This document shows positions 1-64,000 of a DNA stretch of 64,000 nucleotides, in pieces. Position numbers and translations under genes: made by a program. The notes beneath the pieces are model-generated. The model was not told where the DNA came from. It searched no databases and was given only the letters and a program-made list of their open reading frames with translations. The stretch comes from Chloroflexota bacterium (GTDB lineage Bacteria > Chloroflexota > Anaerolineae > Aggregatilineales > Phototrophicaceae). The DNA is taken from assembly GCA_011523545.1 (NCBI GenBank), contig WTGN01000032.1, positions 1 through 64,000 on the forward strand, in the 5' to 3' direction. Each line of letters begins with the position of its first letter. Position 1 is the first letter of the stretch.

Positions 1-51
1 GGGGCCTCACGGACCCAAACCGTGCGCGCTACCGGGCTGCGCCACGCCCCG
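1..51 (-). tRNA. tRNA-Pro (anticodon TGG), truncated by the window start
   Basis: Reverse complement reads CGGGGCGTGGCGCAGCCCGGTAGCGCGCACGGTTTGGGTCCGTGAGGCCCC: acceptor 5' strand, D-arm, anticodon stem CACGG/CCGTG around loop TTTGGGT (anticodon TGG). T-arm lies beyond the window. Confidence 0.88.
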
Positions 52-308
52 AATGCCGTCCGTATCATACTCGGCTTGCGCAAGTTAGTAAAGTCAAAAG
101 TGCGCTGGCGCAGCCTTTACGTTCGAATGTCACTTCAGCCGCGCAGTCTCTTGAGCCGCATACCGCGGGCAAGTTCTAGGGGCGCGCCAGTGGGTCGCCC
201 GTCGCAGCCAATCCGCGGGAATTCGTGCGGCCTGACAAGTCGCCCGTTCAAACGCGTCGCAGCGGCAGATGGAAGCAGGCGGCTTCGACAAACAAGATGA
301 CCCTGGCT

Positions 309-791
309 CTATTCATCCCGCTCGCCGCCAAAAGCGTCAAAGAGCTCGTCGATTTCGTCTGCGGAAATAGCCGGATGAATCTCTTCGCCGCGCGTTTCTT
401 CTTTCGCGCTGCGCTGGTTTAAGAGCTGCGCAAACTGGACCGAAGTCATCTGCTTCATGCGATGGCTGCGGGCATGATTCAGCAGCTCACGATCGGAAGA
501 GACCAGGGTCCAGTTGGGCGCGTCTTTGATATTGCTGATGCGCCGCTTGATCAAGTCGTCGGCGCTGCTGTGCTGAGCGGCGGCAAAGCTGACCGTCACG
601 CCCTGGGTCGACATGCTTGAATGGCCACCCGGCAAACCGCCGTCAAATATCACGGTGCACTTCTTTTTCGCCCGGGCGGCGAAGCCCTTCAGCTTGTTGA
701 CCAACTTGGCTTCATCGTTCGGGTCATCAATGTCGATATCCGGCAGCTGAGCGATAAGATTGTGCCCGTCGATCAAGTAGGGCATGGGCAA
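309..791 (-). CDS. NYN domain (YacP-like) RNA-binding/nuclease family protein
   Basis: MPYLIDGHNLIAQLP...KKKCTVIFDGG..., then SSDRELLNHARSHRMKQMTS: NYN/PIN-fold acidic motifs. Confidence 0.8.
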   Translation of the reverse strand: MPMPYLIDGHNLIAQLPDIDIDDPNDEAKLVNKLKGFAARAKKKCTVIFDGGLPGGHSSMSTQGVTVSFAAAQHSSADDLIKRRISNIKDAPNWTLVSSDRELLNHARSHRMKQMTSVQFAQLLNQRSAKEETRGEEIHPAISADEIDELFDAFGGERDE

Positions 792-828
792 ACCCGAAGC
801 AATCTGCTCAGTCGCGCGCGAGCCAGCA

Positions 829-2115
829 TCATGCGACCGCCCCCGCCGCCGAATACACCGGTACGCCCATGGTGAAAATGCTGCCTACCTTGAGCCGGCT
901 CTGCACATCCAGAAAGCCGCCATGCGCCTGACAGATTGCCCGCGCCACGTACAAACCCTGCCCCAGGCCCGGCGGTCTGGCGCCGGCATCGATCGCTCCA
1001 CCGCGGTAAAAGCGCTCAAAAATATGCGGAAGGTCTTCCCCGCTGATGCCGACGCCGTTGTCGCTGACGCTGATGAGGGCGTAGGCCTTGGCATCTCGCA
1101 GCTCGGCGCGCGCCGCCAGCGCGACATAACCGCCCTCGCTGTTGTAGCTGGCGCCGTTTCGTATCAAATGCCCCAAAGCCCACTGCAAACGACTGTCATC
1201 GCCGCGGACTTGCACGCCGCTCAGTCCGCGCGTCATCACCAGCAGATCAATGCCGCGGCTCTTGACTTCGGCGTCGATGCCGTTGACGACCGACCAGATC
1301 GCGCTTTCGACGATGACTGGCTCCCGCCTGACATCATAGACGCCGGCGCTCAACTGCGAAATATCCACCAGCTCCAGCGCCAGCTGATCAAGGACATCAA
1401 CATTGCGCAGCAGTTTATCCAGCAGCATCCGGTTGACAGCGGCGTCTTCCGGCTGCGCGCTCAACAACTCGCCCGCCAGCTTGATAATGCCGACCGGCCG
1501 CTCCATGTCGCGCGCGATATGGGCCACGAAGCCGTCTTTCAAGCGTTCGGCCAAGGCATCATGCGTCACATCGCGCAGAATGATGACGGTGCCGATGCGC
1601 CGATTCGCTTCATCGCCGATGGCGATCAATTGCGCGCGCACAAAGCGATTGTTCAGCGGCAGCTCGGCCGATTCGCCCAGGGGCGTTAATTCGGCGACCG
1701 TGTCGCCCACATCGCGGAACTGCTCAAACAAGGCGCCGAGCTTGCTGTCCCAGAAGGCGCGCTTCCCGCCCAACATCGCCTGGGCCGCCTGGTTCATCAT
1801 CGTCACTTTGCCGTTGACGTCTTGCACGATGATGCCGTCTTCAAGGCTGCTCAAGATCTGCGTGAGCCGTTCCAGTTCGCCGCCGCGCTGCCGGCCCTCG
1901 GTTTCCAGTGCTTGCACGCGGCGCCGCAAGCTGGCGCTTTCCGCGGTCTGGCGCTGCGAAACCTGACGCTGGCGCTGCAACTCAAATTCAAGCTGCCGCC
2001 GCCGGCTCAACCCGCGATATAGACGACGAAAGAGCGACTCGCTCGCCTGGCCGAATCGGTGAACATCCCCCAAATCAGCATTGACTTCGCCATGTGGCTC
2101 GCGCGGCATGTTCAT
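829..2115 (-). CDS. PAS domain sensor histidine kinase-like protein (phosphoacceptor His apparently absent)
   Basis: Coiled coil + PAS (LEDGIIVQDVNGKVTMMNQAAQAMLG) + HisKA-like helix + HATPase_c (SVSDNGVGISGEDLPHIFERFYRGG...GLGQGLYVARAICQAHGG). Confidence 0.85.
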   Translation of the reverse strand: MNMPREPHGEVNADLGDVHRFGQASESLFRRLYRGLSRRRQLEFELQRQRQVSQRQTAESASLRRRVQALETEGRQRGGELERLTQILSSLEDGIIVQDVNGKVTMMNQAAQAMLGGKRAFWDSKLGALFEQFRDVGDTVAELTPLGESAELPLNNRFVRAQLIAIGDEANRRIGTVIILRDVTHDALAERLKDGFVAHIARDMERPVGIIKLAGELLSAQPEDAAVNRMLLDKLLRNVDVLDQLALELVDISQLSAGVYDVRREPVIVESAIWSVVNGIDAEVKSRGIDLLVMTRGLSGVQVRGDDSRLQWALGHLIRNGASYNSEGGYVALAARAELRDAKAYALISVSDNGVGISGEDLPHIFERFYRGGAIDAGARPPGLGQGLYVARAICQAHGGFLDVQSRLKVGSIFTMGVPVYSAAGAVA

Positions 2116-2286
2116 GGCTATCCCAGTTGCGCCTCAAGGCGCCAGGCGCGATGCAGTTAATCTCAAACGAATGCGACAGTCATTGCCGCTCTATCGCTTG
2201 ATTATAGTCAAAGTCCGGCAGGCCCGCGTCCCTGCTGCGGCGCAGATTGCAAGCCGCCAACTATCGGCTATCATCGTAGATGTCTA

Positions 2287-3054
2287 ATGGCCGACTCGAC
2301 GAGGTCAAGCCCGACGATGCAAAACGTGGCCCCGACACGCCGCCTGAACAGACGCTCGAGCGACCTTTTGCTCGCGGCCGCGCTGGTCTTCCTTCTCGGC
2401 GCGGCGATGACCGTGGCCGGCATCGTTTTGCACATTTTCAGCCTCGTCGTCCCCTCAAATGATGGCTACGATGCCTACGATCTGACGCGGAAATTGCTGC
2501 TGTTGGCCGGCATCGGCATCGCCTTCGTCTCGCTGTTTATGGCGCTAAGGGCGGTCAGCTGGAAAACGGACAACGCCCTGGCCTGGCAACTGGGCGAACT
2601 GCTGGCCGAAAGACTCGATCGTCAATTCGTCTTCATTCGCAACATCAGCAAGGGCTCGCTCGGCGATATCGACGCGGCCCTGCTGAGCAAGCACGGCGTC
2701 TTGGTGCTGCGGATCACCCAGCGCAAAGGCGAATACTTCTACGACGGAGGTGAATGGCTGCGGCGCTCGCGAAAAGGGCGTTGGCGCCCCCTGCGCTGGA
2801 ACCCGACGCGCGCTGTCGTCAAGGATGCCTTGAAGCTCAAGGACTTCCTCAAAGAGTGGGAGCTGACCGCCGTGCCGGTTTATGCCGCGGTCGTATTCCT
2901 GCGCGATAAGCCGGCGGCTCAGTTCTCAACGCGGGAGTCCGCTGTGCCTGTCGTGCACGCCAGCGGGCTGATCGATGGCCTTCAAGACAGCTATTTCGCC
3001 CAGGCGCGGCTCGACGCCGATACCGTACAGCAAATCCTGAACTTGCTCTACTAA
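2287..3054 (+). CDS. Membrane-anchored NERD (nuclease-related) domain-like protein
   Basis: Two N-terminal TM helices, then LGDIDAALLSKHGVLVLRITQRKGEYFYDG...NPTRAVVKDALKLKDFL...VYAAVVFL, NERD-like pattern. Confidence 0.65.
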   Translation: MADSTRSSPTMQNVAPTRRLNRRSSDLLLAAALVFLLGAAMTVAGIVLHIFSLVVPSNDGYDAYDLTRKLLLLAGIGIAFVSLFMALRAVSWKTDNALAWQLGELLAERLDRQFVFIRNISKGSLGDIDAALLSKHGVLVLRITQRKGEYFYDGGEWLRRSRKGRWRPLRWNPTRAVVKDALKLKDFLKEWELTAVPVYAAVVFLRDKPAAQFSTRESAVPVVHASGLIDGLQDSYFAQARLDADTVQQILNLLY

Positions 3055-3096
3055 CTGGCGACGCAGCGAGTCGCCCCGACAAGGGAGAAGATTGGC

Positions 3097-6000
3097 GTGG
3101 CGAATATCCTGCATCTCGCGCCCATTGGCAGCGGCAAAACCGCGAGAATTCTGTCGCTCCTGCGTGAGCTGAGCGACAACAGGCGAGCAATGCCGCCGAC
3201 GGTTTGGGTGCTGCTGGCGACGCGGCGGCAGGAGCTCAGTTTACGGCAGCGGCTGATCGAGGGCGCCGGCGCCGCTTCGGCATATTTCAATATCGAATTT
3301 TTCAACTTCTACAGCCTCAACGCCCGCCTGCTCAAAATCGCGGGGAAGCCCGTCCGGCGGCTCAGTAGCCTGGCGCGCCAAGCCCTGCTGCGCCGCTTGC
3401 TCGCCGACATGCTGGCGGATGGTCAACTCGACTGGTTCCATCGCATCGCCGACAAGCGAGGCTTCGCGGCTGTGCTGGCCGAGCTCATCGACGAACTTAA
3501 GCAAGCGAGCATTGATGTCGACGCATTCGCCGCCGCCGCGCAGAGCGACAAAGACCACGAAATCGCCCAGATATACCGGCGCTATCAGGACACGCTCCGG
3601 CGGAGCGACCTGGCCGATGTGGAGGGCGAAGGCTGGCTGGCGCTGGCGACCGTGCGCGCCCGGCCCGATACTGCAGCTCATGTCGATCGGCTGCTGGTCG
3701 ATGGCTACGATCAGTTCACCCTTGTCCAAGCGCAGTTGCTGGCGGCGCTGTCCCGGCCGATACAGGATGTCCATATCACCTTGACCGACGATCCGGCAGC
3801 GCCCTATGACGCCGTCCCGCATCGCAGCGCCCTCGCCCGCCAGCGCCTTCAAGCCGCCTTCGCCGATGCCGGGCTCGCCCTGGAGCAAGAAACAATCGAA
3901 CCTGACTCCGCTGAGCGCAATCCCGACCTTGGGCAACTCAGCAAGGACATATTCCGCCGGGCGCCGGCGGCAAGCAAGAGCGAGGCCATTCACATGATGG
4001 CCATGCCGAACCCGGCCGAAGAAGTCAAGAGCGTCCTGCGCGCCATCAAAGGCAAACTTTTGGCGGGCGTTTCTCCCGACGATATGCTGGTCGCCCTGCG
4101 CGATTGGGACCTTTACGCCGCCCATTTCGAATCGGGCGGCCGTGAATATGGCCTCCCCATGTTGCTGCAGCAGGAGCGCGCCCTGGATACCAGGCCGGTG
4201 ATCGCCGCGCTGATCGAGCTGCTGCGGCTGCCGCCGGTTTTCCGCCGGCGCGAGCTGCTGGATGTCCTGCAATCGCCTTACATTGACACCGGCCTGGCCG
4301 ACGAAGAAATCGACCTGCTAGACCGGCTCAGCCTGAAACGGCGCCTCTTAAGCGGCCCCTTGTCAGCCTGGCTGGACCTGATAGACAGCGCAGGACAAGC
4401 CATCATCCACGAGGAAGACGACACCCAACCCGCGGTGTTGACGCCGGCGCAGATTGACCGACTGCGGGCGCGATTGTCCGCCTTTTTTAATGGCATTAGC
4501 CCGCCAGATCGCGCGGGCATTCCAACGTATATCGCCTGGCTGGACAAGCTGCTCGGCGACCCTCGTCAATCGCTATCTGTAAGCCAAGAACCTGGCGCTG
4601 CCGAAGCACGCTTTTCGCTCAACATCATCAGAAATGTCTTGGATGACCAGGATGCCAATGCCAGCAGCGCAAGACGCAATCTCAATGCGCTGGTCGGGCT
4701 TAAGCGCATCATGCGAGAATTCTTGTCCAGCGCTGACGCCCTGCGCGCGACCTTTGGATCGACATCAGGCCTGGAATGGCCGCAGTTCCTGGCCGACCTC
4801 GTGCATGCACTGGAGTCGACGGCGGCCGCCCCCAACGAGACGTCCCGCGCCGGGCGGATTCTGGTGACAACCGCGGCCGAGGCGCGCGGCTTGCCCCATC
4901 GGCACATCTACTTGCTCGGGCTGGCGGAGGGCCTGTTCCCGGGCGAAGCGGCGGAAGACGCGCTCTACCTGGATTCCGAGCGGGAAAGCCTGCAGGCCGG
5001 GGGCATTCCGCTGGCGACTCAAAGCGAGCGCATGGACGACCAGGGCCTCTTCTACGAGCTGATCAGCCTGCCGCAAGAATCGCTGACCTTGTCTCGCCCG
5101 ACATTAAAAGCGGGCAAGCCCTGGCTGGAGAGTCATCTCTGGCGGGCGGTGCAGGCTGTCTTCCCCAAACAGCCGATCACGAGCCGGCCCGTTGGCGCGG
5201 TCATCCAAGCGCCGGAAGCCGCCAACGGCGCTGAATTGCTGCTGGCTGTCGCCGATCAGTTGAACGGCAGCGACCCGCTGGAAGCGATATCCGCCTTGCG
5301 CATGCAGTCCTGGCTTCTGCTTCAGGACGAATATGCCAAGCCCTGGCAGCGTATCGTCAATGGACGCCGGATCGAGCGGGGCCGCCTGTCCTTTTCGCCA
5401 TACGACGAGTACAGCGGCATCCTGACCCGGCCAGACCTGCTGGCGGCGGTCGCAAGCGAGTTGGGGAGCGAGCGCGTCTGGAGCGCATCGCAGCTAAAAG
5501 ATTATGGGCTTTGCGGTTTCCGTTTTTTCGCCAGGCGGCTGCTAAACCTGGAAGCGGCGAGCGAGCCGGAAGCCGGCATCGACGCCCTGCAATTCGGCCT
5601 GCTCAGCCACGCCATTCTGGAAGCGACATACCGGCGAATAAGAACGAAGCAGCTCGATATTAAAGAGGACAATCTCGACAATGCGCTCGCAATTTTCCAT
5701 AAGCAGGCGGAAGCGCTCTTGCATGACGCGCCGGCGGAATACGGATTCCGCGCGAGCGCAAGCTGGGAAGACGAAGCCGAGCTGTTGCGCAAGCGCCTGG
5801 CCGCCCTGGTGAGGCTGGATTTCTCGCCCAAGAGCCCGCTAAACCGCTTCGGCAGCGCGCGTCAAGTGCGGATGCTGGAGCATCGCTTCGACGACGCCCG
5901 AATCGAGATGCCGGGCGATATGCCGCCGATCCGCGTTTCCGGCGTCATCGATCGCATCGACTGGGCTGATGACAACTTGGCCCTGGTCGATTACAAAAGC

Positions 6001-6366
6001 GGCAGCGGCGCCATCAGCCGGCGTCAAATGGAACTCGGTCGCGACTTTCAGATGGCGGTCTACGCGCTGGCGCTGGATTGGGCGGAAAGGGCAACCCCGG
6101 GCGAATCCAGGCTGAGCGGCGGCTTATTCTGGCGCTTGCGCAATCTGAAACCCAGCGGCGTCTATTCCGCCGATAAGGAAGAGGACCAGGCCGCCCTCGA
6201 AATGGCGCGCCAGCACATCGCCTTCAACTTGCGGCAGGGCCGGCATGGGCGCTTCCCCGTTGACGCCAGCCAACTTGAAGGCGGAAAATGCGCCAGTTAC
6301 TGTGAATACTCTCATTTCTGCCGCCTGCGTGTCACCAACCGCCGCAAGCCAATCCCGCAATCCTGA
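3097..6366 (+). CDS. addB: AddB-like helicase/PD-(D/E)XK exonuclease subunit
   Basis: N-terminal P-loop APIGSGKT; C-terminal nuclease LALVDYKSGSG; Fe-S-type cysteines LCGFRFF and CASYCEYSHFC. Confidence 0.82.
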   Translation: MANILHLAPIGSGKTARILSLLRELSDNRRAMPPTVWVLLATRRQELSLRQRLIEGAGAASAYFNIEFFNFYSLNARLLKIAGKPVRRLSSLARQALLRRLLADMLADGQLDWFHRIADKRGFAAVLAELIDELKQASIDVDAFAAAAQSDKDHEIAQIYRRYQDTLRRSDLADVEGEGWLALATVRARPDTAAHVDRLLVDGYDQFTLVQAQLLAALSRPIQDVHITLTDDPAAPYDAVPHRSALARQRLQAAFADAGLALEQETIEPDSAERNPDLGQLSKDIFRRAPAASKSEAIHMMAMPNPAEEVKSVLRAIKGKLLAGVSPDDMLVALRDWDLYAAHFESGGREYGLPMLLQQERALDTRPVIAALIELLRLPPVFRRRELLDVLQSPYIDTGLADEEIDLLDRLSLKRRLLSGPLSAWLDLIDSAGQAIIHEEDDTQPAVLTPAQIDRLRARLSAFFNGISPPDRAGIPTYIAWLDKLLGDPRQSLSVSQEPGAAEARFSLNIIRNVLDDQDANASSARRNLNALVGLKRIMREFLSSADALRATFGSTSGLEWPQFLADLVHALESTAAAPNETSRAGRILVTTAAEARGLPHRHIYLLGLAEGLFPGEAAEDALYLDSERESLQAGGIPLATQSERMDDQGLFYELISLPQESLTLSRPTLKAGKPWLESHLWRAVQAVFPKQPITSRPVGAVIQAPEAANGAELLLAVADQLNGSDPLEAISALRMQSWLLLQDEYAKPWQRIVNGRRIERGRLSFSPYDEYSGILTRPDLLAAVASELGSERVWSASQLKDYGLCGFRFFARRLLNLEAASEPEAGIDALQFGLLSHAILEATYRRIRTKQLDIKEDNLDNALAIFHKQAEALLHDAPAEYGFRASASWEDEAELLRKRLAALVRLDFSPKSPLNRFGSARQVRMLEHRFDDARIEMPGDMPPIRVSGVIDRIDWADDNLALVDYKSGSGAISRRQMELGRDFQMAVYALALDWAERATPGESRLSGGLFWRLRNLKPSGVYSADKEEDQAALEMARQHIAFNLRQGRHGRFPVDASQLEGGKCASYCEYSHFCRLRVTNRRKPIPQS

Positions 6367-6377
6367 GGCCAGGCCGT

Positions 6378-9300
6378 ATGACATTCACCCGCGAACAAAA
6401 AGACGCCATTCATATCAGCGATGTGAATCTGATCGTGGAGGCCGGCGCCGGCACCGGCAAGACGCGCGTGCTCATCGAACGCTACCTGCAACTGCTGGAA
6501 GACAATCCCGACTGGCGCATCACTGCCCTGGTGGCCATCACTTTCACGCGCGAGGCAGCTTATGAAATGCGCCACCGGCTGCGGCAGGAATTGGAAGCGC
6601 GCGCGCGGCATGAAGAGGGCGAGCGTTGGGCGCGTCTACTGACCCAGCTGGACCGGGCGCGCATCGATACGATTCACGGTCTTTGCGCCGACCTCCTGCG
6701 GGCGAACGCGGCGCAAGCGGGCGTCGATCCAAAGTTTGAAGTGATGGATGAAAACGAAGCCGCCATCCTGCTCGACGATACGGTGGACGATGTGCTGGCG
6801 ACGGTCGAAGCGCCGGTTTCGCGCCTGTTCGCCCACTACGATGCCTACCTGATTGAGGAGGCGCTCAAGCAGACAAGCCTGATCAATGCGGAATATGAGC
6901 CGCCGCCGGCTGACCCGGAGGCGCTTTTCCAGCGCTGGGAAAATCAATGGTCCGAGGACGTCGTTAGTGAGCGGCGAGAATTGCTCAATTGCGCTGAATT
7001 GGCGGCGCTCGTCCCGGCAGGACCGGCGCCGGAGGAAGATAAGCTGGCGGCGCTTATTGCGCAGTATCGGCATTATCTGGACAGAATCGAAACGTCTGAC
7101 TACGCCGGCGATATCGTCCAGCTAATGGAGGAATGCCGAGCCAAGGGCGCGGTCGGCGCCAAGGGCACGGCGAAAGCCTGGGGCAGCAACCAGGCCAAGC
7201 GTGAAGCGGCGCAGTCGCTTCGACGCCTGAGAAAGCGGATAGAAAAGGCGCTTGATTCCTTCGGCGCTCCACCCGGCGAACTTGATCGGGCGACCGCGGA
7301 AGTACTGCCGCTTTGGCATCAGCTGCTGCAGAGCGTGAAGACGAGCTATCGTGAACGCAAAGAGGCACGCGCCCACCTGGATTTCGATGACCTTGAGCGC
7401 TTGACGGCGCAATTGCTCGAAGACCCGCTGGTCCGGAATCGATACCGGGGCGCCGAATTCAAACATCTGCTGGTGGATGAATTTCAAGATACCAATGCCG
7501 ATCAATGGCAAATCATAAGCTCGCTGGCCGACCTGAGCCAGGGCGGCTCGCTATTTCTCGTTGGCGATCCCAAGCAGAGCATCTACCAATTCCGCGGCGC
7601 CGATGTCAGCGTTTTCAATCGCGTTCGCGCGCAGCTTGACCAACTCGAAAGCGGCTGCGTCCTCCCCCTGTCAAAATCTTTCCGCGCTCATCGTCCGCTC
7701 ATCGACCAGTTCAATGCCCTCTTCGGGCGGATTCTGCAGCACGACGCGGGCAGCCCGGTCGCGGAGTTTGAAGTCCCGTTGGGCAAAGCGATGACGGCCG
7801 ACCGCGATGATGCGCCCGCCCTGCCCGCTATCGAAATCCAGCTGCTCGTTCCATCTGAACAGGACGATTCCGCCGAGAGCGATTCGCAGCGCCCGCGCCG
7901 CCGCGAGGGCCCCTCAGCCGACGACATGCGCCGCTGGGAAGCCGATGAAATCGCAAAGCAAGTCAAGCGCATGATCGCAGACGGGCGCCCGGTATTTGAC
8001 CGTGAGACCGGCCGGACCCGCGCCATGCAATACCGCGATATCGCCGTGCTCTTTCAATCGACGAGCAAGCTGACGCTGTACGAAGATGCCTTCAAGGCGC
8101 ATGAGATTCCCTACCTGACGGTCGCCGGCCGCGGCTATTATGACCGGCAAGAAGTCTGGGATATGCTCGATCTGCTGCGCTTTCTGCACAACCCGGCCGA
8201 CAACCTGGCCCTGGCGACGGTGCTGCGCTCGCCCATTTTCGCCTTCAGTGATGACCTGCTCTACGCCATCTGCTTGGATGCAGCCGAAGAGGCCCCGCTG
8301 CGGCTATGGCCCGCCTTGACGATGGCGGCCGACAAATCGATACCAGCCCTTCTCCCCGCCGATCGGCCGCTGATCGACCATGCCGTGCAAACGCTAACGG
8401 AGCTGCGCCAAGCTGCCGGCCGGGTGACGATCTCAGATTTGCTTCGGCTCGCCCTGGCCAAAACCAATTATCCGGCCATCTTGACCGGCCTGCCCGATGG
8501 CGCCCGCCGCCGCGGCAATGTCGAGAAACTGCTGGAACTGGCGGAGGAGAGCGGCAAGATCACCCTGGGCAAGTTCTCGCGCTATCTGGCGGAATTGTCC
8601 GCGCGCGAAGCACGGGAAAGCGAAGCCGCGCTGGAGCCCGGCAACACCGTGCGCCTGATGACCGTGCATGCCAGCAAGGGTCTCGAATTCCCGCTTGTCA
8701 TCCTGGCCGACGCCTCCTGGGCGCGCGGCGCCGGGGGCGCGCCGACGCTATTCGCCGGTCCGGAATCGGGTCTCAGCTGCCGCGTATTCTGCGAGGAAAC
8801 ACATCAATACGAGAGCGGCTACGCTCACCGCAACAATCGGAAGCTGCAGACGCTCAAGGAAGAGGCAGAGCGCAAGCGCTTGCTCTATGTGGCGGCGACG
8901 CGGGCCGGTGATTATCTCTTCATCAGCGGCACGCTGAAGCAGAACAAGAAAGGCGAATGGACGCCGCGCGGCTGGCTGGAACTGCTTTTACCCGCGCTGG
9001 AGCTCAACGTTCTGCCGACTAAGCCGCGTTCTATGCATGAATTTGCGGGCGGCGAGGTTGGCGTACTGATGCCGCCGGCGCCAGCTGAGCGCTTTGGCCA
9101 GCCCGCGGTCAGCGAGAACAAGCGCCTATGGGACGCAGACGTCAACGGCCGCCGATACCCGCCGCTCGCGCCGCCCTTGATGAAGGCGCTGCCGCCGTAC
9201 AAGGCCGCGCTGCCCGGTCATGTCAGCGCCACGCAGCTGGAGGAGCTTGCCGCATTTCAAAGCAGCCGGGGTACAGTGCGCGCCAATGCCCTTCGCCGGC

Positions 9301-9944
9301 GTTTTCGCAGCAGCGCCATGGACGGGATGCCGGACGTGGACGGCATGTTGCTTGCGCCTGACCGCCCTTCGCCGCGCTTGTTCGGGCAGATTGCGCATGA
9401 GGTCTTGCGGTACACCGATTTCTCCGCTGAGTCCGACGACAGCGAAAACATGATCCGGGCGATCGCCTGGGAGAATGGCATAACGAATCCAACAGCGGCG
9501 CGCCAGGTTACGCGCGAATTGCGCGGCATGCTGCAGGACTACCGCGACAGCGACGTCTGCCGCTGGATAAACGGCGCGCGCGCAGCCGCCCGTCCGCTTT
9601 ATACGGAGCTGCCCTTCATCTACCGCAGGCATGAGCGCGTCATTCACGGCGTCATCGATGTCTTGCTGCGGCGCGACGACGGCGCCTGGGTTATCATCGA
9701 TTACAAGACCAGCGCTGTTCATAATGGCGATTATGCCGGCCATGCCGAGCGCTTCCGTCTGCAATTGGGCATTTACGCCGCCGCCCTACAAGAGCAATTT
9801 GGTCTCGCGCGCTTTCCAATGACGTTTATCCACTATCTGCGCGGCAATGAAACGATTGAGCTGGCCAGCGGCGACTGCCTGCAGGCCTTGGATCAACTGG
9901 AAGCGACGATTGACGAGTTGATGGCGCCCGATGATCAAACTTAG
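6378..9944 (+). CDS. addA: AddA-like UvrD/Rep-family helicase-nuclease
   Basis: EAGAGTGKTRVLIERYL (motif I), LLVDEFQDTNADQW, VGDPKQSIYQFRGAD, TVHASKGLEFPLVILAD, YVAATRAGDYL, C-terminal nuclease WVIIDYKT. Confidence 0.92.
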   Translation: MTFTREQKDAIHISDVNLIVEAGAGTGKTRVLIERYLQLLEDNPDWRITALVAITFTREAAYEMRHRLRQELEARARHEEGERWARLLTQLDRARIDTIHGLCADLLRANAAQAGVDPKFEVMDENEAAILLDDTVDDVLATVEAPVSRLFAHYDAYLIEEALKQTSLINAEYEPPPADPEALFQRWENQWSEDVVSERRELLNCAELAALVPAGPAPEEDKLAALIAQYRHYLDRIETSDYAGDIVQLMEECRAKGAVGAKGTAKAWGSNQAKREAAQSLRRLRKRIEKALDSFGAPPGELDRATAEVLPLWHQLLQSVKTSYRERKEARAHLDFDDLERLTAQLLEDPLVRNRYRGAEFKHLLVDEFQDTNADQWQIISSLADLSQGGSLFLVGDPKQSIYQFRGADVSVFNRVRAQLDQLESGCVLPLSKSFRAHRPLIDQFNALFGRILQHDAGSPVAEFEVPLGKAMTADRDDAPALPAIEIQLLVPSEQDDSAESDSQRPRRREGPSADDMRRWEADEIAKQVKRMIADGRPVFDRETGRTRAMQYRDIAVLFQSTSKLTLYEDAFKAHEIPYLTVAGRGYYDRQEVWDMLDLLRFLHNPADNLALATVLRSPIFAFSDDLLYAICLDAAEEAPLRLWPALTMAADKSIPALLPADRPLIDHAVQTLTELRQAAGRVTISDLLRLALAKTNYPAILTGLPDGARRRGNVEKLLELAEESGKITLGKFSRYLAELSAREARESEAALEPGNTVRLMTVHASKGLEFPLVILADASWARGAGGAPTLFAGPESGLSCRVFCEETHQYESGYAHRNNRKLQTLKEEAERKRLLYVAATRAGDYLFISGTLKQNKKGEWTPRGWLELLLPALELNVLPTKPRSMHEFAGGEVGVLMPPAPAERFGQPAVSENKRLWDADVNGRRYPPLAPPLMKALPPYKAALPGHVSATQLEELAAFQSSRGTVRANALRRRFRSSAMDGMPDVDGMLLAPDRPSPRLFGQIAHEVLRYTDFSAESDDSENMIRAIAWENGITNPTAARQVTRELRGMLQDYRDSDVCRWINGARAAARPLYTELPFIYRRHERVIHGVIDVLLRRDDGAWVIIDYKTSAVHNGDYAGHAERFRLQLGIYAAALQEQFGLARFPMTFIHYLRGNETIELASGDCLQALDQLEATIDELMAPDDQT

Positions 9945-10896
9945 AAACTGGCTGGCGCCGGACTGGGCGCGGCCCGGCCATCCGCTGCTCCAATACGAAT
10001 TGACCGGCTTTCGCCAGCCTGGGGCGCGGCGTGGCTTCCTGATGCAATTGCTGATTCTGTCAGTCCTGCTCGGGGGCGGCGGCGCGCTCTATGCGGCATT
10101 CAACATCGGCCCGGCGAGCGCCACAAACCTCAGCGGCCTCATCTGGCGCAGCCTCTATTATCCCGCATTGGCGCTGCAACTGCTCACGATGATCATGGCC
10201 CTGGCATTGGGGGCGGCCGCCGTCGGGGCGGAACGCAGCCGCAAGACCTGGGACCATCTGCGCGCAACTGAGTTTGGCGCCGGGTTGGCCCTGCGCGCGC
10301 GTTGGGCCGGCGTCCTTTATCGGCTGCGCGCGCCGCTTATCCTGATCCTCCTGACGCGTTTCATCTTCATCGCCGGCATGTTATTCGATCTGACCGCCTT
10401 CGGTGGCTATTACCCGGAGATGCTCGGCGCCCTGGCGACGCCGCCTCTGCCCGCTGGCCGCCTGGACCTGCTGCTCGTCGCCTTGACGGCGACGGTCGTC
10501 CTGTTGCTGCCGCCCGCGTCAATCGCCACCGCCGCCGCCTTTGGCATTCTGGTCTCGGTTGCCATCAAGGAGCGCATCTACGCCCTGGTCATCCAACTGC
10601 TTGTGATAAGCGCGCAGTTGCTGTTCGCCGCGGCCGGGGCGCTCGCCATCACGCAGACGCTTCAAAGCGATGTCTCGACGGTCAGCAATTGGCATAGCGC
10701 CTTATTCTTCGCCTATGCCGGCATTGGCGATTGGGGCATGCTGCTGGCCCAGCTCGGCAGCCTGGGCGAGATCTGGGCGCGCCTGCCCTTCGGCTGGACG
10801 ATAAGTCTCGGGCTCATGCTTCTGCTGCTGGGGCTGGGGCTGGCTGCGGACGGCATGATGTGGCTGGCCGCGCGTTTATCGGAGAGCCGCGGATAG
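9931..10896 (+). CDS. Polytopic membrane protein, unknown function
   Basis: Several hydrophobic helices; start overlaps the addA stop by 14 nt, suggesting the same operon. Confidence 0.7.
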   Translation: MIKLRNWLAPDWARPGHPLLQYELTGFRQPGARRGFLMQLLILSVLLGGGGALYAAFNIGPASATNLSGLIWRSLYYPALALQLLTMIMALALGAAAVGAERSRKTWDHLRATEFGAGLALRARWAGVLYRLRAPLILILLTRFIFIAGMLFDLTAFGGYYPEMLGALATPPLPAGRLDLLLVALTATVVLLLPPASIATAAAFGILVSVAIKERIYALVIQLLVISAQLLFAAAGALAITQTLQSDVSTVSNWHSALFFAYAGIGDWGMLLAQLGSLGEIWARLPFGWTISLGLMLLLLGLGLAADGMMWLAARLSESRG

Positions 10897-10918
10897 CGCC
10901 CTGCCGAACCAGGCCGCC

Positions 10919-11065
10919 TTAATCTTCTTGTTCCTTATCGGTCAAGAGAAACTTGCGGTAGTTGCCACTCTTTATGTCGTAGAGCAAGAATATACTCATT
11001 GCAACAGAGCCAACCAACAAGAGAATCAAGAAAGCGAATAGCAACGAAAGAAATACTGGATTCAT
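10919..11065 (-). CDS. Small single-pass membrane protein (48 aa), not in the supplied ORF track
   Basis: Minus-strand reading MNPVFLSLLFAFLILLLVGSVAMSIFLLYDIKSGNYRKFLLTDKEQED*; ATG overlaps the TGA of the upstream ORF (ATGA). Confidence 0.6.
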   Translation of the reverse strand: MNPVFLSLLFAFLILLLVGSVAMSIFLLYDIKSGNYRKFLLTDKEQED

Positions 11066-11463
11066 GGCTCTGTATTCTCCGTGCGGCCCCGATATCGAAG
11101 ATAACCAATATACAATTGTAGTATAACAGTTACAAGCGCTACCGTCACTGTCAATATGCCCACAAGAGCAAACTTTATGACTGTATCGAATTCCATGTCG
11201 ATTACGTTCTTGTCAACATAGAGCAGAGTCAACAATACAATGCTGGCGATACCGAGCAGAATTAGCAGCAGCCGAATACAAAAGAATGTTAAAGGACGCG
11301 CTGACCGATCGATAGTCGCTCGAGAATAATCGATTCCCGTTGCAGTTACCAATCCCAATGAGATTAGTAACAACTCTATGCCGTTAAGTAGGTCAAACAG
11401 TGATACTTCGGCCAGTTGGAGCGTCGCTATAAGGATTCCGAGACCAATAGGCAAAAGCGGCAA
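11062..11463 (-). CDS. Small integral membrane protein, unknown function
   Basis: 133 aa with about four hydrophobic segments; lower GC than surroundings; ATGA-coupled to the 48-aa ORF. Confidence 0.55.
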   Translation of the reverse strand: MPLLPIGLGILIATLQLAEVSLFDLLNGIELLLISLGLVTATGIDYSRATIDRSARPLTFFCIRLLLILLGIASIVLLTLLYVDKNVIDMEFDTVIKFALVGILTVTVALVTVILQLYIGYLRYRGRTENTEP

Positions 11464-11600
11464 GAATATACTAAGGCAAACCCAAGTGATCAGATGAATA
11501 ATGAGATCGCTATAAGTTCGATCCCAGAATTGCTAGCCCTTTCAGTCCTCCGTCGAGTTTTTCCCCAAGCAACCGATGCGAGACGACGGCGGAAGGGTAC

Positions 11601-12719
11601 ATGACGGCACATAATATATCAAGCAAGAGAATGAAATGTCGAGCTTCTCGAATGTCTCAAAACAGCCCCGCCTACCAAAAACTGACAAGCCACCTGGGGC
11701 GTCTCTACGGCTGCGAGCTATTCGCCCGCGGCGGCATTGAGCATCCAGTAACGGTCTATTATCCAGCCGAGTCGCAGATATACGATGTGGACAGTCTGCT
11801 TGACCCCTGGCCGCCCCGCGCCGAAGAAACCGACTTTGCCTTCTACGATCACAGCTACTTGCAGAATCTGCAGAATAGCAAGCCCGGGCTGTACAACGGA
11901 CGCACTTTCACCATGCGACATATTCGCCGAAACCCGCTGAAGCTGCGCGGCGCAATCGGCAACTACTTTGACATGCTGGCGACCTGCGCCGCCCTGGAGC
12001 GCGAAATGCGCGACGCGGCTCTAGGCGGCTCATTGCGCGCGCCCTCGCGCACGGCTTATCACCGCTGGATCGCGCCGCAAAACTCGCTCCTGCGTGGCGA
12101 CCAACGCAGCGCCGCTATCGGCATCGGCACGCTCACCGTTTTCAATGATGGCGGGGTTTACAAAGCGATGCTTGCCCGGCGCTCGGCTTCGACCGCCTTT
12201 GACAACAACATGTTTCATGTGCTGCCGGCCATGATGTTCGGGCCGACGACGGCCGACTTTTCCAACCGGCGCGAGTGGAGCGTCAAACATCAGATCCTGC
12301 GCGAAGTGCTGGAGGAGCTCTTCGGCCTGCCAGAAGAAACGCGGCCAGTGCGCTGGGATTTCTTCTACGATCATCCGGCGCTGCGCTACCTCATGCACCT
12401 GCTGGAGGCGGGGCGCGCGCAGCTTTGCGCCACCGGCATCGTGCTCAATCTCTTGACGCTGCGCCCGGAAATCAGCGTCCTGCTCCTGATTCATGATCCG
12501 GCCTGGTATACCCGCGTCAGCGCCGAAGGCAGCGATATGCCCCTCGTCAGCGCCGACGAAACGCTTGATGGCAGCCAGGTCATGTCGCCGATTGCCAATG
12601 ACGAAGATTTCCTCGCCCGTTTTCCGCCCTATCTTCACCTGATGATGCCGGCCCAGGCGACAGCGACCTTGTGGCTGTGCATCGACCAGGCGCGCAGAGA
12701 GATCTGCCGGAGCGCGTGA
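11601..12719 (+). CDS. Hypothetical protein with Nudix-like motif
   Basis: Contains KHQILREVLEELFGLPE, resembling the REUXEEXGU part of a Nudix box. True start may be internal (e.g. MSQNSPAYQKL). Confidence 0.55.
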   Translation: MTAHNISSKRMKCRASRMSQNSPAYQKLTSHLGRLYGCELFARGGIEHPVTVYYPAESQIYDVDSLLDPWPPRAEETDFAFYDHSYLQNLQNSKPGLYNGRTFTMRHIRRNPLKLRGAIGNYFDMLATCAALEREMRDAALGGSLRAPSRTAYHRWIAPQNSLLRGDQRSAAIGIGTLTVFNDGGVYKAMLARRSASTAFDNNMFHVLPAMMFGPTTADFSNRREWSVKHQILREVLEELFGLPEETRPVRWDFFYDHPALRYLMHLLEAGRAQLCATGIVLNLLTLRPEISVLLLIHDPAWYTRVSAEGSDMPLVSADETLDGSQVMSPIANDEDFLARFPPYLHLMMPAQATATLWLCIDQARREICRSA

Positions 12720-12833
12720 TTGACACTTCCCGCCATGCCAAACGCGCCTTGCATGGGTTAGAATTGTCGCTCACAGATTAAGGAATGGCTGACCGCAAGC
12801 ATCAAGCAAGCGACTGAAGGAAAGGACGGAATC

Positions 12834-13295
12834 ATGCCAGCGACCGGGGACATGGCGCCCGAATTTGAATTACTGAATCAACGCGGCGAATCAGTAAAAC
12901 TCAGCGACTACCGTGGCCGGAAAGTCTTGCTCTTCGCCTATCCAAAAGCGGGCACATCGGGCTGCACGGTGCAGGCTTGCGGCTTCCGCGATAACTTCGC
13001 CCAGGTCGAAACCGCCGACGCGGTCGTGCTCGGCTTGAGCCCCGACGAGCCGGCCGCCCTGGCGAAATGGATCGAAGACGAAGGCCTGCAATATGACCTG
13101 CTGTCCGACCCGGAGCACCAGGTGCTGGAAGCCTGGAGCGCCTGGGGAGAGCGGTCGATGTACGGCAAGAAATACATGGGCGTGATTCGTTCGCACTGGA
13201 TCATCGGCGAAGATGGCAGCGTGCTTGACGAACAGCTGAACGTCAGCCCCAAGAAGAGCATCGAAAAAGCGCTCAAGTTTCTTGCGCGCGGCTGA
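12834..13295 (+). CDS. Peroxiredoxin (AhpC/TSA, Bcp-like)
   Basis: APEFELLNQRGESVKLSDYRG...PKAGTSGCTVQACGFRD (PxxxTxxC motif plus second Cys). Confidence 0.9.
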   Translation: MPATGDMAPEFELLNQRGESVKLSDYRGRKVLLFAYPKAGTSGCTVQACGFRDNFAQVETADAVVLGLSPDEPAALAKWIEDEGLQYDLLSDPEHQVLEAWSAWGERSMYGKKYMGVIRSHWIIGEDGSVLDEQLNVSPKKSIEKALKFLARG

Positions 13296-13373
13296 CGCAG
13301 AAGGCGGCTTGGCAGGCGCGCCATCGCTTAGACGACGAGTCAAGCGCCTGCTTGTTCCTCAACACGATAATCG

Positions 13374-14876
13374 ATGTCATGCTTGCCTGAAATGAAAGCG
13401 CGCTTCTTCTGGGCGCTGATGGTCCTGGCGCTGTGTACAGCCTGTTCTGCCGCCGGATTGGCGAGGCAAGGCGCCGCCGACCCTCTGCCGTCCAGCGCTG
13501 ATATCGTCTATGTGACGCCGACGGCGCGGCGGACCTTGGTGCCTACGGCTGTCCGGCATCAGCCAACCGCGACCACCGTGGAAAGCGGTCAAGTGGAGAG
13601 CGCCGCGGACCCGGGCGCCAGCTGCGAGACTATCCTGGAAAAACTATATGCCGACGCCAGCGATCACTGCCTGGCGGGGCCAAGCGGCCATTTTTGCAGC
13701 GGCGGGCTTCCCCCAATTGCCGAGCCGCCAACCGACGCCTTCAATGCGGCTGGCGCTTTGGTGGAAGCGGCGCGCGTCGAGAGCCTGCGAAACCCGGCGC
13801 TGGCAGACCCGCTGGGTATGGGCATCGTCTGGCTGCGGCTGGAGGATAATCTACGGATCAACGCCCTGCTCATTGGGGACCTGCAAATCCGGCGCGCGGC
13901 ATCCCCCGCCGGAAACGCGGATAACTGGCGCGCATTCACGGTGGAAAGCGGCGTCATGACTTCTGATTGCGCTTCAGCGCCCGCCACCGGCGCCCTGGTA
14001 TTGCAGAGCTCCTACGGTCAAAGCGCGCGCTTGACCATCAACGGCGTAACCGCCGATATCAACGGCACGCTTATCGTCCAGACGCAGAGCGACAGAACCC
14101 AGTTCATCGTCATTGAAGGGCAAATCCGGCTGGGGGCATTTGGGCAATTCGCGGCGCTCAGCGTCGGGCAGCAGCTGGACCTGCGTTACCAGGCGGGCGA
14201 TTGGCGCCGAACCGTGCAAACGCCGGGAGCGCCGAAACTGCTGGATTACGAGCGGATCGAAAACCTGCCGGTGCGCCTGTTCGAGCGGCCGGTTCCGATA
14301 CCGCAGCCCGGTTACGCGCAGACGCAGGGTATGGTGAACATGCGCGCGGCGCCGGTCATCAGCGCGCGCCTGCTCTATCAAGTGCCGGCAGGCGAAACGA
14401 TGAGCGTGCTCGGCATCAGCAGCAATCGCGAATGGCTGCACATCCGCCTCGGCAATGGCGAGACCGGCTGGATGAGCGCTGAATTGCTGGCGCGCGCGCT
14501 GGGCGAAATCAGCCAGGTCTACGATCAGACACCGGAGCCGCCGCAGCGCTTTGGCGCCCATGCTAAGCTGGCGTCGGTCAACGTTCCCGCCGGCGGCAAT
14601 CTGCGTGAAGCGCCCGACACCGCCTTCCGCGTCAAGCGCACCCTGCCCTACGGCATGCAGACCGAATTGCTCGCGCGCAGTCCCTACAGTCCCTGGGTCA
14701 AAGTGAGCGCCGAGGGGATCACCGGCTGGATGGCCCTGTTCACGCTGGAAACCAAATCGGTGATCAGTTCGCTGCCGATTGACTACAGCGTGCCCCTGCC
14801 GCCGCGGGCCACGCCAACGCCGTCATTCAGCTACGGCGGCGGTCATGCCTATCCCAATCCTGACGGCGGCTATTAA
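13374..14876 (+). CDS. SH3-domain (SH3b) secreted/lipoprotein-like protein
   Basis: N-terminal hydrophobic segment ending LCTAC; two C-terminal SH3b-like modules (GMVNMRAAPVISARLLYQVPAGETMSVLG..., ASVNVPAGGNLREAPDTAFRVKRTLPYGMQTELL...). Confidence 0.75.
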   Translation: MSCLPEMKARFFWALMVLALCTACSAAGLARQGAADPLPSSADIVYVTPTARRTLVPTAVRHQPTATTVESGQVESAADPGASCETILEKLYADASDHCLAGPSGHFCSGGLPPIAEPPTDAFNAAGALVEAARVESLRNPALADPLGMGIVWLRLEDNLRINALLIGDLQIRRAASPAGNADNWRAFTVESGVMTSDCASAPATGALVLQSSYGQSARLTINGVTADINGTLIVQTQSDRTQFIVIEGQIRLGAFGQFAALSVGQQLDLRYQAGDWRRTVQTPGAPKLLDYERIENLPVRLFERPVPIPQPGYAQTQGMVNMRAAPVISARLLYQVPAGETMSVLGISSNREWLHIRLGNGETGWMSAELLARALGEISQVYDQTPEPPQRFGAHAKLASVNVPAGGNLREAPDTAFRVKRTLPYGMQTELLARSPYSPWVKVSAEGITGWMALFTLETKSVISSLPIDYSVPLPPRATPTPSFSYGGGHAYPNPDGGY

Positions 14877-16840
14877 GGCGGAGAAGCTGTGACAGACGCT
14901 AGGAGAATCAGACTGAAGATCGCGAACGCTCCACCGAGCAAGATGCCATAAACAGACTCTATCGATAGTGGCGACGCGCTCCAATATGGTCGCTGGGTCG
15001 GCTGGGATTTGCGCAGGCGCCAGGTGGCGATGCCGGCAATAACGATCGCCAGCGCGGATATGGCAGCGGCAGCGTCGCGCACGGGGGTAGAACCCAGATA
15101 GACGCGCAAGCTGTATTCACCAGCCGGCAGCGCAACAGTGATCAGCCCAAGATGCGGCGACGGGCTGATCTCGAGCGGTCGCCCGTCCATCTCCGCCCGC
15201 CAGCCCAGCCAATAGAAATTGTAGATTTCGGCGTTGAAAGCTTCGTTCGATTTGATGTGCCATTCGAGGGCTTGCGGCGAATTGCGCGTCAAGTCGGCTT
15301 CCGCTTCAGTTGGCAGAGTCGAACGATTCAGCTTGTCTACCGGATAACCATCAGCGTAATCCGCCATCAAGAGCTGATTTGCCCGCGGCAGCGCTCTCAG
15401 ATTCACATCGCGAGGGAGAAACTCGTGGTAGGCTGTTGTGCTGGAGTTTCGGGCAGAATGTAGCGCAGATACGGATTCACCAGGGTTCACGTTGACTTTA
15501 TTGAGCGGGTTGAGCAAGGGTATGACCAAGGCTATCGGCAGGGAGACAGCCAGCCCGACGAGACCGATCTGCCCTCGCGCGCCCAGTTGCGACAGCCACA
15601 AGCCATTCAAGCTCGCGACAATTGCCAGGCTAGCGGCGATTGGTCCCAGAAGCCGCCATGGGAATAGCAGATATTGCAATGGGCTCAGCGTTTCCCAAAC
15701 CCCCCAAGAACGGGGATGGATGAGCAGCAGCAGCGCAACCGCCAGCGGAGCAAAGAAGGTGATGCCCAGGAAGGTTTGCGGATGCCGCGAACGATAGCCG
15801 CGTAGATATAGCCAGGCTCCAAAGACCAAACCCGTCAGCGCGAGGACATACTGCGCAACACCCAGACTCGGCTTGTCGCTTGGCAGCGGGCTGCCGAATT
15901 CATTCTGTGCCCAGGGCAGACCCAGCAATCTATCGGCGTAGAGAAAGAAGTGGCTAAAATGCTGAAAGGACGATGTATCCAGCCGCACCGAATCACTTTC
16001 CAAGAAGACCGGCAGCCAGAATGAAGCGGCCGCAAAGAAGCCCAGCGCCATAGCCAGCAATGCCCAGGCAGAATCGCGCCAATCTAGACCGCTTGATTCG
16101 CGGTTCAGGCGCTGAATCGCTGTCTCATAGATAATCCAAGCCAAAGTGATGCCTGGCAAGAGCAGCCCCATCAGGTTATGCGCGTTGACCAGCGCGACTT
16201 GCAGCAGAACAAGCATCAGGAAATTGAGCGGCGTCGGCTTATCGCGCAGAGTGTCCGCACGCCAAAGCACTAGCGGGAACAGGGCAAAGGACAAAAACTC
16301 GGGATAAGCGGCGCGCCAATATAGATCGGAGTACATGAGGTAAGGGCTGTAGACGTATACCAAGCCGGCAATCACCGCGCCGAGCCGCCCGCTGCGCCGC
16401 TTGCAAAACAGATACATGCCTCCACTGCAAGCGAACAGGCACAGCGCCACCAGCCAGAGCAGAGAATCGGCTGCTGACAAATTAAGAATGGCATGCAGCA
16501 GGCTGGTCAGGTAATAGGTGAGTTTGGCGTAAAAATGGAATACTGGCGATCCGTATCCCCAGTAGAAGCCCTCCCCCCAAGATGGAAAAAATAGGCCCTG
16601 CCGCCAACTGCGGTTCATCTCAGCGGCGCGATAGACGTGATGATGCACATCATAACCGCGTGGCAAGCTGGAATTGGAAAGCCAGGGGATGACGACAAAA
16701 AGGGTCAACAGCAGGGTAAGAATCAGACCGGGATCAACCCGACTCTGAAATTTGGCAACGGCGAGGGGTTTCATACGAAGCCTATCAACAGAGGGCGCCC
16801 CAAGTAGGGTTTGGATTCCGGTACTTTGGCGCGTAAACAT
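14873..16840 (-). CDS. Large polytopic membrane protein, YfhO/6-PTP-synthase-related/GT-C-like family
   Basis: Many TM helices; RGYDVHHHVYRAAEMNRSWRQGLFFPSWGEGFYWGYGSPVFHFY pattern; C-terminal LPAGEYSLRVYLGSTPVRDAAAAIS. Confidence 0.7.
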   Translation of the reverse strand: MFTRQSTGIQTLLGAPSVDRLRMKPLAVAKFQSRVDPGLILTLLLTLFVVIPWLSNSSLPRGYDVHHHVYRAAEMNRSWRQGLFFPSWGEGFYWGYGSPVFHFYAKLTYYLTSLLHAILNLSAADSLLWLVALCLFACSGGMYLFCKRRSGRLGAVIAGLVYVYSPYLMYSDLYWRAAYPEFLSFALFPLVLWRADTLRDKPTPLNFLMLVLLQVALVNAHNLMGLLLPGITLAWIIYETAIQRLNRESSGLDWRDSAWALLAMALGFFAAASFWLPVFLESDSVRLDTSSFQHFSHFFLYADRLLGLPWAQNEFGSPLPSDKPSLGVAQYVLALTGLVFGAWLYLRGYRSRHPQTFLGITFFAPLAVALLLLIHPRSWGVWETLSPLQYLLFPWRLLGPIAASLAIVASLNGLWLSQLGARGQIGLVGLAVSLPIALVIPLLNPLNKVNVNPGESVSALHSARNSSTTAYHEFLPRDVNLRALPRANQLLMADYADGYPVDKLNRSTLPTEAEADLTRNSPQALEWHIKSNEAFNAEIYNFYWLGWRAEMDGRPLEISPSPHLGLITVALPAGEYSLRVYLGSTPVRDAAAAISALAIVIAGIATWRLRKSQPTQRPYWSASPLSIESVYGILLGGAFAIFSLILLASVTASPP

Positions 16841-16987
16841 ACAGCGTTGCCCAACTTAAGTAAATATGTGAAATTGAGAAATTTGACGAGCACACCTGGC
16901 AGATCCTCAGCACCAGCGAAATGCCGAGTTGTCTGTTCTAATGTATCTTTAAGAATATACTGACCACTCAGTTGAAAGCACAGTGCC

Positions 16988-19018
16988 ATGGCGCAGAATC
17001 GAAACGTCGACCAAGCCGGCTACAAGCGGCGCATTAACGCCTGGGCGATGTACGACTGGGCGAATTCGGCCTTCGCCACCACCATTCTCGCCAGCCTGCT
17101 GCCGATCTATTACAGCACGGTTGCCGGCAGCACCTTGCCCAGCGAAGCGACCGCAACCGCCTACTGGTCCTTGACCATCAGCTTTTCGCTCTTCGTTTTG
17201 GCCATCGCCTCGCCCATTCTCGGCACCATTTCTGATGTCATGCGCGGCAAGAAACGCTTGCTAGCGATTTGCATCGGCCTCGGCGTCATTGGCACGGGCT
17301 TGCTGATTTTCGTCAGCACTGGCGATTGGCTGTTGGCGTCGCTCTTTTTCGTCCTGGGGCGGATCGGCTTCGGTGGCTCGATCATCTTCTACGACGCCCT
17401 GCTGCCTCATGTCGCGCGGGCAGAAGATCGCGACTGGGTCTCGACGCGCGGTTATGCCCTGGGTTATCTGGGCGGCGGCATCCTGCTCGCCATCAATGTC
17501 GCCACGTTCCTCTTCATCCCGGACAGCGTCTTTGAACACGCCGGCATTCGCCTCTCTTTCCTGAGCGTCGCCATTTGGTGGCTGCTGTTCTCATTGCCGC
17601 TGCTGCGTCATGTGCCGGAGCCGCCATCGGTGACCGCGACGCTGAAGCAAGGCGAATCGGTGCTCGGCGTCAGTTTGCGGCGGCTGCTGGAAACCTTCCG
17701 CAACGTCAAGAAGTACCGCGAGCTGTTTAAGTACTTGGTCGCCTTTCTGATCTACAACGACGCCATCGGCACGATCATCGCCCTGGCGGCGATCTACGGC
17801 GCCGAGCTGGGCTTCGGGCTGGAAGAGCTGGTGCTGGCGATCCTGATGGTGCAATTCGCCGGCATCCCCTTCGCCATCATTTTCGGCCGCCTGCCCGCCC
17901 GGGGCGACAGCCGCGCGCCCTTCTATCTGGCCTTCATCCTCATCAACGCGATTGTTCTGCCCGTGCTGGGCATAAGCCTGGCCAACACTTTGCCGGCCGA
18001 TGTCAGCGGCATTGAACCCCCGCCCTACCAAACCATAGACGAATTCGTCGGCGAGGGCGACTACGATGTTGGCGCGGTCGCGCTCACGCCGGCGGGCGAT
18101 TGGCGGGAAGTCCTTGTCCCAGGCGAGGAGCTGGTCGGCGAAGGCTTGATGGGGCAGTTGACCGCGCTGCTGACTGGCCGTCCGGATGATCTGCTCTATC
18201 TCGAAACGGACGCGGCTGACGGCGCTCTGGCTTTCGCCTATCATGGCCAAGACCTGGAGCTGACCTATCGCCTGTCGCCGGATGGCGGCGTTGTCGGCTT
18301 CAATCTGGATGGCGCAACGTTGACGGCTGAAGACGGCGCGCCCTTGACGATCGACAGCTACAGCGAGACCGCTCGCTATGGCGAAACGGCGACAATCGAC
18401 ATCTCTGAAGCGGGGCAGCACCGGCTGGAAATCATCAATATCTCGGCTGACGCGCCTGGCACGGTCATCGCCTTGTCTCAGGTGGAAGTGCTGCCGGCAG
18501 CCCGTCAAAACAGCTTGCCGACAATCATCCTTATCATCATTGCCTTCGAAGCCCTGGCCTTTGCGCTGGCGCTGCTGCTGCGTTCGCAATTCCTAAGCCT
18601 GGTGAACTGGCTCGATACGCGGCGCAGCATCCTCCTGTCCCTTTTCGTCTACTGCATCGTCGCCTGTTGGGGTTTCTTCCTCAACTCCACCGTGGAATTC
18701 TGGATGCTGGCAGTGATGGTGGCGATGGTGCAAGGCGGCAGCCAAGCCCTCAGCCGCAGCCTCTACGCCAGCCTGTGCCCGAAATCGAAGAGCGGCGAGT
18801 TCTTCGGCTTCTACAGCATCATGGAGAAATTCGCCTCCATTCTCGGGCCGCTGATTGTCGCCATCGTCGGCATCACCTTGGGCAGCAGCCGCCCCGCCAT
18901 GCTCTTGCTGATCCTGCTCTTCGTCGCCGGCGGTTTTCTGCTCAGCCGCGTGGACATCGTCGAGGGCCAGCGCGTCGCCCGCGAGGAAGATGCCGAACAC
19001 GGGTTAGGCGGTCATTGA
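16988..19018 (+). CDS. MFS transporter, UMF1/Atg22-like, with a large inserted domain
   Basis: INAWAMYDWANSAFATTILASLLPIYY start typical of UMF1-type MFS; inserted soluble segment about residues 345-505. Confidence 0.85.
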   Translation: MAQNRNVDQAGYKRRINAWAMYDWANSAFATTILASLLPIYYSTVAGSTLPSEATATAYWSLTISFSLFVLAIASPILGTISDVMRGKKRLLAICIGLGVIGTGLLIFVSTGDWLLASLFFVLGRIGFGGSIIFYDALLPHVARAEDRDWVSTRGYALGYLGGGILLAINVATFLFIPDSVFEHAGIRLSFLSVAIWWLLFSLPLLRHVPEPPSVTATLKQGESVLGVSLRRLLETFRNVKKYRELFKYLVAFLIYNDAIGTIIALAAIYGAELGFGLEELVLAILMVQFAGIPFAIIFGRLPARGDSRAPFYLAFILINAIVLPVLGISLANTLPADVSGIEPPPYQTIDEFVGEGDYDVGAVALTPAGDWREVLVPGEELVGEGLMGQLTALLTGRPDDLLYLETDAADGALAFAYHGQDLELTYRLSPDGGVVGFNLDGATLTAEDGAPLTIDSYSETARYGETATIDISEAGQHRLEIINISADAPGTVIALSQVEVLPAARQNSLPTIILIIIAFEALAFALALLLRSQFLSLVNWLDTRRSILLSLFVYCIVACWGFFLNSTVEFWMLAVMVAMVQGGSQALSRSLYASLCPKSKSGEFFGFYSIMEKFASILGPLIVAIVGITLGSSRPAMLLLILLFVAGGFLLSRVDIVEGQRVAREEDAEHGLGGH

Positions 19019-19097
19019 GGCTGTCTGTGGGTCCAATTGACCTCTCGCAGCATGTTATACTGATGTTGCAGGCAAAGTCAGCATTTGGAAGGGAAGC

Positions 19098-19571
19098 ATG
19101 CCAACAATTGGACAAGCGGCGCCCGACTTCGAACTGCTGAATCAAGACGGGAAACCGGTCCGGCTCAGTGATTATCGCGGCGCCCGCGTGATCATTTTCG
19201 CCTTCCCCAAAGCCAACACCATGGGCTGCAACAATCAAGCCTGTTCCTTCCGCGATGTCTTCCCGCAAATTGAAGCGCAGAATGCCGTCGTGCTCGGCGT
19301 CAGCTCCGACAGCGTCGATGTGCTTGCCGGCTGGAAACACCGCCAGAAGCTGCAGTATGACCTGCTCTCCGACCCCGATCACAAGATGCTGGATGCCTGG
19401 GACGCTTGGGGCTTTAAGCTCTTCTTCGTCAAGCTGCCCATCTCGGCCACCCGCTCCTACTGGGTCATTGACGAGCAAGGCATTCTTGTTGATCAGCAAG
19501 TCGGCGTACGTCCGCAGGAGAGCGTCGACAGAGCGCTGGCCGCTGTCGCCGGGCTTAGCCAAACCGGCTGA
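19098..19571 (+). CDS. Peroxiredoxin (second paralog, Bcp-like)
   Basis: APDFELLNQDGKPVRLSDYRGARVIIFAFPKANTMGCNNQACSFRD. Confidence 0.9.
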   Translation: MPTIGQAAPDFELLNQDGKPVRLSDYRGARVIIFAFPKANTMGCNNQACSFRDVFPQIEAQNAVVLGVSSDSVDVLAGWKHRQKLQYDLLSDPDHKMLDAWDAWGFKLFFVKLPISATRSYWVIDEQGILVDQQVGVRPQESVDRALAAVAGLSQTG

Positions 19572-19696
19572 TCCGCCACGGTCCAGGCGGAGTGCCACCT
19601 TTTACGCTAGCAGCGAATCGACCCGATCTGTTCGCTTGGGCAATGCCCGATGTATCATACAGCGCGTGACTGGACGAACAGAATTAGGAGCGGACG

Positions 19697-20722
19697 ATGA
19701 AGCTCATTCTTGTTGGATTCGGCGTCGTCGGTCAGGGATTCGCTGAGATTCTGCGCGACAAAGCGGCCGAGCTCAAGCGCAGTCAGGGCTTCGCGGCGGC
19801 CATTATCGGCGTAGTAACTGCCAGCAAGGGCGCGCTTTATCGCTCCGATGGCTTGGACCTTCCCGCCCTGCTGGAGGCGGCGGGTGACGGCAGTTTCGCC
19901 CTCTATCCCGATCAACCGGGGCTGCGGCGCGGCTGGGGCGCAGAGGACATGATCGCGGCTGGCGAGGCCGATGCCCTGGTCGAAGTGAGCCCGACCAATC
20001 TGGAAACAGCCCAGCCGGCCCTCGACATCTGCAAACGCGCCCTCGACGCCGGCATGCACCTGGTGCTGGCCAACAAGGGACCGGTCGCCCTGGATTATGC
20101 CAATCTTCAGGCGAAGGCCCGCGCCAAGGGCCTACAAATGCGCTGCGAAGCGACCGTCATGGCCGGCACGCCGACGATGCAACTGGCGGACGAGGCTCTG
20201 GCCGGCTGCGAGATTCTCTCCGCCCGCGGCATCCTCAACGGCACGACCAATTACATCCTGACCCAAATGGAAAGCGGCATGCCTTACGAGAGTGCGCTTA
20301 CGCAGGCGCAAGAGCTGGGTTATGCCGAGACCGATCCGACGGGCGATGTCGAAGGCTGGGACGCGGCCGGCAAGGTCTTGATCCTGGCAAATGCCCTCTT
20401 CGGCGCCGCCTTGACCATGGACGACCTGGACGTCAGCGGCATAACGCAAATCAGCGCGGCCGACATTGCCGATGCCCAAGCGGCCGGCTGCCGCTACAAG
20501 CTGATTGCCGGCGCCACCGCGGAAGGCGGCATGGTGAAGGCGACGCGCCTGCCTCTCGCTGACCCACTGGCCGGCGTCGGCGGGTCGACCAACGCCGTCA
20601 CCTTGGAGACCGACCTCCTGGGCGATATCACGCTGATCGGCGCTGGCGCCGGCAAACGCGAAACCGGCGCCGCCATCCTCTCCGATCTCCTGGCCATCCA
20701 GCGCGCGGCGGGCTTGACATAA
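19697..20722 (+). CDS. Homoserine dehydrogenase (no ACT domain)
   Basis: LILVGFGVVGQGFAEIL nucleotide-binding motif; ANKGPVAL; GILNGTTNYILTQM...AQELGYAETDPTGDVEGWDAAGK. Confidence 0.92.
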   Translation: MKLILVGFGVVGQGFAEILRDKAAELKRSQGFAAAIIGVVTASKGALYRSDGLDLPALLEAAGDGSFALYPDQPGLRRGWGAEDMIAAGEADALVEVSPTNLETAQPALDICKRALDAGMHLVLANKGPVALDYANLQAKARAKGLQMRCEATVMAGTPTMQLADEALAGCEILSARGILNGTTNYILTQMESGMPYESALTQAQELGYAETDPTGDVEGWDAAGKVLILANALFGAALTMDDLDVSGITQISAADIADAQAAGCRYKLIAGATAEGGMVKATRLPLADPLAGVGGSTNAVTLETDLLGDITLIGAGAGKRETGAAILSDLLAIQRAAGLT

Positions 20723-20867
20723 CCGCCGAGCGCAACCAACCCGTAAACAATGCGTAAAGACTTGTATATCTGCCATATCGAGCTTTGATAATTCATTCCC
20801 GCCTATGCTATACTGGCTGCAATCCGTGGCAGCCGAAGTCCAAGCTCAGTAAAGGAATAACCCGAAC

Positions 20868-21548
20868 ATGCCATCCATTTTACAGAAGGTCCAAACGCTC
20901 TTTAGTGCCAACCTGCACGGTATGATTGACCGCGCGCTGGAGACGAACTCGCTGAAGGTCATGGACGAATATATTCGGCAGGTCGAGCGCAACCTAGAAG
21001 CGCTTGAAGATTCGGCGGCCACCGTCGGCGGCTCCGTGCGCACGCTCAAACGCAAGTATGAAGAGTTCTCCAACCAGTCGGACAAGCTTGATCGCGATAT
21101 CGACACGCTGATCTTGCGCGGCAAGGATGACCTGGCAGCGGCGGCCCAGGCTGAACTCAACACCAAACAGGAATTGGCGCAAGAGTATTACGAGCAGTGG
21201 CAATCCCAGGAAGAGCAATACCAGGGCATGCTGAATATGCGCCTCAAGCTCGAAGGGCGCTTGACCACCATCAAGCAGGAACGGGAGAAGATGCGCTCGC
21301 TGCTTGAATTGGCCGAAACCAAGAAGGTGATGTCCAAGACCTTGAAGAGCATGGACAAACTCGATACCTCGGGCGACCAGGAAATCGACAGCCTGCTCGA
21401 CTCCATCTACTCGCAGATCGATCAAGAAGACGCGCGCGCCGAGCTGGCCAGCGCAAAACTCTCCGATCAAATCGAGGACACGGTGGGCATCGGCCAGGTT
21501 GAGCTGCAATTGGAAGAGCGCCGTCAGCGTCTCTTGGGGCAGGACTGA
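20868..21548 (+). CDS. PspA/IM30 family protein
   Basis: ILQKVQTLFSANLHGMIDRALE...MDEYIRQVERNLEAL followed by extended coiled coil. Confidence 0.8.
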   Translation: MPSILQKVQTLFSANLHGMIDRALETNSLKVMDEYIRQVERNLEALEDSAATVGGSVRTLKRKYEEFSNQSDKLDRDIDTLILRGKDDLAAAAQAELNTKQELAQEYYEQWQSQEEQYQGMLNMRLKLEGRLTTIKQEREKMRSLLELAETKKVMSKTLKSMDKLDTSGDQEIDSLLDSIYSQIDQEDARAELASAKLSDQIEDTVGIGQVELQLEERRQRLLGQD

Positions 21549-21626
21549 GTCGCTGCCGCTCAGACAAGCGCATTCACGTTTGATTCCATCTAGTCTGATT
21601 GTCCGGCAAGAGGAAACGTCAGCCAA

Positions 21627-22598
21627 ATGGCCGTAAACAGTGAAGCCCGGCAGAAAGTCTTCGGCACCCTGCTGGCGAACGCCCTGCTCCGTTGGGAGAC
21701 GCTTGTCACCCTCATGGTGACGGCGATACTGTTTTTGTTCGTGCGCGATGTCAGCCTGCCCTTTATGGAATGGCAGCCCTGGTTTTGGCTGGTCTTGGGC
21801 GGCTTGGCGGAGACGGTGCTGGTCGCTTCTACGCTGACCGACCCCGAAGCGACGGAGCAAGCGCTGGCGGAAGATTTCGAGCGTGAGTACGACTTGCGCA
21901 ACATCCGCAACCGCGTCTCGCGCGAGCGCCTGCGCGATGCCTTCGAATATCGCCGCAACATGCTGAAGCTGGCGGATGCCGCCCGCGGCGCCATGCGAAC
22001 GCGCAAACGCACGCTCGTCGGCGACATCAACGACTGGATCGCCCACATGTACAACCTGGCGAACCGCATCGATTTTTTCGAAAGCAATGAGCGCGCCGCC
22101 CGTGATCTGCAGGATGTGCCGCGCAAAATCGCCGAGGTCAAGCGCTTAATCAAGAACGACAAAAACGAGCTGACGCGGCGAGACCGCATGCGCCAGCTGG
22201 AAATCCTGCAGCAGCAAGAGAATACGCTGAAGGCGGGCACGCATGCGATAAAGCGCGCCGAGATTCACCTCGAAAGCACCCTGGCCGCTCTCGGCACGGT
22301 CTACGCTCAGATGTCGCTGTTAGGCACCAAGGACACCGGCAGCACGCGCGGGCAGCGCCTCAGCATCGAAATCAAAGATGAAATCGACAAGCTGCAAGAC
22401 ACCATCGACGCGATGGACGAAGTGCAATTCTACAGCCAACGCCTTAATAGTGACTTTCTTGACGCCCTTGAACAAGTCGATGACATCGACCCCAACGAGC
22501 TGCGGCAGCGTCAGCGTTTGTCAACCGATGACGAGAGCGAAGTTGACGAGTTGGCCGCCGCTGAAGAGGACGGCAGCCAATTACAGAGCCAGCGATAG
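21627..22598 (+). CDS. Membrane-anchored coiled-coil protein, unknown function
   Basis: Two N-terminal TM helices then about 220 aa of charged coiled coil; directly downstream of pspA-like gene. Confidence 0.65.
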   Translation: MAVNSEARQKVFGTLLANALLRWETLVTLMVTAILFLFVRDVSLPFMEWQPWFWLVLGGLAETVLVASTLTDPEATEQALAEDFEREYDLRNIRNRVSRERLRDAFEYRRNMLKLADAARGAMRTRKRTLVGDINDWIAHMYNLANRIDFFESNERAARDLQDVPRKIAEVKRLIKNDKNELTRRDRMRQLEILQQQENTLKAGTHAIKRAEIHLESTLAALGTVYAQMSLLGTKDTGSTRGQRLSIEIKDEIDKLQDTIDAMDEVQFYSQRLNSDFLDALEQVDDIDPNELRQRQRLSTDDESEVDELAAAEEDGSQLQSQR

Positions 22599-22652
22599 CC
22601 CCGCGCCAGTACCACCTGATTCATCTTCCAGATCTGCCAAGATAACCTAATC

Positions 22653-22808
22653 TGCAGGGGCGAGACTTGTCTCGCCCTATAGCTACTGTAATTACGAGGC
22701 CGGCGACTCAATGGCTCGCTCCTACCAGGCTTGTCAGGTACTACGCCATGACAACTCAGCGGCGGCCAAAGGAAGGACTGTAGGGACGAGCCGCCGGCTC
22801 GCCCGTAC
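22653..22808. repeat. Three GGGGCGAG-type palindromic repeat copies (about 22653-22680, 22701-22726, 22779-22808)
   Basis: tgcaggggcgagacttgtctcgcccta; cggcgactcaatggctcgctcctac (inverted); tgtagggacgagccgccggctcgcccgtac. Confidence 0.85.
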
Positions 22809-22934
22809 GCACCGCAGATTCATGAAACAGCTTGCCTCTGGTCGACAGCGCACAGCGCCGCGCCGGGAAACGCTTTCTTGTTGCGCGGATTGCCCTTATC
22901 ATGTGGCTTCGTCATCAAGCAGGAGGAATGAGTC

Positions 22935-23318
22935 ATGTCCTTAATCAATTGGTTTGAGATTCCCGTCGCAGACTTCGAGCGCGCCCGCAAATTTTACGAA
23001 ACAGTCCTGGACAAGCAGCTCTTCATCAGCGACCAGCGCGAGACGATGGGCAGTATGCTGGGCGTGTTTCCTCATGATGGGCAGGTTGGCGGCTGCCTGG
23101 TTCACAATCCGCAATACGGCTACACGCCGTCGGCGGAGGGCTCTTTGGTTTATTTCACGATCTTGGGCGATTTGGACGCCGCTCTGGCGCGGGTGCCCGA
23201 GGCTGGCGGCGAAGTCTTGCTGCCGAAGACGGCGCTCGGTGAAAACGCCGGTGGCGGTTTTGTCGCTTGGGCGCGCGATACCGAAGGCAACAAAGTCGGC
23301 TTCTATTCGAATGAATAA
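22935..23318 (+). CDS. VOC (glyoxalase/bleomycin-resistance) family protein
   Basis: INWFEIPVADFERARKFYETVL...GGFVAWARDTEGNKVGFYSNE. Confidence 0.9.
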   Translation: MSLINWFEIPVADFERARKFYETVLDKQLFISDQRETMGSMLGVFPHDGQVGGCLVHNPQYGYTPSAEGSLVYFTILGDLDAALARVPEAGGEVLLPKTALGENAGGGFVAWARDTEGNKVGFYSNE

Positions 23319-23321
23319 CGC

Positions 23322-24344
23322 CTAATCAAAAGACTCGACAATCGGCTCGCGCTTCTTTTTCTTCCCGGGCCACAGGGATTGCAGGCGCAGGATCAGGCGC
23401 GGCGTTTCACGCTCGATGTTGATGGTGTCTTCTATCAGGTTGACAAGGGTCGTCGCCAGGATGACCAGGGTCAAATACATGTATGCGACCACGGCGTAGG
23501 TCTCTACATAGCGAAACGAGCGGCCTGACGTGGTCTTGGCGATCTGCGTGATATCGCGAATGCCGAGGAAAGCCAACAGCGACGAGTCTTTGATCATCGC
23601 GACAAAATCATTGCCCAGCGGAGGCAGCACATTGCGAAAAGCCTGCGGCAGCACAATCGAGCGCATCGTCTGCCAATAAGTCATGCCGACTGAATAAGCC
23701 GCTTCGAATTGTCCCTTGGGAATCGATTGGATGCCGGCGCGCACAGTTTCCGACATATAAGCGCCGTAAGTGATCGCCAGCGCCACAATGGCGGTGCCGG
23801 CCGAGCTGCCGCGCCAAATCAGATTCGGAATCGTCGGATCGCCCGCCAGGTCACGCACGCCCTCCACCACCGTGCGGTTGATCAGCTCGCGCAAGGCGGG
23901 CACGACGATAAATCCGGTGACCAGCAGAACGACCAATATGGGGATGCCGCGCATCACGCTGACATAGACCGTGCAAACATTGTAGGCGCCGATGCGCAGG
24001 ATGCGCGTGACAGCCTTGCGCTTGGACTCGCGCGATTGTGGCGGCGCCGGTGGATTCGAGCGAACAATCCCGACAATGATGGCGATGGACAGCGCCGTGA
24101 GGTATGAAGCGATGCTGACGAAGAGCGTCATGCTGACGCCGTCCACCAACTGATTGAATATATTCGAGTACACCTTGTCCGTGATGATGCTGATGGCCAG
24201 CAAGATCCCGAGGATCACAAGAAAAACGATCCAATAGGGCAAGGTATAAAAGCGCGCCAAACGCATGGCCCGGCCGCGCGACTCGGCGATGATCTCGTCT
24301 AAATCCGGTTCCTGGCGCTCAGGCGAAGCGGCTGGCATCATCAT
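23322..24344 (-). CDS. Amino-acid ABC transporter permease (HisM family)
   Basis: GVSMTLFVSIASYLTALSIAIIVGI...YMSETVRAGIQSIPKGQFEAAYSVGMTYWQTMRSIVLPQAFRNVLPPLGNDFVAMIKDSSL (EAA loop). Confidence 0.93.
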   Translation of the reverse strand: MMMPAASPERQEPDLDEIIAESRGRAMRLARFYTLPYWIVFLVILGILLAISIITDKVYSNIFNQLVDGVSMTLFVSIASYLTALSIAIIVGIVRSNPPAPPQSRESKRKAVTRILRIGAYNVCTVYVSVMRGIPILVVLLVTGFIVVPALRELINRTVVEGVRDLAGDPTIPNLIWRGSSAGTAIVALAITYGAYMSETVRAGIQSIPKGQFEAAYSVGMTYWQTMRSIVLPQAFRNVLPPLGNDFVAMIKDSSLLAFLGIRDITQIAKTTSGRSFRYVETYAVVAYMYLTLVILATTLVNLIEDTINIERETPRLILRLQSLWPGKKKKREPIVESFD

Positions 24345-24436
24345 GTCCCGTCCGAGCGTTCATAGGAAGCGGGACAGAGCGAACTCTGCCCCGACAGATG
24401 GAAGCTTCGTTTTATCACGCCTGAATGTAAGGCGGT

Positions 24437-25936
24437 CTAGCCATCACCCAGCCACTTGGCATTGATCGCCGCCAGCGTGCCATCCTCGCGCATGCTGTCG
24501 AGCGCCATGTTGAATGGCTCCACCAATTCCGACCCCTGCGGGTAGATGAAGCCCAATTGCTGCTTGATCAAGTCATCCGGCAGCAGCTTGATCTTGTCGG
24601 CGTTCAAACCCACATAGCCTTGGCCGGCCACATCATCAATGACTACGGCGTCAATGTCACCGGTGATGAGCGCCTGGACCGCCAAGCCGAACTCGGTATA
24701 GGCGACGATGCGCTCGCTGCCCCCGCCCAGCAATTCCTCAGCGGCGATGTAATTCGTCGTCGCGACTTGCACGCCAACCACGAAGTCGCCCGCTACGAAG
24801 TCGGCGGCGCTGCCGAAGCGGTCTTCCTCAAGCCGCACCATCATGCGCTGGATGACATCGATGTAGCCGTCGGAGTAATCGACGATCTGCGCGCGCTCTT
24901 CAGTGATGGTGATGCCATCAGCCGCCATGTCATATTCGCCATTGGAAACAGCCACGATCAGGCCTTCCCAACTGGTCTCGATGTATTCCGGCACACAATT
25001 CAAGCGGCCGCAGATTTCGCCCAGGGTATCGTAGTCCCAGCCTTCGCCTTCGCCGGTTTCTTCGTTCAGCACGTTGAAGGGCGGATAGGCATTCTCCACC
25101 GCGACAGTGACGGTGCGTCCGCCAAGATCGGGCAGCATCATCTCTTCTTCGGCTTCGCCATCGCCCAGCCACTTGGCGTTAATCGCGGCCAGCGTGCCAT
25201 CCTCGCGCATGCTGTCGAGCGCCATGTTGAAGGGCTCGACCAATTCCGACCCCTGCGGGTAGATGAAGCCCAACTGCTGTTTGATGAGATCATCCGGCAG
25301 CAGCTTGATCTTGTCGGCATTCAAGCCCACATAGCCTTGACCGGCCACATCATCAATGACGACGGCGTCAATGTCACCGGTGATGAGCGCCTGGACCGCC
25401 AAGCCGAACTCGGTATAGGCGACGATGCGCTCGCTGCCCCCGCCCAGCAATTCCTCAGCGGCGATGTAATTCGTCGTCGCGACTTGCACGCCAACCACGA
25501 AGTCGCCCGCTACGAAGTCGGCGGCGCTGCCGAAGCGGTCTTCCTCAAGCCGCACCATCATGCGCTGGATGACATCGATGTAGCCGTCGGAGTAATCGAC
25601 GATCTGCGCGCGCTCTTCAGTGATGGTGATGCCATCAGCCGCCATGTCATATTCGCCATTGGAAACAGCCACGATCAGGCCTTCCCAACTGGTCTCGATG
25701 TATTCCGGCACACAATTCAAGCGGCCGCAGATTTCGCCCAGGGTATCGTAGTCCCAGCCTTCGCCTTCGCCGGTTTCTTCATTTAAGACATTGAAGGGCG
25801 GATAGGCATTCTCCACCGCCACCGTCACCGTGCGCCCCTCGAGATCGGGCAAGTGGCCGTCCGCCATTACAGCCGCGAATGGCACAAGCAACAGCAGCGC
25901 TACCAGAAGTATCATGAAGCGCTTAAGAGCTATCAT
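24437..25936 (-). CDS. Amino-acid ABC transporter substrate-binding protein with two tandem binding domains
   Basis: Signal peptide then two copies of LPDL[EG][16 protein letters not shown]...[11 protein letters not shown] (SBP_bac_3 type), differing by one residue. Confidence 0.9.
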
Positions 25937-26137
25937 TTATCGCCTCCCATGTATGACATCTTTGCGAGCGGTCGAGATTCTCAACCGCTTGTATTCTAAC
26001 ATCTAATCATCTCATGTCCTAGCATTCACGCCGATTTGACATTCCTGGATTGCCGACTAATATCAAGTGTGGAACCACAGTCTGTCGCATCAGGCGTGGT
26101 CAACCGTCAAGGAATGAGCGTTAACAGGTAGAAAGCC

Positions 26138-27283
26138 ATGACCGTCTCCCATTGGCAGCGCGCTGAACAGGTCGAGCGCGAAGTTGACTTCCTGGTCGTT
26201 GGCGCCGGCCTCGCTGGTGGCGCGGCTGCCTTCTTCGCCAAGCAAATCCACGGCCGCGACGTGGTCGTCACCGATGCTCGCGATGTGGGGCTGGGCGCCA
26301 GCGGTCGCAACGCCGGCTTCATGATCAGCGGGCTGGATATCTACTATCACCGCGCCATCGAAGAATACGGCCAAAAGGTCGCGCGCGAAGTCTGGGAAAT
26401 GTCGCGCCGCAGCTTCAGGCATTGGCGCGAGTTCATCAATAACAGCGCCTTTGATGTGCCCATCGACAACGGCGGCTCCATGCTGCTGGCGGAGACGGCG
26501 GAAGAAGCCAAAGAGCTTGAGCTTGCGGCCCGCGCGCTATCGGCCGACAAAATCGAGATCGAATACTACAGCAGCGATCCGCTGAAGCGCGGTTATTGCG
26601 CCGCCATAGAGCAGCCGCTGGACGCCGGCGTGCAGCCCTACCTGCTGGCGAAAACGGTCATGGCGCAGAGCGGCGCCGAGTTGATCGCCAACAATGAGCT
26701 GTATCGCCTGGAGCAAGAGGGAGACTCTGTGCGCGTCTATACACGAAAACTGGTCTTCAAGGCGCGTTATGTCATGCTATGCACCAACGCTTATTCGCCG
26801 ATGATCGACCCCTACTTCGTCGGCAAGATCGCGCCGACGCGCGCCCAATGCCTGGTCACCGAGCCGCTTGATCATGTGCCGATTCCTTTCTGCGGTTACA
26901 GCGATTACGGCTACATGTATTACAGGACAACCTTTGACGGGCGCTTTCTGCTCGGCGGCGGCCGCAAGCAGCATCAGCAGGAAGAAAACAACACATCGGA
27001 AGACCGGCTGAATCCAAAGGTTCATGCCTTCCTCGACCGCTATATGCGGAAGTATTTCCCCGATGTAAAGGCGCCGGTGGCGCAGCGCTGGAGCGGCATC
27101 ATGGGCTTCAGCTGTGATGGCCTGCCGCTGGTGGGGACGCTGCCGGGCAAGCCGCGCGTCGGCTTCACGGTCGGCTTCACCGGGCATGGCCTGGCGCTGG
27201 CGGCTGCGACGGCCGAGCGCGCGGTGGACCGACTGCTCAACGGCGTTTCAGCCGGCGCCGTCGATGTCGCCCGCTTTGTGTAG
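26138..27283 (+). CDS. FAD-dependent oxidoreductase (DAO family)
   Basis: DFLVVGAGLAGGAAAFFAKQIHGRDVVVTDA dinucleotide fold; C-terminal MGFSCDGLPLVGTLPGKPRVGFTVGFTGHGLALA. Confidence 0.9.
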   Translation: MTVSHWQRAEQVEREVDFLVVGAGLAGGAAAFFAKQIHGRDVVVTDARDVGLGASGRNAGFMISGLDIYYHRAIEEYGQKVAREVWEMSRRSFRHWREFINNSAFDVPIDNGGSMLLAETAEEAKELELAARALSADKIEIEYYSSDPLKRGYCAAIEQPLDAGVQPYLLAKTVMAQSGAELIANNELYRLEQEGDSVRVYTRKLVFKARYVMLCTNAYSPMIDPYFVGKIAPTRAQCLVTEPLDHVPIPFCGYSDYGYMYYRTTFDGRFLLGGGRKQHQQEENNTSEDRLNPKVHAFLDRYMRKYFPDVKAPVAQRWSGIMGFSCDGLPLVGTLPGKPRVGFTVGFTGHGLALAAATAERAVDRLLNGVSAGAVDVARFV

Positions 27284-27293
27284 CGGCGTCGCC

Positions 27294-28442
27294 CTACCAC
27301 TCGGCGATTGAACCGTCCGCCCGGCGGGTGACCGGGTTTCGCCAGCGCAAGCCATGATCAGAAGCGGTGCGTATCTTGTCCTCGTCAAGCTCAATGCCCA
27401 GCCCGGGCGCCGTCGGCACCTTCACAAAACCGTCTTCATAATTGAACACGGATGGATCGGCCAGATAATCGAGCAGGTCGGCATCCTCATTGTAGTGGAT
27501 GCCGAGGCTTTGTTCCTGAATCAAGGCGTTATAGGCGACGGCGTCGACCTGGATGCAAGAGGCCAGCGCGATCGGCCCCAGGGGGCAGTGCGGCGCCAAA
27601 GCGACATCGTAAGCTTCCGCCATCGCCGCGATGCGGACGACCTCGGAGATGCCGCCGGCATGCGAGACATCGGGCTGAATGATGTCGACGCTGCCCTCGG
27701 CCAGAATCGTCTTGAAGTCCCAACGTGAACACATGCGTTCGCCGGTGGCGATCGGGATCGAAGTCGAGCGTTTGATGTCGAGCAGCGCCTCATTGTGCAT
27801 CGGCAGGATCGGCTCCTCCACGAACATCAAGTGGTATGGCTCCAATTCGCGAATCAGCATCTTCGCCATCGCCTTATGCACCTTGCCATGAAAATCAACC
27901 GCGATGCTGAAGTCATCGCCCACTTGCGCCCGCGCCGCCGCCACCCGCGCGACCGCCTCATCAATGTGCTGAAAGGTATCCATGAAGTGGACCGTATTGA
28001 CGGCGCCCATCTTGACCGCCCGCAAGCCTTCGTCTTTGCGCGCCTGCGCCTGCCCGGCGACAGCTTCAGGCGTCTCTCCGCTGATGCCCGCGTAAATCTG
28101 GACGCGATCCCGCACCTTGCCGCCCAACAATTCATAAATCGGCGCGTCGTGAAACTTGCCCTTGATATCCCAGAGCGCCTGGTTGACGCCGGCGATCGCG
28201 CTCATCATCACAGGCCCGCCGCGGTAGAAGCGCGCGCGAAACAGCGTCTGCCAAATGTCTTCGATCTGTCGCGGATCGCGCCCAATCAGAAAGTCCGCCA
28301 TATCTTCGACCGCGCCGCGCAGGGTCCCGGCTTGCCCTTCAACAATTGGCTCGCCCCAGCCAGCCAGGCCCTCATCAGTGGAGATCTTCAGGAAGAGCCA
28401 GCGCGGTGGCACGGTGAAAAGCTCAAGTTCCCTTATCTTCAT
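27294..28442 (-). CDS. Enolase-superfamily protein, galactonate dehydratase (DgoD)-like
   Basis: MR/MLE architecture: GGPVMMSAIAGVNQALWDIKGK...PIYELLGG...FVEEPILP...PIATGERMCSRWDF...IIQPDVSHAGGISE...ALAPHCPLGPIALA. Confidence 0.87.
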   Translation of the reverse strand: MKIRELELFTVPPRWLFLKISTDEGLAGWGEPIVEGQAGTLRGAVEDMADFLIGRDPRQIEDIWQTLFRARFYRGGPVMMSAIAGVNQALWDIKGKFHDAPIYELLGGKVRDRVQIYAGISGETPEAVAGQAQARKDEGLRAVKMGAVNTVHFMDTFQHIDEAVARVAAARAQVGDDFSIAVDFHGKVHKAMAKMLIRELEPYHLMFVEEPILPMHNEALLDIKRSTSIPIATGERMCSRWDFKTILAEGSVDIIQPDVSHAGGISEVVRIAAMAEAYDVALAPHCPLGPIALASCIQVDAVAYNALIQEQSLGIHYNEDADLLDYLADPSVFNYEDGFVKVPTAPGLGIELDEDKIRTASDHGLRWRNPVTRRADGSIAEW

Positions 28443-28478
28443 GGAGCCGCCTCAGTTGATCCGAGCAAGCAATTGAAT

Positions 28479-28720
28479 TTTTACCACCGAGTACACCGAG
28501 TTTCTATGAGGTCACAGAGCAGATATTGTCAAATTGCATATCACGTAAATTCAACCGCATTGTAGGGGCGAGCCATTGGGTCGCCCGCGCTTGTGAAAGT
28601 ATGCGCTTTAGGGCGAGACAAGTCTCGCCCCTACAATGTCGCTAGATTGGCTCGTCATACTATTGCGTAGAAGGCTCCTCGGTGTCCTCAAAAGAACTCG
28701 GTGTCCTCGGTGGTGAAAAA
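28479..28720. repeat. Composite repeat island: CACCGAG repeat, two opposed GGGGCGAG palindromes, inverted CACCGAG repeat
   Basis: ttaccaccgagtacaccgag...tgtaggggcgagccattgggtcgcccg...agggcgagacaagtctcgcccctaca...ctcggtgtcctcggtggtgaa. Confidence 0.85.
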
Positions 28721-28852
28721 TGCGGCGTGTTCGCCAAATGCAAAAGTCCGCAAAGTTCATCGCTTGCTTCATTCTTGCTTACCCATATTTGCGCTATCGA
28801 TTATAATGTTTTGTTGAGAACTTACCAACGCCGCTGGAGAAAGGCAATCGCC

Positions 28853-30244
28853 TTGAATCGTTTGAGCCGAACCTTGTCTCGGCGTCTCATCTTTGTCGCT
28901 ATGTCCTTCGCCATGCTTTTCCTGCATGGCGGGGCTTCTACCTTCGCCGCGTCGACCGACGATTCGGCGGCGGGGGTCAACCCTTTCATCCCGCTGATGC
29001 TCGCTTTGGGCGTGATTTTGCTGGCATCGCGAGCGGGCGGCGCCATCGCCCGCCTGTTGAATCAGCCGCGCGTCCTGGGCCAGCTGATCGTAGGCGTCGT
29101 CCTGGGGCCGACCGTGCTCGATATGCTGCACTGGGGCATCCTCCAGGGCGTTGATCTGCAAGGTACGATCAAAGAATTCGCCGAGCTTGGTGTGCTGCTG
29201 CTGATGTTCAACATCGGCTTGGAAGTGCATCTCAGCGAATTGGTGAAGGTGGGCAAAGTGGCTGTTTTCGCTGGCGTGCTGGGCGTGGTCGTGCCGATAG
29301 CGTTCACCGCCGCCGTGGTCATCCCGGCCGGATATGACATGATTCCGGCCTTATTCGCTGGCGTCACCCTGGCCGCCACCTCCGTCAGCATATCAGCGCA
29401 GGTTTTGCTGGAGCTGGGCTACCTGCATACCAAAGAAGGCAACGCCCTGCTGGCCACCGCCCTCATTGACGATGTGCTGGCCATCCTGGCGGTATCGCTG
29501 ACGCTGGTGCTGGCTGGCGCCGGAAGCGCGGACGGCGGCGGCGACCTCAGCCAGCTGCTGGTGATCATCGCGCAAATGGCGGGTTACATCGTGGTCGCAT
29601 TCTTGCTGGCATGGTATGTCCTGCCGCGAGCCATGACCTGGATCCAGCGCCGGCCACAGCTTTCGCAAGCTTATGGCATACCTATTTTCGCCCTCATCAG
29701 CGCCTTGCTCTTCGGCTGGTCTGCCGAGTACCTGGGCGGCGTCGCAGCGATCACCGGCGCCTTTATCGCCGGCGTCGGCTTGAGCAAATTGTCGACCGGC
29801 ATGAAGCACGATATCGAACAGACGATGAGCCATCTGGCTTATGTATTTCTGGTGCCGATATTCTTCGTTGATGTCGGTTTGGAAACTGACCTCAGCAATT
29901 TTCCGCTTGAGGCGCTGCCCTTCATGCTGCTGCTCTTGTTGATGGCGGTGCTCAGCAAGGTGCTTGGCGCCGGCTTTGGCGCGCGCATGGGCGGCTTCAA
30001 TCTGCGCGAATCGCTGAGCGTGGGCATCTGCATGGTGTCCCGCGGCGAAGTCGGCTTGATCATCATCTCAATCGGCTTGTCGAGCGGCCTCATCGACGGC
30101 GGCAGCGAACTCTATGCCGCGCTCTTCATGGTCATACTCTTGACGACGGTCTTGACGCCGCCGATGGTGCGCTGGGTATTCCAAGGCAAGAATCAAGACG
30201 AAATCGCCAATCCCGCGCTGGCGGGCGCGGCGACAGGAGACTAA
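28853..30244 (+). CDS. Cation:proton antiporter (CPA2/KefB-like)
   Basis: LLNQPRVLGQLIVGVVLGPTVLDML...ELGVLLLMFNIGLEVHLSEL...GAFIAGVGLS...VFLVPIFFVDVGLETDL. Tracked ORF starts at 28682 inside a dispersed repeat; TTG at 28853 preceding a signal/TM segment is more plausible. Confidence 0.85.
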   Translation: MNRLSRTLSRRLIFVAMSFAMLFLHGGASTFAASTDDSAAGVNPFIPLMLALGVILLASRAGGAIARLLNQPRVLGQLIVGVVLGPTVLDMLHWGILQGVDLQGTIKEFAELGVLLLMFNIGLEVHLSELVKVGKVAVFAGVLGVVVPIAFTAAVVIPAGYDMIPALFAGVTLAATSVSISAQVLLELGYLHTKEGNALLATALIDDVLAILAVSLTLVLAGAGSADGGGDLSQLLVIIAQMAGYIVVAFLLAWYVLPRAMTWIQRRPQLSQAYGIPIFALISALLFGWSAEYLGGVAAITGAFIAGVGLSKLSTGMKHDIEQTMSHLAYVFLVPIFFVDVGLETDLSNFPLEALPFMLLLLLMAVLSKVLGAGFGARMGGFNLRESLSVGICMVSRGEVGLIIISIGLSSGLIDGGSELYAALFMVILLTTVLTPPMVRWVFQGKNQDEIANPALAGAATGD

Positions 30245-30249
30245 ACATA

Positions 30250-30633
30250 ATGAAACTGATCATCCTCATCACCTCCAACGTGGAAAACGGCCTGGATGTC
30301 GCCGTTCGCTGGCAAGAGGCGGGCGCGCCCGGCGTCACCGTGCTCAAGAGCTTCGGCCTCTACAGCTTGCAGCGCAAAATGATGGGGGACAGTCTCGAAG
30401 TGCCGCTGCACATCGCCAGCTCCATGAGCAGCATGATGGCCTACGTCCTGCGCGAGATGGAACTCAACAATCATGTCTTGCTGTCAGTCGTGCCGAAGGA
30501 ACTGGTGCCGACGCTGCTGGACGAAGCGCGCGCGGTCATGGGCGACCTGCTGGAGCCGAACCACGGCGTAGCCTTCGTCGTGCCGCTTGACGAGGCGATC
30601 GGCGTGCGCCAGCCTGAAAACGGGGATGGCTAA
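30250..30633 (+). CDS. PII-like small protein, function unknown
   Basis: 127 aa alpha/beta protein MKLIILITSNVENGLDVAVRWQEAGAPGVTVLKSFGLYSLQ... immediately (5 nt) after the antiporter stop; family call by pattern only. Confidence 0.5.
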   Translation: MKLIILITSNVENGLDVAVRWQEAGAPGVTVLKSFGLYSLQRKMMGDSLEVPLHIASSMSSMMAYVLREMELNNHVLLSVVPKELVPTLLDEARAVMGDLLEPNHGVAFVVPLDEAIGVRQPENGDG

Positions 30634-30636
30634 AGC

Positions 30637-31842
30637 TCACCACTGCGGCGCCCCCGGCGGAAAGACCGCGTAAGGCACATTTCGCCATATGCTTTCCAAC
30701 CTTTGAGCCGTCGGACAAAACAGATCTGATCGATACCCTTCCGCGCAGTACTGTCTGAGCAAGCTCAACATGTAATTTTTTTCAAAGTATTTCGTCCCAC
30801 GATTCGGGTTTAGACCAGTCGCAAGGGCGCTGGCCATGAGTACAGCCGCGCCCGTTCCCATTTTGGTGCACAACGCTTCCTCGTCTGCTTGCGACGCAAA
30901 GTATTTGCCCTCTTCATGCGTATGTATGTGGCAAGCCTCATGGCCCAGCGCGCCGGCCGTTGAGACTTGATCAAACTCAGCGGGCCCACCGTGGCGTATA
31001 ATCCAACTCATAAAGCAAGTTTGCACGCGGGCTTTTCGTTCGCGGTCATTGGCGAAGGCCCAGCATGTTGTCGTCTGTCCATCACGATAGGGCTCAACGT
31101 GTACGGGTTCTTCAACAATTGAGTCCAGTCCGCTTATCACGTAGTTGTACCAGGAAGGCGCTACGCTCTTCATAAATCTAAGCGTCGCTTCAATGTGTTG
31201 ACGAAATCGACCCGATCCCTCTATCCTGGGCACCGGTCCCGTAAGCGCGATCCCGGAAGTCTGCGGCAGACCAGCGCATTGATTAATCTGATAAGTCCAA
31301 TAGCCCTGCGCTCTTTCTACGTCGGTTGGGCAGTGCCAACCAAGGGAACAGCAATTGCCTCCGGTTGCCGGCACGGGCGGGGCGCATTGCCCGCTCTGAA
31401 ATGCCTGGTAGCCGGCAATCCACTCCTGATCGCTTAGGCATTGGCGATCAACAAAGCAGCAATTGTCGATTACCTGACCGGCTGGCGCTGAAACAGGCGC
31501 GGAAGCCTGTGCAACGGGCTGGCTGGCAGGGCATTCGTTGCGCTGGAATGCGTGCCAGCCATTGACCCAATCCTGGTCGGTCGCGCAAGAACGGTTGACG
31601 TAGCAGCAGTTGTCAATTGTCTGACCGGCCGGCGCTGAAACAGGCGCGGAAGCCTGGGCAACGGGCTGGCTGGCGGGGCATTCGTTGCGCTGAAATGCGT
31701 GCCAGCCGTTGATCCATTCCTGATCGGTCACGCAAGAACGGTTGACGAAGCAGCAGTTGTCAATTATGGCGTTTTGCTGCGCCGATGACGGAGCGAAAAG
31801 CACAAGACTCACGACTATTAGCGCGAAAGTTTTCGCTCTCAT
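30637..31842 (-). CDS. Secreted protein with four Cys-Cys repeats and a C-terminal HExxH (HEACH) domain
   Basis: Signal peptide MRAKTFALIVVSLVLFAPSSAQ; repeats IDNCCFVNRSCVTDQEWINGWHAFQRNECP; C-terminal GALGHEACHIHTHEEGKYFASQADEEALC. Confidence 0.8.
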   Translation of the reverse strand: MRAKTFALIVVSLVLFAPSSAQQNAIIDNCCFVNRSCVTDQEWINGWHAFQRNECPASQPVAQASAPVSAPAGQTIDNCCYVNRSCATDQDWVNGWHAFQRNECPASQPVAQASAPVSAPAGQVIDNCCFVDRQCLSDQEWIAGYQAFQSGQCAPPVPATGGNCCSLGWHCPTDVERAQGYWTYQINQCAGLPQTSGIALTGPVPRIEGSGRFRQHIEATLRFMKSVAPSWYNYVISGLDSIVEEPVHVEPYRDGQTTTCWAFANDRERKARVQTCFMSWIIRHGGPAEFDQVSTAGALGHEACHIHTHEEGKYFASQADEEALCTKMGTGAAVLMASALATGLNPNRGTKYFEKNYMLSLLRQYCAEGYRSDLFCPTAQRLESIWRNVPYAVFPPGAPQW

Positions 31843-31979
31843 TTACTACTCCGTATGACCATTCATTTATAGAATGTCGAGATTCTATCTCAGCACTGAC
31901 GAATTCGCTAAAGATCATCGCAGTTGGAGAACATCAAGCGCTGCGCCGCGCGCCTGAAGAAATGACCGCTGTGCGCCCG

Positions 31980-33086
31980 TTACAAGCCTTGCACGTTTCG
32001 AAGCGTCGCACAGAACAGCTCGGGTCTAAACCCATACCCTGCCGATTTGTCCGCGCACCAACCTCTAATTAAGGCCATATCATTTTCATAATGCACATCC
32101 CACCAGTTAGACCACCCAAGGCTCGGGTCTTGAGCTTGTCTTCTGTGAAATTCAATGCGAAGGGGTAGGTCAGCGCCTCGGTAGTATTTGTTGCATTCCT
32201 CTTCCTCGCGTTCCGCCGTCGGAAAATGGATCCCGGCATCACGAAGATATATGTGGCAAGCCTCATGGGCCAATACCCCAACCGTTGTCATTTGATCGTA
32301 CTCGGGGGGACCAGTCCCCCATATAGTCCAAGTCAGCCAGCAAGTTTCCATGGTGACTCTTCTTTGGCGACCATTCGCCGTTGCGAGGCACCCCAGCATA
32401 TCATCCGTCCAATTGCCGTCGCGCCTGTCAGCCCCCCAAACGCCGCCGACGGGGGTGGGAACTTCAACGATTGAGTCCATCCCGTTTACCACGTAGTGGT
32501 ACCACTCCGGCGATAGGCGCTTCAACCAATTTAGCGACGCAATAATGTGGGCTACAAATATGTCCGAACCCGATATCCTGGGCAAGGATCCTGAAGGCGT
32601 CGCCCGCTGCGGCTGGCCCGGCGCGGCGCATTGCCCGTACTGAAATGCCTGGTAGCCGGCAATCCAGTCCTGATTGCTTTGGCATTGGCGATCAACGTAG
32701 CAGCAATTGTCGATTGGCTGACCGGCCGGCGCTGAAACTGGCGCGGAGGCCTGGGCAACGGGCTGGCTGGCCGGGCATTCGTTGCGCTGGAAAGCGTGCC
32801 AGCCATTGACCCAATCTTGATTCGTCGCGCAAGAACGGTTGACGTAGCAGCAGTTGTCAATTGGCTGACCGGCCGGCGCTGATACAGATGCGGAAGCCTG
32901 GGCAACGGGCTGGCTGGCAGGGCATTCGTTGCGCTGAAATGCGTGCCAGCCATTGATCCATTCCTGATCGGTCACGCAAGAACGGTTGACGAAGCAGCAG
33001 TTGTCAATTATGGCGTTTTGCTGCGCCGATGACGGAGCGAAAAGCACAAGACTCACGACTATTAGCGCGAAAGTTTTCGCTCTCAT
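31980..33086 (-). CDS. Paralogous secreted protein with three Cys-Cys repeats and a C-terminal HExxH (HEACH) domain
   Basis: Same signal peptide and repeats as 30637-31842; C-terminal GVLAHEACHIYLRDAGIHFPTAEREEEEC. Confidence 0.8.
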   Translation of the reverse strand: MRAKTFALIVVSLVLFAPSSAQQNAIIDNCCFVNRSCVTDQEWINGWHAFQRNECPASQPVAQASASVSAPAGQPIDNCCYVNRSCATNQDWVNGWHAFQRNECPASQPVAQASAPVSAPAGQPIDNCCYVDRQCQSNQDWIAGYQAFQYGQCAAPGQPQRATPSGSLPRISGSDIFVAHIIASLNWLKRLSPEWYHYVVNGMDSIVEVPTPVGGVWGADRRDGNWTDDMLGCLATANGRQRRVTMETCWLTWTIWGTGPPEYDQMTTVGVLAHEACHIYLRDAGIHFPTAEREEEECNKYYRGADLPLRIEFHRRQAQDPSLGWSNWWDVHYENDMALIRGWCADKSAGYGFRPELFCATLRNVQGL

Positions 33087-33259
33087 TTACTACTCCGTAT
33101 GACCATTCATTTATAGAATGCCGAGATTTTATCTCAGCACTGACGAATTCGCTAAAGATTATCGGAGTTGGAGAACATCAAGCGCTGCGCCGCGCGCCTC
33201 ATGGAACGGCCATCTCGCTCTTGAGCTTGGCGCGGTTTCGATTATGATAAAGGAATACT

Positions 33260-33332
33260 AGGGAAGTAGCTCAATCGGCAGAGCAGGTGCCTTTGGAGCA
33301 CAAGGTTAAAGGTTCGAGTCCTTTCTTCCCTG
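33260..33332 (+). tRNA. tRNA-Gln (anticodon TTG)
   Basis: AGGGAAG/CTTCCCT acceptor stem, GCTC/GAGC D-stem, GTGC-CTTTGGA-GCAC anticodon arm (anticodon TTG), AAAGG-TTCGAGT-CCTTT T-arm; CCA not fully encoded. Confidence 0.87.
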
Positions 33333-33384
33333 CACATAGCATTCAGCAAGTCCGCTGCGGCGGGCTTTCTGCTTGATTGAGCCG

Positions 33385-34161
33385 TCAGGCGGGCATTGCC
33401 TGCGGGCTCGGCAGCGCTGGTTGGAAGTCGAAGGTCAGGATGCTGCGTATGGCGGCGTGCGCTGGCGCGGCCGGGCGGATCAGTTCGGCGGCATGCCATA
33501 AAGTGGCATCGTTGAAGAGATAGCTGTCCAGCGCCTCCTCGAGACGGAAACTGGTCAATTGGCGGCGCTCATCATCATAGATGGAGACCTCGCCGCCCTC
33601 CGCATTCACCAGTTCCGCCAGATGCACTGTCACAAAAGCGGCGCCATCGCGATGGATGCCTTCGGGCGTCGGATGAGCCAGCTCCCCGAGATCAGCGGTC
33701 ACGCGAATGAGATGCGTCTGCACTTCCCAATCCGCGCGCGACTGCGCCGGGTCCAGCGGGAACTGCGCGAAGTCGAAGCGAATCAAGGCCTGCAGAAACG
33801 GGTTTTCAAAGCTGGTATCCAAGAGTGGGGCGAACTTGCGCGTGATGCCGCCGGTGACGCGATTGATGTCGGCGCTCTGAAAATAATCTTGATGCGGCAA
33901 GCGAGATAGCACGCCGTTGGCGGGCGAAAACAAAAATCGCCCATAACGCCGGCGGCGATAGCGACCGCCATCGGGCAGGTATTCATCGGCCGGCAGATCA
34001 GCATAATCGATCAAGAGGCTCAGCCAGGCCTGCTGCAATTCTTCGCTGACGTGCAGGTCGCCGCTGCGTACGAGACTATAGCCCTGGCGTGAGAGCTCAG
34101 ATTTGATGTCCTGAGTGGTTGATATGCCCATCACCCCTGCCTTAGGCGGTGATCTGGGCAA
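33385..34161 (-). CDS. 2OG-Fe(II) dioxygenase family protein
   Basis: HxD motif in AHPTPEGIHRDGAAFVTVHL, ...NAEGGEVSIYD..., distal His LWHAAE and Arg IRSILTFDF, consistent with PF10014-type 2OG-Fe dioxygenases. Confidence 0.8.
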   Translation of the reverse strand: MPRSPPKAGVMGISTTQDIKSELSRQGYSLVRSGDLHVSEELQQAWLSLLIDYADLPADEYLPDGGRYRRRRYGRFLFSPANGVLSRLPHQDYFQSADINRVTGGITRKFAPLLDTSFENPFLQALIRFDFAQFPLDPAQSRADWEVQTHLIRVTADLGELAHPTPEGIHRDGAAFVTVHLAELVNAEGGEVSIYDDERRQLTSFRLEEALDSYLFNDATLWHAAELIRPAAPAHAAIRSILTFDFQPALPSPQAMPA

Positions 34162-35305
34162 TCAGACCGCCCAGAATCTCAATGCCGGCTTGCAGCTCCA
34201 CCCGGGGCAAAAAGCTGAAAGACAGGCGGAGATGATGCGCGCCCGCCACGGGATCCACAAAGAAGCCTTTGCCCGAAGCGAAGTAGACATTCCGCGCCTG
34301 CGCTCGCGCTTCCAATTCGTCCACGCCCACCGATTGTGGCAGGCGCAGCCAGATAAAATAGCCGCCTGCGGGCCGCGTCCAGTCGACGCCCGCCGGCATG
34401 GACGCATCAAGGGCCGCCAGTGCGACATCGCGCCGGCGCCGGTATTGCCCGCGCAGCCACTCAACATGCCCCTCCCAAGCGTCGCTGCGGCAATAATCCG
34501 CGACGACGGCGGCCGAGAATGGATTGGCGCCCCCGCCCATACGCAGCATCCCGCTGTCAACGAAGCGCCTGACCCGCTCCGCCGACGCGATTAGCCAGCC
34601 AATCCTTAAGCCCGGCGCCAGTGTTTTGGAGAAGCTGCCGAGGCGCAGGACGTTCTCCCCGCCCGCTAACTCATAGAAGCTCGGTGGCAGTGGGCCGCCA
34701 AAGCGGATGTCATTGTAGACATCGTCCTCGACGATGGCGAAGCCGTACTCGCGGCTCAATTCGATGACCGCCCCCCGCCGTTCCCGCGACATCGTGATGC
34801 CGGATGGATTCTGAAAATTGGGCACCACATAGTAGAAGCGTGGCGCTTTGCCGGCCGCCGCCAGCCGCCGAAGCATACGCGCGAGATCGCTGACGACAAG
34901 CCCATCGTCATCAATTGGCACGGGGCAAATCTCGAGCCGGTGATCGCGAAAGATATGCAGGGCGTCGCGGTAGGAGGGCGCGTCCACCAGCACCGCGTCG
35001 CCGGGCCGGGTCAACTGCTGCGTGATCATGCCGACGCCCCCGGTCGAGCCGCCGATAATCATCAGGTTTTCGCGGCTGATGCCGAGCGTTTCGTTTCGGT
35101 TAAAGCGCTCAACCAGGAAGTCGATCAGCTGGCTGTCGCCCTGTTCATCGCCGTAATTCAAGTAGCGGCCGACGCCCCGCCCCGCCCAACCAGCCGATAT
35201 GATGCGCTGAAGATCGTCAACCGGCAGCAGTTCGCGCGAGGGATGCCCGGCGAAAAGCGGAATGCTGCCGGCGACTATGCCCTGCGGTGTGGCTTCGGGC
35301 TTCAT
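34142..35305 (-). CDS. PLP-dependent aminotransferase (class I, LysN-like)
   Basis: YGDEQGDSQLIDFLVERF...ISRENLMIIGGSTGGVGMITQ...VPNFQNPSGITMSRERR...YGFAIVEDDVYNDIRF...RLGSFSKTLAPGLRIGWLIA. Confidence 0.92.
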   Translation of the reverse strand: MKPEATPQGIVAGSIPLFAGHPSRELLPVDDLQRIISAGWAGRGVGRYLNYGDEQGDSQLIDFLVERFNRNETLGISRENLMIIGGSTGGVGMITQQLTRPGDAVLVDAPSYRDALHIFRDHRLEICPVPIDDDGLVVSDLARMLRRLAAAGKAPRFYYVVPNFQNPSGITMSRERRGAVIELSREYGFAIVEDDVYNDIRFGGPLPPSFYELAGGENVLRLGSFSKTLAPGLRIGWLIASAERVRRFVDSGMLRMGGGANPFSAAVVADYCRSDAWEGHVEWLRGQYRRRRDVALAALDASMPAGVDWTRPAGGYFIWLRLPQSVGVDELEARAQARNVYFASGKGFFVDPVAGAHHLRLSFSFLPRVELQAGIEILGGLIAQITA

Positions 35306-36724
35306 TTATTGCGGCCTGGCCTCCGGCGGCAGCGGACTGATGTAACGCTGGCCGGCGCGCGTCCGCTCAAAGTCGTCTTTGGCCGCCTTCAGCACATCCG
35401 GTTTTACCAGCAGATCCAGCCCGGCCAGCGCCATCGTTTTGGCGGCGAATATCATGCCCTTGGCGCCAATGCTTGAGCCGGAAGACGCCACCGTCTGCCA
35501 GCTGTGCCCGGGTGTGCCGAGGGGCCAGCAGGTCGTCGTGATCTGCCCCGTCGGCGTGATCCAACTGACATCGGCGACCTCGGTCGAGCCGCCCAGCCGC
35601 GGCGGCGTCGGCGAATGCGCATAGACGCCTTCCCACAGCGGGTCCTCCATCGCGGCCGGCGCCAGCTCGGCGCTGGTGGAGCGCTTCATCCAATCAAAAC
35701 CATGCTGGACGGAACCAGTGGGAAAGGTGGCCTGCAGCTCGCGCGCGAACTGGCGTTCCTGCTCGCTGAAGCGCATGTCGTCCACCGCCGCCATCTTCTG
35801 ATACAGAAGATCCGACAGCGTCTTGTTGGGCAGCAAATCATAACAGCCGGTGATGAATTCAATCTCGTGCGTCGTGCCGCTCATCAAGGCCGCGCCTTTC
35901 GCGATATCCTGCATCCAGCGGTACATCTCGTCGACTTGTTCGCGCCGCGGCGCCCGCAGGAAATACCAGACTTGCGCGTAGGCCGGCACCACATTGGGCG
36001 CCTGCCCGCCACTGGTGACCACGCTATGAATCCGCGACTCCGGCGGGACATGCTCGCGCATATAATTGACGCCAGTGTCCATCAGCATGACGCCGTCGAG
36101 GGCGCTGCGGCCAAGCCAGGGCGAGCCACCGGCATGCGCGGCGACGCCGTGAAAGTTCACCTTAAAGGAGTTCATCGCCAGCGAAGAGCCATTCCAGACG
36201 ATGTTGGTATCGCCCGGATGCCAGCTAATAGCGGCGTCCAGATCGTCAAAGACGCCGTCGCGCGCCATGAAAGTCTTGCCGACCAGCGTCTCCTCAGCCG
36301 GGCAGCCATAAAAGCGAAGCCTGCCTTTGATACCGGCTTGCTGCATCGCCGCCTTCAATGCCATGACCGATGCCATGCAAGCGGTGCCGAAGAGATTGTG
36401 CCCGCAGCCATGCCCGGCGCCGCCGTCCTCCAGCGCCGTTTTCTGGCTGGATAGCGCCTGTGACAGCCCGGGCAGGGCATCATACTCGCCCAGAAAGCCG
36501 ATGATCGGCGCGCCTTCGCCCCATTCGGCGATGAAGGCCGTCCGCATCCCGCCCGCGCCCCAGCTGATGCTAAAGCCATCCTGCTCCATCTTGTCGGCAA
36601 GGAGCCGGGACGCGTATTCCTCTTGCAGCGCCACTTGCGGATGATCCCAAATATCTTTGGCGATAAACGTCAACTCTTCGTCTTTATCCCGAATGTGGCC
36701 AAGAATGACATCCTGCGCGTCCAT
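35306..36724 (-). CDS. M20-family amidohydrolase (AbgB-like)
   Basis: GFLGEYDALPGLSQ...GAGHGCGHNLFGTACMASVMALKAAM...CPAEETLVGKTFMARDGVFDDLDAAISWHPG...GVAAHAGGSPWLGRSALDG. Confidence 0.9.
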   Translation of the reverse strand: MDAQDVILGHIRDKDEELTFIAKDIWDHPQVALQEEYASRLLADKMEQDGFSISWGAGGMRTAFIAEWGEGAPIIGFLGEYDALPGLSQALSSQKTALEDGGAGHGCGHNLFGTACMASVMALKAAMQQAGIKGRLRFYGCPAEETLVGKTFMARDGVFDDLDAAISWHPGDTNIVWNGSSLAMNSFKVNFHGVAAHAGGSPWLGRSALDGVMLMDTGVNYMREHVPPESRIHSVVTSGGQAPNVVPAYAQVWYFLRAPRREQVDEMYRWMQDIAKGAALMSGTTHEIEFITGCYDLLPNKTLSDLLYQKMAAVDDMRFSEQERQFARELQATFPTGSVQHGFDWMKRSTSAELAPAAMEDPLWEGVYAHSPTPPRLGGSTEVADVSWITPTGQITTTCWPLGTPGHSWQTVASSGSSIGAKGMIFAAKTMALAGLDLLVKPDVLKAAKDDFERTRAGQRYISPLPPEARPQ

Positions 36725-36882
36725 TGTCGCTCCCCGTATCCGCGTCTGCCGAACGGTCTTGAGCTTAGCGCATGACGTCGCGATTTTGAATAGAGCAATG
36801 CGCCGGCGCGGCCTCAGAATGGACGCAATCTCGAATGCGGCGCGACCTTGCCAAAAGGGACGAGGCGGCTCTGATGTGGCTG

Positions 36883-36917
36883 AAAAAATGAGAGACGCCC
36901 CGCTGGGTGCGGGGCGC
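36883..36917 (-). terminator. Candidate intrinsic terminator for the 37080-38516 gene
   Basis: Minus strand GCCCCGC-accca-GCGGGGC hairpin followed by gtctctcaTTTTTTc. Confidence 0.5.
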
Positions 36918-37079
36918 CGGGGGGACGAAATAAATTTGCTTATAATAAACTTAGTTTGTTATTATTAGATTATCATCTTCTGCTGACGCCCGTCAAGAAA
37001 ATCTGTCCGAAATTCTTCCTAAGTTTTTGGACACTTCTACTGAAATATCCGCCGGGCCGGCGCTCCGGCTGGACGGAGC

Positions 37080-38516
37080 CTATTTCCCGGCCCCGGCCAT
37101 TTCCGTGACCTTGCCCAAAGCCTCCAGCATTTCTTCGACCGTGGTGAATTTCACCCGGCTGCGGCCCATGTCGGCGCCGCGCTGCAGTTCGATCTCGTCC
37201 AGGATTTTCCACTCGTCGAAAGATATGAATGATGGCTGGCGGGAACGGGCCAATTCGAGAATCGCTTCCTCGCGGCTGTCCCGCGGCTGCAGCACATCCC
37301 CGGTCTGCAAGTCTTCCAGGAAGCGCTCCGCCGTTTCGATGGCGTCGGGCTTGTTGGTGCCGATTATCCCGCTCGGCCCGCGCTTGATCCAGCCGACAAC
37401 GTAATTGCCGGTCAATCGCACTTTGCCTTCGTGCTTGGTCAATACGCGACCGCGGTCATTAGGGATCGTGCCCCAGCGATCGTAGAACGGGACATCGGGC
37501 AGCGGCACACCACGATAACCGACTGAGCGGAAAATCATATCGACAGGGATCGTCTCTGTTTGGTCGGTCGCGCGTGGACGCAGGTTGCCATGTTCATCCA
37601 GATATAGTTCGTTCTTGACGATCCTCAGCGCCGCGACCTTATCTACGCCGATGATGGCGCTGGGAGACACCAGAAAGCGCATGATGATGCGCCGGGACTT
37701 CCCGGTCAGCCCGCGATCGACATAGGACTGGAGGATTTTGACGTTGCGTATGGCGCTGCGGTCACGCGCCTTCTTCAAGTGCGTCGCGCTCAATTCATCA
37801 AGCGAGGCATCGTCGCAATCAACGATGATATCGGCATCGGCCATCTCGCCAAGTTCTTTAATCTCGGGGTTGGTGAAGGCGGCCTGGGCCGGCCCGCGGC
37901 GTCCGAGAATATAGATCTCTTCGACTTCACTGCGCCGTATCGAATCCAGCGCATAATTGGCGATATCGGTCCCGTAAAGCTCATCCGGCGTCCGCGCCAG
38001 GATACGGGCGACATCCATCGCTACATTGCCCACGCCGATCACCGCCACCCGCTTAATGCCGGTCAAATCGAAATCATAGTCGTGGTAATCGGGATGACCG
38101 TTGTACCAGCCGACGAACTCAGTGGCGGCGAAGCTGTTGCGCAGGTCCTCGCCCGGGATTCCCAGTTTTCTATCCGTCTGCGCGCCGACCGCGTAGATGA
38201 TGCCGCGATAATGCGCGCTCAGGTCAAAGCGGCTGAGGTCTTTGCCGAATTCGATATTGCCGTAAAAGCGGAAGCGCTCGTGCGAAGCGATGCGACTGTA
38301 TAGCTTGGTGACCGACTTAATCTTTTCGTGATCGGGCGCGACGCCGCCGCGAACCAGTCCAAAAGGCGTTGGCAGGCGCTCATACATGTCGACATGGATT
38401 TCCGGGTCGCGCTGTTTCAACAGGTGATCCGCGGCGTAAAATCCCGATGGGCCCGACCCGATGATCGCCACACGTATTTGCGACGCGTTATTCGTCATTG
38501 TGCTCCCCGCCGTCAT
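37080..38516 (-). CDS. Ferredoxin--NADP+ reductase, adrenodoxin reductase/FprA-like
   Basis: RVAIIGSGPSGFYAADHLLKQ...VDMYERLPTPFGLVRGGVAPDHEKIKSVTKLY...IGVGNVAMDVARIL...GRRGPAQAAFTNPEIKELGEM...GWIKRGPSGIIGTNKPDA. Confidence 0.94.
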   Translation of the reverse strand: MTAGSTMTNNASQIRVAIIGSGPSGFYAADHLLKQRDPEIHVDMYERLPTPFGLVRGGVAPDHEKIKSVTKLYSRIASHERFRFYGNIEFGKDLSRFDLSAHYRGIIYAVGAQTDRKLGIPGEDLRNSFAATEFVGWYNGHPDYHDYDFDLTGIKRVAVIGVGNVAMDVARILARTPDELYGTDIANYALDSIRRSEVEEIYILGRRGPAQAAFTNPEIKELGEMADADIIVDCDDASLDELSATHLKKARDRSAIRNVKILQSYVDRGLTGKSRRIIMRFLVSPSAIIGVDKVAALRIVKNELYLDEHGNLRPRATDQTETIPVDMIFRSVGYRGVPLPDVPFYDRWGTIPNDRGRVLTKHEGKVRLTGNYVVGWIKRGPSGIIGTNKPDAIETAERFLEDLQTGDVLQPRDSREEAILELARSRQPSFISFDEWKILDEIELQRGADMGRSRVKFTTVEEMLEALGKVTEMAGAGK

Positions 38517-39741
38517 CCTTCAAAGGAATGACCAAGTCTTTACGAAACGGCGTCAGCGATACGAGTTCCCCATTTTCATCAACCACGAACAGGTCCTCCA
38601 CCCGCACGCCAAAACCACGCTCAGGATAATACAAGCCGGGTTCAATGGTCAAGATATTCCCGACCTGACAAAGCTCGTCTTTACGCATGTGGCTGATCGA
38701 CGGGCGCTCGTGGATGTCAATGCCGACGCCATGACCCAACGTGTGCACATAGCCTTCCATCGTGCTGGGATGCGATCGAATGGTCGGGTGTCCCGCGCCT
38801 TCGAAATGATCGAGAACCGCTTCCTGCATCAAATGCGTCGGTTTGTTGAGGCCGAATGCTTCGACCGAAATGTCGAAGGCTTGCATTACCCTGTCATAGG
38901 TCGCCTGTATCTCCGGCGGCGCGTAACCGATGCACCAGGTGCGCGTCATATCGTGGTGATAACCGCCGCCAAGCTCGCGCGGGAAGAGGTCAAACACGAT
39001 GGCCTGCCCCGCTTGCAGCGGCATATCGGCCTCGCCCCGGCTATGCGGGAAGCCGGCATCACGCCCTTGAGCGAAGATCATGGCCGTATCTTCCAGGCCA
39101 CGCGCCATCAATTCGCGCCGCGTTAGCGCCTTGATGTCGCCGATTGTCACCGGCCGCCCGCCGTCATCCAGCAGGTCGTCGCCGGCGCGCCGCAAGCCAG
39201 CGATGTAATCCCAAACGATCGCCATGACAGCGTTGGTCCGCTCCGCCACCGAGCGGATCCGCCGGATCTCATCCGCGTCTTTCGTAAGCATCGCTTCTTC
39301 AATTAGCGTGCCCTCGGCTTCGGCCACAAACTCGTATTGAGCCAACTCCGCGGCCAAGAGCTTGTACAGCGCGATGGTCTTGTTGACTTGCCAGGCGCCA
39401 TATAGGCCGACGCGCCCTTCGCTCAAACCGAGCCGCGCCAAAACATCGGACCAGAAGTGAACCGTCGCCTTCTGGCTGTCGCCCTCCGCCTCTTTGAGCC
39501 GGTCATAATAGCCGAGTTCAACATCGGTCTGGACCACTAGGCCAGACTTCGCCGCCTCCTCCACTTCCATGCGATTGCATACGAGCAGGGCCGGTTCGTC
39601 GATGACTTTGAAGATCGCGCCATGGGTGATGCGCGCGCCGTTGCTCAAGTAATAACGCGCCGTGTTGAATTCTTCGCCGCCGGTCACGATGATCGCGTCG
39701 AGCTCGCGCTCGCGCATCAGCCGATCAATGTCAGATTTCAT
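38488..39741 (-). CDS. M24-family Xaa-Pro peptidase-like protein
   Basis: IVFDLFPRELGGGYHHDMTRTWCIG...HTLGHGVGIDIHERPSI...GNILTIEPGLYYPERGFGVRVEDLFVV. Confidence 0.9.
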   Translation of the reverse strand: MKSDIDRLMRERELDAIIVTGGEEFNTARYYLSNGARITHGAIFKVIDEPALLVCNRMEVEEAAKSGLVVQTDVELGYYDRLKEAEGDSQKATVHFWSDVLARLGLSEGRVGLYGAWQVNKTIALYKLLAAELAQYEFVAEAEGTLIEEAMLTKDADEIRRIRSVAERTNAVMAIVWDYIAGLRRAGDDLLDDGGRPVTIGDIKALTRRELMARGLEDTAMIFAQGRDAGFPHSRGEADMPLQAGQAIVFDLFPRELGGGYHHDMTRTWCIGYAPPEIQATYDRVMQAFDISVEAFGLNKPTHLMQEAVLDHFEGAGHPTIRSHPSTMEGYVHTLGHGVGIDIHERPSISHMRKDELCQVGNILTIEPGLYYPERGFGVRVEDLFVVDENGELVSLTPFRKDLVIPLKDDGGEHNDE

Positions 39742-39865
39742 GGGTCAACTCCTTCAAAACACGGGCCTAAGGCCGAGCGCAGCCAAGTGGGCTGGCGCTA
39801 CGAGTTTACCAGAAATAGATCCAATTCTGTCCGGCGAAGAATAGCTGGGAATCAATGACAGTTTC

Positions 39866-39940
39866 GGGCGAGCCACCGTCTCGCCCCTACAGATTTACGA
39901 ATATTCATGCGTGGGCTAGCCGTCGGCTCGCTCCTACGAC
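39866..39940. repeat. Two GGGGCGAG-type palindromic repeat copies
   Basis: gggcgagccaccgtctcgcccctacag and gtgggctagccgtcggctcgctcctac. Confidence 0.8.
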
Positions 39941-39947
39941 ATTTCCA

Positions 39948-41306
39948 TCAATCGATGGCCTTTAATGCCGCCAGCAGCGCCGCCTCTTGTTCTGGCAGAA
40001 CGGTGCGCGGGTCCAGGAGCACGCGACCGTCGGCGATGCGCGCGATCACCGGCGGGTCGGCAGCCCGCAGCTGCTCCAGCGTGCGGTTGGGCGCGGCGCT
40101 GTGGATAGCCAGAAGCGCAGTGGGGAGCGCCGCCCCGGGCAAGCTGCCGCCGCCAAGGGTGGATTCTCCGCTGACGACGGCCCCGTCGACATGCGCCGCC
40201 CAATCTGCCGCCCGGCGCTTGATATCGTCCAGAGGGCAAGCAACCATCCGCCAGACTGGAATCCGCTCCAGCGCGTCTCCCCGCCGATAATGTTCCAGCG
40301 TGGCGATCAAAGCAGCGTAGGTCAATTTGTCGACCCGCATCGCGCGCGCCAGCGGATGACGTTTGAGCGGCGCCAGCGCTTCAGCTTTGCCGACGATGAT
40401 GCCGGCCTGGGGCCCGCCCAACAGCTTGTCCCCGCTGAAGCAGACCAGGTCGACGCCCGCCGCAACGCTCTCTTGAATCATCGGTTCATGCTCCAGGCCG
40501 AAGAGCGCCGTGTCAATCAGCGAGCCGCTGCCCAGATCATCAACCGCCAGCAGGCCGCGAGCATGCGCCAGGGCGGTCAATTGCTCCAGCGTTGGCTGCT
40601 GCACGAAGCCAATCTGCTTGAAATTGGATGTGTGCACGCGCAGCAGCATCGACGAATCGTCAGTCAGCGCCGCCTTGTAATCGGCGATGCGCGTGCGATT
40701 GGTCGTGCCAACTTCCACCAGGGCCGCGCCACTCTCACGCATGATGGCCGGTATACGGAAGCCGCCGCCGATCTCCACCAACTGCCCGCGCGAGATGATG
40801 ACTTCGCGACCCTTGGCCAGCGCGCTGAGGATCAATATCAGGGCTGAGGCGTTGTTGTTGACCACGAGCGCGTCTTCGGCGCCGGTCAGATCACGCAGGA
40901 GCCGCCGGGCATGCGTCTGACGGCTGCCCCGCGCGCCGGTCTCCAGATTGAACTCCAACGAATTGTAGGCGCAGGCGACCGCGAATATCGCCTCCCGCGC
41001 GCTCACGGAAAGCGGCGCTCGGCCCAGATTGGTGTGGATGATTACGCCAGTCGCATTGATGACCGGACGCAGGGTCGGCCTATGCTGCTGACGCAAGCTC
41101 TCCTCGATCCGCTTTCGCAGCGATTCTTCGCTGATGCCGGGCTGTCCCGTCTCTAGTATCTCCCGGCGGATAGCAGCCAACTGCGCGCGAATCGCATCGG
41201 CGACCGGTTCGCGGCCGTATGCCCGGGCAAGATCTCGCATGGCGCTATGAGCAAGCAAGGCATCCACTGAGGGCAGGCGCCGCAGCCGGGCCTGTCTATC
41301 GTTCAT
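39948..41306 (-). CDS. selA: L-seryl-tRNA(Sec) selenium transferase
   Basis: LRRLPSVDALL...RPVINATGVIIHTNLGRAPLS...YNSLEFNLETGARGSR...VNNNASALILIL...DLGSGSLID...CFSGDKLLGGPQAGIIVGK. Confidence 0.95.
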   Translation of the reverse strand: MNDRQARLRRLPSVDALLAHSAMRDLARAYGREPVADAIRAQLAAIRREILETGQPGISEESLRKRIEESLRQQHRPTLRPVINATGVIIHTNLGRAPLSVSAREAIFAVACAYNSLEFNLETGARGSRQTHARRLLRDLTGAEDALVVNNNASALILILSALAKGREVIISRGQLVEIGGGFRIPAIMRESGAALVEVGTTNRTRIADYKAALTDDSSMLLRVHTSNFKQIGFVQQPTLEQLTALAHARGLLAVDDLGSGSLIDTALFGLEHEPMIQESVAAGVDLVCFSGDKLLGGPQAGIIVGKAEALAPLKRHPLARAMRVDKLTYAALIATLEHYRRGDALERIPVWRMVACPLDDIKRRAADWAAHVDGAVVSGESTLGGGSLPGAALPTALLAIHSAAPNRTLEQLRAADPPVIARIADGRVLLDPRTVLPEQEAALLAALKAID

Positions 41307-41745
41307 TGCCTAATTCCCTGTTGCGTAAGAAAAGTTCAATGACGGCAAACAGGAGGATGATTATGAGCAGGAGCGGCAGCGACAGATAGCGTGGAATCAT
41401 CAGCCAGAAACAGGTGACGGCGATGATGCCGATCCAAACACTGCGGCGAACGACAACGCCCGGCAGCGGTTCAGATTCGTCCGCCGGCGCCAAACGTCGG
41501 CTAATGAGGCGCACAAGCGGGATGGCGGCGCCGGTCACCGCGATCTGCAAGAGGATGAAAAACAGCCAGATTTCGCCGCCTATCCGCGGGCGCGTCGACG
41601 CGACTAGATAAAACAAGCCGCCCCAACCGACGATGAACATCAGCAGAGACGCGAGCAGCATGCCGCGTTGCTCCCCGACGGGGCTTCGCTCCATAGCCGC
41701 CGGGCGCCCATGCCGGTTCCCACGCTCAGCTTGTTCGAGCAGCAT
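41296..41745 (-). CDS. Small membrane protein, unknown function
   Basis: 149 aa with about four TM segments; overlaps selA start. Confidence 0.55.
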   Translation of the reverse strand: MLLEQAERGNRHGRPAAMERSPVGEQRGMLLASLLMFIVGWGGLFYLVASTRPRIGGEIWLFFILLQIAVTGAAIPLVRLISRRLAPADESEPLPGVVVRRSVWIGIIAVTCFWLMIPRYLSLPLLLIIILLFAVIELFLRNRELGNER

Positions 41746-41847
41746 CGCTTTCGCCTGTTCAGTAATCTCTTGAAGACAGCGCTTGCGCGTACGAACATTG
41801 TATGCCCATCGCCAAAAGCGAGCAGGGCGGATGCAGGTGAATCCTCG

Positions 41848-43155
41848 TCAATTCAGCAGATTCAGCAAGGCCTGCGTCTCGGCGGATGGCTTGACACCCA
41901 ACTCTTTTTTCAGCAGCCGCTCCAAGAGCAGGTATTGCTGCCGCGCGTCGCCGTTGCGGCCCAAATTGATATACATTCGCATCGCGTCCCGGTGGAGGTC
42001 TTCGCGCTGCGGCGCCTCCTTCAAAGCGCGCGCATAATAGCCCAGCGCCTCTTCCCAGGCGCCCTGCCCGGTCTTCAAGCGCGCCATGCCAATCAATGCC
42101 TCGGCATACATGGACTTGAGTTGATTCCGCCGCTCCGCGACCCAGGGCAATTTGACCGGATGCAAGAAGGGCGCCCGGTAAATTTCGATGGCGCGAAGGT
42201 AGAGCAGTTCCCGCTCATGGTCGTCATTGGAGAGCATGGCGCCTTCCATCGCCCCCTCGAAATCCGCCACATCATAATGACGGACTATTTTGCCGCTGGG
42301 CACATAGAACCCGGTCGAGTAGTTCGTCAATTCATAACTCTTACCGTCACCGACGTGATTGGAAATCCGCTCGGTGATCGTTCGTTTCGTCACATGGAAG
42401 ACGTTGGCGGCGTTGCGCGCTGACAGCTTCGGCCAGAATATCTCGAAAATCTGATCGCGCGTGACCGACGGGTTGTCAATGAAGTAGAAGAACAGATTGC
42501 GCGGCAAGGCGCCATCCCAGCTGCTGATTTCGCGACCGTTGGAGACTGCGTGACCGCGCCCAAAGGCGTAGATTTCCAACTGCGGCTTCAAGCTGCTTTC
42601 TTTGGAAAAAAGCAGATTGCTGCTGCGATGTTCGGCGCCAAGGACGACCAGCTCATCGCGGTTCACCCAGCTTATCCAGGGATCGTAAGTTAACATGCGC
42701 GAGTTGACCGCCAGTTGCGCCTTGGCCGGCAGGTGAGCAATGGCGGCATTCATGAAGCGGCTAAACTCCTCATCTTGGGCTACCCTATCCAGCTCATCGA
42801 GATACAAGACGACGCGTTCCAGTTGAAGCGCGTCCAGATCGGTGGCTAAAGCGGCTCCGATTTCTGCGGCCGCGGCATTGTCCAGGGCATGCTCCAGCGA
42901 TTGGCCGAAGCCGGGCGCAACAACCCGGATCTCGTCCAACAGCCCGCGCAGCCAATGCCTTAGACCGTCCGCATGTCCGGGAAGGCGATAATAGAGCAGG
43001 CCTTCGTCCAGGTCATTTAAGAAATAACTGAGAAATATGTTTCGGTGGTTCGTCCACGGATAAAGCAGAATCACCTTCTTGCCGTCGGAAGAGGCTCTGA
43101 AGGATTCAAACGAGACGTTCGTCACCCGGTGCGATAACATCTCAAGACCTTTCAA
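41848..43155 (-). CDS. BTAD-containing transcriptional regulator with P-loop-less STAND-like N-terminal region
   Basis: N-terminal VVLYLDELDRV (Walker-B-like), central OmpR-type winged helix (RDQIFEIFWPKLSARNAANVFHVTKRTI), C-terminal BTAD helices ending LLKKELGVKPSAETQALLNLL. Confidence 0.78.
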   Translation of the reverse strand: MKGLEMLSHRVTNVSFESFRASSDGKKVILLYPWTNHRNIFLSYFLNDLDEGLLYYRLPGHADGLRHWLRGLLDEIRVVAPGFGQSLEHALDNAAAAEIGAALATDLDALQLERVVLYLDELDRVAQDEEFSRFMNAAIAHLPAKAQLAVNSRMLTYDPWISWVNRDELVVLGAEHRSSNLLFSKESSLKPQLEIYAFGRGHAVSNGREISSWDGALPRNLFFYFIDNPSVTRDQIFEIFWPKLSARNAANVFHVTKRTITERISNHVGDGKSYELTNYSTGFYVPSGKIVRHYDVADFEGAMEGAMLSNDDHERELLYLRAIEIYRAPFLHPVKLPWVAERRNQLKSMYAEALIGMARLKTGQGAWEEALGYYARALKEAPQREDLHRDAMRMYINLGRNGDARQQYLLLERLLKKELGVKPSAETQALLNLLN

Positions 43156-43497
43156 TGCGGCTTCCTGCGCCTCAAATGCGGCAATCCTTTAGAAACAGAC
43201 TGTCCTAGCATTTTATAATTTATGATTCAGTGATGGTCAAATTATCTTACCACAATTGTCGTCGCTGCCAAGACGGTGACAGAACGCCTTACAAGCATTT
43301 CGTTGGCAGCATCAGAACAACCAGTATCCGGCCGGCCTTTCATAGCCATGCCGCCAGATACCGGCAAATGGAATTGGTGATTGGCCAGGCCAAAGCCAAA
43401 CCTCGCCCGGTTCACGGCAAGGCTTGAATTCAGAGCTGGCAATCAACTGGAATATGAGAGGAAAGCGATGTAAGCACTAACGCCGGCGGCGAGTGGA

Positions 43498-44022
43498 TCA
43501 GGCTTCTTTGATTGCGATTGAAATTATCTGATCAGCGCGAATAGACGCATTTGGCCGCTGCGGATCGATTCTTTGCAGTGTGTTGAGCACATCCAAAGCA
43601 GGCGCATCGGCGACCCGCCCGAACACGGCGTGACGGCCGTCAAGGTGCGGCGTCGGCACAAAGGTTATGAAGAATTGGGAGCCGTTTGTGTTCGGTCCCG
43701 CGTTCGCCATGCTCAATGTGCCCGGCGCGTCATGCGCGATTTCAAGCGCGGATGGTTCATCGTCCCAGCGATAGCCAGGTCCGCCGCGGCCGCTGCCGGT
43801 GGGGTCGCCGCCCTGCGCCATAAATCCATCGAGCACGCGATGGAAGATGACGCCATCGTAGAAGCCGTCCCGCGCCAGGAAGACGAAATTGTTCACCGTG
43901 ACCGGCGCGCGGTCGGCGAAGAGGTCGATAGCGATGTCGCCTTTGCTGGTGTTCATGACGGCGCGGTAGGTTTTCTTCGGGTCGATCTGCATGGCGGGCG
44001 GGCTGGCGTATTGCTTGGGCAT
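43498..44022 (-). CDS. Cyclophilin-type peptidyl-prolyl isomerase
   Basis: [47 protein letters not shown]...[35 protein letters not shown]. Confidence 0.96.
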
Positions 44023-44179
44023 TGGGGTCTCCTGTTAGGCTGGGTGGGTGTTGACCTGGGGAGAGTAGCAGACTTGTAGGGAAGGGAATAGGGCGACAGC
44101 GAAACAGGGACAATGTACAGCAATTGGCAATCGGCGTTGGCGATACTATAATTTCGGTCAGAGCGCTAGGCATGCAATT

Positions 44180-45370
44180 ATGGTTGCGGTGAATCCAGAC
44201 ATTCTCATTTGGGCGCGCGAAACTGCTGCTCTTGACTTAGAGGAAGCAGCTCGCAGACTCGGCTTTCGAGATTCCAAACGGCTCACAGCCGCTGAAAAGC
44301 TTGCAAACCTGGAGGGAGGTGTGGAGCATCCCTCTACGTCGCAGCTTGCACGAATGTCGCAAGCTTATTACCAGCCTCCGGTAGTCTTTTACCTGAAGCA
44401 GCCGCCCAAATTGGGAGATAGAGGAGAGGACTTCCGACCTATTCGCCAGCAGGCGGCCAATCGTAAAGGAAACGCGCATCTCAATTTTCTGATGCGCGAC
44501 ACAAAGGTATCTCAGTCGATACTGCGAGACCTTCTTGAAGAAAGCCGAACTGCTCGGCTTGCATTTGTGAATTCTTCAGCCATGTCGATGGGTGTTGAGG
44601 CAGTGGCACTGAACATAATCGAGACTTTGGGCTTCCAAGTAGAAGAATATCGCGCTGCAAGAGACTTTAGAAATGCATTCTCGTATCTCCGCAAACAGAT
44701 TGAACAGGTAGGCATATTCCTGCTGCTACTCAGCGATCTCGGAAGCCATCATACGACGATTCCGGCCGATGTATTCCGAAGTTTCGCTTTTGCCGACGAC
44801 CTTGCGCCTTACATCGTCATCAATCGGCAAGACGCTGTCGCTGGCTGGAGTTTCACTGCCCTGCACGAAGTTGCGCATCTCTGGCTGGGAAAAAGCGGAG
44901 TATCTGGCGAATGGAGCGAAGACGAAACTGAGCGATTTTGCAGTCAAGTCGCAGGCACGATTCTGTTTCGTCCGTTCGATCGCGCAAAGCTTGCTCGTAA
45001 ACTGAACGGTGGAAACCAATGCGTCGTGGATGAGTTCGGAACGGCCGCCCGCGAGACGAATGTAAGTCGCGCCATTCTTGCATATCTCCTTATGCTCGAC
45101 AAGAAAATCAGTCAGGCGTACTGGGAAACCCTTCAAGGACACTTTGAAGAAGACAGCAATCATCGTGCAGATACTAAACGCAAAAGACAGAGACCTGAAT
45201 TCGGAGGGGCAAACTACTATACGATACGGCGCTACCTTCTCGGAGACCGCCTCATAGACTTGACCCGATATTACGTGGACACAGGACAATTATCCGCAAC
45301 AAGAGCCGGCGTCGTTCTGGGCGTGGCGCCTACCAAAGTCCATGCACTGCTGTTTCCTGACCGAATTTGA
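44180..45370 (+). CDS. XRE-type HTH + ImmA/IrrE family metallo-endopeptidase
   Basis: WARETAALDLEEAARRLGF N-terminus; WSFTALHEVAHLWLGKSG (HExxH). Confidence 0.9.
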   Translation: MVAVNPDILIWARETAALDLEEAARRLGFRDSKRLTAAEKLANLEGGVEHPSTSQLARMSQAYYQPPVVFYLKQPPKLGDRGEDFRPIRQQAANRKGNAHLNFLMRDTKVSQSILRDLLEESRTARLAFVNSSAMSMGVEAVALNIIETLGFQVEEYRAARDFRNAFSYLRKQIEQVGIFLLLLSDLGSHHTTIPADVFRSFAFADDLAPYIVINRQDAVAGWSFTALHEVAHLWLGKSGVSGEWSEDETERFCSQVAGTILFRPFDRAKLARKLNGGNQCVVDEFGTAARETNVSRAILAYLLMLDKKISQAYWETLQGHFEEDSNHRADTKRKRQRPEFGGANYYTIRRYLLGDRLIDLTRYYVDTGQLSATRAGVVLGVAPTKVHALLFPDRI

Positions 45371-45942
45371 GGCTCACACCTTTGCTCTATCTTCTGGATA
45401 CCAGCGTTTTGATCGACGCAAAGAACAAATACTATCCTTTAGAACGCATACCACAGTTTTGGAATTGGCTTGTTCATCAATCTCGGGCGGGCAATGTAAA
45501 GTTGCCACCACAAGTGATTGGAGAAATCTTGGGACCCGATAACTCTGACGAAGAGCCTGTAGACGTTTTAGCGGAATGGGTAAAATCCAACCGGACCACA
45601 TTGGAGTGGACTGACGAACTTTCTCTAGAATCACTGACTCGTACGTACAGCCAAGGTTATGAGAGCGTACCCGAAGATCTCACAACTGTGGACCCGCTTT
45701 CTGAACCCGCAGACCCTTTTCTTATCGCTTATGCACTTGAAAGCCCTGAGAACCGTCGAGTCGTAACTATGGAAAATCTACAATCTGTTGGAATGACATT
45801 GCCCAAACCCGCAAACCGTAGAATCCCACTTGTATGCGGTTTACTTGGAGTAGAATGCATCGACACATTCGCGCTTATTCGCCAGCTTGACTTTCGTATC
45901 CCTCTGTCGCCCAATCTTAGTGACACGAGCGCGACGTCTTAA
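45367..45942 (+). CDS. DUF4411 (PIN-like) family protein
   Basis: LLYLLDTSVLIDAKNKYYPLERIPQFWNWL...KLPPQVIGEI; TTG start overlaps the preceding stop (TTGA). Confidence 0.87.
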   Translation: MRLTPLLYLLDTSVLIDAKNKYYPLERIPQFWNWLVHQSRAGNVKLPPQVIGEILGPDNSDEEPVDVLAEWVKSNRTTLEWTDELSLESLTRTYSQGYESVPEDLTTVDPLSEPADPFLIAYALESPENRRVVTMENLQSVGMTLPKPANRRIPLVCGLLGVECIDTFALIRQLDFRIPLSPNLSDTSATS

Positions 45943-45957
45943 GGACACCCAACCTCC

Positions 45958-48393
45958 ATGCCCCAACTTACCGAGCTATTCCAATCTCTCCCCTACGGAC
46001 CCGCGCCTGAAGCCGCAGACGCCGCCGACGCCTGGCTCGATGCGCGCGAGCGCAAGTTCGACCTCTTCATCAACAACGCCTGGACCGCGCCCGCCGCTGG
46101 CAACACCCTCGCCGTCTCCAACCCGGCCCGTGGCCAGCCCCTGGCCCAAGTCGCCGACGCAACCGCCCCCGACATCGACGCCGCGGTGGCCGCCGCGCGG
46201 GCCGCCTATGTATCCTGGACGGCGCTGACGCCGCATCTACGCGCGCGCCACCTTTACGCCATCGCCCGCAATATGCAGAAGCACGCTCGCCTGCTGGCTG
46301 TCGTCGAAAGCCTCGACAACGGCAAGCCGATACGCGAGTCGCGCGATATTGATGTGCCGCTGGCCGCCCGCCACTTCTATTATCACGCCGGCTGGGCGCA
46401 GCTGATGGATAGCGAATTGCGCGATTATCAGTCTCTGGGCGTCGTCGGGCAGGTGATCCCCTGGAATTTCCCGCTCTTGATGCTGGCTTGGAAGATCGCA
46501 CCGGCGCTGGCGACCGGCAATACCGTGGTCATCAAACCGGCGCCCTACACGCCCTTGAGCGCCCTGCTCTTCGCCGAGATCATCGCCGAAGCCGGCATTC
46601 CGCCGGGCGTTGTCAATATTGTGACCGGCGGCGACGAGGCGGGCGCGGCGCTGGTGGCTCATCGCGACCTCGACAAGATCGCCTTCACCGGCTCGACCGC
46701 GGTCGGGCGCGTCATACGGGAAGCGACAGCGGGCACGGGCGTCAAGCTGACGCTGGAACTGGGCGGGAAGTCGCCCTTCGTCGTCTACGATGACGCCGAC
46801 CTCGATGGCGCGATTGAAGGCTTGGTCGACGCCATCTTTTTCAACCAGGGCGAGGTCTGCTGCGCCGGTTCGCGCTTGTTGGTGCAGGAGAATATCGCCG
46901 ATGCCTTCCTGGCCCGCCTCCGGGATCGCATGGCGCGCTTGCGGCTTGGCGACGCGCTGGACAAGTGCATTGATATCGGCTCGGTCATCGACCCCGTCCA
47001 ATACGAAGCGATCGACCGCTGGGTGCAGCGCGGGATCAGCGAAGGCGCGGATGTATACCAGCCCGAGATTGATCTTCCTCCTTTCTTGGATGGCGGCTGC
47101 TTCTATCCGCCGACGCTTTTGAGCAATCTGGAGGCGTCGGCCGCGGTCGCCCAGCAAGAGATATTCGGTCCCGTGCTGGTGGCGATGAGCTTCCGAACGC
47201 CAAGCGAAGCGGTTGAATTGGCGAACAATTCGCGCTACGGCCTGGCGGCTTCCATCTGGAGCGAGAACATCAGCCTTGCGCTGGAGACGGCGCGGCAGAT
47301 CAAGGCGGGCAGCATCTGGATCAACAGCACCAATCTGTTCGATGCCGCGGCCGGCTTCGGCGGTTACCGTGAGAGCGGCTACGGGCGTGAAGGCGGCAAA
47401 GAGGGGCTCTTCGCTTATTTGCGCCCCCGCTGGCATTCCAGAGCGCGGCCCGATTTGGGCGAGCCACGCGCAGATTGGGGCGCGCATACGCCACCAGCTC
47501 CGGCCGCCTTGCCTCTCCCTGATTCGTCGGCGGAACCCAGGGGGGATTCGCTGGACCGCACGGCGAAACTATACATCGGCGGAAAGCAAGCGCGGCCGGA
47601 CGGCAATTACACCCGTCCCGTGCTGTCGCCGGCGGGCCTGATGGTCGGCCAAGTCGGCGATGGCAACCGCAAGGATGTGCGCAATGCGGTGGAGGCGGCG
47701 CGCAAGGCCAAGAACTGGGCTTATTATTCGCCGCACAATCGGGCGCAGATCCTCTTCTACATCGCGGAAAATCTGTCGGCGCGGGCGGAAGAATTCGCCG
47801 GGCGCATCGCCCGCATGAGCGGGGCGCCGCTTGAAGGGGCGCGGGCGGAAGTCGCTGCGTCAATCGAACGGCTCTTTCACTGGGCGGCAATGGCCGACAA
47901 ATCCGGCGGGGTCCTGCAGGAGACGACCCTGCGCGGGCTGGTGGCCGCTGTTCATGAGCCGGTCGGCGTTATCGGCATCGCCTGCCCCGATGAGGCGCCG
48001 CTGCTGGGATTTCTGTCCTTGATCGCGCCAGCCATCTCGCGCGGCAACACCGTCGTCTGCATCCCGTCGCCGCCCTTCCCGCTCAGCGCCACTGATCTGT
48101 ACCAGGTCTTCGATACATCGGACCTGCCGGCGGGCGTCGTAAACATCATCACCGGCGAGCGCGATCATTTGGTGAAGACGATGGTCGAGCATGACGATGT
48201 TGACAGCGTCTGGTATTTCGGTGATGCCGAAGGGAGCCGCCAGGTCGAAGCGCGCTCGATTCACAATCTCAAGCGCACCTGGGTAAATTATGGCATCGCA
48301 CGAGATTGGGGCGATCCCGCGCGGGGCGCCGGCGCCGAGTTCCTCCGTGAGGCGATACAGGTCAAGAATATCTGGACGCCGACGGGCGCTTAA
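45958..48393 (+). CDS. Two-domain aldehyde dehydrogenase, ALDH16-like
   Basis: First domain complete (VIPWNFPLLMLAWKIAPALATGNTVVIKPA, FTGSTAVGRVI, LELGGKSPFVV, FFNQGEVCCAGSRL); second ALDH domain partial without catalytic Cys motif. Confidence 0.88.
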   Translation: MPQLTELFQSLPYGPAPEAADAADAWLDARERKFDLFINNAWTAPAAGNTLAVSNPARGQPLAQVADATAPDIDAAVAAARAAYVSWTALTPHLRARHLYAIARNMQKHARLLAVVESLDNGKPIRESRDIDVPLAARHFYYHAGWAQLMDSELRDYQSLGVVGQVIPWNFPLLMLAWKIAPALATGNTVVIKPAPYTPLSALLFAEIIAEAGIPPGVVNIVTGGDEAGAALVAHRDLDKIAFTGSTAVGRVIREATAGTGVKLTLELGGKSPFVVYDDADLDGAIEGLVDAIFFNQGEVCCAGSRLLVQENIADAFLARLRDRMARLRLGDALDKCIDIGSVIDPVQYEAIDRWVQRGISEGADVYQPEIDLPPFLDGGCFYPPTLLSNLEASAAVAQQEIFGPVLVAMSFRTPSEAVELANNSRYGLAASIWSENISLALETARQIKAGSIWINSTNLFDAAAGFGGYRESGYGREGGKEGLFAYLRPRWHSRARPDLGEPRADWGAHTPPAPAALPLPDSSAEPRGDSLDRTAKLYIGGKQARPDGNYTRPVLSPAGLMVGQVGDGNRKDVRNAVEAARKAKNWAYYSPHNRAQILFYIAENLSARAEEFAGRIARMSGAPLEGARAEVAASIERLFHWAAMADKSGGVLQETTLRGLVAAVHEPVGVIGIACPDEAPLLGFLSLIAPAISRGNTVVCIPSPPFPLSATDLYQVFDTSDLPAGVVNIITGERDHLVKTMVEHDDVDSVWYFGDAEGSRQVEARSIHNLKRTWVNYGIARDWGDPARGAGAEFLREAIQVKNIWTPTGA

Positions 48394-49619
48394 GCGAATG
48401 CCGTCGTCAGCTCCAGCAGCGTATGCAGCATCAAATTGGCGCCTTTGACGCAGTCGCCGTCGGTCGTCAATTCATTGGGATTATGGCTGATGCCCTTGAC
48501 AGAGGGCACGAAGTACATGGCAGCGGGCGCGATGGCCGCCATGTTCTGGGTGTCGTGCCCGGCGAAGCTGAGCATGCGTTCGTGCGACAGGCCCAAGTTG
48601 TCGGCAGCGCGCTCGATCGCGCCCATCACAGACTCGTTCATGCGCGCCGGAATCACGGGCGGCGTCGCCTGCTGTGACACGCTGAGGTCAAACTCGGCGG
48701 CGCATTCCTCAAGCAAACGAAGCAGATCGACCTCCATCGCGTCCATCTCAGCATCGGAGCCATGCCGGAATTCCAGCGCGCAAGCCACTTCGGCCGGCAC
48801 GATGTTGAATGCGCCCGGCGCCGCCTGGATCATGCCAACATTGCAGACGCCCGGGCTGTAGTTGTCCATCACATGCCGCCGAGCGCGCAAGACAAAACTG
48901 GCCGCGCCCCATAGCGCGTCTCGCCGCTGATTCATGGGCATGGTTCCGGCATGGGCCGCTTCGCCGCGGAAGGTCACATGCAGCGAGCGTATGCCAACGA
49001 TGGCGTCCACGACGCCGATGTCGAGGCCGGCGGATTCCAACCGCGTGCCCTGCTCGATATGCAATTCGACCCAGGCCAGCACATCGTCCCGCGTCGCCGT
49101 CAACATCGACTCGCGCGTGATGCCCGCGGCTGCAAAGCGGCGCGATAATTCGGCGGCATCCACCCGGCTCCGTCCATAGTCGGCCATGCTCAGGCGGCCG
49201 GCAACCGCTTTGCTGCCCATCAAGCCCATGATGGCGCTCTCTTCGTCGGTGAAGTTGAGCGCCTCCAGCGTCAGCGCCGGTACGATGTCATGGTCCTTCA
49301 GCGTGCGCAGGGCTTCCAGCGCGACCAGCACGCCAAGCGAACCGTCGTAACGCCCGCCGTTGGGCACGCTGTCCAGATGCGATCCAGCCAGGATGCGCTT
49401 TGCGCCGGGCGGGTCGCTATGCAGGATGGCGGATTGATTGCCGGCGCCATCTTGCGCGTAGGCGAGCCCGGCCTCGGCAACTTTGCGCTGGAACCAGCGC
49501 CGCGCTTCCAAATCGACCGCGGTCAAAGCGGGGCGGGAGACGCCGCCATCAGCCGTCGCGCCGATCCGCGCCAGTTCCTCAATGTCGCTCAGCAAGCGTG
49601 TTTCGTTTATTTTAAGCAT
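48390..49619 (-). CDS. M20-family Zn hydrolase (N-carbamoyl-L-amino-acid hydrolase/allantoate amidohydrolase-like)
   Basis: ILAGSHLDSVPNGGRYDGSLGVLVALEAL...NFTDEESAIMGLMGSKAV...LHIEQGTRLE...GEAAHAGTMPMNQRRDAL...FAGHDTQNMAAIAPAAM. Confidence 0.92.
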   Translation of the reverse strand: MLKINETRLLSDIEELARIGATADGGVSRPALTAVDLEARRWFQRKVAEAGLAYAQDGAGNQSAILHSDPPGAKRILAGSHLDSVPNGGRYDGSLGVLVALEALRTLKDHDIVPALTLEALNFTDEESAIMGLMGSKAVAGRLSMADYGRSRVDAAELSRRFAAAGITRESMLTATRDDVLAWVELHIEQGTRLESAGLDIGVVDAIVGIRSLHVTFRGEAAHAGTMPMNQRRDALWGAASFVLRARRHVMDNYSPGVCNVGMIQAAPGAFNIVPAEVACALEFRHGSDAEMDAMEVDLLRLLEECAAEFDLSVSQQATPPVIPARMNESVMGAIERAADNLGLSHERMLSFAGHDTQNMAAIAPAAMYFVPSVKGISHNPNELTTDGDCVKGANLMLHTLLELTTAFA

Positions 49620-49657
49620 TCGGCTTCGTCCTGAGTATGCAGGTAAGTGACGGAGAT

Positions 49658-49828
49658 TCTACCACCGAGCGCGCCGAATTTTCACGAGGGGGCAGAGAAA
49701 TTGCAATTCGCCGAACCGGTCTCAACATAGACCGCCGACGGATGGCCAACATTGTCGCGGCCACTTGCGAATCCATAGAAATACCCTCTGTGTTCTGTGA
49801 GTTTCCTCGTTTACTCTGCGGTTAATGT
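49658..49828. repeat. Opposed degenerate copies of the CACCGAG/CAGAG repeat
   Basis: taccaccgagcgcgccgaattttcacgagggggcagag ... ccctctgtgttctgtgagtttcctcgtttactctgcggttaat. Confidence 0.7.
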
Positions 49829-49935
49829 GCTGTGATGCAATTGCCCGATGCGCGGCAGGATTGCGCCTTATCGCGCTAAGACCAGCGCGATATAATGACG
49901 GACCGAGAATGTATTCAGACATAGCGGAGTACAGC

Positions 49936-50703
49936 ATGAAACTTTATTCATGGAACGTCAACGGCATCCGCGCCCTGCAGAAAAAGGGCTTCCTCGACTG
50001 GCTCCAGGCCGAGCAGCCGGATATTCTGGCGATTCAAGAAACCAAGGCCCAGCCGCAACAGCTCGACCCCGAATTGAGGCAGCCGGAGGGTTATCATAGC
50101 TGGTGGGTCAGCGCCGAGAAAAAAGGCTACAGCGGCGTCGCCTTGTTCAGCAAAACTGAGCCGAAGGATCTAAAGGACGGGCTGGGCATCAAGAAATTTG
50201 ACAGTGAGGGGCGCACCATCATCGCTGATTTCGGCGATTTTACGCTGATGAGCACCTACCTGCCCAATGGCAAAGCCAGCAAAGAGCGTTTGCGCTACAA
50301 GATGGAATACAAAGAAGCCTTCCTGGATTATGCCAACAGCCTGCGAGCCGCTGGACAGGCGGTGGCGTTCTGCGGCGACATCAACACAGCGCATAACGAA
50401 ATCGACTTGACGCATCCCAAGCCGAACGCCAAGTATTCCGGCTTCCTGCGTGAGGAACGCGACTGGATGGACAAGGTCGTTGAGCAGGGTTACATCGACA
50501 GCTACCGGCATCTGAATCCGGATAAAGAGGGCGCCTATTCCTGGTGGTCAATGCGAAGCGGCGCGCGCGCCAAGAATGTCGGCTGGCGCATCGATTACTT
50601 CTTCATTTCGCCCGACCTGCTGGACAAGATGGCGGCGGCTGAGATTCACGCCGATGTGATGGGTAGCGATCACTGCCCGATCAGCTTGACGCTGGACCTG
50701 TGA
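49936..50703 (+). CDS. xth: Exodeoxyribonuclease III
   Basis: MKLYSWNVNGIRALQKKGFLDWLQAEQPDILAIQETKAQ...CGDINTAHNEIDL...GWRIDYFFISPDLL...GSDHCPISL; internal ATG of the tracked ORF. Confidence 0.95.
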   Translation: MKLYSWNVNGIRALQKKGFLDWLQAEQPDILAIQETKAQPQQLDPELRQPEGYHSWWVSAEKKGYSGVALFSKTEPKDLKDGLGIKKFDSEGRTIIADFGDFTLMSTYLPNGKASKERLRYKMEYKEAFLDYANSLRAAGQAVAFCGDINTAHNEIDLTHPKPNAKYSGFLREERDWMDKVVEQGYIDSYRHLNPDKEGAYSWWSMRSGARAKNVGWRIDYFFISPDLLDKMAAAEIHADVMGSDHCPISLTLDL

Positions 50704-50712
50704 AGCTGAATG

Positions 50713-51432
50713 TCACCAACTCCCTATGGTCCAGCCACCATAACTGTGGACGAGCGCCATGAGCGTCACGAGCGCGCAGGCAACTACAAAAAGCACAAAT
50801 AGCCATAAGAGCATGTAATCAAGAAAGGCCTCTTTCCAGCGATACAGCACTTCATTGAGCGTTTGCAGCCGATCGTTCAGGTATACGAAAAGTGTGTAGG
50901 GATCGTTGACGTCTTCCAGGCGCAAAGGTTGCTGCTGATTGCGCGCGCCATCGTCTCGATAGGCGAGCATCGAGCGCGAACGCCGCGCCCGTCCAGCCGA
51001 AGCGCGCCCATACGAGCCTGGCGATGAATTGTGGCGCCTGGCGGAGCGCGCACCCGCCGCCTTCTCGGGCGTCGTTTGCCTTTGCGGACTTAGATACAGG
51101 CTGCGGTGACTATGGATCGCTAATGCCGAACGCCGCAGTTCCGCCAGTTGATGGGAATCCAGGCTGAGCCATTCATCGCTCAAGCGCGCATGGTGCGCTT
51201 CGAACAGTTGCTCTTCGCTCGCCGCCAGGTCATCCGTTTCCAAAAGGGAAATCAGTTCGAGCCCATAAACTCCTGTGACTTCGGCGCGCAGCGCGTCCAC
51301 GTAGGTGGCAGGGTGATCCGTGCTGTCGATCCGATAAACATCGCGATCGATATCGCGCAGCACGCAGATATAGGCGGCCCGTGCGCCCAGCCTGGGCAGC
51401 GAGCTATATACTTTCGGCGGCAGACTATTCAA
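50713..51432 (-). CDS. Divergent GIY-YIG/T5orf172-like domain protein with C-terminal TM helix (paralog 1)
   Basis: AAYICVLRDIDRDVYRIDSTDHP...LFEAHHARLSDEWLSLDSHQLAEL; C-terminal hydrophobic helix. Confidence 0.65.
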   Translation of the reverse strand: MNSLPPKVYSSLPRLGARAAYICVLRDIDRDVYRIDSTDHPATYVDALRAEVTGVYGLELISLLETDDLAASEEQLFEAHHARLSDEWLSLDSHQLAELRRSALAIHSHRSLYLSPQRQTTPEKAAGARSARRHNSSPGSYGRASAGRARRSRSMLAYRDDGARNQQQPLRLEDVNDPYTLFVYLNDRLQTLNEVLYRWKEAFLDYMLLWLFVLFVVACALVTLMALVHSYGGWTIGSW

Positions 51433-51609
51433 GCTGATTCACCGGCGGATACGCTGGATGCAAGGCAATCTATACGGGCATTATAGCGCGAAACTGTCTC
51501 AGCGCTCAGTGATGAAACTGAGTTGCTGCCTTCAGTTTGAACTGTGAAGCTTAACTGCAGCGGGCGCAGCGAGCGCAGAGGGAAGGTTTGGCCTGGCGTA
51601 TGTATGCAA

Positions 51610-53031
51610 TCACTCCGCCTGTTCGGCTAGCTCGCTGTGGATATAGGCGCTGCCGTCTTCCAAATTAATCTCGTACCAGATATCGATCCCGTAGACCGTT
51701 TCGCCGCTGACCGCGCCCAGCACCTCGAATTCAGTCCCGGGCGCGAATTTCGCCAGGATGTCACAGGTCGTTCGCGGGCAGGCGCGGACATGAGCATTCT
51801 TATTGCCTGCGGTATCGACGACATAGCGGGGCGCGGCGCTGTCCGTGGCGGTCGGCGGCGGATCGGTCGCGGTGGCAGTCGGCGGGATCGAAGTCGCCGT
51901 TGGCGGCGCTTCGGTGGCGGTTGGCGGGATCGAAGTCGCCGTTGGCGGCGCGTCGGTGGCGGTCGGCGGAATCGAAGTCGCTGTTGGCGCGGGCAAGGTC
52001 TGGTCGGAGACCTGCGCAATTCGAGAATAGACGCCATCCCGCTGGGCGCGCAGGCGGAATATCACGCGGTCGCCCGGCGACAAGCCGGCCAACTTGGCTG
52101 AGAATCTATCGACGGTCTGCCAGGCCGAAAAGCCGCTGTCGTTGACGCTGAAGCGGTATTGGTAGCTTTCGGCCTGCGGCATTTTGTACCAGTTGAAGCG
52201 AAGCGATGTCTCGGTTCTCTCGGCCAGGAAGATCTCCGGCTGCGCCAGCCTTATCCGCATCGCTGGCGTCGCCGACGGAAGCGCATTGCTCACTGGTTTT
52301 GTCGTCGGCTGGGCAACGGCGCGCGAAGACGCTCCCGGCGTCGATGGCGTCAGAATGGCGTTTATGGCGCTTTGAATATCAATGGAACGCTCGCCAGCAA
52401 CGGCCGCTGCAAGGACAACCAGCGCCAGCAATGCCACCCAGCGCATGACAGGCGGCCGCCGACGCCCGGCTGGCCGGCGCACACTTGGCGCGGCTGCTTG
52501 CGGCTCGGCGCCGACCAGCTGCATGTCCTCCAAAAGGGAGTCGGCCTCTTTTTCGTTCCGCGCCAGGTCGCGCAGGGAAACCGAGTCGCCCTGCCCCGCC
52601 CGTTGTGCTTGTTCCGGGGGAAATTGCCGCAGATCAAACCATTCGCCAATTGGCAGGCCGGGCGCGAGTTCATCGTGCAAATCCCGCTCGGCGGCGGCGG
52701 CGTTTTCGGCTTGCCAGATTCGTATGACGCGGGTTTCGAAGGGGAAATCGGCGCCGCGCCGAATCATACGCCGGCCCAGTTCTTGATGCCGGGCGATGGT
52801 GTAGCGGTTGCCATAGGCGACATCCTGAACGAGGATGACGTAACCGGCGGGCGGCGCAAGCCATGGCAAGCGCGAGACGCGGTTCACCGCAATCTGCTGT
52901 ACACCGGGCCTTTTCCGCAAGCGCTCCTCCCCCGCTGTCCATAGTCGCGCGGTTGGATTGTAACACGGTGGCCCGCGCGCTGGCTTATGATTGGCCTGCG
53001 CTCGCGGCCCCGCCACGATGCCGGCAGCCAA
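51610..53031 (-). CDS. GIY-YIG/T5orf172-like domain + TM + PPTAT linker + SH3-like domain protein (paralog 2)
   Basis: GYVILVQDVAYGNRYTIARHQELGRRM...ERDLHDELAPGLPIGEWFDLRQFPPEQ; TM VMRWVALLALVVLAAAVA; C-terminal VRACPRTTCDILAKFAPGTEFEVLG...WYEI. True start is probably downstream of the tracked one. Confidence 0.65.
   Translation of the reverse strand: MAAGIVAGPRAQANHKPARGPPCYNPTARLWTAGEERLRKRPGVQQIAVNRVSRLPWLAPPAGYVILVQDVAYGNRYTIARHQELGRRMIRRGADFPFETRVIRIWQAENAAAAERDLHDELAPGLPIGEWFDLRQFPPEQAQRAGQGDSVSLRDLARNEKEADSLLEDMQLVGAEPQAAAPSVRRPAGRRRPPVMRWVALLALVVLAAAVAGERSIDIQSAINAILTPSTPGASSRAVAQPTTKPVSNALPSATPAMRIRLAQPEIFLAERTETSLRFNWYKMPQAESYQYRFSVNDSGFSAWQTVDRFSAKLAGLSPGDRVIFRLRAQRDGVYSRIAQVSDQTLPAPTATSIPPTATDAPPTATSIPPTATEAPPTATSIPPTATATDPPPTATDSAAPRYVVDTAGNKNAHVRACPRTTCDILAKFAPGTEFEVLGAVSGETVYGIDIWYEINLEDGSAYIHSELAEQAE
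51855..51990 (-). repeat. 42-bp in-frame tandem repeats encoding PPTATSIPPTAT[ED]A
   Basis: ggcgggatcgaagtcgccgttggcggcgcttcggtggcggtt repeated with few changes. Confidence 0.8.
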
Positions 53032-53067
53032 GCCAGGTCAACCGCGTGAAAGATTGGCTCGTTAGGC

Positions 53068-53754
53068 CTAGGCCCTAAAGCCGGAGACAATGAGCACGAG
53101 CAGACCAAGCGCGACGAGCCCGATCCAAATCAGCAGGAGACAGCCGGGGTCATTCCAGATGAGATTTTCGATACGCTTCGCTATCCACGCTCCCACTGTA
53201 GTTGGCGATCCCCGCATCGCGCTGGCCTCCATGCCTGCGGGCGGGCTTTGCCGCGACAGCTGAATATCGCGCCATTGCGTTCTCGCGCGCGCGGCCTCAT
53301 TCGATGTCATCCACCTGCCGTAGCGCGTCTCCGCCAGGGGAAAATTGACCGTCGGCAATTGTGCTCGCTGGGGCACAATGTATTGGCTGCTGTGCGCGTC
53401 GATTTTCAGGATGGAGCGGCGCAATTCTTCATGCTGAACCGCATCCAACTCAAGCCATTGTTCGCTCAAGCGCGCATGGTGCCGCTCATAAAGCGCGGTC
53501 TCGCTCTTCTGCAGGTCGGCTGTTGCGAGAATCGAGATCAACTCAAGGCCAAAGGCGCGCGGCGCTTCGGCGAGAATGGCAGCGACAAATGGCCCGGGAT
53601 GGTCGGTGGCGTCGATGCGATATCGGTCGCTGTCGATGTCTCGTATCACGCAGACATACGTCGCCGGCGCTTCCAGCTTGGGCAGCGTCTTGTAGCTTTT
53701 GGGCGACAGACTGCGCAGTTCGCCGGATGATGTCATGCCCTGTCTCGCTTCCAC
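53068..53754 (-). CDS. Divergent GIY-YIG/T5orf172-like domain protein with C-terminal TM helix (paralog 3)
   Basis: ATYVCVIRDIDSDRYRIDATDHP...LYERHHARLSEQWLELDAVQHEEL; C-terminal CLLLIWIGLVALGLLVLIV. Confidence 0.65.
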   Translation of the reverse strand: MEARQGMTSSGELRSLSPKSYKTLPKLEAPATYVCVIRDIDSDRYRIDATDHPGPFVAAILAEAPRAFGLELISILATADLQKSETALYERHHARLSEQWLELDAVQHEELRRSILKIDAHSSQYIVPQRAQLPTVNFPLAETRYGRWMTSNEAARARTQWRDIQLSRQSPPAGMEASAMRGSPTTVGAWIAKRIENLIWNDPGCLLLIWIGLVALGLLVLIVSGFRA

Positions 53755-53907
53755 CGGAAATCGACGCCTCTAGTCTAGCAGACCGGCGAGACGCGCGGGC
53801 GCCGAGTATGGATTCTGACGCCAGTCCGGCGAAGACAGCGAAACCGGCGGCGTCAGCGATTGCGCGTCCCGCGACTGCTCGACTAACTGCTTCACAAAAC
53901 CTGAGGT

Positions 53908-54597
53908 CTAGCAGCCATAGCGAGGGCTGCTAGACCAATTAAAAGTCACCAGAATGAACCACACAAGCAACGCGAGAGCGAACAAACATTTCCCTGGATG
54001 TTTGTGCCAAAGATCGGTCAGCGCGTAATCGATGGTCTCGCGCAAGCCTGTGCGCCGCTGCCCGGCCGGGCTCGTGTTATCGCCTCGGCCGCGCTTGAGC
54101 GCATTGGCGCCATAGCGATGCCAACTCAGCGACGGTTGGGCTGGCGATAGTGGCGGCGCGTTTCGCTGACCGACGCGCGAAATTGGGGCCCCGTCCAGCG
54201 CCGGCCGAGATGGAGCGCTCGCCGGGGTCTCCATCCGCCGCGGCTGCCCGGGGCTGATGTAAAGGCTGCGATGAGCGTAAACTTGCAACTCGGATTTCTG
54301 CAGCTCGCGCAGTTGGAAGTTGTCAAGCGCCAGCCATTGCTCGCTCAGCGTTGCGTGATGACGGGCGAAGAGGCGCGCCTCGCTGGCGGCGATATCGGCC
54401 GTCTCCAGAATGGACAGCAGCTCGATGCCGAATTGGCGCTCGCCTTCAGCAACCAGCGCCTCGATGAATGAATAGGGGTGCTGTGTTGCCTCAATCCGGT
54501 AGCGGTCGCTGTCGACATCGCGGATGACACAGATATAGGCGGACGGCCGCTCAAGCGTCGGCAGCGCCGCATAATCGGCGGGCGCTAAACTTCTCAT
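53908..54597 (-). CDS. Divergent GIY-YIG/T5orf172-like domain protein with C-terminal TM helix (paralog 4)
   Basis: SAYICVIRDVDSDRYRIEATQHP...LFARHHATLSEQWLALDNFQLREL; C-terminal CLFALALLVWFILVTF. Confidence 0.65.
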   Translation of the reverse strand: MRSLAPADYAALPTLERPSAYICVIRDVDSDRYRIEATQHPYSFIEALVAEGERQFGIELLSILETADIAASEARLFARHHATLSEQWLALDNFQLRELQKSELQVYAHRSLYISPGQPRRMETPASAPSRPALDGAPISRVGQRNAPPLSPAQPSLSWHRYGANALKRGRGDNTSPAGQRRTGLRETIDYALTDLWHKHPGKCLFALALLVWFILVTFNWSSSPRYGC

Positions 54598-54731
54598 GAT
54601 ACTAGAGCCTCACAACGGTTTTGACGGCGAAACAGGCTCTCCTACAGTGTATCATCTGTGCGCCTTCCGCTCTATCGTCTGTGAGGCATGCCTTTCGCCC
54701 GTCCTTATGCACAATTGCACGTGATTAGAAA

Positions 54732-54761
54732 TGTAGGGGCGAGCCGCCGGCTCGCCCGTAC
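54732..54761. repeat. GGGGCGAG-type palindromic repeat
   Basis: tgtaggggcgagccgccggctcgcccgtac. Confidence 0.85.
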
Positions 54762-54880
54762 ACACAACGGATATGCAGTATCATTCGGCGATCTATCGTG
54801 AACAACTACGTGGAGCGATTGCCCCGTCTTCGAACGTTGAACCAGGGACCTTGTCGGATCCGCGATAGTATAATGAAGCT

Positions 54881-55453
54881 ATGAATGTCGCCGGTCTGAT
54901 TGACGCCAGTTTTAACGAGGCGATGAAAGCCCTGGTCATGGGCACTTCCGAGGCGGCTTTGGCGCGCGCTCGTGAACGCGCCTTTGTCAAGACGCTGATT
55001 GCGCGTTTGCAAAGCGCGGTCGAGGGCGAGGATCTTCGTGTTTTCGCATCGTCACAGCGCGGAAACATAGCCGCTTTCGGGACGAATCAACTGCTGCATG
55101 ACATTGTGCTATGCCGCATCGGCCAGGGCAAGACAGCGGCGCGGGTGGCGGAAGATTTTTTCTTTGTCGCCGAGGCGCTCTGGCAAATCGAAGTCGACTT
55201 CTCGCGCGAATGGCGGCCCGCTCTCTATGCGCTCAACCGCCTCAACTGCGGCGCGGCAGCGCAGAAACTGCTCATCGCTTGCCCGCATGAGCGGAACCGA
55301 GAGCGTTTCATGAAAGGCTTGCAGGCGCCAGCAGCGGCAGGCGGCGGCAATCTCTATTTGGCGCTCATCCCGCACCCCGCGGACTGGGATGACCTGGCCA
55401 GCCAGCCTCAAGTCTGGCAGCTGGAGGACGACGGCTGGGCCGCGCTGACATGA
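54881..55453 (+). CDS. Hypothetical protein
   Basis: 190-aa ORF with typical coding composition; no recognised motif. Confidence 0.55.
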   Translation: MNVAGLIDASFNEAMKALVMGTSEAALARARERAFVKTLIARLQSAVEGEDLRVFASSQRGNIAAFGTNQLLHDIVLCRIGQGKTAARVAEDFFFVAEALWQIEVDFSREWRPALYALNRLNCGAAAQKLLIACPHERNRERFMKGLQAPAAAGGGNLYLALIPHPADWDDLASQPQVWQLEDDGWAALT

Positions 55454-55531
55454 GGCGATGGCGAAGCAGACGGAATACAGGCGAAAGCATTTTGACGATT
55501 TGTCAATTTCAGCGAAACAGCGGGAGGACAC

Positions 55532-55966
55532 ATGATCAAAACAGGTTTGTTTCTTGCGTTGACGGTGATTCTGTTCGGCCTCTCCGCAACCAAATTGCCC
55601 GAAGATACGTTACTGACATTGAGAACCTGGATAGAAGACGGAATGGGAGAGCAAACGGTGAGCGAAAGCGACAAGGTCTTAACCAATATTCAGCGCGTCC
55701 AAGTCAACGTGAAGGAATCGCATCCTGTGCAGCTTAGCCTGGATGTCGAAGGCGAGCACCCCGACGGCTGCGAATATCCGGTGTTGGTGGCGCAAGCGCG
55801 GCGCGGCAATACGATCGACATCGAGGTTTACCGCGAAGTGCCGGCCGATGTCATGTGTCCGATGATCCTCAAACCGTATCGCGGCACGATCAAGCTGGAT
55901 GGCGCATTCGAAGCGGGCGAATACAGGATCAACGTCAATTCACACTCGCAGACCCTGAACCTTTAG
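55532..55966 (+). CDS. Secreted/membrane-anchored hypothetical protein
   Basis: N-terminal signal-like helix; 13 nt upstream of the DUF4139 gene. Confidence 0.6.
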   Translation: MIKTGLFLALTVILFGLSATKLPEDTLLTLRTWIEDGMGEQTVSESDKVLTNIQRVQVNVKESHPVQLSLDVEGEHPDGCEYPVLVAQARRGNTIDIEVYREVPADVMCPMILKPYRGTIKLDGAFEAGEYRINVNSHSQTLNL

Positions 55967-55978
55967 AGGAGCTTCGCC

Positions 55979-57415
55979 ATGCGATTCCGACATCTCGTTC
56001 TCTTATCCATTCTGCTCTTTGGAGGGCTGCTGATGGTTTCCGGTCAAGTGAATAGCCAGGACATCGCGCTCACGGTTTACAACGATGGCGCCGCCTTGAT
56101 ACACGAGCAGCGCAACATGAATCTGGAACAGGGGCTCAATCAGATCACCATTCGCGATGTCGCCGCGACCATTGACCCCACATCTTTCAGCTTCAAATCA
56201 GCGAGCGGCGCGACCGTCCTGGAACAGAGCTACCGCTTTGACAGAGGCGATGCAGCCGCTTTGCTCGCCGGCGCCATCGGCGAAACGGTGGAGCTCAGCC
56301 TGTCGGCCGACGAACGCTACAGCGGCGAGCTGCTGCGGCTGGATGGGGAGCAGGCGATACTGCGGACGGGCGCGCGCGAGATCCGTTTCATTAATCTCTA
56401 CAACATAAGCGGCATCAAGCTCCCGGAACCGCCGGCTGATCTCTACGCCGGGCCGACGCTGAAATTGCTGCTGAACAGCGCAAGCGCGGGCGAACAGGCT
56501 GTCGAGATAACCTATCTGGCCGGCGGCATGAACTGGTCAGCCGATTACAACATCTATCTCGCCCCCGATGACAGCGCGCTTGACCTGACCGGACTGGTCA
56601 CGTTGAGAAATCGCAGCGGCCGCAGCTACCAGGACGCGACACTGAAATTGATCGCCGGCGATGTTGACCGCATAGAGCTGGAATCGGACTACGCCGAAGA
56701 AAGAGTGATGATGGCGATGAGCGCGGCCGCGGATGAAAGCGGCGACGTGGAACAGCGCAACCTGGGCGATTTCAAACTTTATGCGATTGGTCGGCCCATC
56801 AGCATTGAGGACGAGGAAACGAAGCAGATCGAGTTTGTCCGCGGGGTCGATATCGCGGCCGCCGTCACATATATCTTTGATAGTTCGCCCGCTTTCCAAG
56901 GCTACTACCGGCCGATCGATTATGTCGAAGGCCGCGGCATGCATGAAGGTCAAGTTCGGTCTCGCCTGGAGTTCAACACCGGCGGCGCCAGTGGCTTGGG
57001 CGCGGACCTGCCTGCCGGGCGCGCCCGCGTCTACAAAGCGGATGTCGATGGCGCGCTTGCCCTTATCGGCGAGAATACCATCGGCCACAGTCCAGAAGGC
57101 GAAGACTTGTCGCTTCGGCTCGGGGCGGCCTTTGATTTGACCGGCGAACGCATGCAGACGGACTTCAGTTATGTTTCGCGGTTGGTCGCGCGTGAGACAT
57201 TCGAGATCCGTTTGCGCAATCACAAGACGGACGAAGCGGTCGAGATTCTGGTGCCGGAGCGGCTGTACCGCTGGCGCGATTGGCAGATCATCGAAAGCTC
57301 GGCGCCCTTCGTGAAAGCGGATGCCGCAAGCATAGAATTCGCCATCACAGTGCCCCCCGGCGGGGAAGAGGTGCTGACCTATACGGTGGAGTACAGCTTC
57401 CCGGACGAAGATTAG
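55979..57415 (+). CDS. DUF4139 domain-containing secreted protein
   Basis: Signal peptide; LTVYNDGAALIHEQRNMNLEQGLNQITIRDVAATIDPTSFSF...ITYLAGGMNWSADYNIYLAPDDSALDLTGLVTLRNRSGRSYQDATLKLIAGDV. Confidence 0.85.
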   Translation: MRFRHLVLLSILLFGGLLMVSGQVNSQDIALTVYNDGAALIHEQRNMNLEQGLNQITIRDVAATIDPTSFSFKSASGATVLEQSYRFDRGDAAALLAGAIGETVELSLSADERYSGELLRLDGEQAILRTGAREIRFINLYNISGIKLPEPPADLYAGPTLKLLLNSASAGEQAVEITYLAGGMNWSADYNIYLAPDDSALDLTGLVTLRNRSGRSYQDATLKLIAGDVDRIELESDYAEERVMMAMSAAADESGDVEQRNLGDFKLYAIGRPISIEDEETKQIEFVRGVDIAAAVTYIFDSSPAFQGYYRPIDYVEGRGMHEGQVRSRLEFNTGGASGLGADLPAGRARVYKADVDGALALIGENTIGHSPEGEDLSLRLGAAFDLTGERMQTDFSYVSRLVARETFEIRLRNHKTDEAVEILVPERLYRWRDWQIIESSAPFVKADAASIEFAITVPPGGEEVLTYTVEYSFPDED

Positions 57416-57441
57416 ACCGACGGAGCATCTCGCGCAGCACT

Positions 57442-57468
57442 TGTAGGGGCGACCTATCAGGTCGCCCG
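57442..57468. repeat. GGGGCGAC-type palindromic repeat (same family)
   Basis: tgtaggggcgacctatcaggtcgcccg. Confidence 0.85.
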
Positions 57469-57556
57469 AAACTCACTCTCTTAGGGACCTATATCTTTTG
57501 ATGCTCTGCTTGAACTGCGTCCGTCGCAACTGCAAGTTATTGAACTGCGGAGGCAA

Positions 57557-59737
57557 TCAATCCGGCGTTTCGCAGACGCCGAAGCTGTCCTGCATGAATT
57601 GCGCATGCGAGTCAAAGGCATGCGCCTCTTCACCGTCCCACAGGCGCTCATAACTCGCGTCGCCGCGCAGCGCCCAGGAATTCTTGACATCCAGCAGATC
57701 GGTCTGCAAGATGCGCAGGGCGCGCCACTGAATCCGCGGATCCAACACCGGGAAGACCACCTCCACCCGATTGAGCAAGTTGCGGCGCATGAGGTCGGCG
57801 CTGCCCATGTAGAGCTGCCGATGTTCGGGCGCGTTGCGGAAATAATAGACGCGGCTGTGCTCAAGATAGCGGCCGACGATGCTCTTGACGCGGATGTTTT
57901 CGCTCAAGCCGGGCACGCCGGGCCGCAGGCAGCACAAGCCGCGCACGATCAAGTCGATTTTCACGCCGGCTTGCGACGCCTGGTAAAGCTTCCTGATGAT
58001 GTGATCTTCTTCCAGCTGGTTCATCTTGAAGATCAGGCGGGCGTCTTCACCGCGCCGAGCCGCGTCGATCTCGCCGTCAATGAGCGCGAGCAGGGAATTC
58101 TGCAAATGCTCAGGCGCCACCAGCAGATGATTGTAGGTCGTATCGGGCGCGTAACCGGTGAGGCGGTTGAACAGGCGCGAGGCATCATCGGCGATCTGCT
58201 CATTGCAGGTGAATAGCCCAATATCGGCGTAGAGGCGGGCGGTGGCGGCGTTGTAGTTGCCCGTGCCCAGATGAACATAGCGGCGCATCCCGTCGCGCTC
58301 GCGGCGGACGACCAGCGATATCTTGGCGTGCGTCTTGACCGGCAGTTCCTCGACGCCGTATACGACATGCACGCCTTTCTCCTCCAGCGCCGTCACCCAT
58401 TCGAGGTTGTTCTCTTCATCGAAACGCGCCTTCAGCTCGACCAGCACAGTCACTTGCTTCTCGTTGTCGCGCGCCTCAAGCAGGTCATTGACCACAGGCG
58501 AGTTCTTGCCGACGCGGTACAAGGTGGTCTTGATCGCCAGGACAGCGGGGTCGCGCGCGGCCCGCTTGAAAAAGTCCTCAACTGGCGAGAAGGAGTCGTA
58601 GGGATGATGGACGATGACGTCTTGCTTGCGGATAACCTCAAAGAAATCAGCCGATTGGGTGAAGGGCTTCGGCAGCCGCGGCACATAGGGCGGGTCTTTC
58701 AGATCGGGCCGATCCACTTGCATCAGCTCGAATAGATCGGCCGAACCCAGCTTGCCGTCAATGCGGAAAACCTCGCGCGTGGAGGGCACCTCCAGCGAGC
58801 TCGCCAGCCGGTTGAGCATGCGCTCGCTGATGCCGGCCGGCACGCTCAAACGCACGACCGAGCCGAAGCGCCGCTCCTTGACGCCCTGCTCGATGATCGA
58901 TTTGACATCCAGCAGATCTTCGTCCTGTTCGTGCTCATAATCGATATCGGCATTGCGCAATATGCGGAAGGGGAAAGTCTCTATGATTGTCATGCCGGGG
59001 AAGAGGTCCGAAAGGTAATCGGCGATGATGTCCTCAATCCAAAGGAAGTGATAACCGTCATGCACCTCGCCGGTGAAGTTCGTCATCACTTGCTCGAGGT
59101 GGACGATCCGCGGCAGGATATCCACCGGCACTTTGATGCGGGCGAAGTCCCTGCCGCTCGGCATGTCACCATTGCTGCGCTCCAGATAAACGCCCAGATT
59201 CAGGCTTAGATTGGAGATGAAGGGGAAAGGACGCGCATGGTCGACGGCCAAGGGCGTCAAGACCGGGTAGACTTCGGAGCGGAAGTAGAAGGTGATGGCG
59301 TCGCGCTCGCCGCCGCTGAGTTGATCTGTCGTGATGAAGTGGACGCCCTCGCGCGCCAGGAGATTGAAGACATGCTTGCGCGTCTGGCGCTGCCGCGCGA
59401 TCAACTGCGACACTTCTTCGTGGATGCGGCGCAGCAATTGCATGGGCGTGATGCCATCGGGCCGCATGGTCGGGTTGTTGAAATGCAAGCGCTGAAAATA
59501 AGCGCCCACGCGCACCATGTAGAACTCGTCGAGATTGTTGCCGACGATGGCGATGAACTTCACGCGCTCAAGCAGCGGCGTCGATTCATCCTCCGCCAAC
59601 GCCAGCACGCGCTTCTGAAAGTCAATCGTGCTCAGTTCGCGATTGATGAAATTCTCAGGGCTTAAGTCCGGCGCCCGCTCTTCCCATGCTTCAATCATTC
59701 TGTCACTCAATTTTGTACGCCAGCCAGGTAAATTCAC
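57557..59737 (-). CDS. ppk1: Polyphosphate kinase 1
   Basis: NFINRELSTIDFQKRVLALA...HHPYDSFSPVEDFFKRAARDPAVLAIKTTLYRVG...VLVELKARFDEENNLEW...HLGTGNYNAATARLYADIGLFT. Confidence 0.96.
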   Translation of the reverse strand: MNLPGWRTKLSDRMIEAWEERAPDLSPENFINRELSTIDFQKRVLALAEDESTPLLERVKFIAIVGNNLDEFYMVRVGAYFQRLHFNNPTMRPDGITPMQLLRRIHEEVSQLIARQRQTRKHVFNLLAREGVHFITTDQLSGGERDAITFYFRSEVYPVLTPLAVDHARPFPFISNLSLNLGVYLERSNGDMPSGRDFARIKVPVDILPRIVHLEQVMTNFTGEVHDGYHFLWIEDIIADYLSDLFPGMTIIETFPFRILRNADIDYEHEQDEDLLDVKSIIEQGVKERRFGSVVRLSVPAGISERMLNRLASSLEVPSTREVFRIDGKLGSADLFELMQVDRPDLKDPPYVPRLPKPFTQSADFFEVIRKQDVIVHHPYDSFSPVEDFFKRAARDPAVLAIKTTLYRVGKNSPVVNDLLEARDNEKQVTVLVELKARFDEENNLEWVTALEEKGVHVVYGVEELPVKTHAKISLVVRRERDGMRRYVHLGTGNYNAATARLYADIGLFTCNEQIADDASRLFNRLTGYAPDTTYNHLLVAPEHLQNSLLALIDGEIDAARRGEDARLIFKMNQLEEDHIIRKLYQASQAGVKIDLIVRGLCCLRPGVPGLSENIRVKSIVGRYLEHSRVYYFRNAPEHRQLYMGSADLMRRNLLNRVEVVFPVLDPRIQWRALRILQTDLLDVKNSWALRGDASYERLWDGEEAHAFDSHAQFMQDSFGVCETPD

Positions 59738-59820
59738 TTATTGACATAATACTGTAAGAATTGCTAAATTGCTAAGAATGGCCGCCGGCGCCAGTATTCA
59801 TCTACAAACTGTTCGAAATC

Positions 59821-59945
59821 TGTAGGGGCGTCTCGCTGAGACGCCCGCCCTTCCAGTTACATCTTGTGGGCTTTTCGGCGATACGCCCCGGTCCAATTCA
59901 ACAACGCAACCCTCTGTGCCCTCTGTGTCCTCGGTGGTGAAAACA
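59821..59945. repeat. GGGGCGTC-type palindrome followed by inverted CACCGAG repeat
   Basis: tgtaggggcgtctcgctgagacgcccgcc ... ccctctgtgccctctgtgtcctcggtggtgaaaac. Confidence 0.8.
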
Positions 59946-60042
59946 TCGAATCACCCGCCCGGCCGTCAGCCACGCTTCAACGCAACCCTGCTTGACCAAT
60001 TCGCGTATAATAGAGAAGTCGAAGCGAGGGAGGCGAAGACGC

Positions 60043-60387
60043 ATGAAATACAAGCTGGGCTTGGGACTGGCCATCGCGCTGATTTTGGTATTGCTCTTTC
60101 TGCCCGGCATGCTGGGCCGGCTGATTGGCCTGGTGATTTCGCTGCTGGTCTGGGGCGCGAGCGGCTACCTGGCCGGCAAGTTGCTGCAAGGCGAGGGCTA
60201 CGGTCTGCTTGGCAATATCCTGCTGGGTCTGGTCGGCGGCTTTGTCGGCTCGCTGCTGGTAACCATTTTCGGCATCACCGGCCTGGTCAAGCTGCCCTTC
60301 ATCGGCGGCATCCTGGTCGGCGCGCTCGGCTCCGCCGTTATCGTGATAGTTGCTGGGCTGCTCGGCGCTGAGGGCGAAGGGGAATAA
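60043..60387 (+). CDS. GlsB/YeaQ/YmgE-like small membrane protein
   Basis: Glycine-rich TM pattern: WGASGYLAGKLLQGEGYGLLGNILLGLVGGFVGSLL; internal ATG of the tracked ORF. Confidence 0.7.
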   Translation: MKYKLGLGLAIALILVLLFLPGMLGRLIGLVISLLVWGASGYLAGKLLQGEGYGLLGNILLGLVGGFVGSLLVTIFGITGLVKLPFIGGILVGALGSAVIVIVAGLLGAEGEGE

Positions 60388-60412
60388 GCGTCACTCTGCC
60401 AGAGCGCGACAC

Positions 60413-61189
60413 ATGCCTACACTCAGGCCGTCTGCCGAGCTGCGAGAACAGATCCTCAAACGAGGCTGTTATTCCCCTGAAGAAAACCGGCGCATCTATG
60501 AGAAATGGTTCGCGCCCGGCCCCCGTCAGAAGTTTCAGAAGGTCAATCGCAAATACCGCCTGGAAGACAAGGTGATTTGCGATATCGGCTGCGGCTATGG
60601 CATGAACCTGCCCTACTGTCAGCCGGATTCCTACGGTATCGACATCGCCGATTATGAGTCAGATTTCGCGCGCAGCATCGGGCTGACCATCCATCAGCGC
60701 GATTTTCTGCATGACCCGATTGATGATCTGCCGCGAGTGGAAGCGGTCTGGTGTTCCGCCGTGCTGGAGCATGTGGAGAGCATCCACATTTTCCTGCGCA
60801 AGATCGCGCTGCTGCTCGAGGACAATGGCCTGGCGCTCATCTACGTGCCCTCGATTCCGCTGGCGCCCTTCCTGGGTGTTTTGCCGATTTTGCGCCGCTA
60901 CATGACTGGTTATTTGTACAGCGATCACATCAACGCCTTCACGCCGTCTACGCTCCGCTTCTTCTGCGAGCGCGCCGGCTTCGACACGCTTGAAGTGAGC
61001 CCGTTTTTGCCCGGCGCGGCCGGCCTCATCAATCATGTGCCGCTGCTGAACCGGATCGTCGATGGCTGCGTCTACGTGGGCAGGAAGATCCCGGATTGGG
61101 ACTATCCGGAGCGGGCGACGCGCCGGGCGACCGAGACGGGGACCGGCTTTGTTTATCGCTGGGATGTCGACGGCACGAAGTCTGAATGA
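60413..61189 (+). CDS. Class I SAM-dependent methyltransferase
   Basis: VICDIGCGYGMNLPYCQPDSYGIDIADYESDFAR...VWCSAVLEHVESIHIFLRKIALLLEDNGLALIYVPS. Confidence 0.87.
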   Translation: MPTLRPSAELREQILKRGCYSPEENRRIYEKWFAPGPRQKFQKVNRKYRLEDKVICDIGCGYGMNLPYCQPDSYGIDIADYESDFARSIGLTIHQRDFLHDPIDDLPRVEAVWCSAVLEHVESIHIFLRKIALLLEDNGLALIYVPSIPLAPFLGVLPILRRYMTGYLYSDHINAFTPSTLRFFCERAGFDTLEVSPFLPGAAGLINHVPLLNRIVDGCVYVGRKIPDWDYPERATRRATETGTGFVYRWDVDGTKSE

Positions 61190-61232
61190 ACTGATTTTCG
61201 CCACAGCGGCGCACGCAACGATGTGATTGAAA

Positions 61233-61300
61233 TCTTACCACCGAGTACACCGAGTTAATATGAGGTCACCGAGGAGTATTCTACACAACTGAATATCACG
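61233..61300. repeat. CACCGAG dispersed repeat
   Basis: tcttaccaccgagtacaccgagttaatatgaggtcaccgaggag...gaatatcacg, matching the 28479 copy. Confidence 0.8.
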
Positions 61301-61371
61301 CCGATCCAGCAGCGCTGTGATTGAAGCTGGAAGCTGTCAAGTTCATCAATGAAGAGGGCGCGGAGATTGAA

Positions 61372-61839
61372 CTAGACATTGCCTTGGTTGACCCATTTCT
61401 GGAATTCAGTCATATTGAATACGTGTAACAGATTGTCCTTTTGCATGGCGCGCACCCATTTTTCGGCGCCCGGGCGGTAGCCGCCACCATCAAGCACGAA
61501 GACGGTCTCGTATTCCGATGACCAAATGTTGAGGACAAAATAGGGATATTTCTCGTCAACCGTACCACCGACCTGTTGCCATTTTGCCTCAATGACTAAA
61601 CCGTCGGGCCATTTCTGCGGGTGATAGAGCAGAAAATCACAGATTAGATCCGTGCCGTAAATCGTTTGCCCTATATTGACTTGAGAGGCGAAACTGGGCT
61701 TATTGAAGTTGTGCATGGCGTTTGCCAAAGTTTTCTTGTCCATTATTTTGGCAAAGCCACATTCAATCAAGTTTTGCTCGATAAACTTTTCCAAGCGATT
61801 GCCGGTCAAATTAGCTTTCGCGCCTTGAGACTTCGCCAT
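61372..61839 (-). CDS. PD-(D/E)XK nuclease-like protein, candidate restriction endonuclease
   Basis: CDFLLYHPQKWPDGLVIEAKWQ (D...ExK core); 8 nt downstream of a D12 methyltransferase gene. Confidence 0.75.
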   Translation of the reverse strand: MAKSQGAKANLTGNRLEKFIEQNLIECGFAKIMDKKTLANAMHNFNKPSFASQVNIGQTIYGTDLICDFLLYHPQKWPDGLVIEAKWQQVGGTVDEKYPYFVLNIWSSEYETVFVLDGGGYRPGAEKWVRAMQKDNLLHVFNMTEFQKWVNQGNV

Positions 61840-61847
61840 GCCGCCTC

Positions 61848-62696
61848 CTAGTAATTCGTGATGAGCAATTCGTCGACCGCGCCGCGCGCGTCCGCATTCG
61901 AGTTGACAAATCGCGGCGCTTTGACCATCTCGACATTGAAGACGGGATTCCTGTAGAGCGCCGACGACGTATCGCTGTTGGACAGCATGAACTTCGCCCC
62001 GCGGTCATGCAGCGCGAGGCAAAGGTCGCGCAGCGCAGTTTGCTCGGTCGCGCCGAAGTCGTCTTTGGCGTAGCGCGTGAACGAGGTTTTGTCGAGCGGT
62101 TGATAAGGCGGGTCGAAGTAAAGGAAATCGCCCTTGCCCGCCGCAAGTTTACGGAAGTCTCGCGTCCGAATGTCCACGCCTTGCAAGGCGGCTTGACAAG
62201 CGAGCAGCAGCGCTTCCTGACAAATGGCTGGTTTCTTGTAGCTCCCAAGCGGCACGTTAAACTCGCCCTTGGAATTCACGCGCCATAGGCCGTTGTAGCA
62301 GGTCTTGTTGAGGTAGATGAAACGCGCCGCTATTTCAACGCGGTCGTCGAGTTGATGCTGACTGCGAATCTTGTAGTAGTAGGCTTTCGAGTGTTTCGCC
62401 GCGTGCTGGCGCAGCTTATGGATGAGTGGTTCGGGATCGCGCTGGATGACCTGGTAGGTGTTGATGAGATCGAAGTTGATATCACTTAAGAATGCCTGCC
62501 CCCCCCCCGCAAAATCAATTCTTCCCTCATTTTTCAGGGCGAAGAAGAGCGCGCCGCCGCCGACAAAGGGTTCGTAATAATTGTTGAATTCGGCGGGCAC
62601 GCGAGAGATCAATTCGGGCAGGAGGCTGCGCTTGCCGCCCACCCACTTGACAAAGGGCTTCGCGCTGTGAACATTTGGCAGAGGCGCTTGTGGCAT
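61848..62696 (-). CDS. D12-class DNA adenine methyltransferase (Dam family)
   Basis: FVKWVGGKRSLLPELISRVPAEFNNYYEPFVGGGALFFAL...LSDINFDLINTYQVI...FLYFDPPYQPLDKTSFTRYAKDDF. Confidence 0.93.
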   Translation of the reverse strand: MPQAPLPNVHSAKPFVKWVGGKRSLLPELISRVPAEFNNYYEPFVGGGALFFALKNEGRIDFAGGGQAFLSDINFDLINTYQVIQRDPEPLIHKLRQHAAKHSKAYYYKIRSQHQLDDRVEIAARFIYLNKTCYNGLWRVNSKGEFNVPLGSYKKPAICQEALLLACQAALQGVDIRTRDFRKLAAGKGDFLYFDPPYQPLDKTSFTRYAKDDFGATEQTALRDLCLALHDRGAKFMLSNSDTSSALYRNPVFNVEMVKAPRFVNSNADARGAVDELLITNY

Positions 62697-62860
62697 ACTT
62701 GACCGTCATGTATCGATAATCCGCACACTTGATCTATATGATCATTTTGCGCGCCTGTCAAGCATGATGAAAAAACAGAATTCTAAAACGCCGTTCACCT
62801 ATGGTATACTTCCCGACTGATATGGAGTACAAAACAGCAGTCATCGCAAAAGGGAGCGCT

Positions 62861-63892
62861 ATGGCCTCGCCATCCAAAGAGATGCTCCTCGACTGGTATC
62901 GGCAGATGGTGCTGATCCGTGAATTCGAGGAGACCTGCCACCGGCTATATGAAGAGAAGCGCATCACCGGCGTCTATCTGCATCTCTACAGCGGGCATGA
63001 AGCCAGCGGCGTCGGCTCGATGGCGGCCCTACGCAAGACCGACCATGTCATCACCGCCTACCGCGATCATGGTATCGCCCTCATTCTGGGCATGGACCCC
63101 GGCGCGGTCATGGCCGAGATGATGGGCAAGAAGACCGGCTCGAGCGGCGGCAAAGGCGGCTCGATGCACCTGGCTTCCAAAGACCATAATTTTTGGGGCG
63201 GTTACGCCATCGTCGGCGGGCACCTGCCGCTGGCGGCCGGCATCGCCCTGGAGGCGCGCTACCGCGGCAAAGACGATGTCACCATGACCTACGTCGGCGA
63301 TGGCGCCACCAACAACGGCTATTTCCACGAATCGCTCAATATGAGCGCCATCTGGGACCTGCCGGTCGTCTGGATCATCGAGAACAACGGTTATGGCATG
63401 GGCACCGAGGTCGAGCGGGCCAGCGGGCAGATCGAGCTGCATCGTAAGGCGGAAGCTTATGGCATCAAGAGCTTTGGCCGCGTTGACGCCCAGAACGCGC
63501 TGGAAGTCTACGCGGTCGCCTCGAAGGCGGTTGCATACGCGCGCGAGAATGGACCGGCCGTCATCGAGCACGTCACTTATCGCTATCGCGGGCACGGCGT
63601 CTCGGACAAGCAATACGACGCCCGCGACGACATGTCGGCAGAATTGAAGGAATGGGTTGAAACGCGTGAGCCGATCAAGATCTTGCGCGATTGCATCGAA
63701 AGCAAATATGGTGATGTCGGCGATATCCTGGCGCGGCACGAAGCCGATGCGGCACGCATCGTCGCCGAGTCGGTCGCCTTTGCTGAAGCCAGCGACTTGC
63801 CGAGCGGCTACCAGGACTTGATGCGGAATACTTATGTGCCATCCGACCTGGTGCATAAAACTGACAAAAGCGTCGGCGCTGGCATCGACTGA
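62861..63892 (+). CDS. pdhA: TPP-dependent dehydrogenase E1 component, alpha subunit (pyruvate/acetoin type)
   Basis: MVLIREFEETCHRLYEEKRITGVYLHLYSGHEA...GKGGSMHLASKDHNFWGGYAIVGGHLPLAAGIAL...GDGATNNGYFHESLNMSAIWDLPVVWIIENNGYGM; preceded by agggag RBS. Confidence 0.93.
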   Translation: MASPSKEMLLDWYRQMVLIREFEETCHRLYEEKRITGVYLHLYSGHEASGVGSMAALRKTDHVITAYRDHGIALILGMDPGAVMAEMMGKKTGSSGGKGGSMHLASKDHNFWGGYAIVGGHLPLAAGIALEARYRGKDDVTMTYVGDGATNNGYFHESLNMSAIWDLPVVWIIENNGYGMGTEVERASGQIELHRKAEAYGIKSFGRVDAQNALEVYAVASKAVAYARENGPAVIEHVTYRYRGHGVSDKQYDARDDMSAELKEWVETREPIKILRDCIESKYGDVGDILARHEADAARIVAESVAFAEASDLPSGYQDLMRNTYVPSDLVHKTDKSVGAGID

Positions 63893-63910
63893 GATGGCCC
63901 GCCCAACAAA

Positions 63911-64000
63911 TCTGTAGGGGCGAGGCGGCGACTCGCCCGCAATCTAAACAAATCTGTAGGGGCGAGGCGGCGACTCGCCCGCAATCTAAACGAATCTGTA
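63911..64000. repeat. 42-bp tandem array of GGGGCGAG palindromes, running off the window
   Basis: tctgtaggggcgaggcggcgactcgcccgcaatctaaac[ag]aa repeated at 63911, 63953 and 63995 (third copy truncated). Confidence 0.93.

Follow-up and report, generated by a model that had tools for sequence, protein, structure and literature searches.

On balance, we take the four proteins encoded at positions 50713–54597, p1 to p4, to be lineage-specific, membrane-tethered pseudonucleases that descend from T5orf172 and have been reused as protein-binding modules. The domain has been copied repeatedly and tied to the membrane, and its cutting residues have given way to others of equal conservation; this suggests the conversion of a nuclease into a docking protein bound to the membrane. 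The GIY-YIG fold and the homology of the family are well supported; its function is one that we infer.

The window, i.e. the whole stretch of DNA that was analysed, comprises positions 1–64,000 of contig WTGN01000032.1 (Chloroflexota bacterium, GCA_011523545.1). All four ORFs of the cluster were confirmed on the minus strand (Table 1). The full p2 ORF spans 51610–53031, and its likely start is TTG 52920, given the GGAGGAG upstream and the use of the same start in relatives. For p3, whose full ORF spans 53068–53754, the likely start is ATG 53736. Neither an excess of promoter or terminator signals nor any Rfam element was found at the cluster.

Table 1. Features of the cluster and its two flanks, in window positions.
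Feature	Positions	Strand	Remarks
xthA-like exonuclease III	49909..50703	+	other fixed flank, outside the family; Pfam Exo_endo_phos, synteny
p1, short paralog	50713..51432	-	239 aa, start TTG
p1 C-terminal TM helix	50749..50805	-	KD 2.8
p1 pseudo-GIY-YIG domain	51082..51432	-	alignment A1
p2, long paralog	51610..52920	-	436 aa; degenerate T5orf172, TM, FN3, Pro/Thr linker, SH3b
p2 bacterial SH3 domain	51619..51828	-	Pfam SH3_3 1e-7; AlphaFold
p2 fibronectin type III (FN3) domain	52000..52233	-	AlphaFold and Foldseek PDB
p2 TM helix	52351..52449	-	predicted; aa 158-190 of model; Arg-rich N-terminal side
p2 degenerate T5orf172 domain	52558..52905	-	GIY Tyr to Ile, YIG Gly to Ala
p3, short paralog	53068..53736	-	222 aa, ATG 53736
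p3 C-terminal TM helix	53086..53142	-	KD 3.1
p3 pseudo-GIY-YIG domain	53368..53721	-	alignment A1; 57% identity to p4
p4, short paralog	53908..54597	-	229 aa, ATG; GIY-YIG-like domain, disordered linker, C-terminal tail anchor
p4 TM helix	53932..53997	-	predicted; aa 201-222
p4 acidic pseudo-GIY-YIG domain	54244..54597	-	aa 1-118; AlphaFold, viral Foldseek matches
c2, 190-aa genus-restricted orphan	54881..55453	+	divergently transcribed, adjoins cluster

At their N-termini, p1, p3 and p4 have domains with 44–59% mutual identity (E 1e-42 to 1e-47), much more than chance would give. With these three p2 shows no link in direct BLASTP, but profile-profile comparison joins them at 99.3%, bearing out the original prediction of four minus-strand paralogs with a common N-terminal domain. 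The proteins fall into two clades: a short class (p1, p3, p4), with an acidic domain and a C-terminal tail anchor, and a long class (p2), in which the domain is followed by a TM helix, FN3 and SH3b. Tree support is 100/100 for the short class, 96/79 for the long class and 97/77 for the two together. Queried with p4, the search finds L084, an intact T5orf172 protein at the equivalent locus of genome G001 (6.8e-10, 43% identity); in profile-profile comparison the short-class alignment A1 matches A3 at 99.2% (E 7e-20), and A2 matches A3 at 99.5%. Direct and profile matches thus place the family in the T5orf172/MUG113 branch of the GIY-YIG superfamily. In Pfam, p2 stays below both cut-offs (MUG113, 20.8 bits against 22.3; T5orf172, 15.7 bits against 20), and no GIY-YIG model matches p1, p3 or p4. 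The T5orf172/MUG113 models find no short member at E<=1, Pfam, NCBIfam and PADLOC searches with p1, p3 and p4 return no relevant name, and a sequence search of solved structures with the intact and short profiles gives no match.

The AlphaFold model of p4 has a GIY-YIG-type fold, strand-strand-helix-strand-helix, with pLDDT mostly above 90 over aa 1–110. Among viral targets its Foldseek matches are almost all T5orf172, MUG113, GIY-YIG or Bro proteins (probability about 1.00, best E 1e-3); against the PDB no match is significant, the best being a UPF0213 GIY-YIG protein (E 0.8). Model, viral matches and profile homology agree with the fold and ancestry that had been predicted. In p2, an FN3 domain follows the TM helix and precedes SH3; Foldseek matches it to FN3 in the PDB with E 5e-6 and a TM-score of 0.79. 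The SH3-like domain had been expected to be extracytoplasmic, and the SH3_3 match, the AlphaFold model and the predicted topology are in line with this.

A single hydrophobic helix (KD mean 2.1–3.1) is present in each of p1–p4, C-terminal in p1, p3 and p4 and mid-protein in p2, as the proposed membrane anchoring implied. Lys and Arg are richer before than after the TM helix in 17 of 19 long proteins; among the short ones they are more numerous before it in 21, equal in 18 and fewer in 2, and the tail behind the helix is at most 16 aa in 39/41. Judged solely by hydropathy and the positive-inside rule, the family is predicted to consist of single-span, N-in membrane proteins. Nearly all members across the genus carry a predicted anchor, and the cytoplasmic linkers of the short class are basic (net charge mostly about 0 to +12).

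Signature residues were counted in 41 short domains, one frameshifted intact copy, first scored as short, having been set aside. The GIY Tyr, the YIG Gly and the helix Arg are each present in 0/41, so that the loss of Gly and Arg noted earlier in p1, p3 and p4 extends across the class; the signature His is mostly replaced too. The substitutes are conserved, near-invariant residues: Cys (or Leu) for the GIY Tyr, Asp/Glu for the Gly and Tyr/Phe/Leu for the Arg. The YIG Tyr position holds Tyr/Phe in about 38/41, and the class has gained an invariant Arg (R27 of A1). The putative metal-binding Glu is present in p1–p4, in 35/41 short and in 12/20 long domains. In the long class the GIY Tyr is found in 0/20 (Val/Ile/Cys there), the Gly in 2/20 and the helix Arg in 4/20; p2 has Ala for the Gly and an Arg at or beside the helix position. 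The original prediction had three possibly dead paralogs working with p2; a functional pairing of dead and active copies is not supported. Since the Tyr of GIY and the Gly of YIG are gone from p2 as well, it is, judging from its sequence, probably not a catalytic partner of the short paralogs.

The short domain is under purifying selection, with dN/dS of 0.09–0.31 against 0.30–0.75 for the rest. Its charge has switched as well: the median is -7 (pI 4.7), compared with +4 (pI 9.2) in the intact relatives. It should be noted that the gene-wide background is -2 and that 17% of neighbouring genes are as acidic over equal length; net acidity alone is weak evidence.

The family occurs in a single Anaerolineae genus, probably sponge-dwelling, where 28 of 32 readable genomes have 1–4 members; a search of about 294 genomes outside it found no member. 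In all 28 genomes the members sit at one fixed address, between xthA and c2. The clustering thus recurs as the original prediction would have it, but short and long forms are not obligate partners: 8 genomes have only short and 4 only long members at the locus, and obligate pairing is rejected. One further genome has only an intact T5orf172-TM-SH3b protein. Such intact forms are found at the equivalent locus in L045 (6521–7483), L041 (7517–8644) and L084 (6127–7251), and an intact T5orf172-TM protein in L047. Within the genus, T5orf172 has diversified into many membrane and multi-domain architectures, among them single, double and triple domains, TM-FN3-SH3b, and long proteins with many SH3-like repeats; no T5orf172 protein with an ORF found in other genera of the class has a TM helix. 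Copy number varies across genomes, with gene birth and death, and remnants or frameshifts remain in L030 (8484–8774) and L031 (15957–16939). The original prediction had contained neither the intact forms in four relatives nor the genus restriction with its fixed address, the FN3 domain of p2 or the strong acidity of the domain.

As for the flanks, c2 is present in 33/34 genomes of the genus and in 0/64 others of the family, and has no relative in Pfam or PDB; by eye it bears some likeness to a PD-(D/E)XK core, as a candidate only. In a related genus (G306, G363), xthA is linked with M20 although the cluster is missing, and adjacency to xthA is therefore no sign of shared function. A mobile or defence island is rejected, the address being fixed across the genus.

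That address also bears on the idea of an anti-phage device, in which a tethered T5orf172 would monitor the envelope with its SH3b/FN3 part and either cleave or trap DNA that enters, with the short proteins as regulatory or decoy subunits. Sponge symbionts are reportedly enriched in defence genes (PMC8163846), copy number is variable, and, in profile comparison, the intact members weakly resemble the candidate defence families PDC-S57 and PD-Lambda-1. However, the PDC-S57 similarity is confined to the generic T5orf172 domain, PADLOC matches none of p1–p4, c2 or c1, and a core address held by nearly the whole genus is at odds with the usual patchiness of defence islands. A strongly acidic domain would, moreover, be a poor DNA trap, and we consider such a device unlikely. 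The same acidity weighs against a membrane-nucleoid tether, whose domains would bind DNA uncut and fasten parts of the chromosome to the membrane; the ancestral DNA-acting fold, the basic linkers and the single anchor would suit it, but we hold it to be very unlikely.

Both classes might instead still be nucleases with a rearranged GIY-YIG site, working on DNA at the membrane in repair, uptake or turnover, possibly with xthA. The retained Glu, the Tyr/Phe at the YIG Tyr position and R27 speak for this, as does the precedent of a relocated Arg (PMC2630997). Nevertheless, the replacements affect GIY Tyr, YIG Gly and helix Arg at once, and mostly His with them, the domain is acidic, and the xthA-M20 linkage does not need the cluster; this reading seems to us distinctly unlikely. 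Some of these observations count against the pseudonuclease reading as well: the retained putative metal-binding Glu, a Glu having been shown to be needed for T5orf172 activity (PMC10448857), the invariant R27, the tolerance of GIY-YIG enzymes for unusual active sites, e.g. the relocated Arg with R.Hpy188I (PMC2630997), and the lack of significance of the p4 matches in the PDB. Finally, phage T5orf172 genes are often homing endonucleases (PMC10448857), and the decayed copies might mark the cluster as functionless remnants of homing-type selfish genes. Most copies are open frames, however, with the domain under selection, near-invariant replacement residues and one address in 28 genomes, and we give this explanation hardly any credence.

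With the T5orf172 (PF10544)/MUG113 (PF13455) nucleases of phages, giant viruses and bacteria, the family shares the fold, the strand-helix order, N-terminal hydrophobic strands, the helix Glu and an EWF-like C-terminal strand. Unlike them, its short and long classes are without GIY Tyr and YIG Gly, and the helix Arg is missing always in the short and mostly in the long class; the short class is, in addition, acidic and too divergent for Pfam to detect, and nearly all of the family is membrane-anchored. The intact L045, L041 and L084 proteins have the locus, architecture and homologous domain of p2, but retain all signature residues and score above the Pfam cut-offs. Phage ICP1 Odn and homing-type T5orf172 proteins (PMC8263062, PMC10448857) likewise place T5orf172 in a new modular role; those are active nucleases carried by phages, whereas the present family is encoded on the chromosome, anchored in the membrane and probably inactive. 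R.Hpy188I (PMC2630997) resembles the short class in having replaced signature residues within a GIY-YIG fold, yet as a restriction enzyme it has a single replaced Tyr, with the Arg relocated in some relatives, whereas here four signature positions change together in an acidic domain. Eukaryotic LEM-3/ANKLE1 (COG3680) combines GIY-YIG in a multidomain protein with a domain of nuclear-membrane-associated proteins (PMC1564403). It differs from our family in being an active nuclease of another GIY-YIG subfamily. We know of no TM-SH3b architecture in LEM-3/ANKLE1. A literature search found no membrane-anchored T5orf172 architecture of the kind described here.

Returning to reused pseudonucleases, the intact T5orf172-TM-SH3b form is the likely ancestor. 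Its T5orf172 (GIY-YIG) nuclease domain, still intact, would have lain in the cytoplasm and its SH3b outside, with one TM helix joining them. The gene for such a protein would have settled between xthA and c2 in the ancestor of the genus and then have duplicated, and the nuclease chemistry been lost. The long descendants would have kept the single span and the envelope-facing FN3/SH3b, and could therefore couple the cell's outside to the cytoplasmic face. The short ones would have dropped the ectodomain and become C-tail-anchored, with acidic domains whose former catalytic pocket is lined by conserved non-catalytic residues. These domains have probably given up DNA processing and may instead bind proteins, possibly as mimics of DNA, on the inner side of the membrane, where they would scaffold or restrain partners. 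More tentatively, and with some doubt on our part, they may form a new functional class of tail-anchored acidic pseudo-GIY-YIG domains, descended from an active membrane-tethered nuclease and now membrane protein-docking or DNA-mimic regulators. Nuclease pseudoenzymes are rarely caught beside a surviving intact ancestor. Here, intact, half-degenerate and fully replaced versions stand at one chromosomal address in sister genomes, and the steps from enzyme to binding module are therefore readable and testable.

The exonuclease III gene xthA and c2, a 190-aa orphan gene, flank four minus-strand genes, p1 to p4 (table below). Three of them, p1, p3 and p4, belong to the short class: their proteins, of 222-239 aa, start with an N-terminal domain of ~115 aa (44-59% identical among the three) and end in a single hydrophobic helix at the extreme C-terminus, with a linker of ~80-100 aa in between. 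p2, of the long class (436 aa; TTG start at 52920, with GGAGGAG ahead of it), has a related domain and one transmembrane (TM) helix; beyond the helix lie an FN3 domain and, after a linker rich in Pro and Thr, an SH3b domain.

Coordinates of the cluster, its flanking genes and T5orf172 proteins elsewhere (L, loci with local coordinates; C37, a source-genome contig)
Feature	Position	Remark
xthA, exonuclease III	49909-50703	flanks cluster on one side
p1	50713-51432	short class, minus strand
p2	51610-52920	long class, minus strand
p3	53068-53736	short class, minus strand
p4	53908-54597	short class, minus strand
c2, 190-aa orphan gene	54881-55453	flanks cluster on other side
Double T5orf172 proteins, C-terminal TM	L030 16538-17521; L038 13702-14673; L086 4134-5174	between aldehyde dehydrogenase and cyclophilin genes
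Three tandem T5orf172-like domains, 434-515 aa	L133, L134, L135, L136, L140	other addresses in genus
Tail-anchored protein, 204 aa	L141 1997-2608	intact T5orf172 motif, C-terminal TM helix
Multi-TM T5orf172 fusions	C37:70185-70739 (L010 10185-10739); L138	first in source genome
T5orf172 protein	C37:68382-69308 (L010 8382-9308)	source genome

p1, p3 and p4 match none of the Pfam GIY-YIG models and receive no name from Pfam, NCBIfam or PADLOC, and p2 scores slightly under the Pfam cut-offs for MUG113 and T5orf172. Judged from sequence, homology of the four domains to T5orf172 is solid. A single-sequence search with p4 retrieves an intact T5orf172 protein, with signature residues in place, of a sister genome (G001:C103; 6.8e-10, 43% identity), and pairwise comparison of the domain alignments (A1, short, 36 rows; A2, long, 15 rows; A3, intact, 8 rows) gives match probabilities of 99.2-99.5%. 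The AlphaFold model of p4 has a confident domain of the order strand-strand-helix-strand-helix-strand-helix, for which the Foldseek hits among viral models are almost exclusively T5orf172, MUG113, GIY-YIG and Bro proteins (probability near 1, best E 1e-3); against the PDB no match was significant, the top-ranked entry being a GIY-YIG protein. The fold is already known. The open-licence papers searched yielded no mention of the architecture, of a tail-anchored class of acidic pseudonucleases or of its expansion at a fixed address across the genus, which is weak evidence of novelty.

Intact domains keep the GIY Tyr (10/10), the YIG Gly (10/10), the helix Arg (9/9), and the Glu and His (9/10 each, a frameshifted copy being the exception). 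Among 41 short domains (the frameshifted intact copy L031 15957-16520, classed as short by script, being set aside), the GIY Tyr is replaced by Cys or Leu, the YIG Gly by Asp, Glu, Gln or Asn wherever the position is present, and the helix Arg position is never Arg and nearly always hydrophobic or aromatic; 35 retain the Glu, and about 38 have Tyr or Phe at the YIG Tyr position. The replacements are regular, since 12 columns of A1 are invariant, including R27, W89, D93 and Q96. The long class has the GIY Tyr in 0/20, the Gly in 2/20 and the Arg in 4/20, rows that include a short protein (L033 7579) misplaced by script and returned to the short class by the tree run. p2 carries Ile at the GIY Tyr and Ala at the YIG Gly, and the original prediction that it is the active partner of dead paralogs is not supported. 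Given that Arg relocation is tolerated in GIY-YIG enzymes (PMC2630997) and that T5orf172 activity requires the Glu (PMC10448857), loss of nuclease activity is probable, not proven.

Short domains are acidic (median net charge -7, pI 4.7; 0/40 above pI 8), intact domains basic (+4, pI 9.2) and long-class domains intermediate (-2.5). As 17% of neighbouring genes, whose background is -2, lie at or below -7, the contrast between short and intact domains is a stronger point than acidity itself; part of the shift is that the active-site Gly has become Asp/Glu and the helix Arg has been lost. For orthologous pairs, the short domain has a dN/dS of 0.09-0.31 and the remainder of the protein one of 0.30-0.75; hence, the domain is maintained. 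An RYG(A)xxLRR-like motif occurs in 20/42 short linkers (shuffled mean 2.4, an excess inflated by shared ancestry) and is absent from long and intact proteins.

Almost every family protein encoded at the locus has a single TM helix downstream of the domain, the exceptions being L033 9745-12504 and L085, where no helix was detected. At most 16 residues follow it in 39/41 short proteins (one of the 41 being the frameshifted intact copy), as expected of a tail anchor. The helix is preceded by more K/R residues than follow it in 17/19 long proteins and in 21 short ones; the numbers are equal in 18 short proteins, and in 2 fewer precede it. This distribution predicts a cytoplasmic domain, with FN3/SH3b outside the cell. 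Three long paralogs (L036 8037-11219, L043 7701-10574, L033 9745-12504) reach 920-1061 aa, with many SH3-like repeats beyond the TM region that vary in number among close relatives.

Relatives occur in 31/34 genomes of one Anaerolineae genus and in 0/27 other sampled genomes of the order, and the short profile has no match among the roughly 294 genomes searched from other genera of the class. The named records are Chloroflexi/Anaerolineae MAGs, whose names are consistent, we infer, with coral-reef sponge metagenomes such as those of PMC8163846. One to four family genes immediately adjoin c2 in 28/32 readable genomes (short and long 15, short only 8, long only 4, L085-L088, intact only 1, L084), and none does in L089, L090, L092 and L093; six genomes, the source among them, have four. 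c2 itself is present in 33/34 genomes of the genus and 0/64 others of the family. In its product the stretches MGTS and RARER are invariant, another resembles WQIExDFSREW, and the whole looks by eye like a candidate PD-(D/E)XK nuclease core. Given that a related genus (G306, G363) has the xthA-M20 pair without c2 or cluster, both look like innovations of the genus. In the closest relative (G011, L030), p3 is present as a remnant and a long gene is broken, which reflects either continuing gene birth and death or assembly errors. Elsewhere in the window, a PDDEXK_11 nuclease gene adjoins a D12-class adenine methyltransferase gene (61372-62696), a possible restriction-modification pair, of which several relatives carry homologs close to the locus.

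The domain tree, computed from 113 columns and rooted at the midpoint, leaves many forks open; in it the short (100/100) and long (96/79) clades group together (97/77), apart from intact domains. The likely ancestral form is the intact T5orf172-TM-SH3b protein, which has the architecture of p2 and is encoded inside this locus or at its position in L045, L041 and L084; L047 has an intact protein there without SH3 match. The domain also radiated elsewhere in the genus into double-domain, triple-domain, tail-anchored and multi-TM proteins. In the double proteins, domain 1 is degenerate and domain 2 intact. The source genome lacks such a gene between its aldehyde dehydrogenase and cyclophilin genes, where GC dips locally (44001-46000; 0.51 versus about 0.60), and tblastn found no remnant in that gap. 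The neighbouring 811-aa ORF (45958-48393), by eye two tandem aldehyde dehydrogenase halves, is conserved as a neighbour across most of the genus. The L141 protein shares the short-class architecture, but its catalytic residues are present. The two C37 proteins, 14-20 kb from the cluster, are the only T5orf172 proteins found in the source genome above Pfam cut-offs, and their hydrophobic segments are N-terminal to the domain.

Decay is highly improbable for a domain maintained in this way. A rearranged but active nuclease, for which the retained Glu and a relocatable Arg would leave room, is rather improbable with the GIY Tyr and YIG Gly replaced throughout the short class, and a nucleoid tether is quite improbable for so acidic a domain. 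Anti-phage use, by proteins of which three have no PADLOC name, is unlikely. The best supported reading, towards which we lean, is that a membrane-tethered nuclease was turned into non-catalytic protein-binding or nucleic-acid-mimic modules. Such a nuclease would have been duplicated, and its converted copies would lie at the inner membrane face; owing to its acidity and lost phosphate-binding residues, the short domain would bind protein or mimic nucleic acid rather than bind DNA. c2, equally genus-restricted and adjoining the cluster, is thus a candidate partner. Short proteins would display their acidic domain on a linker that is flexible and, for the most part, basic, and long proteins would form a bridge to the envelope via FN3/SH3b.
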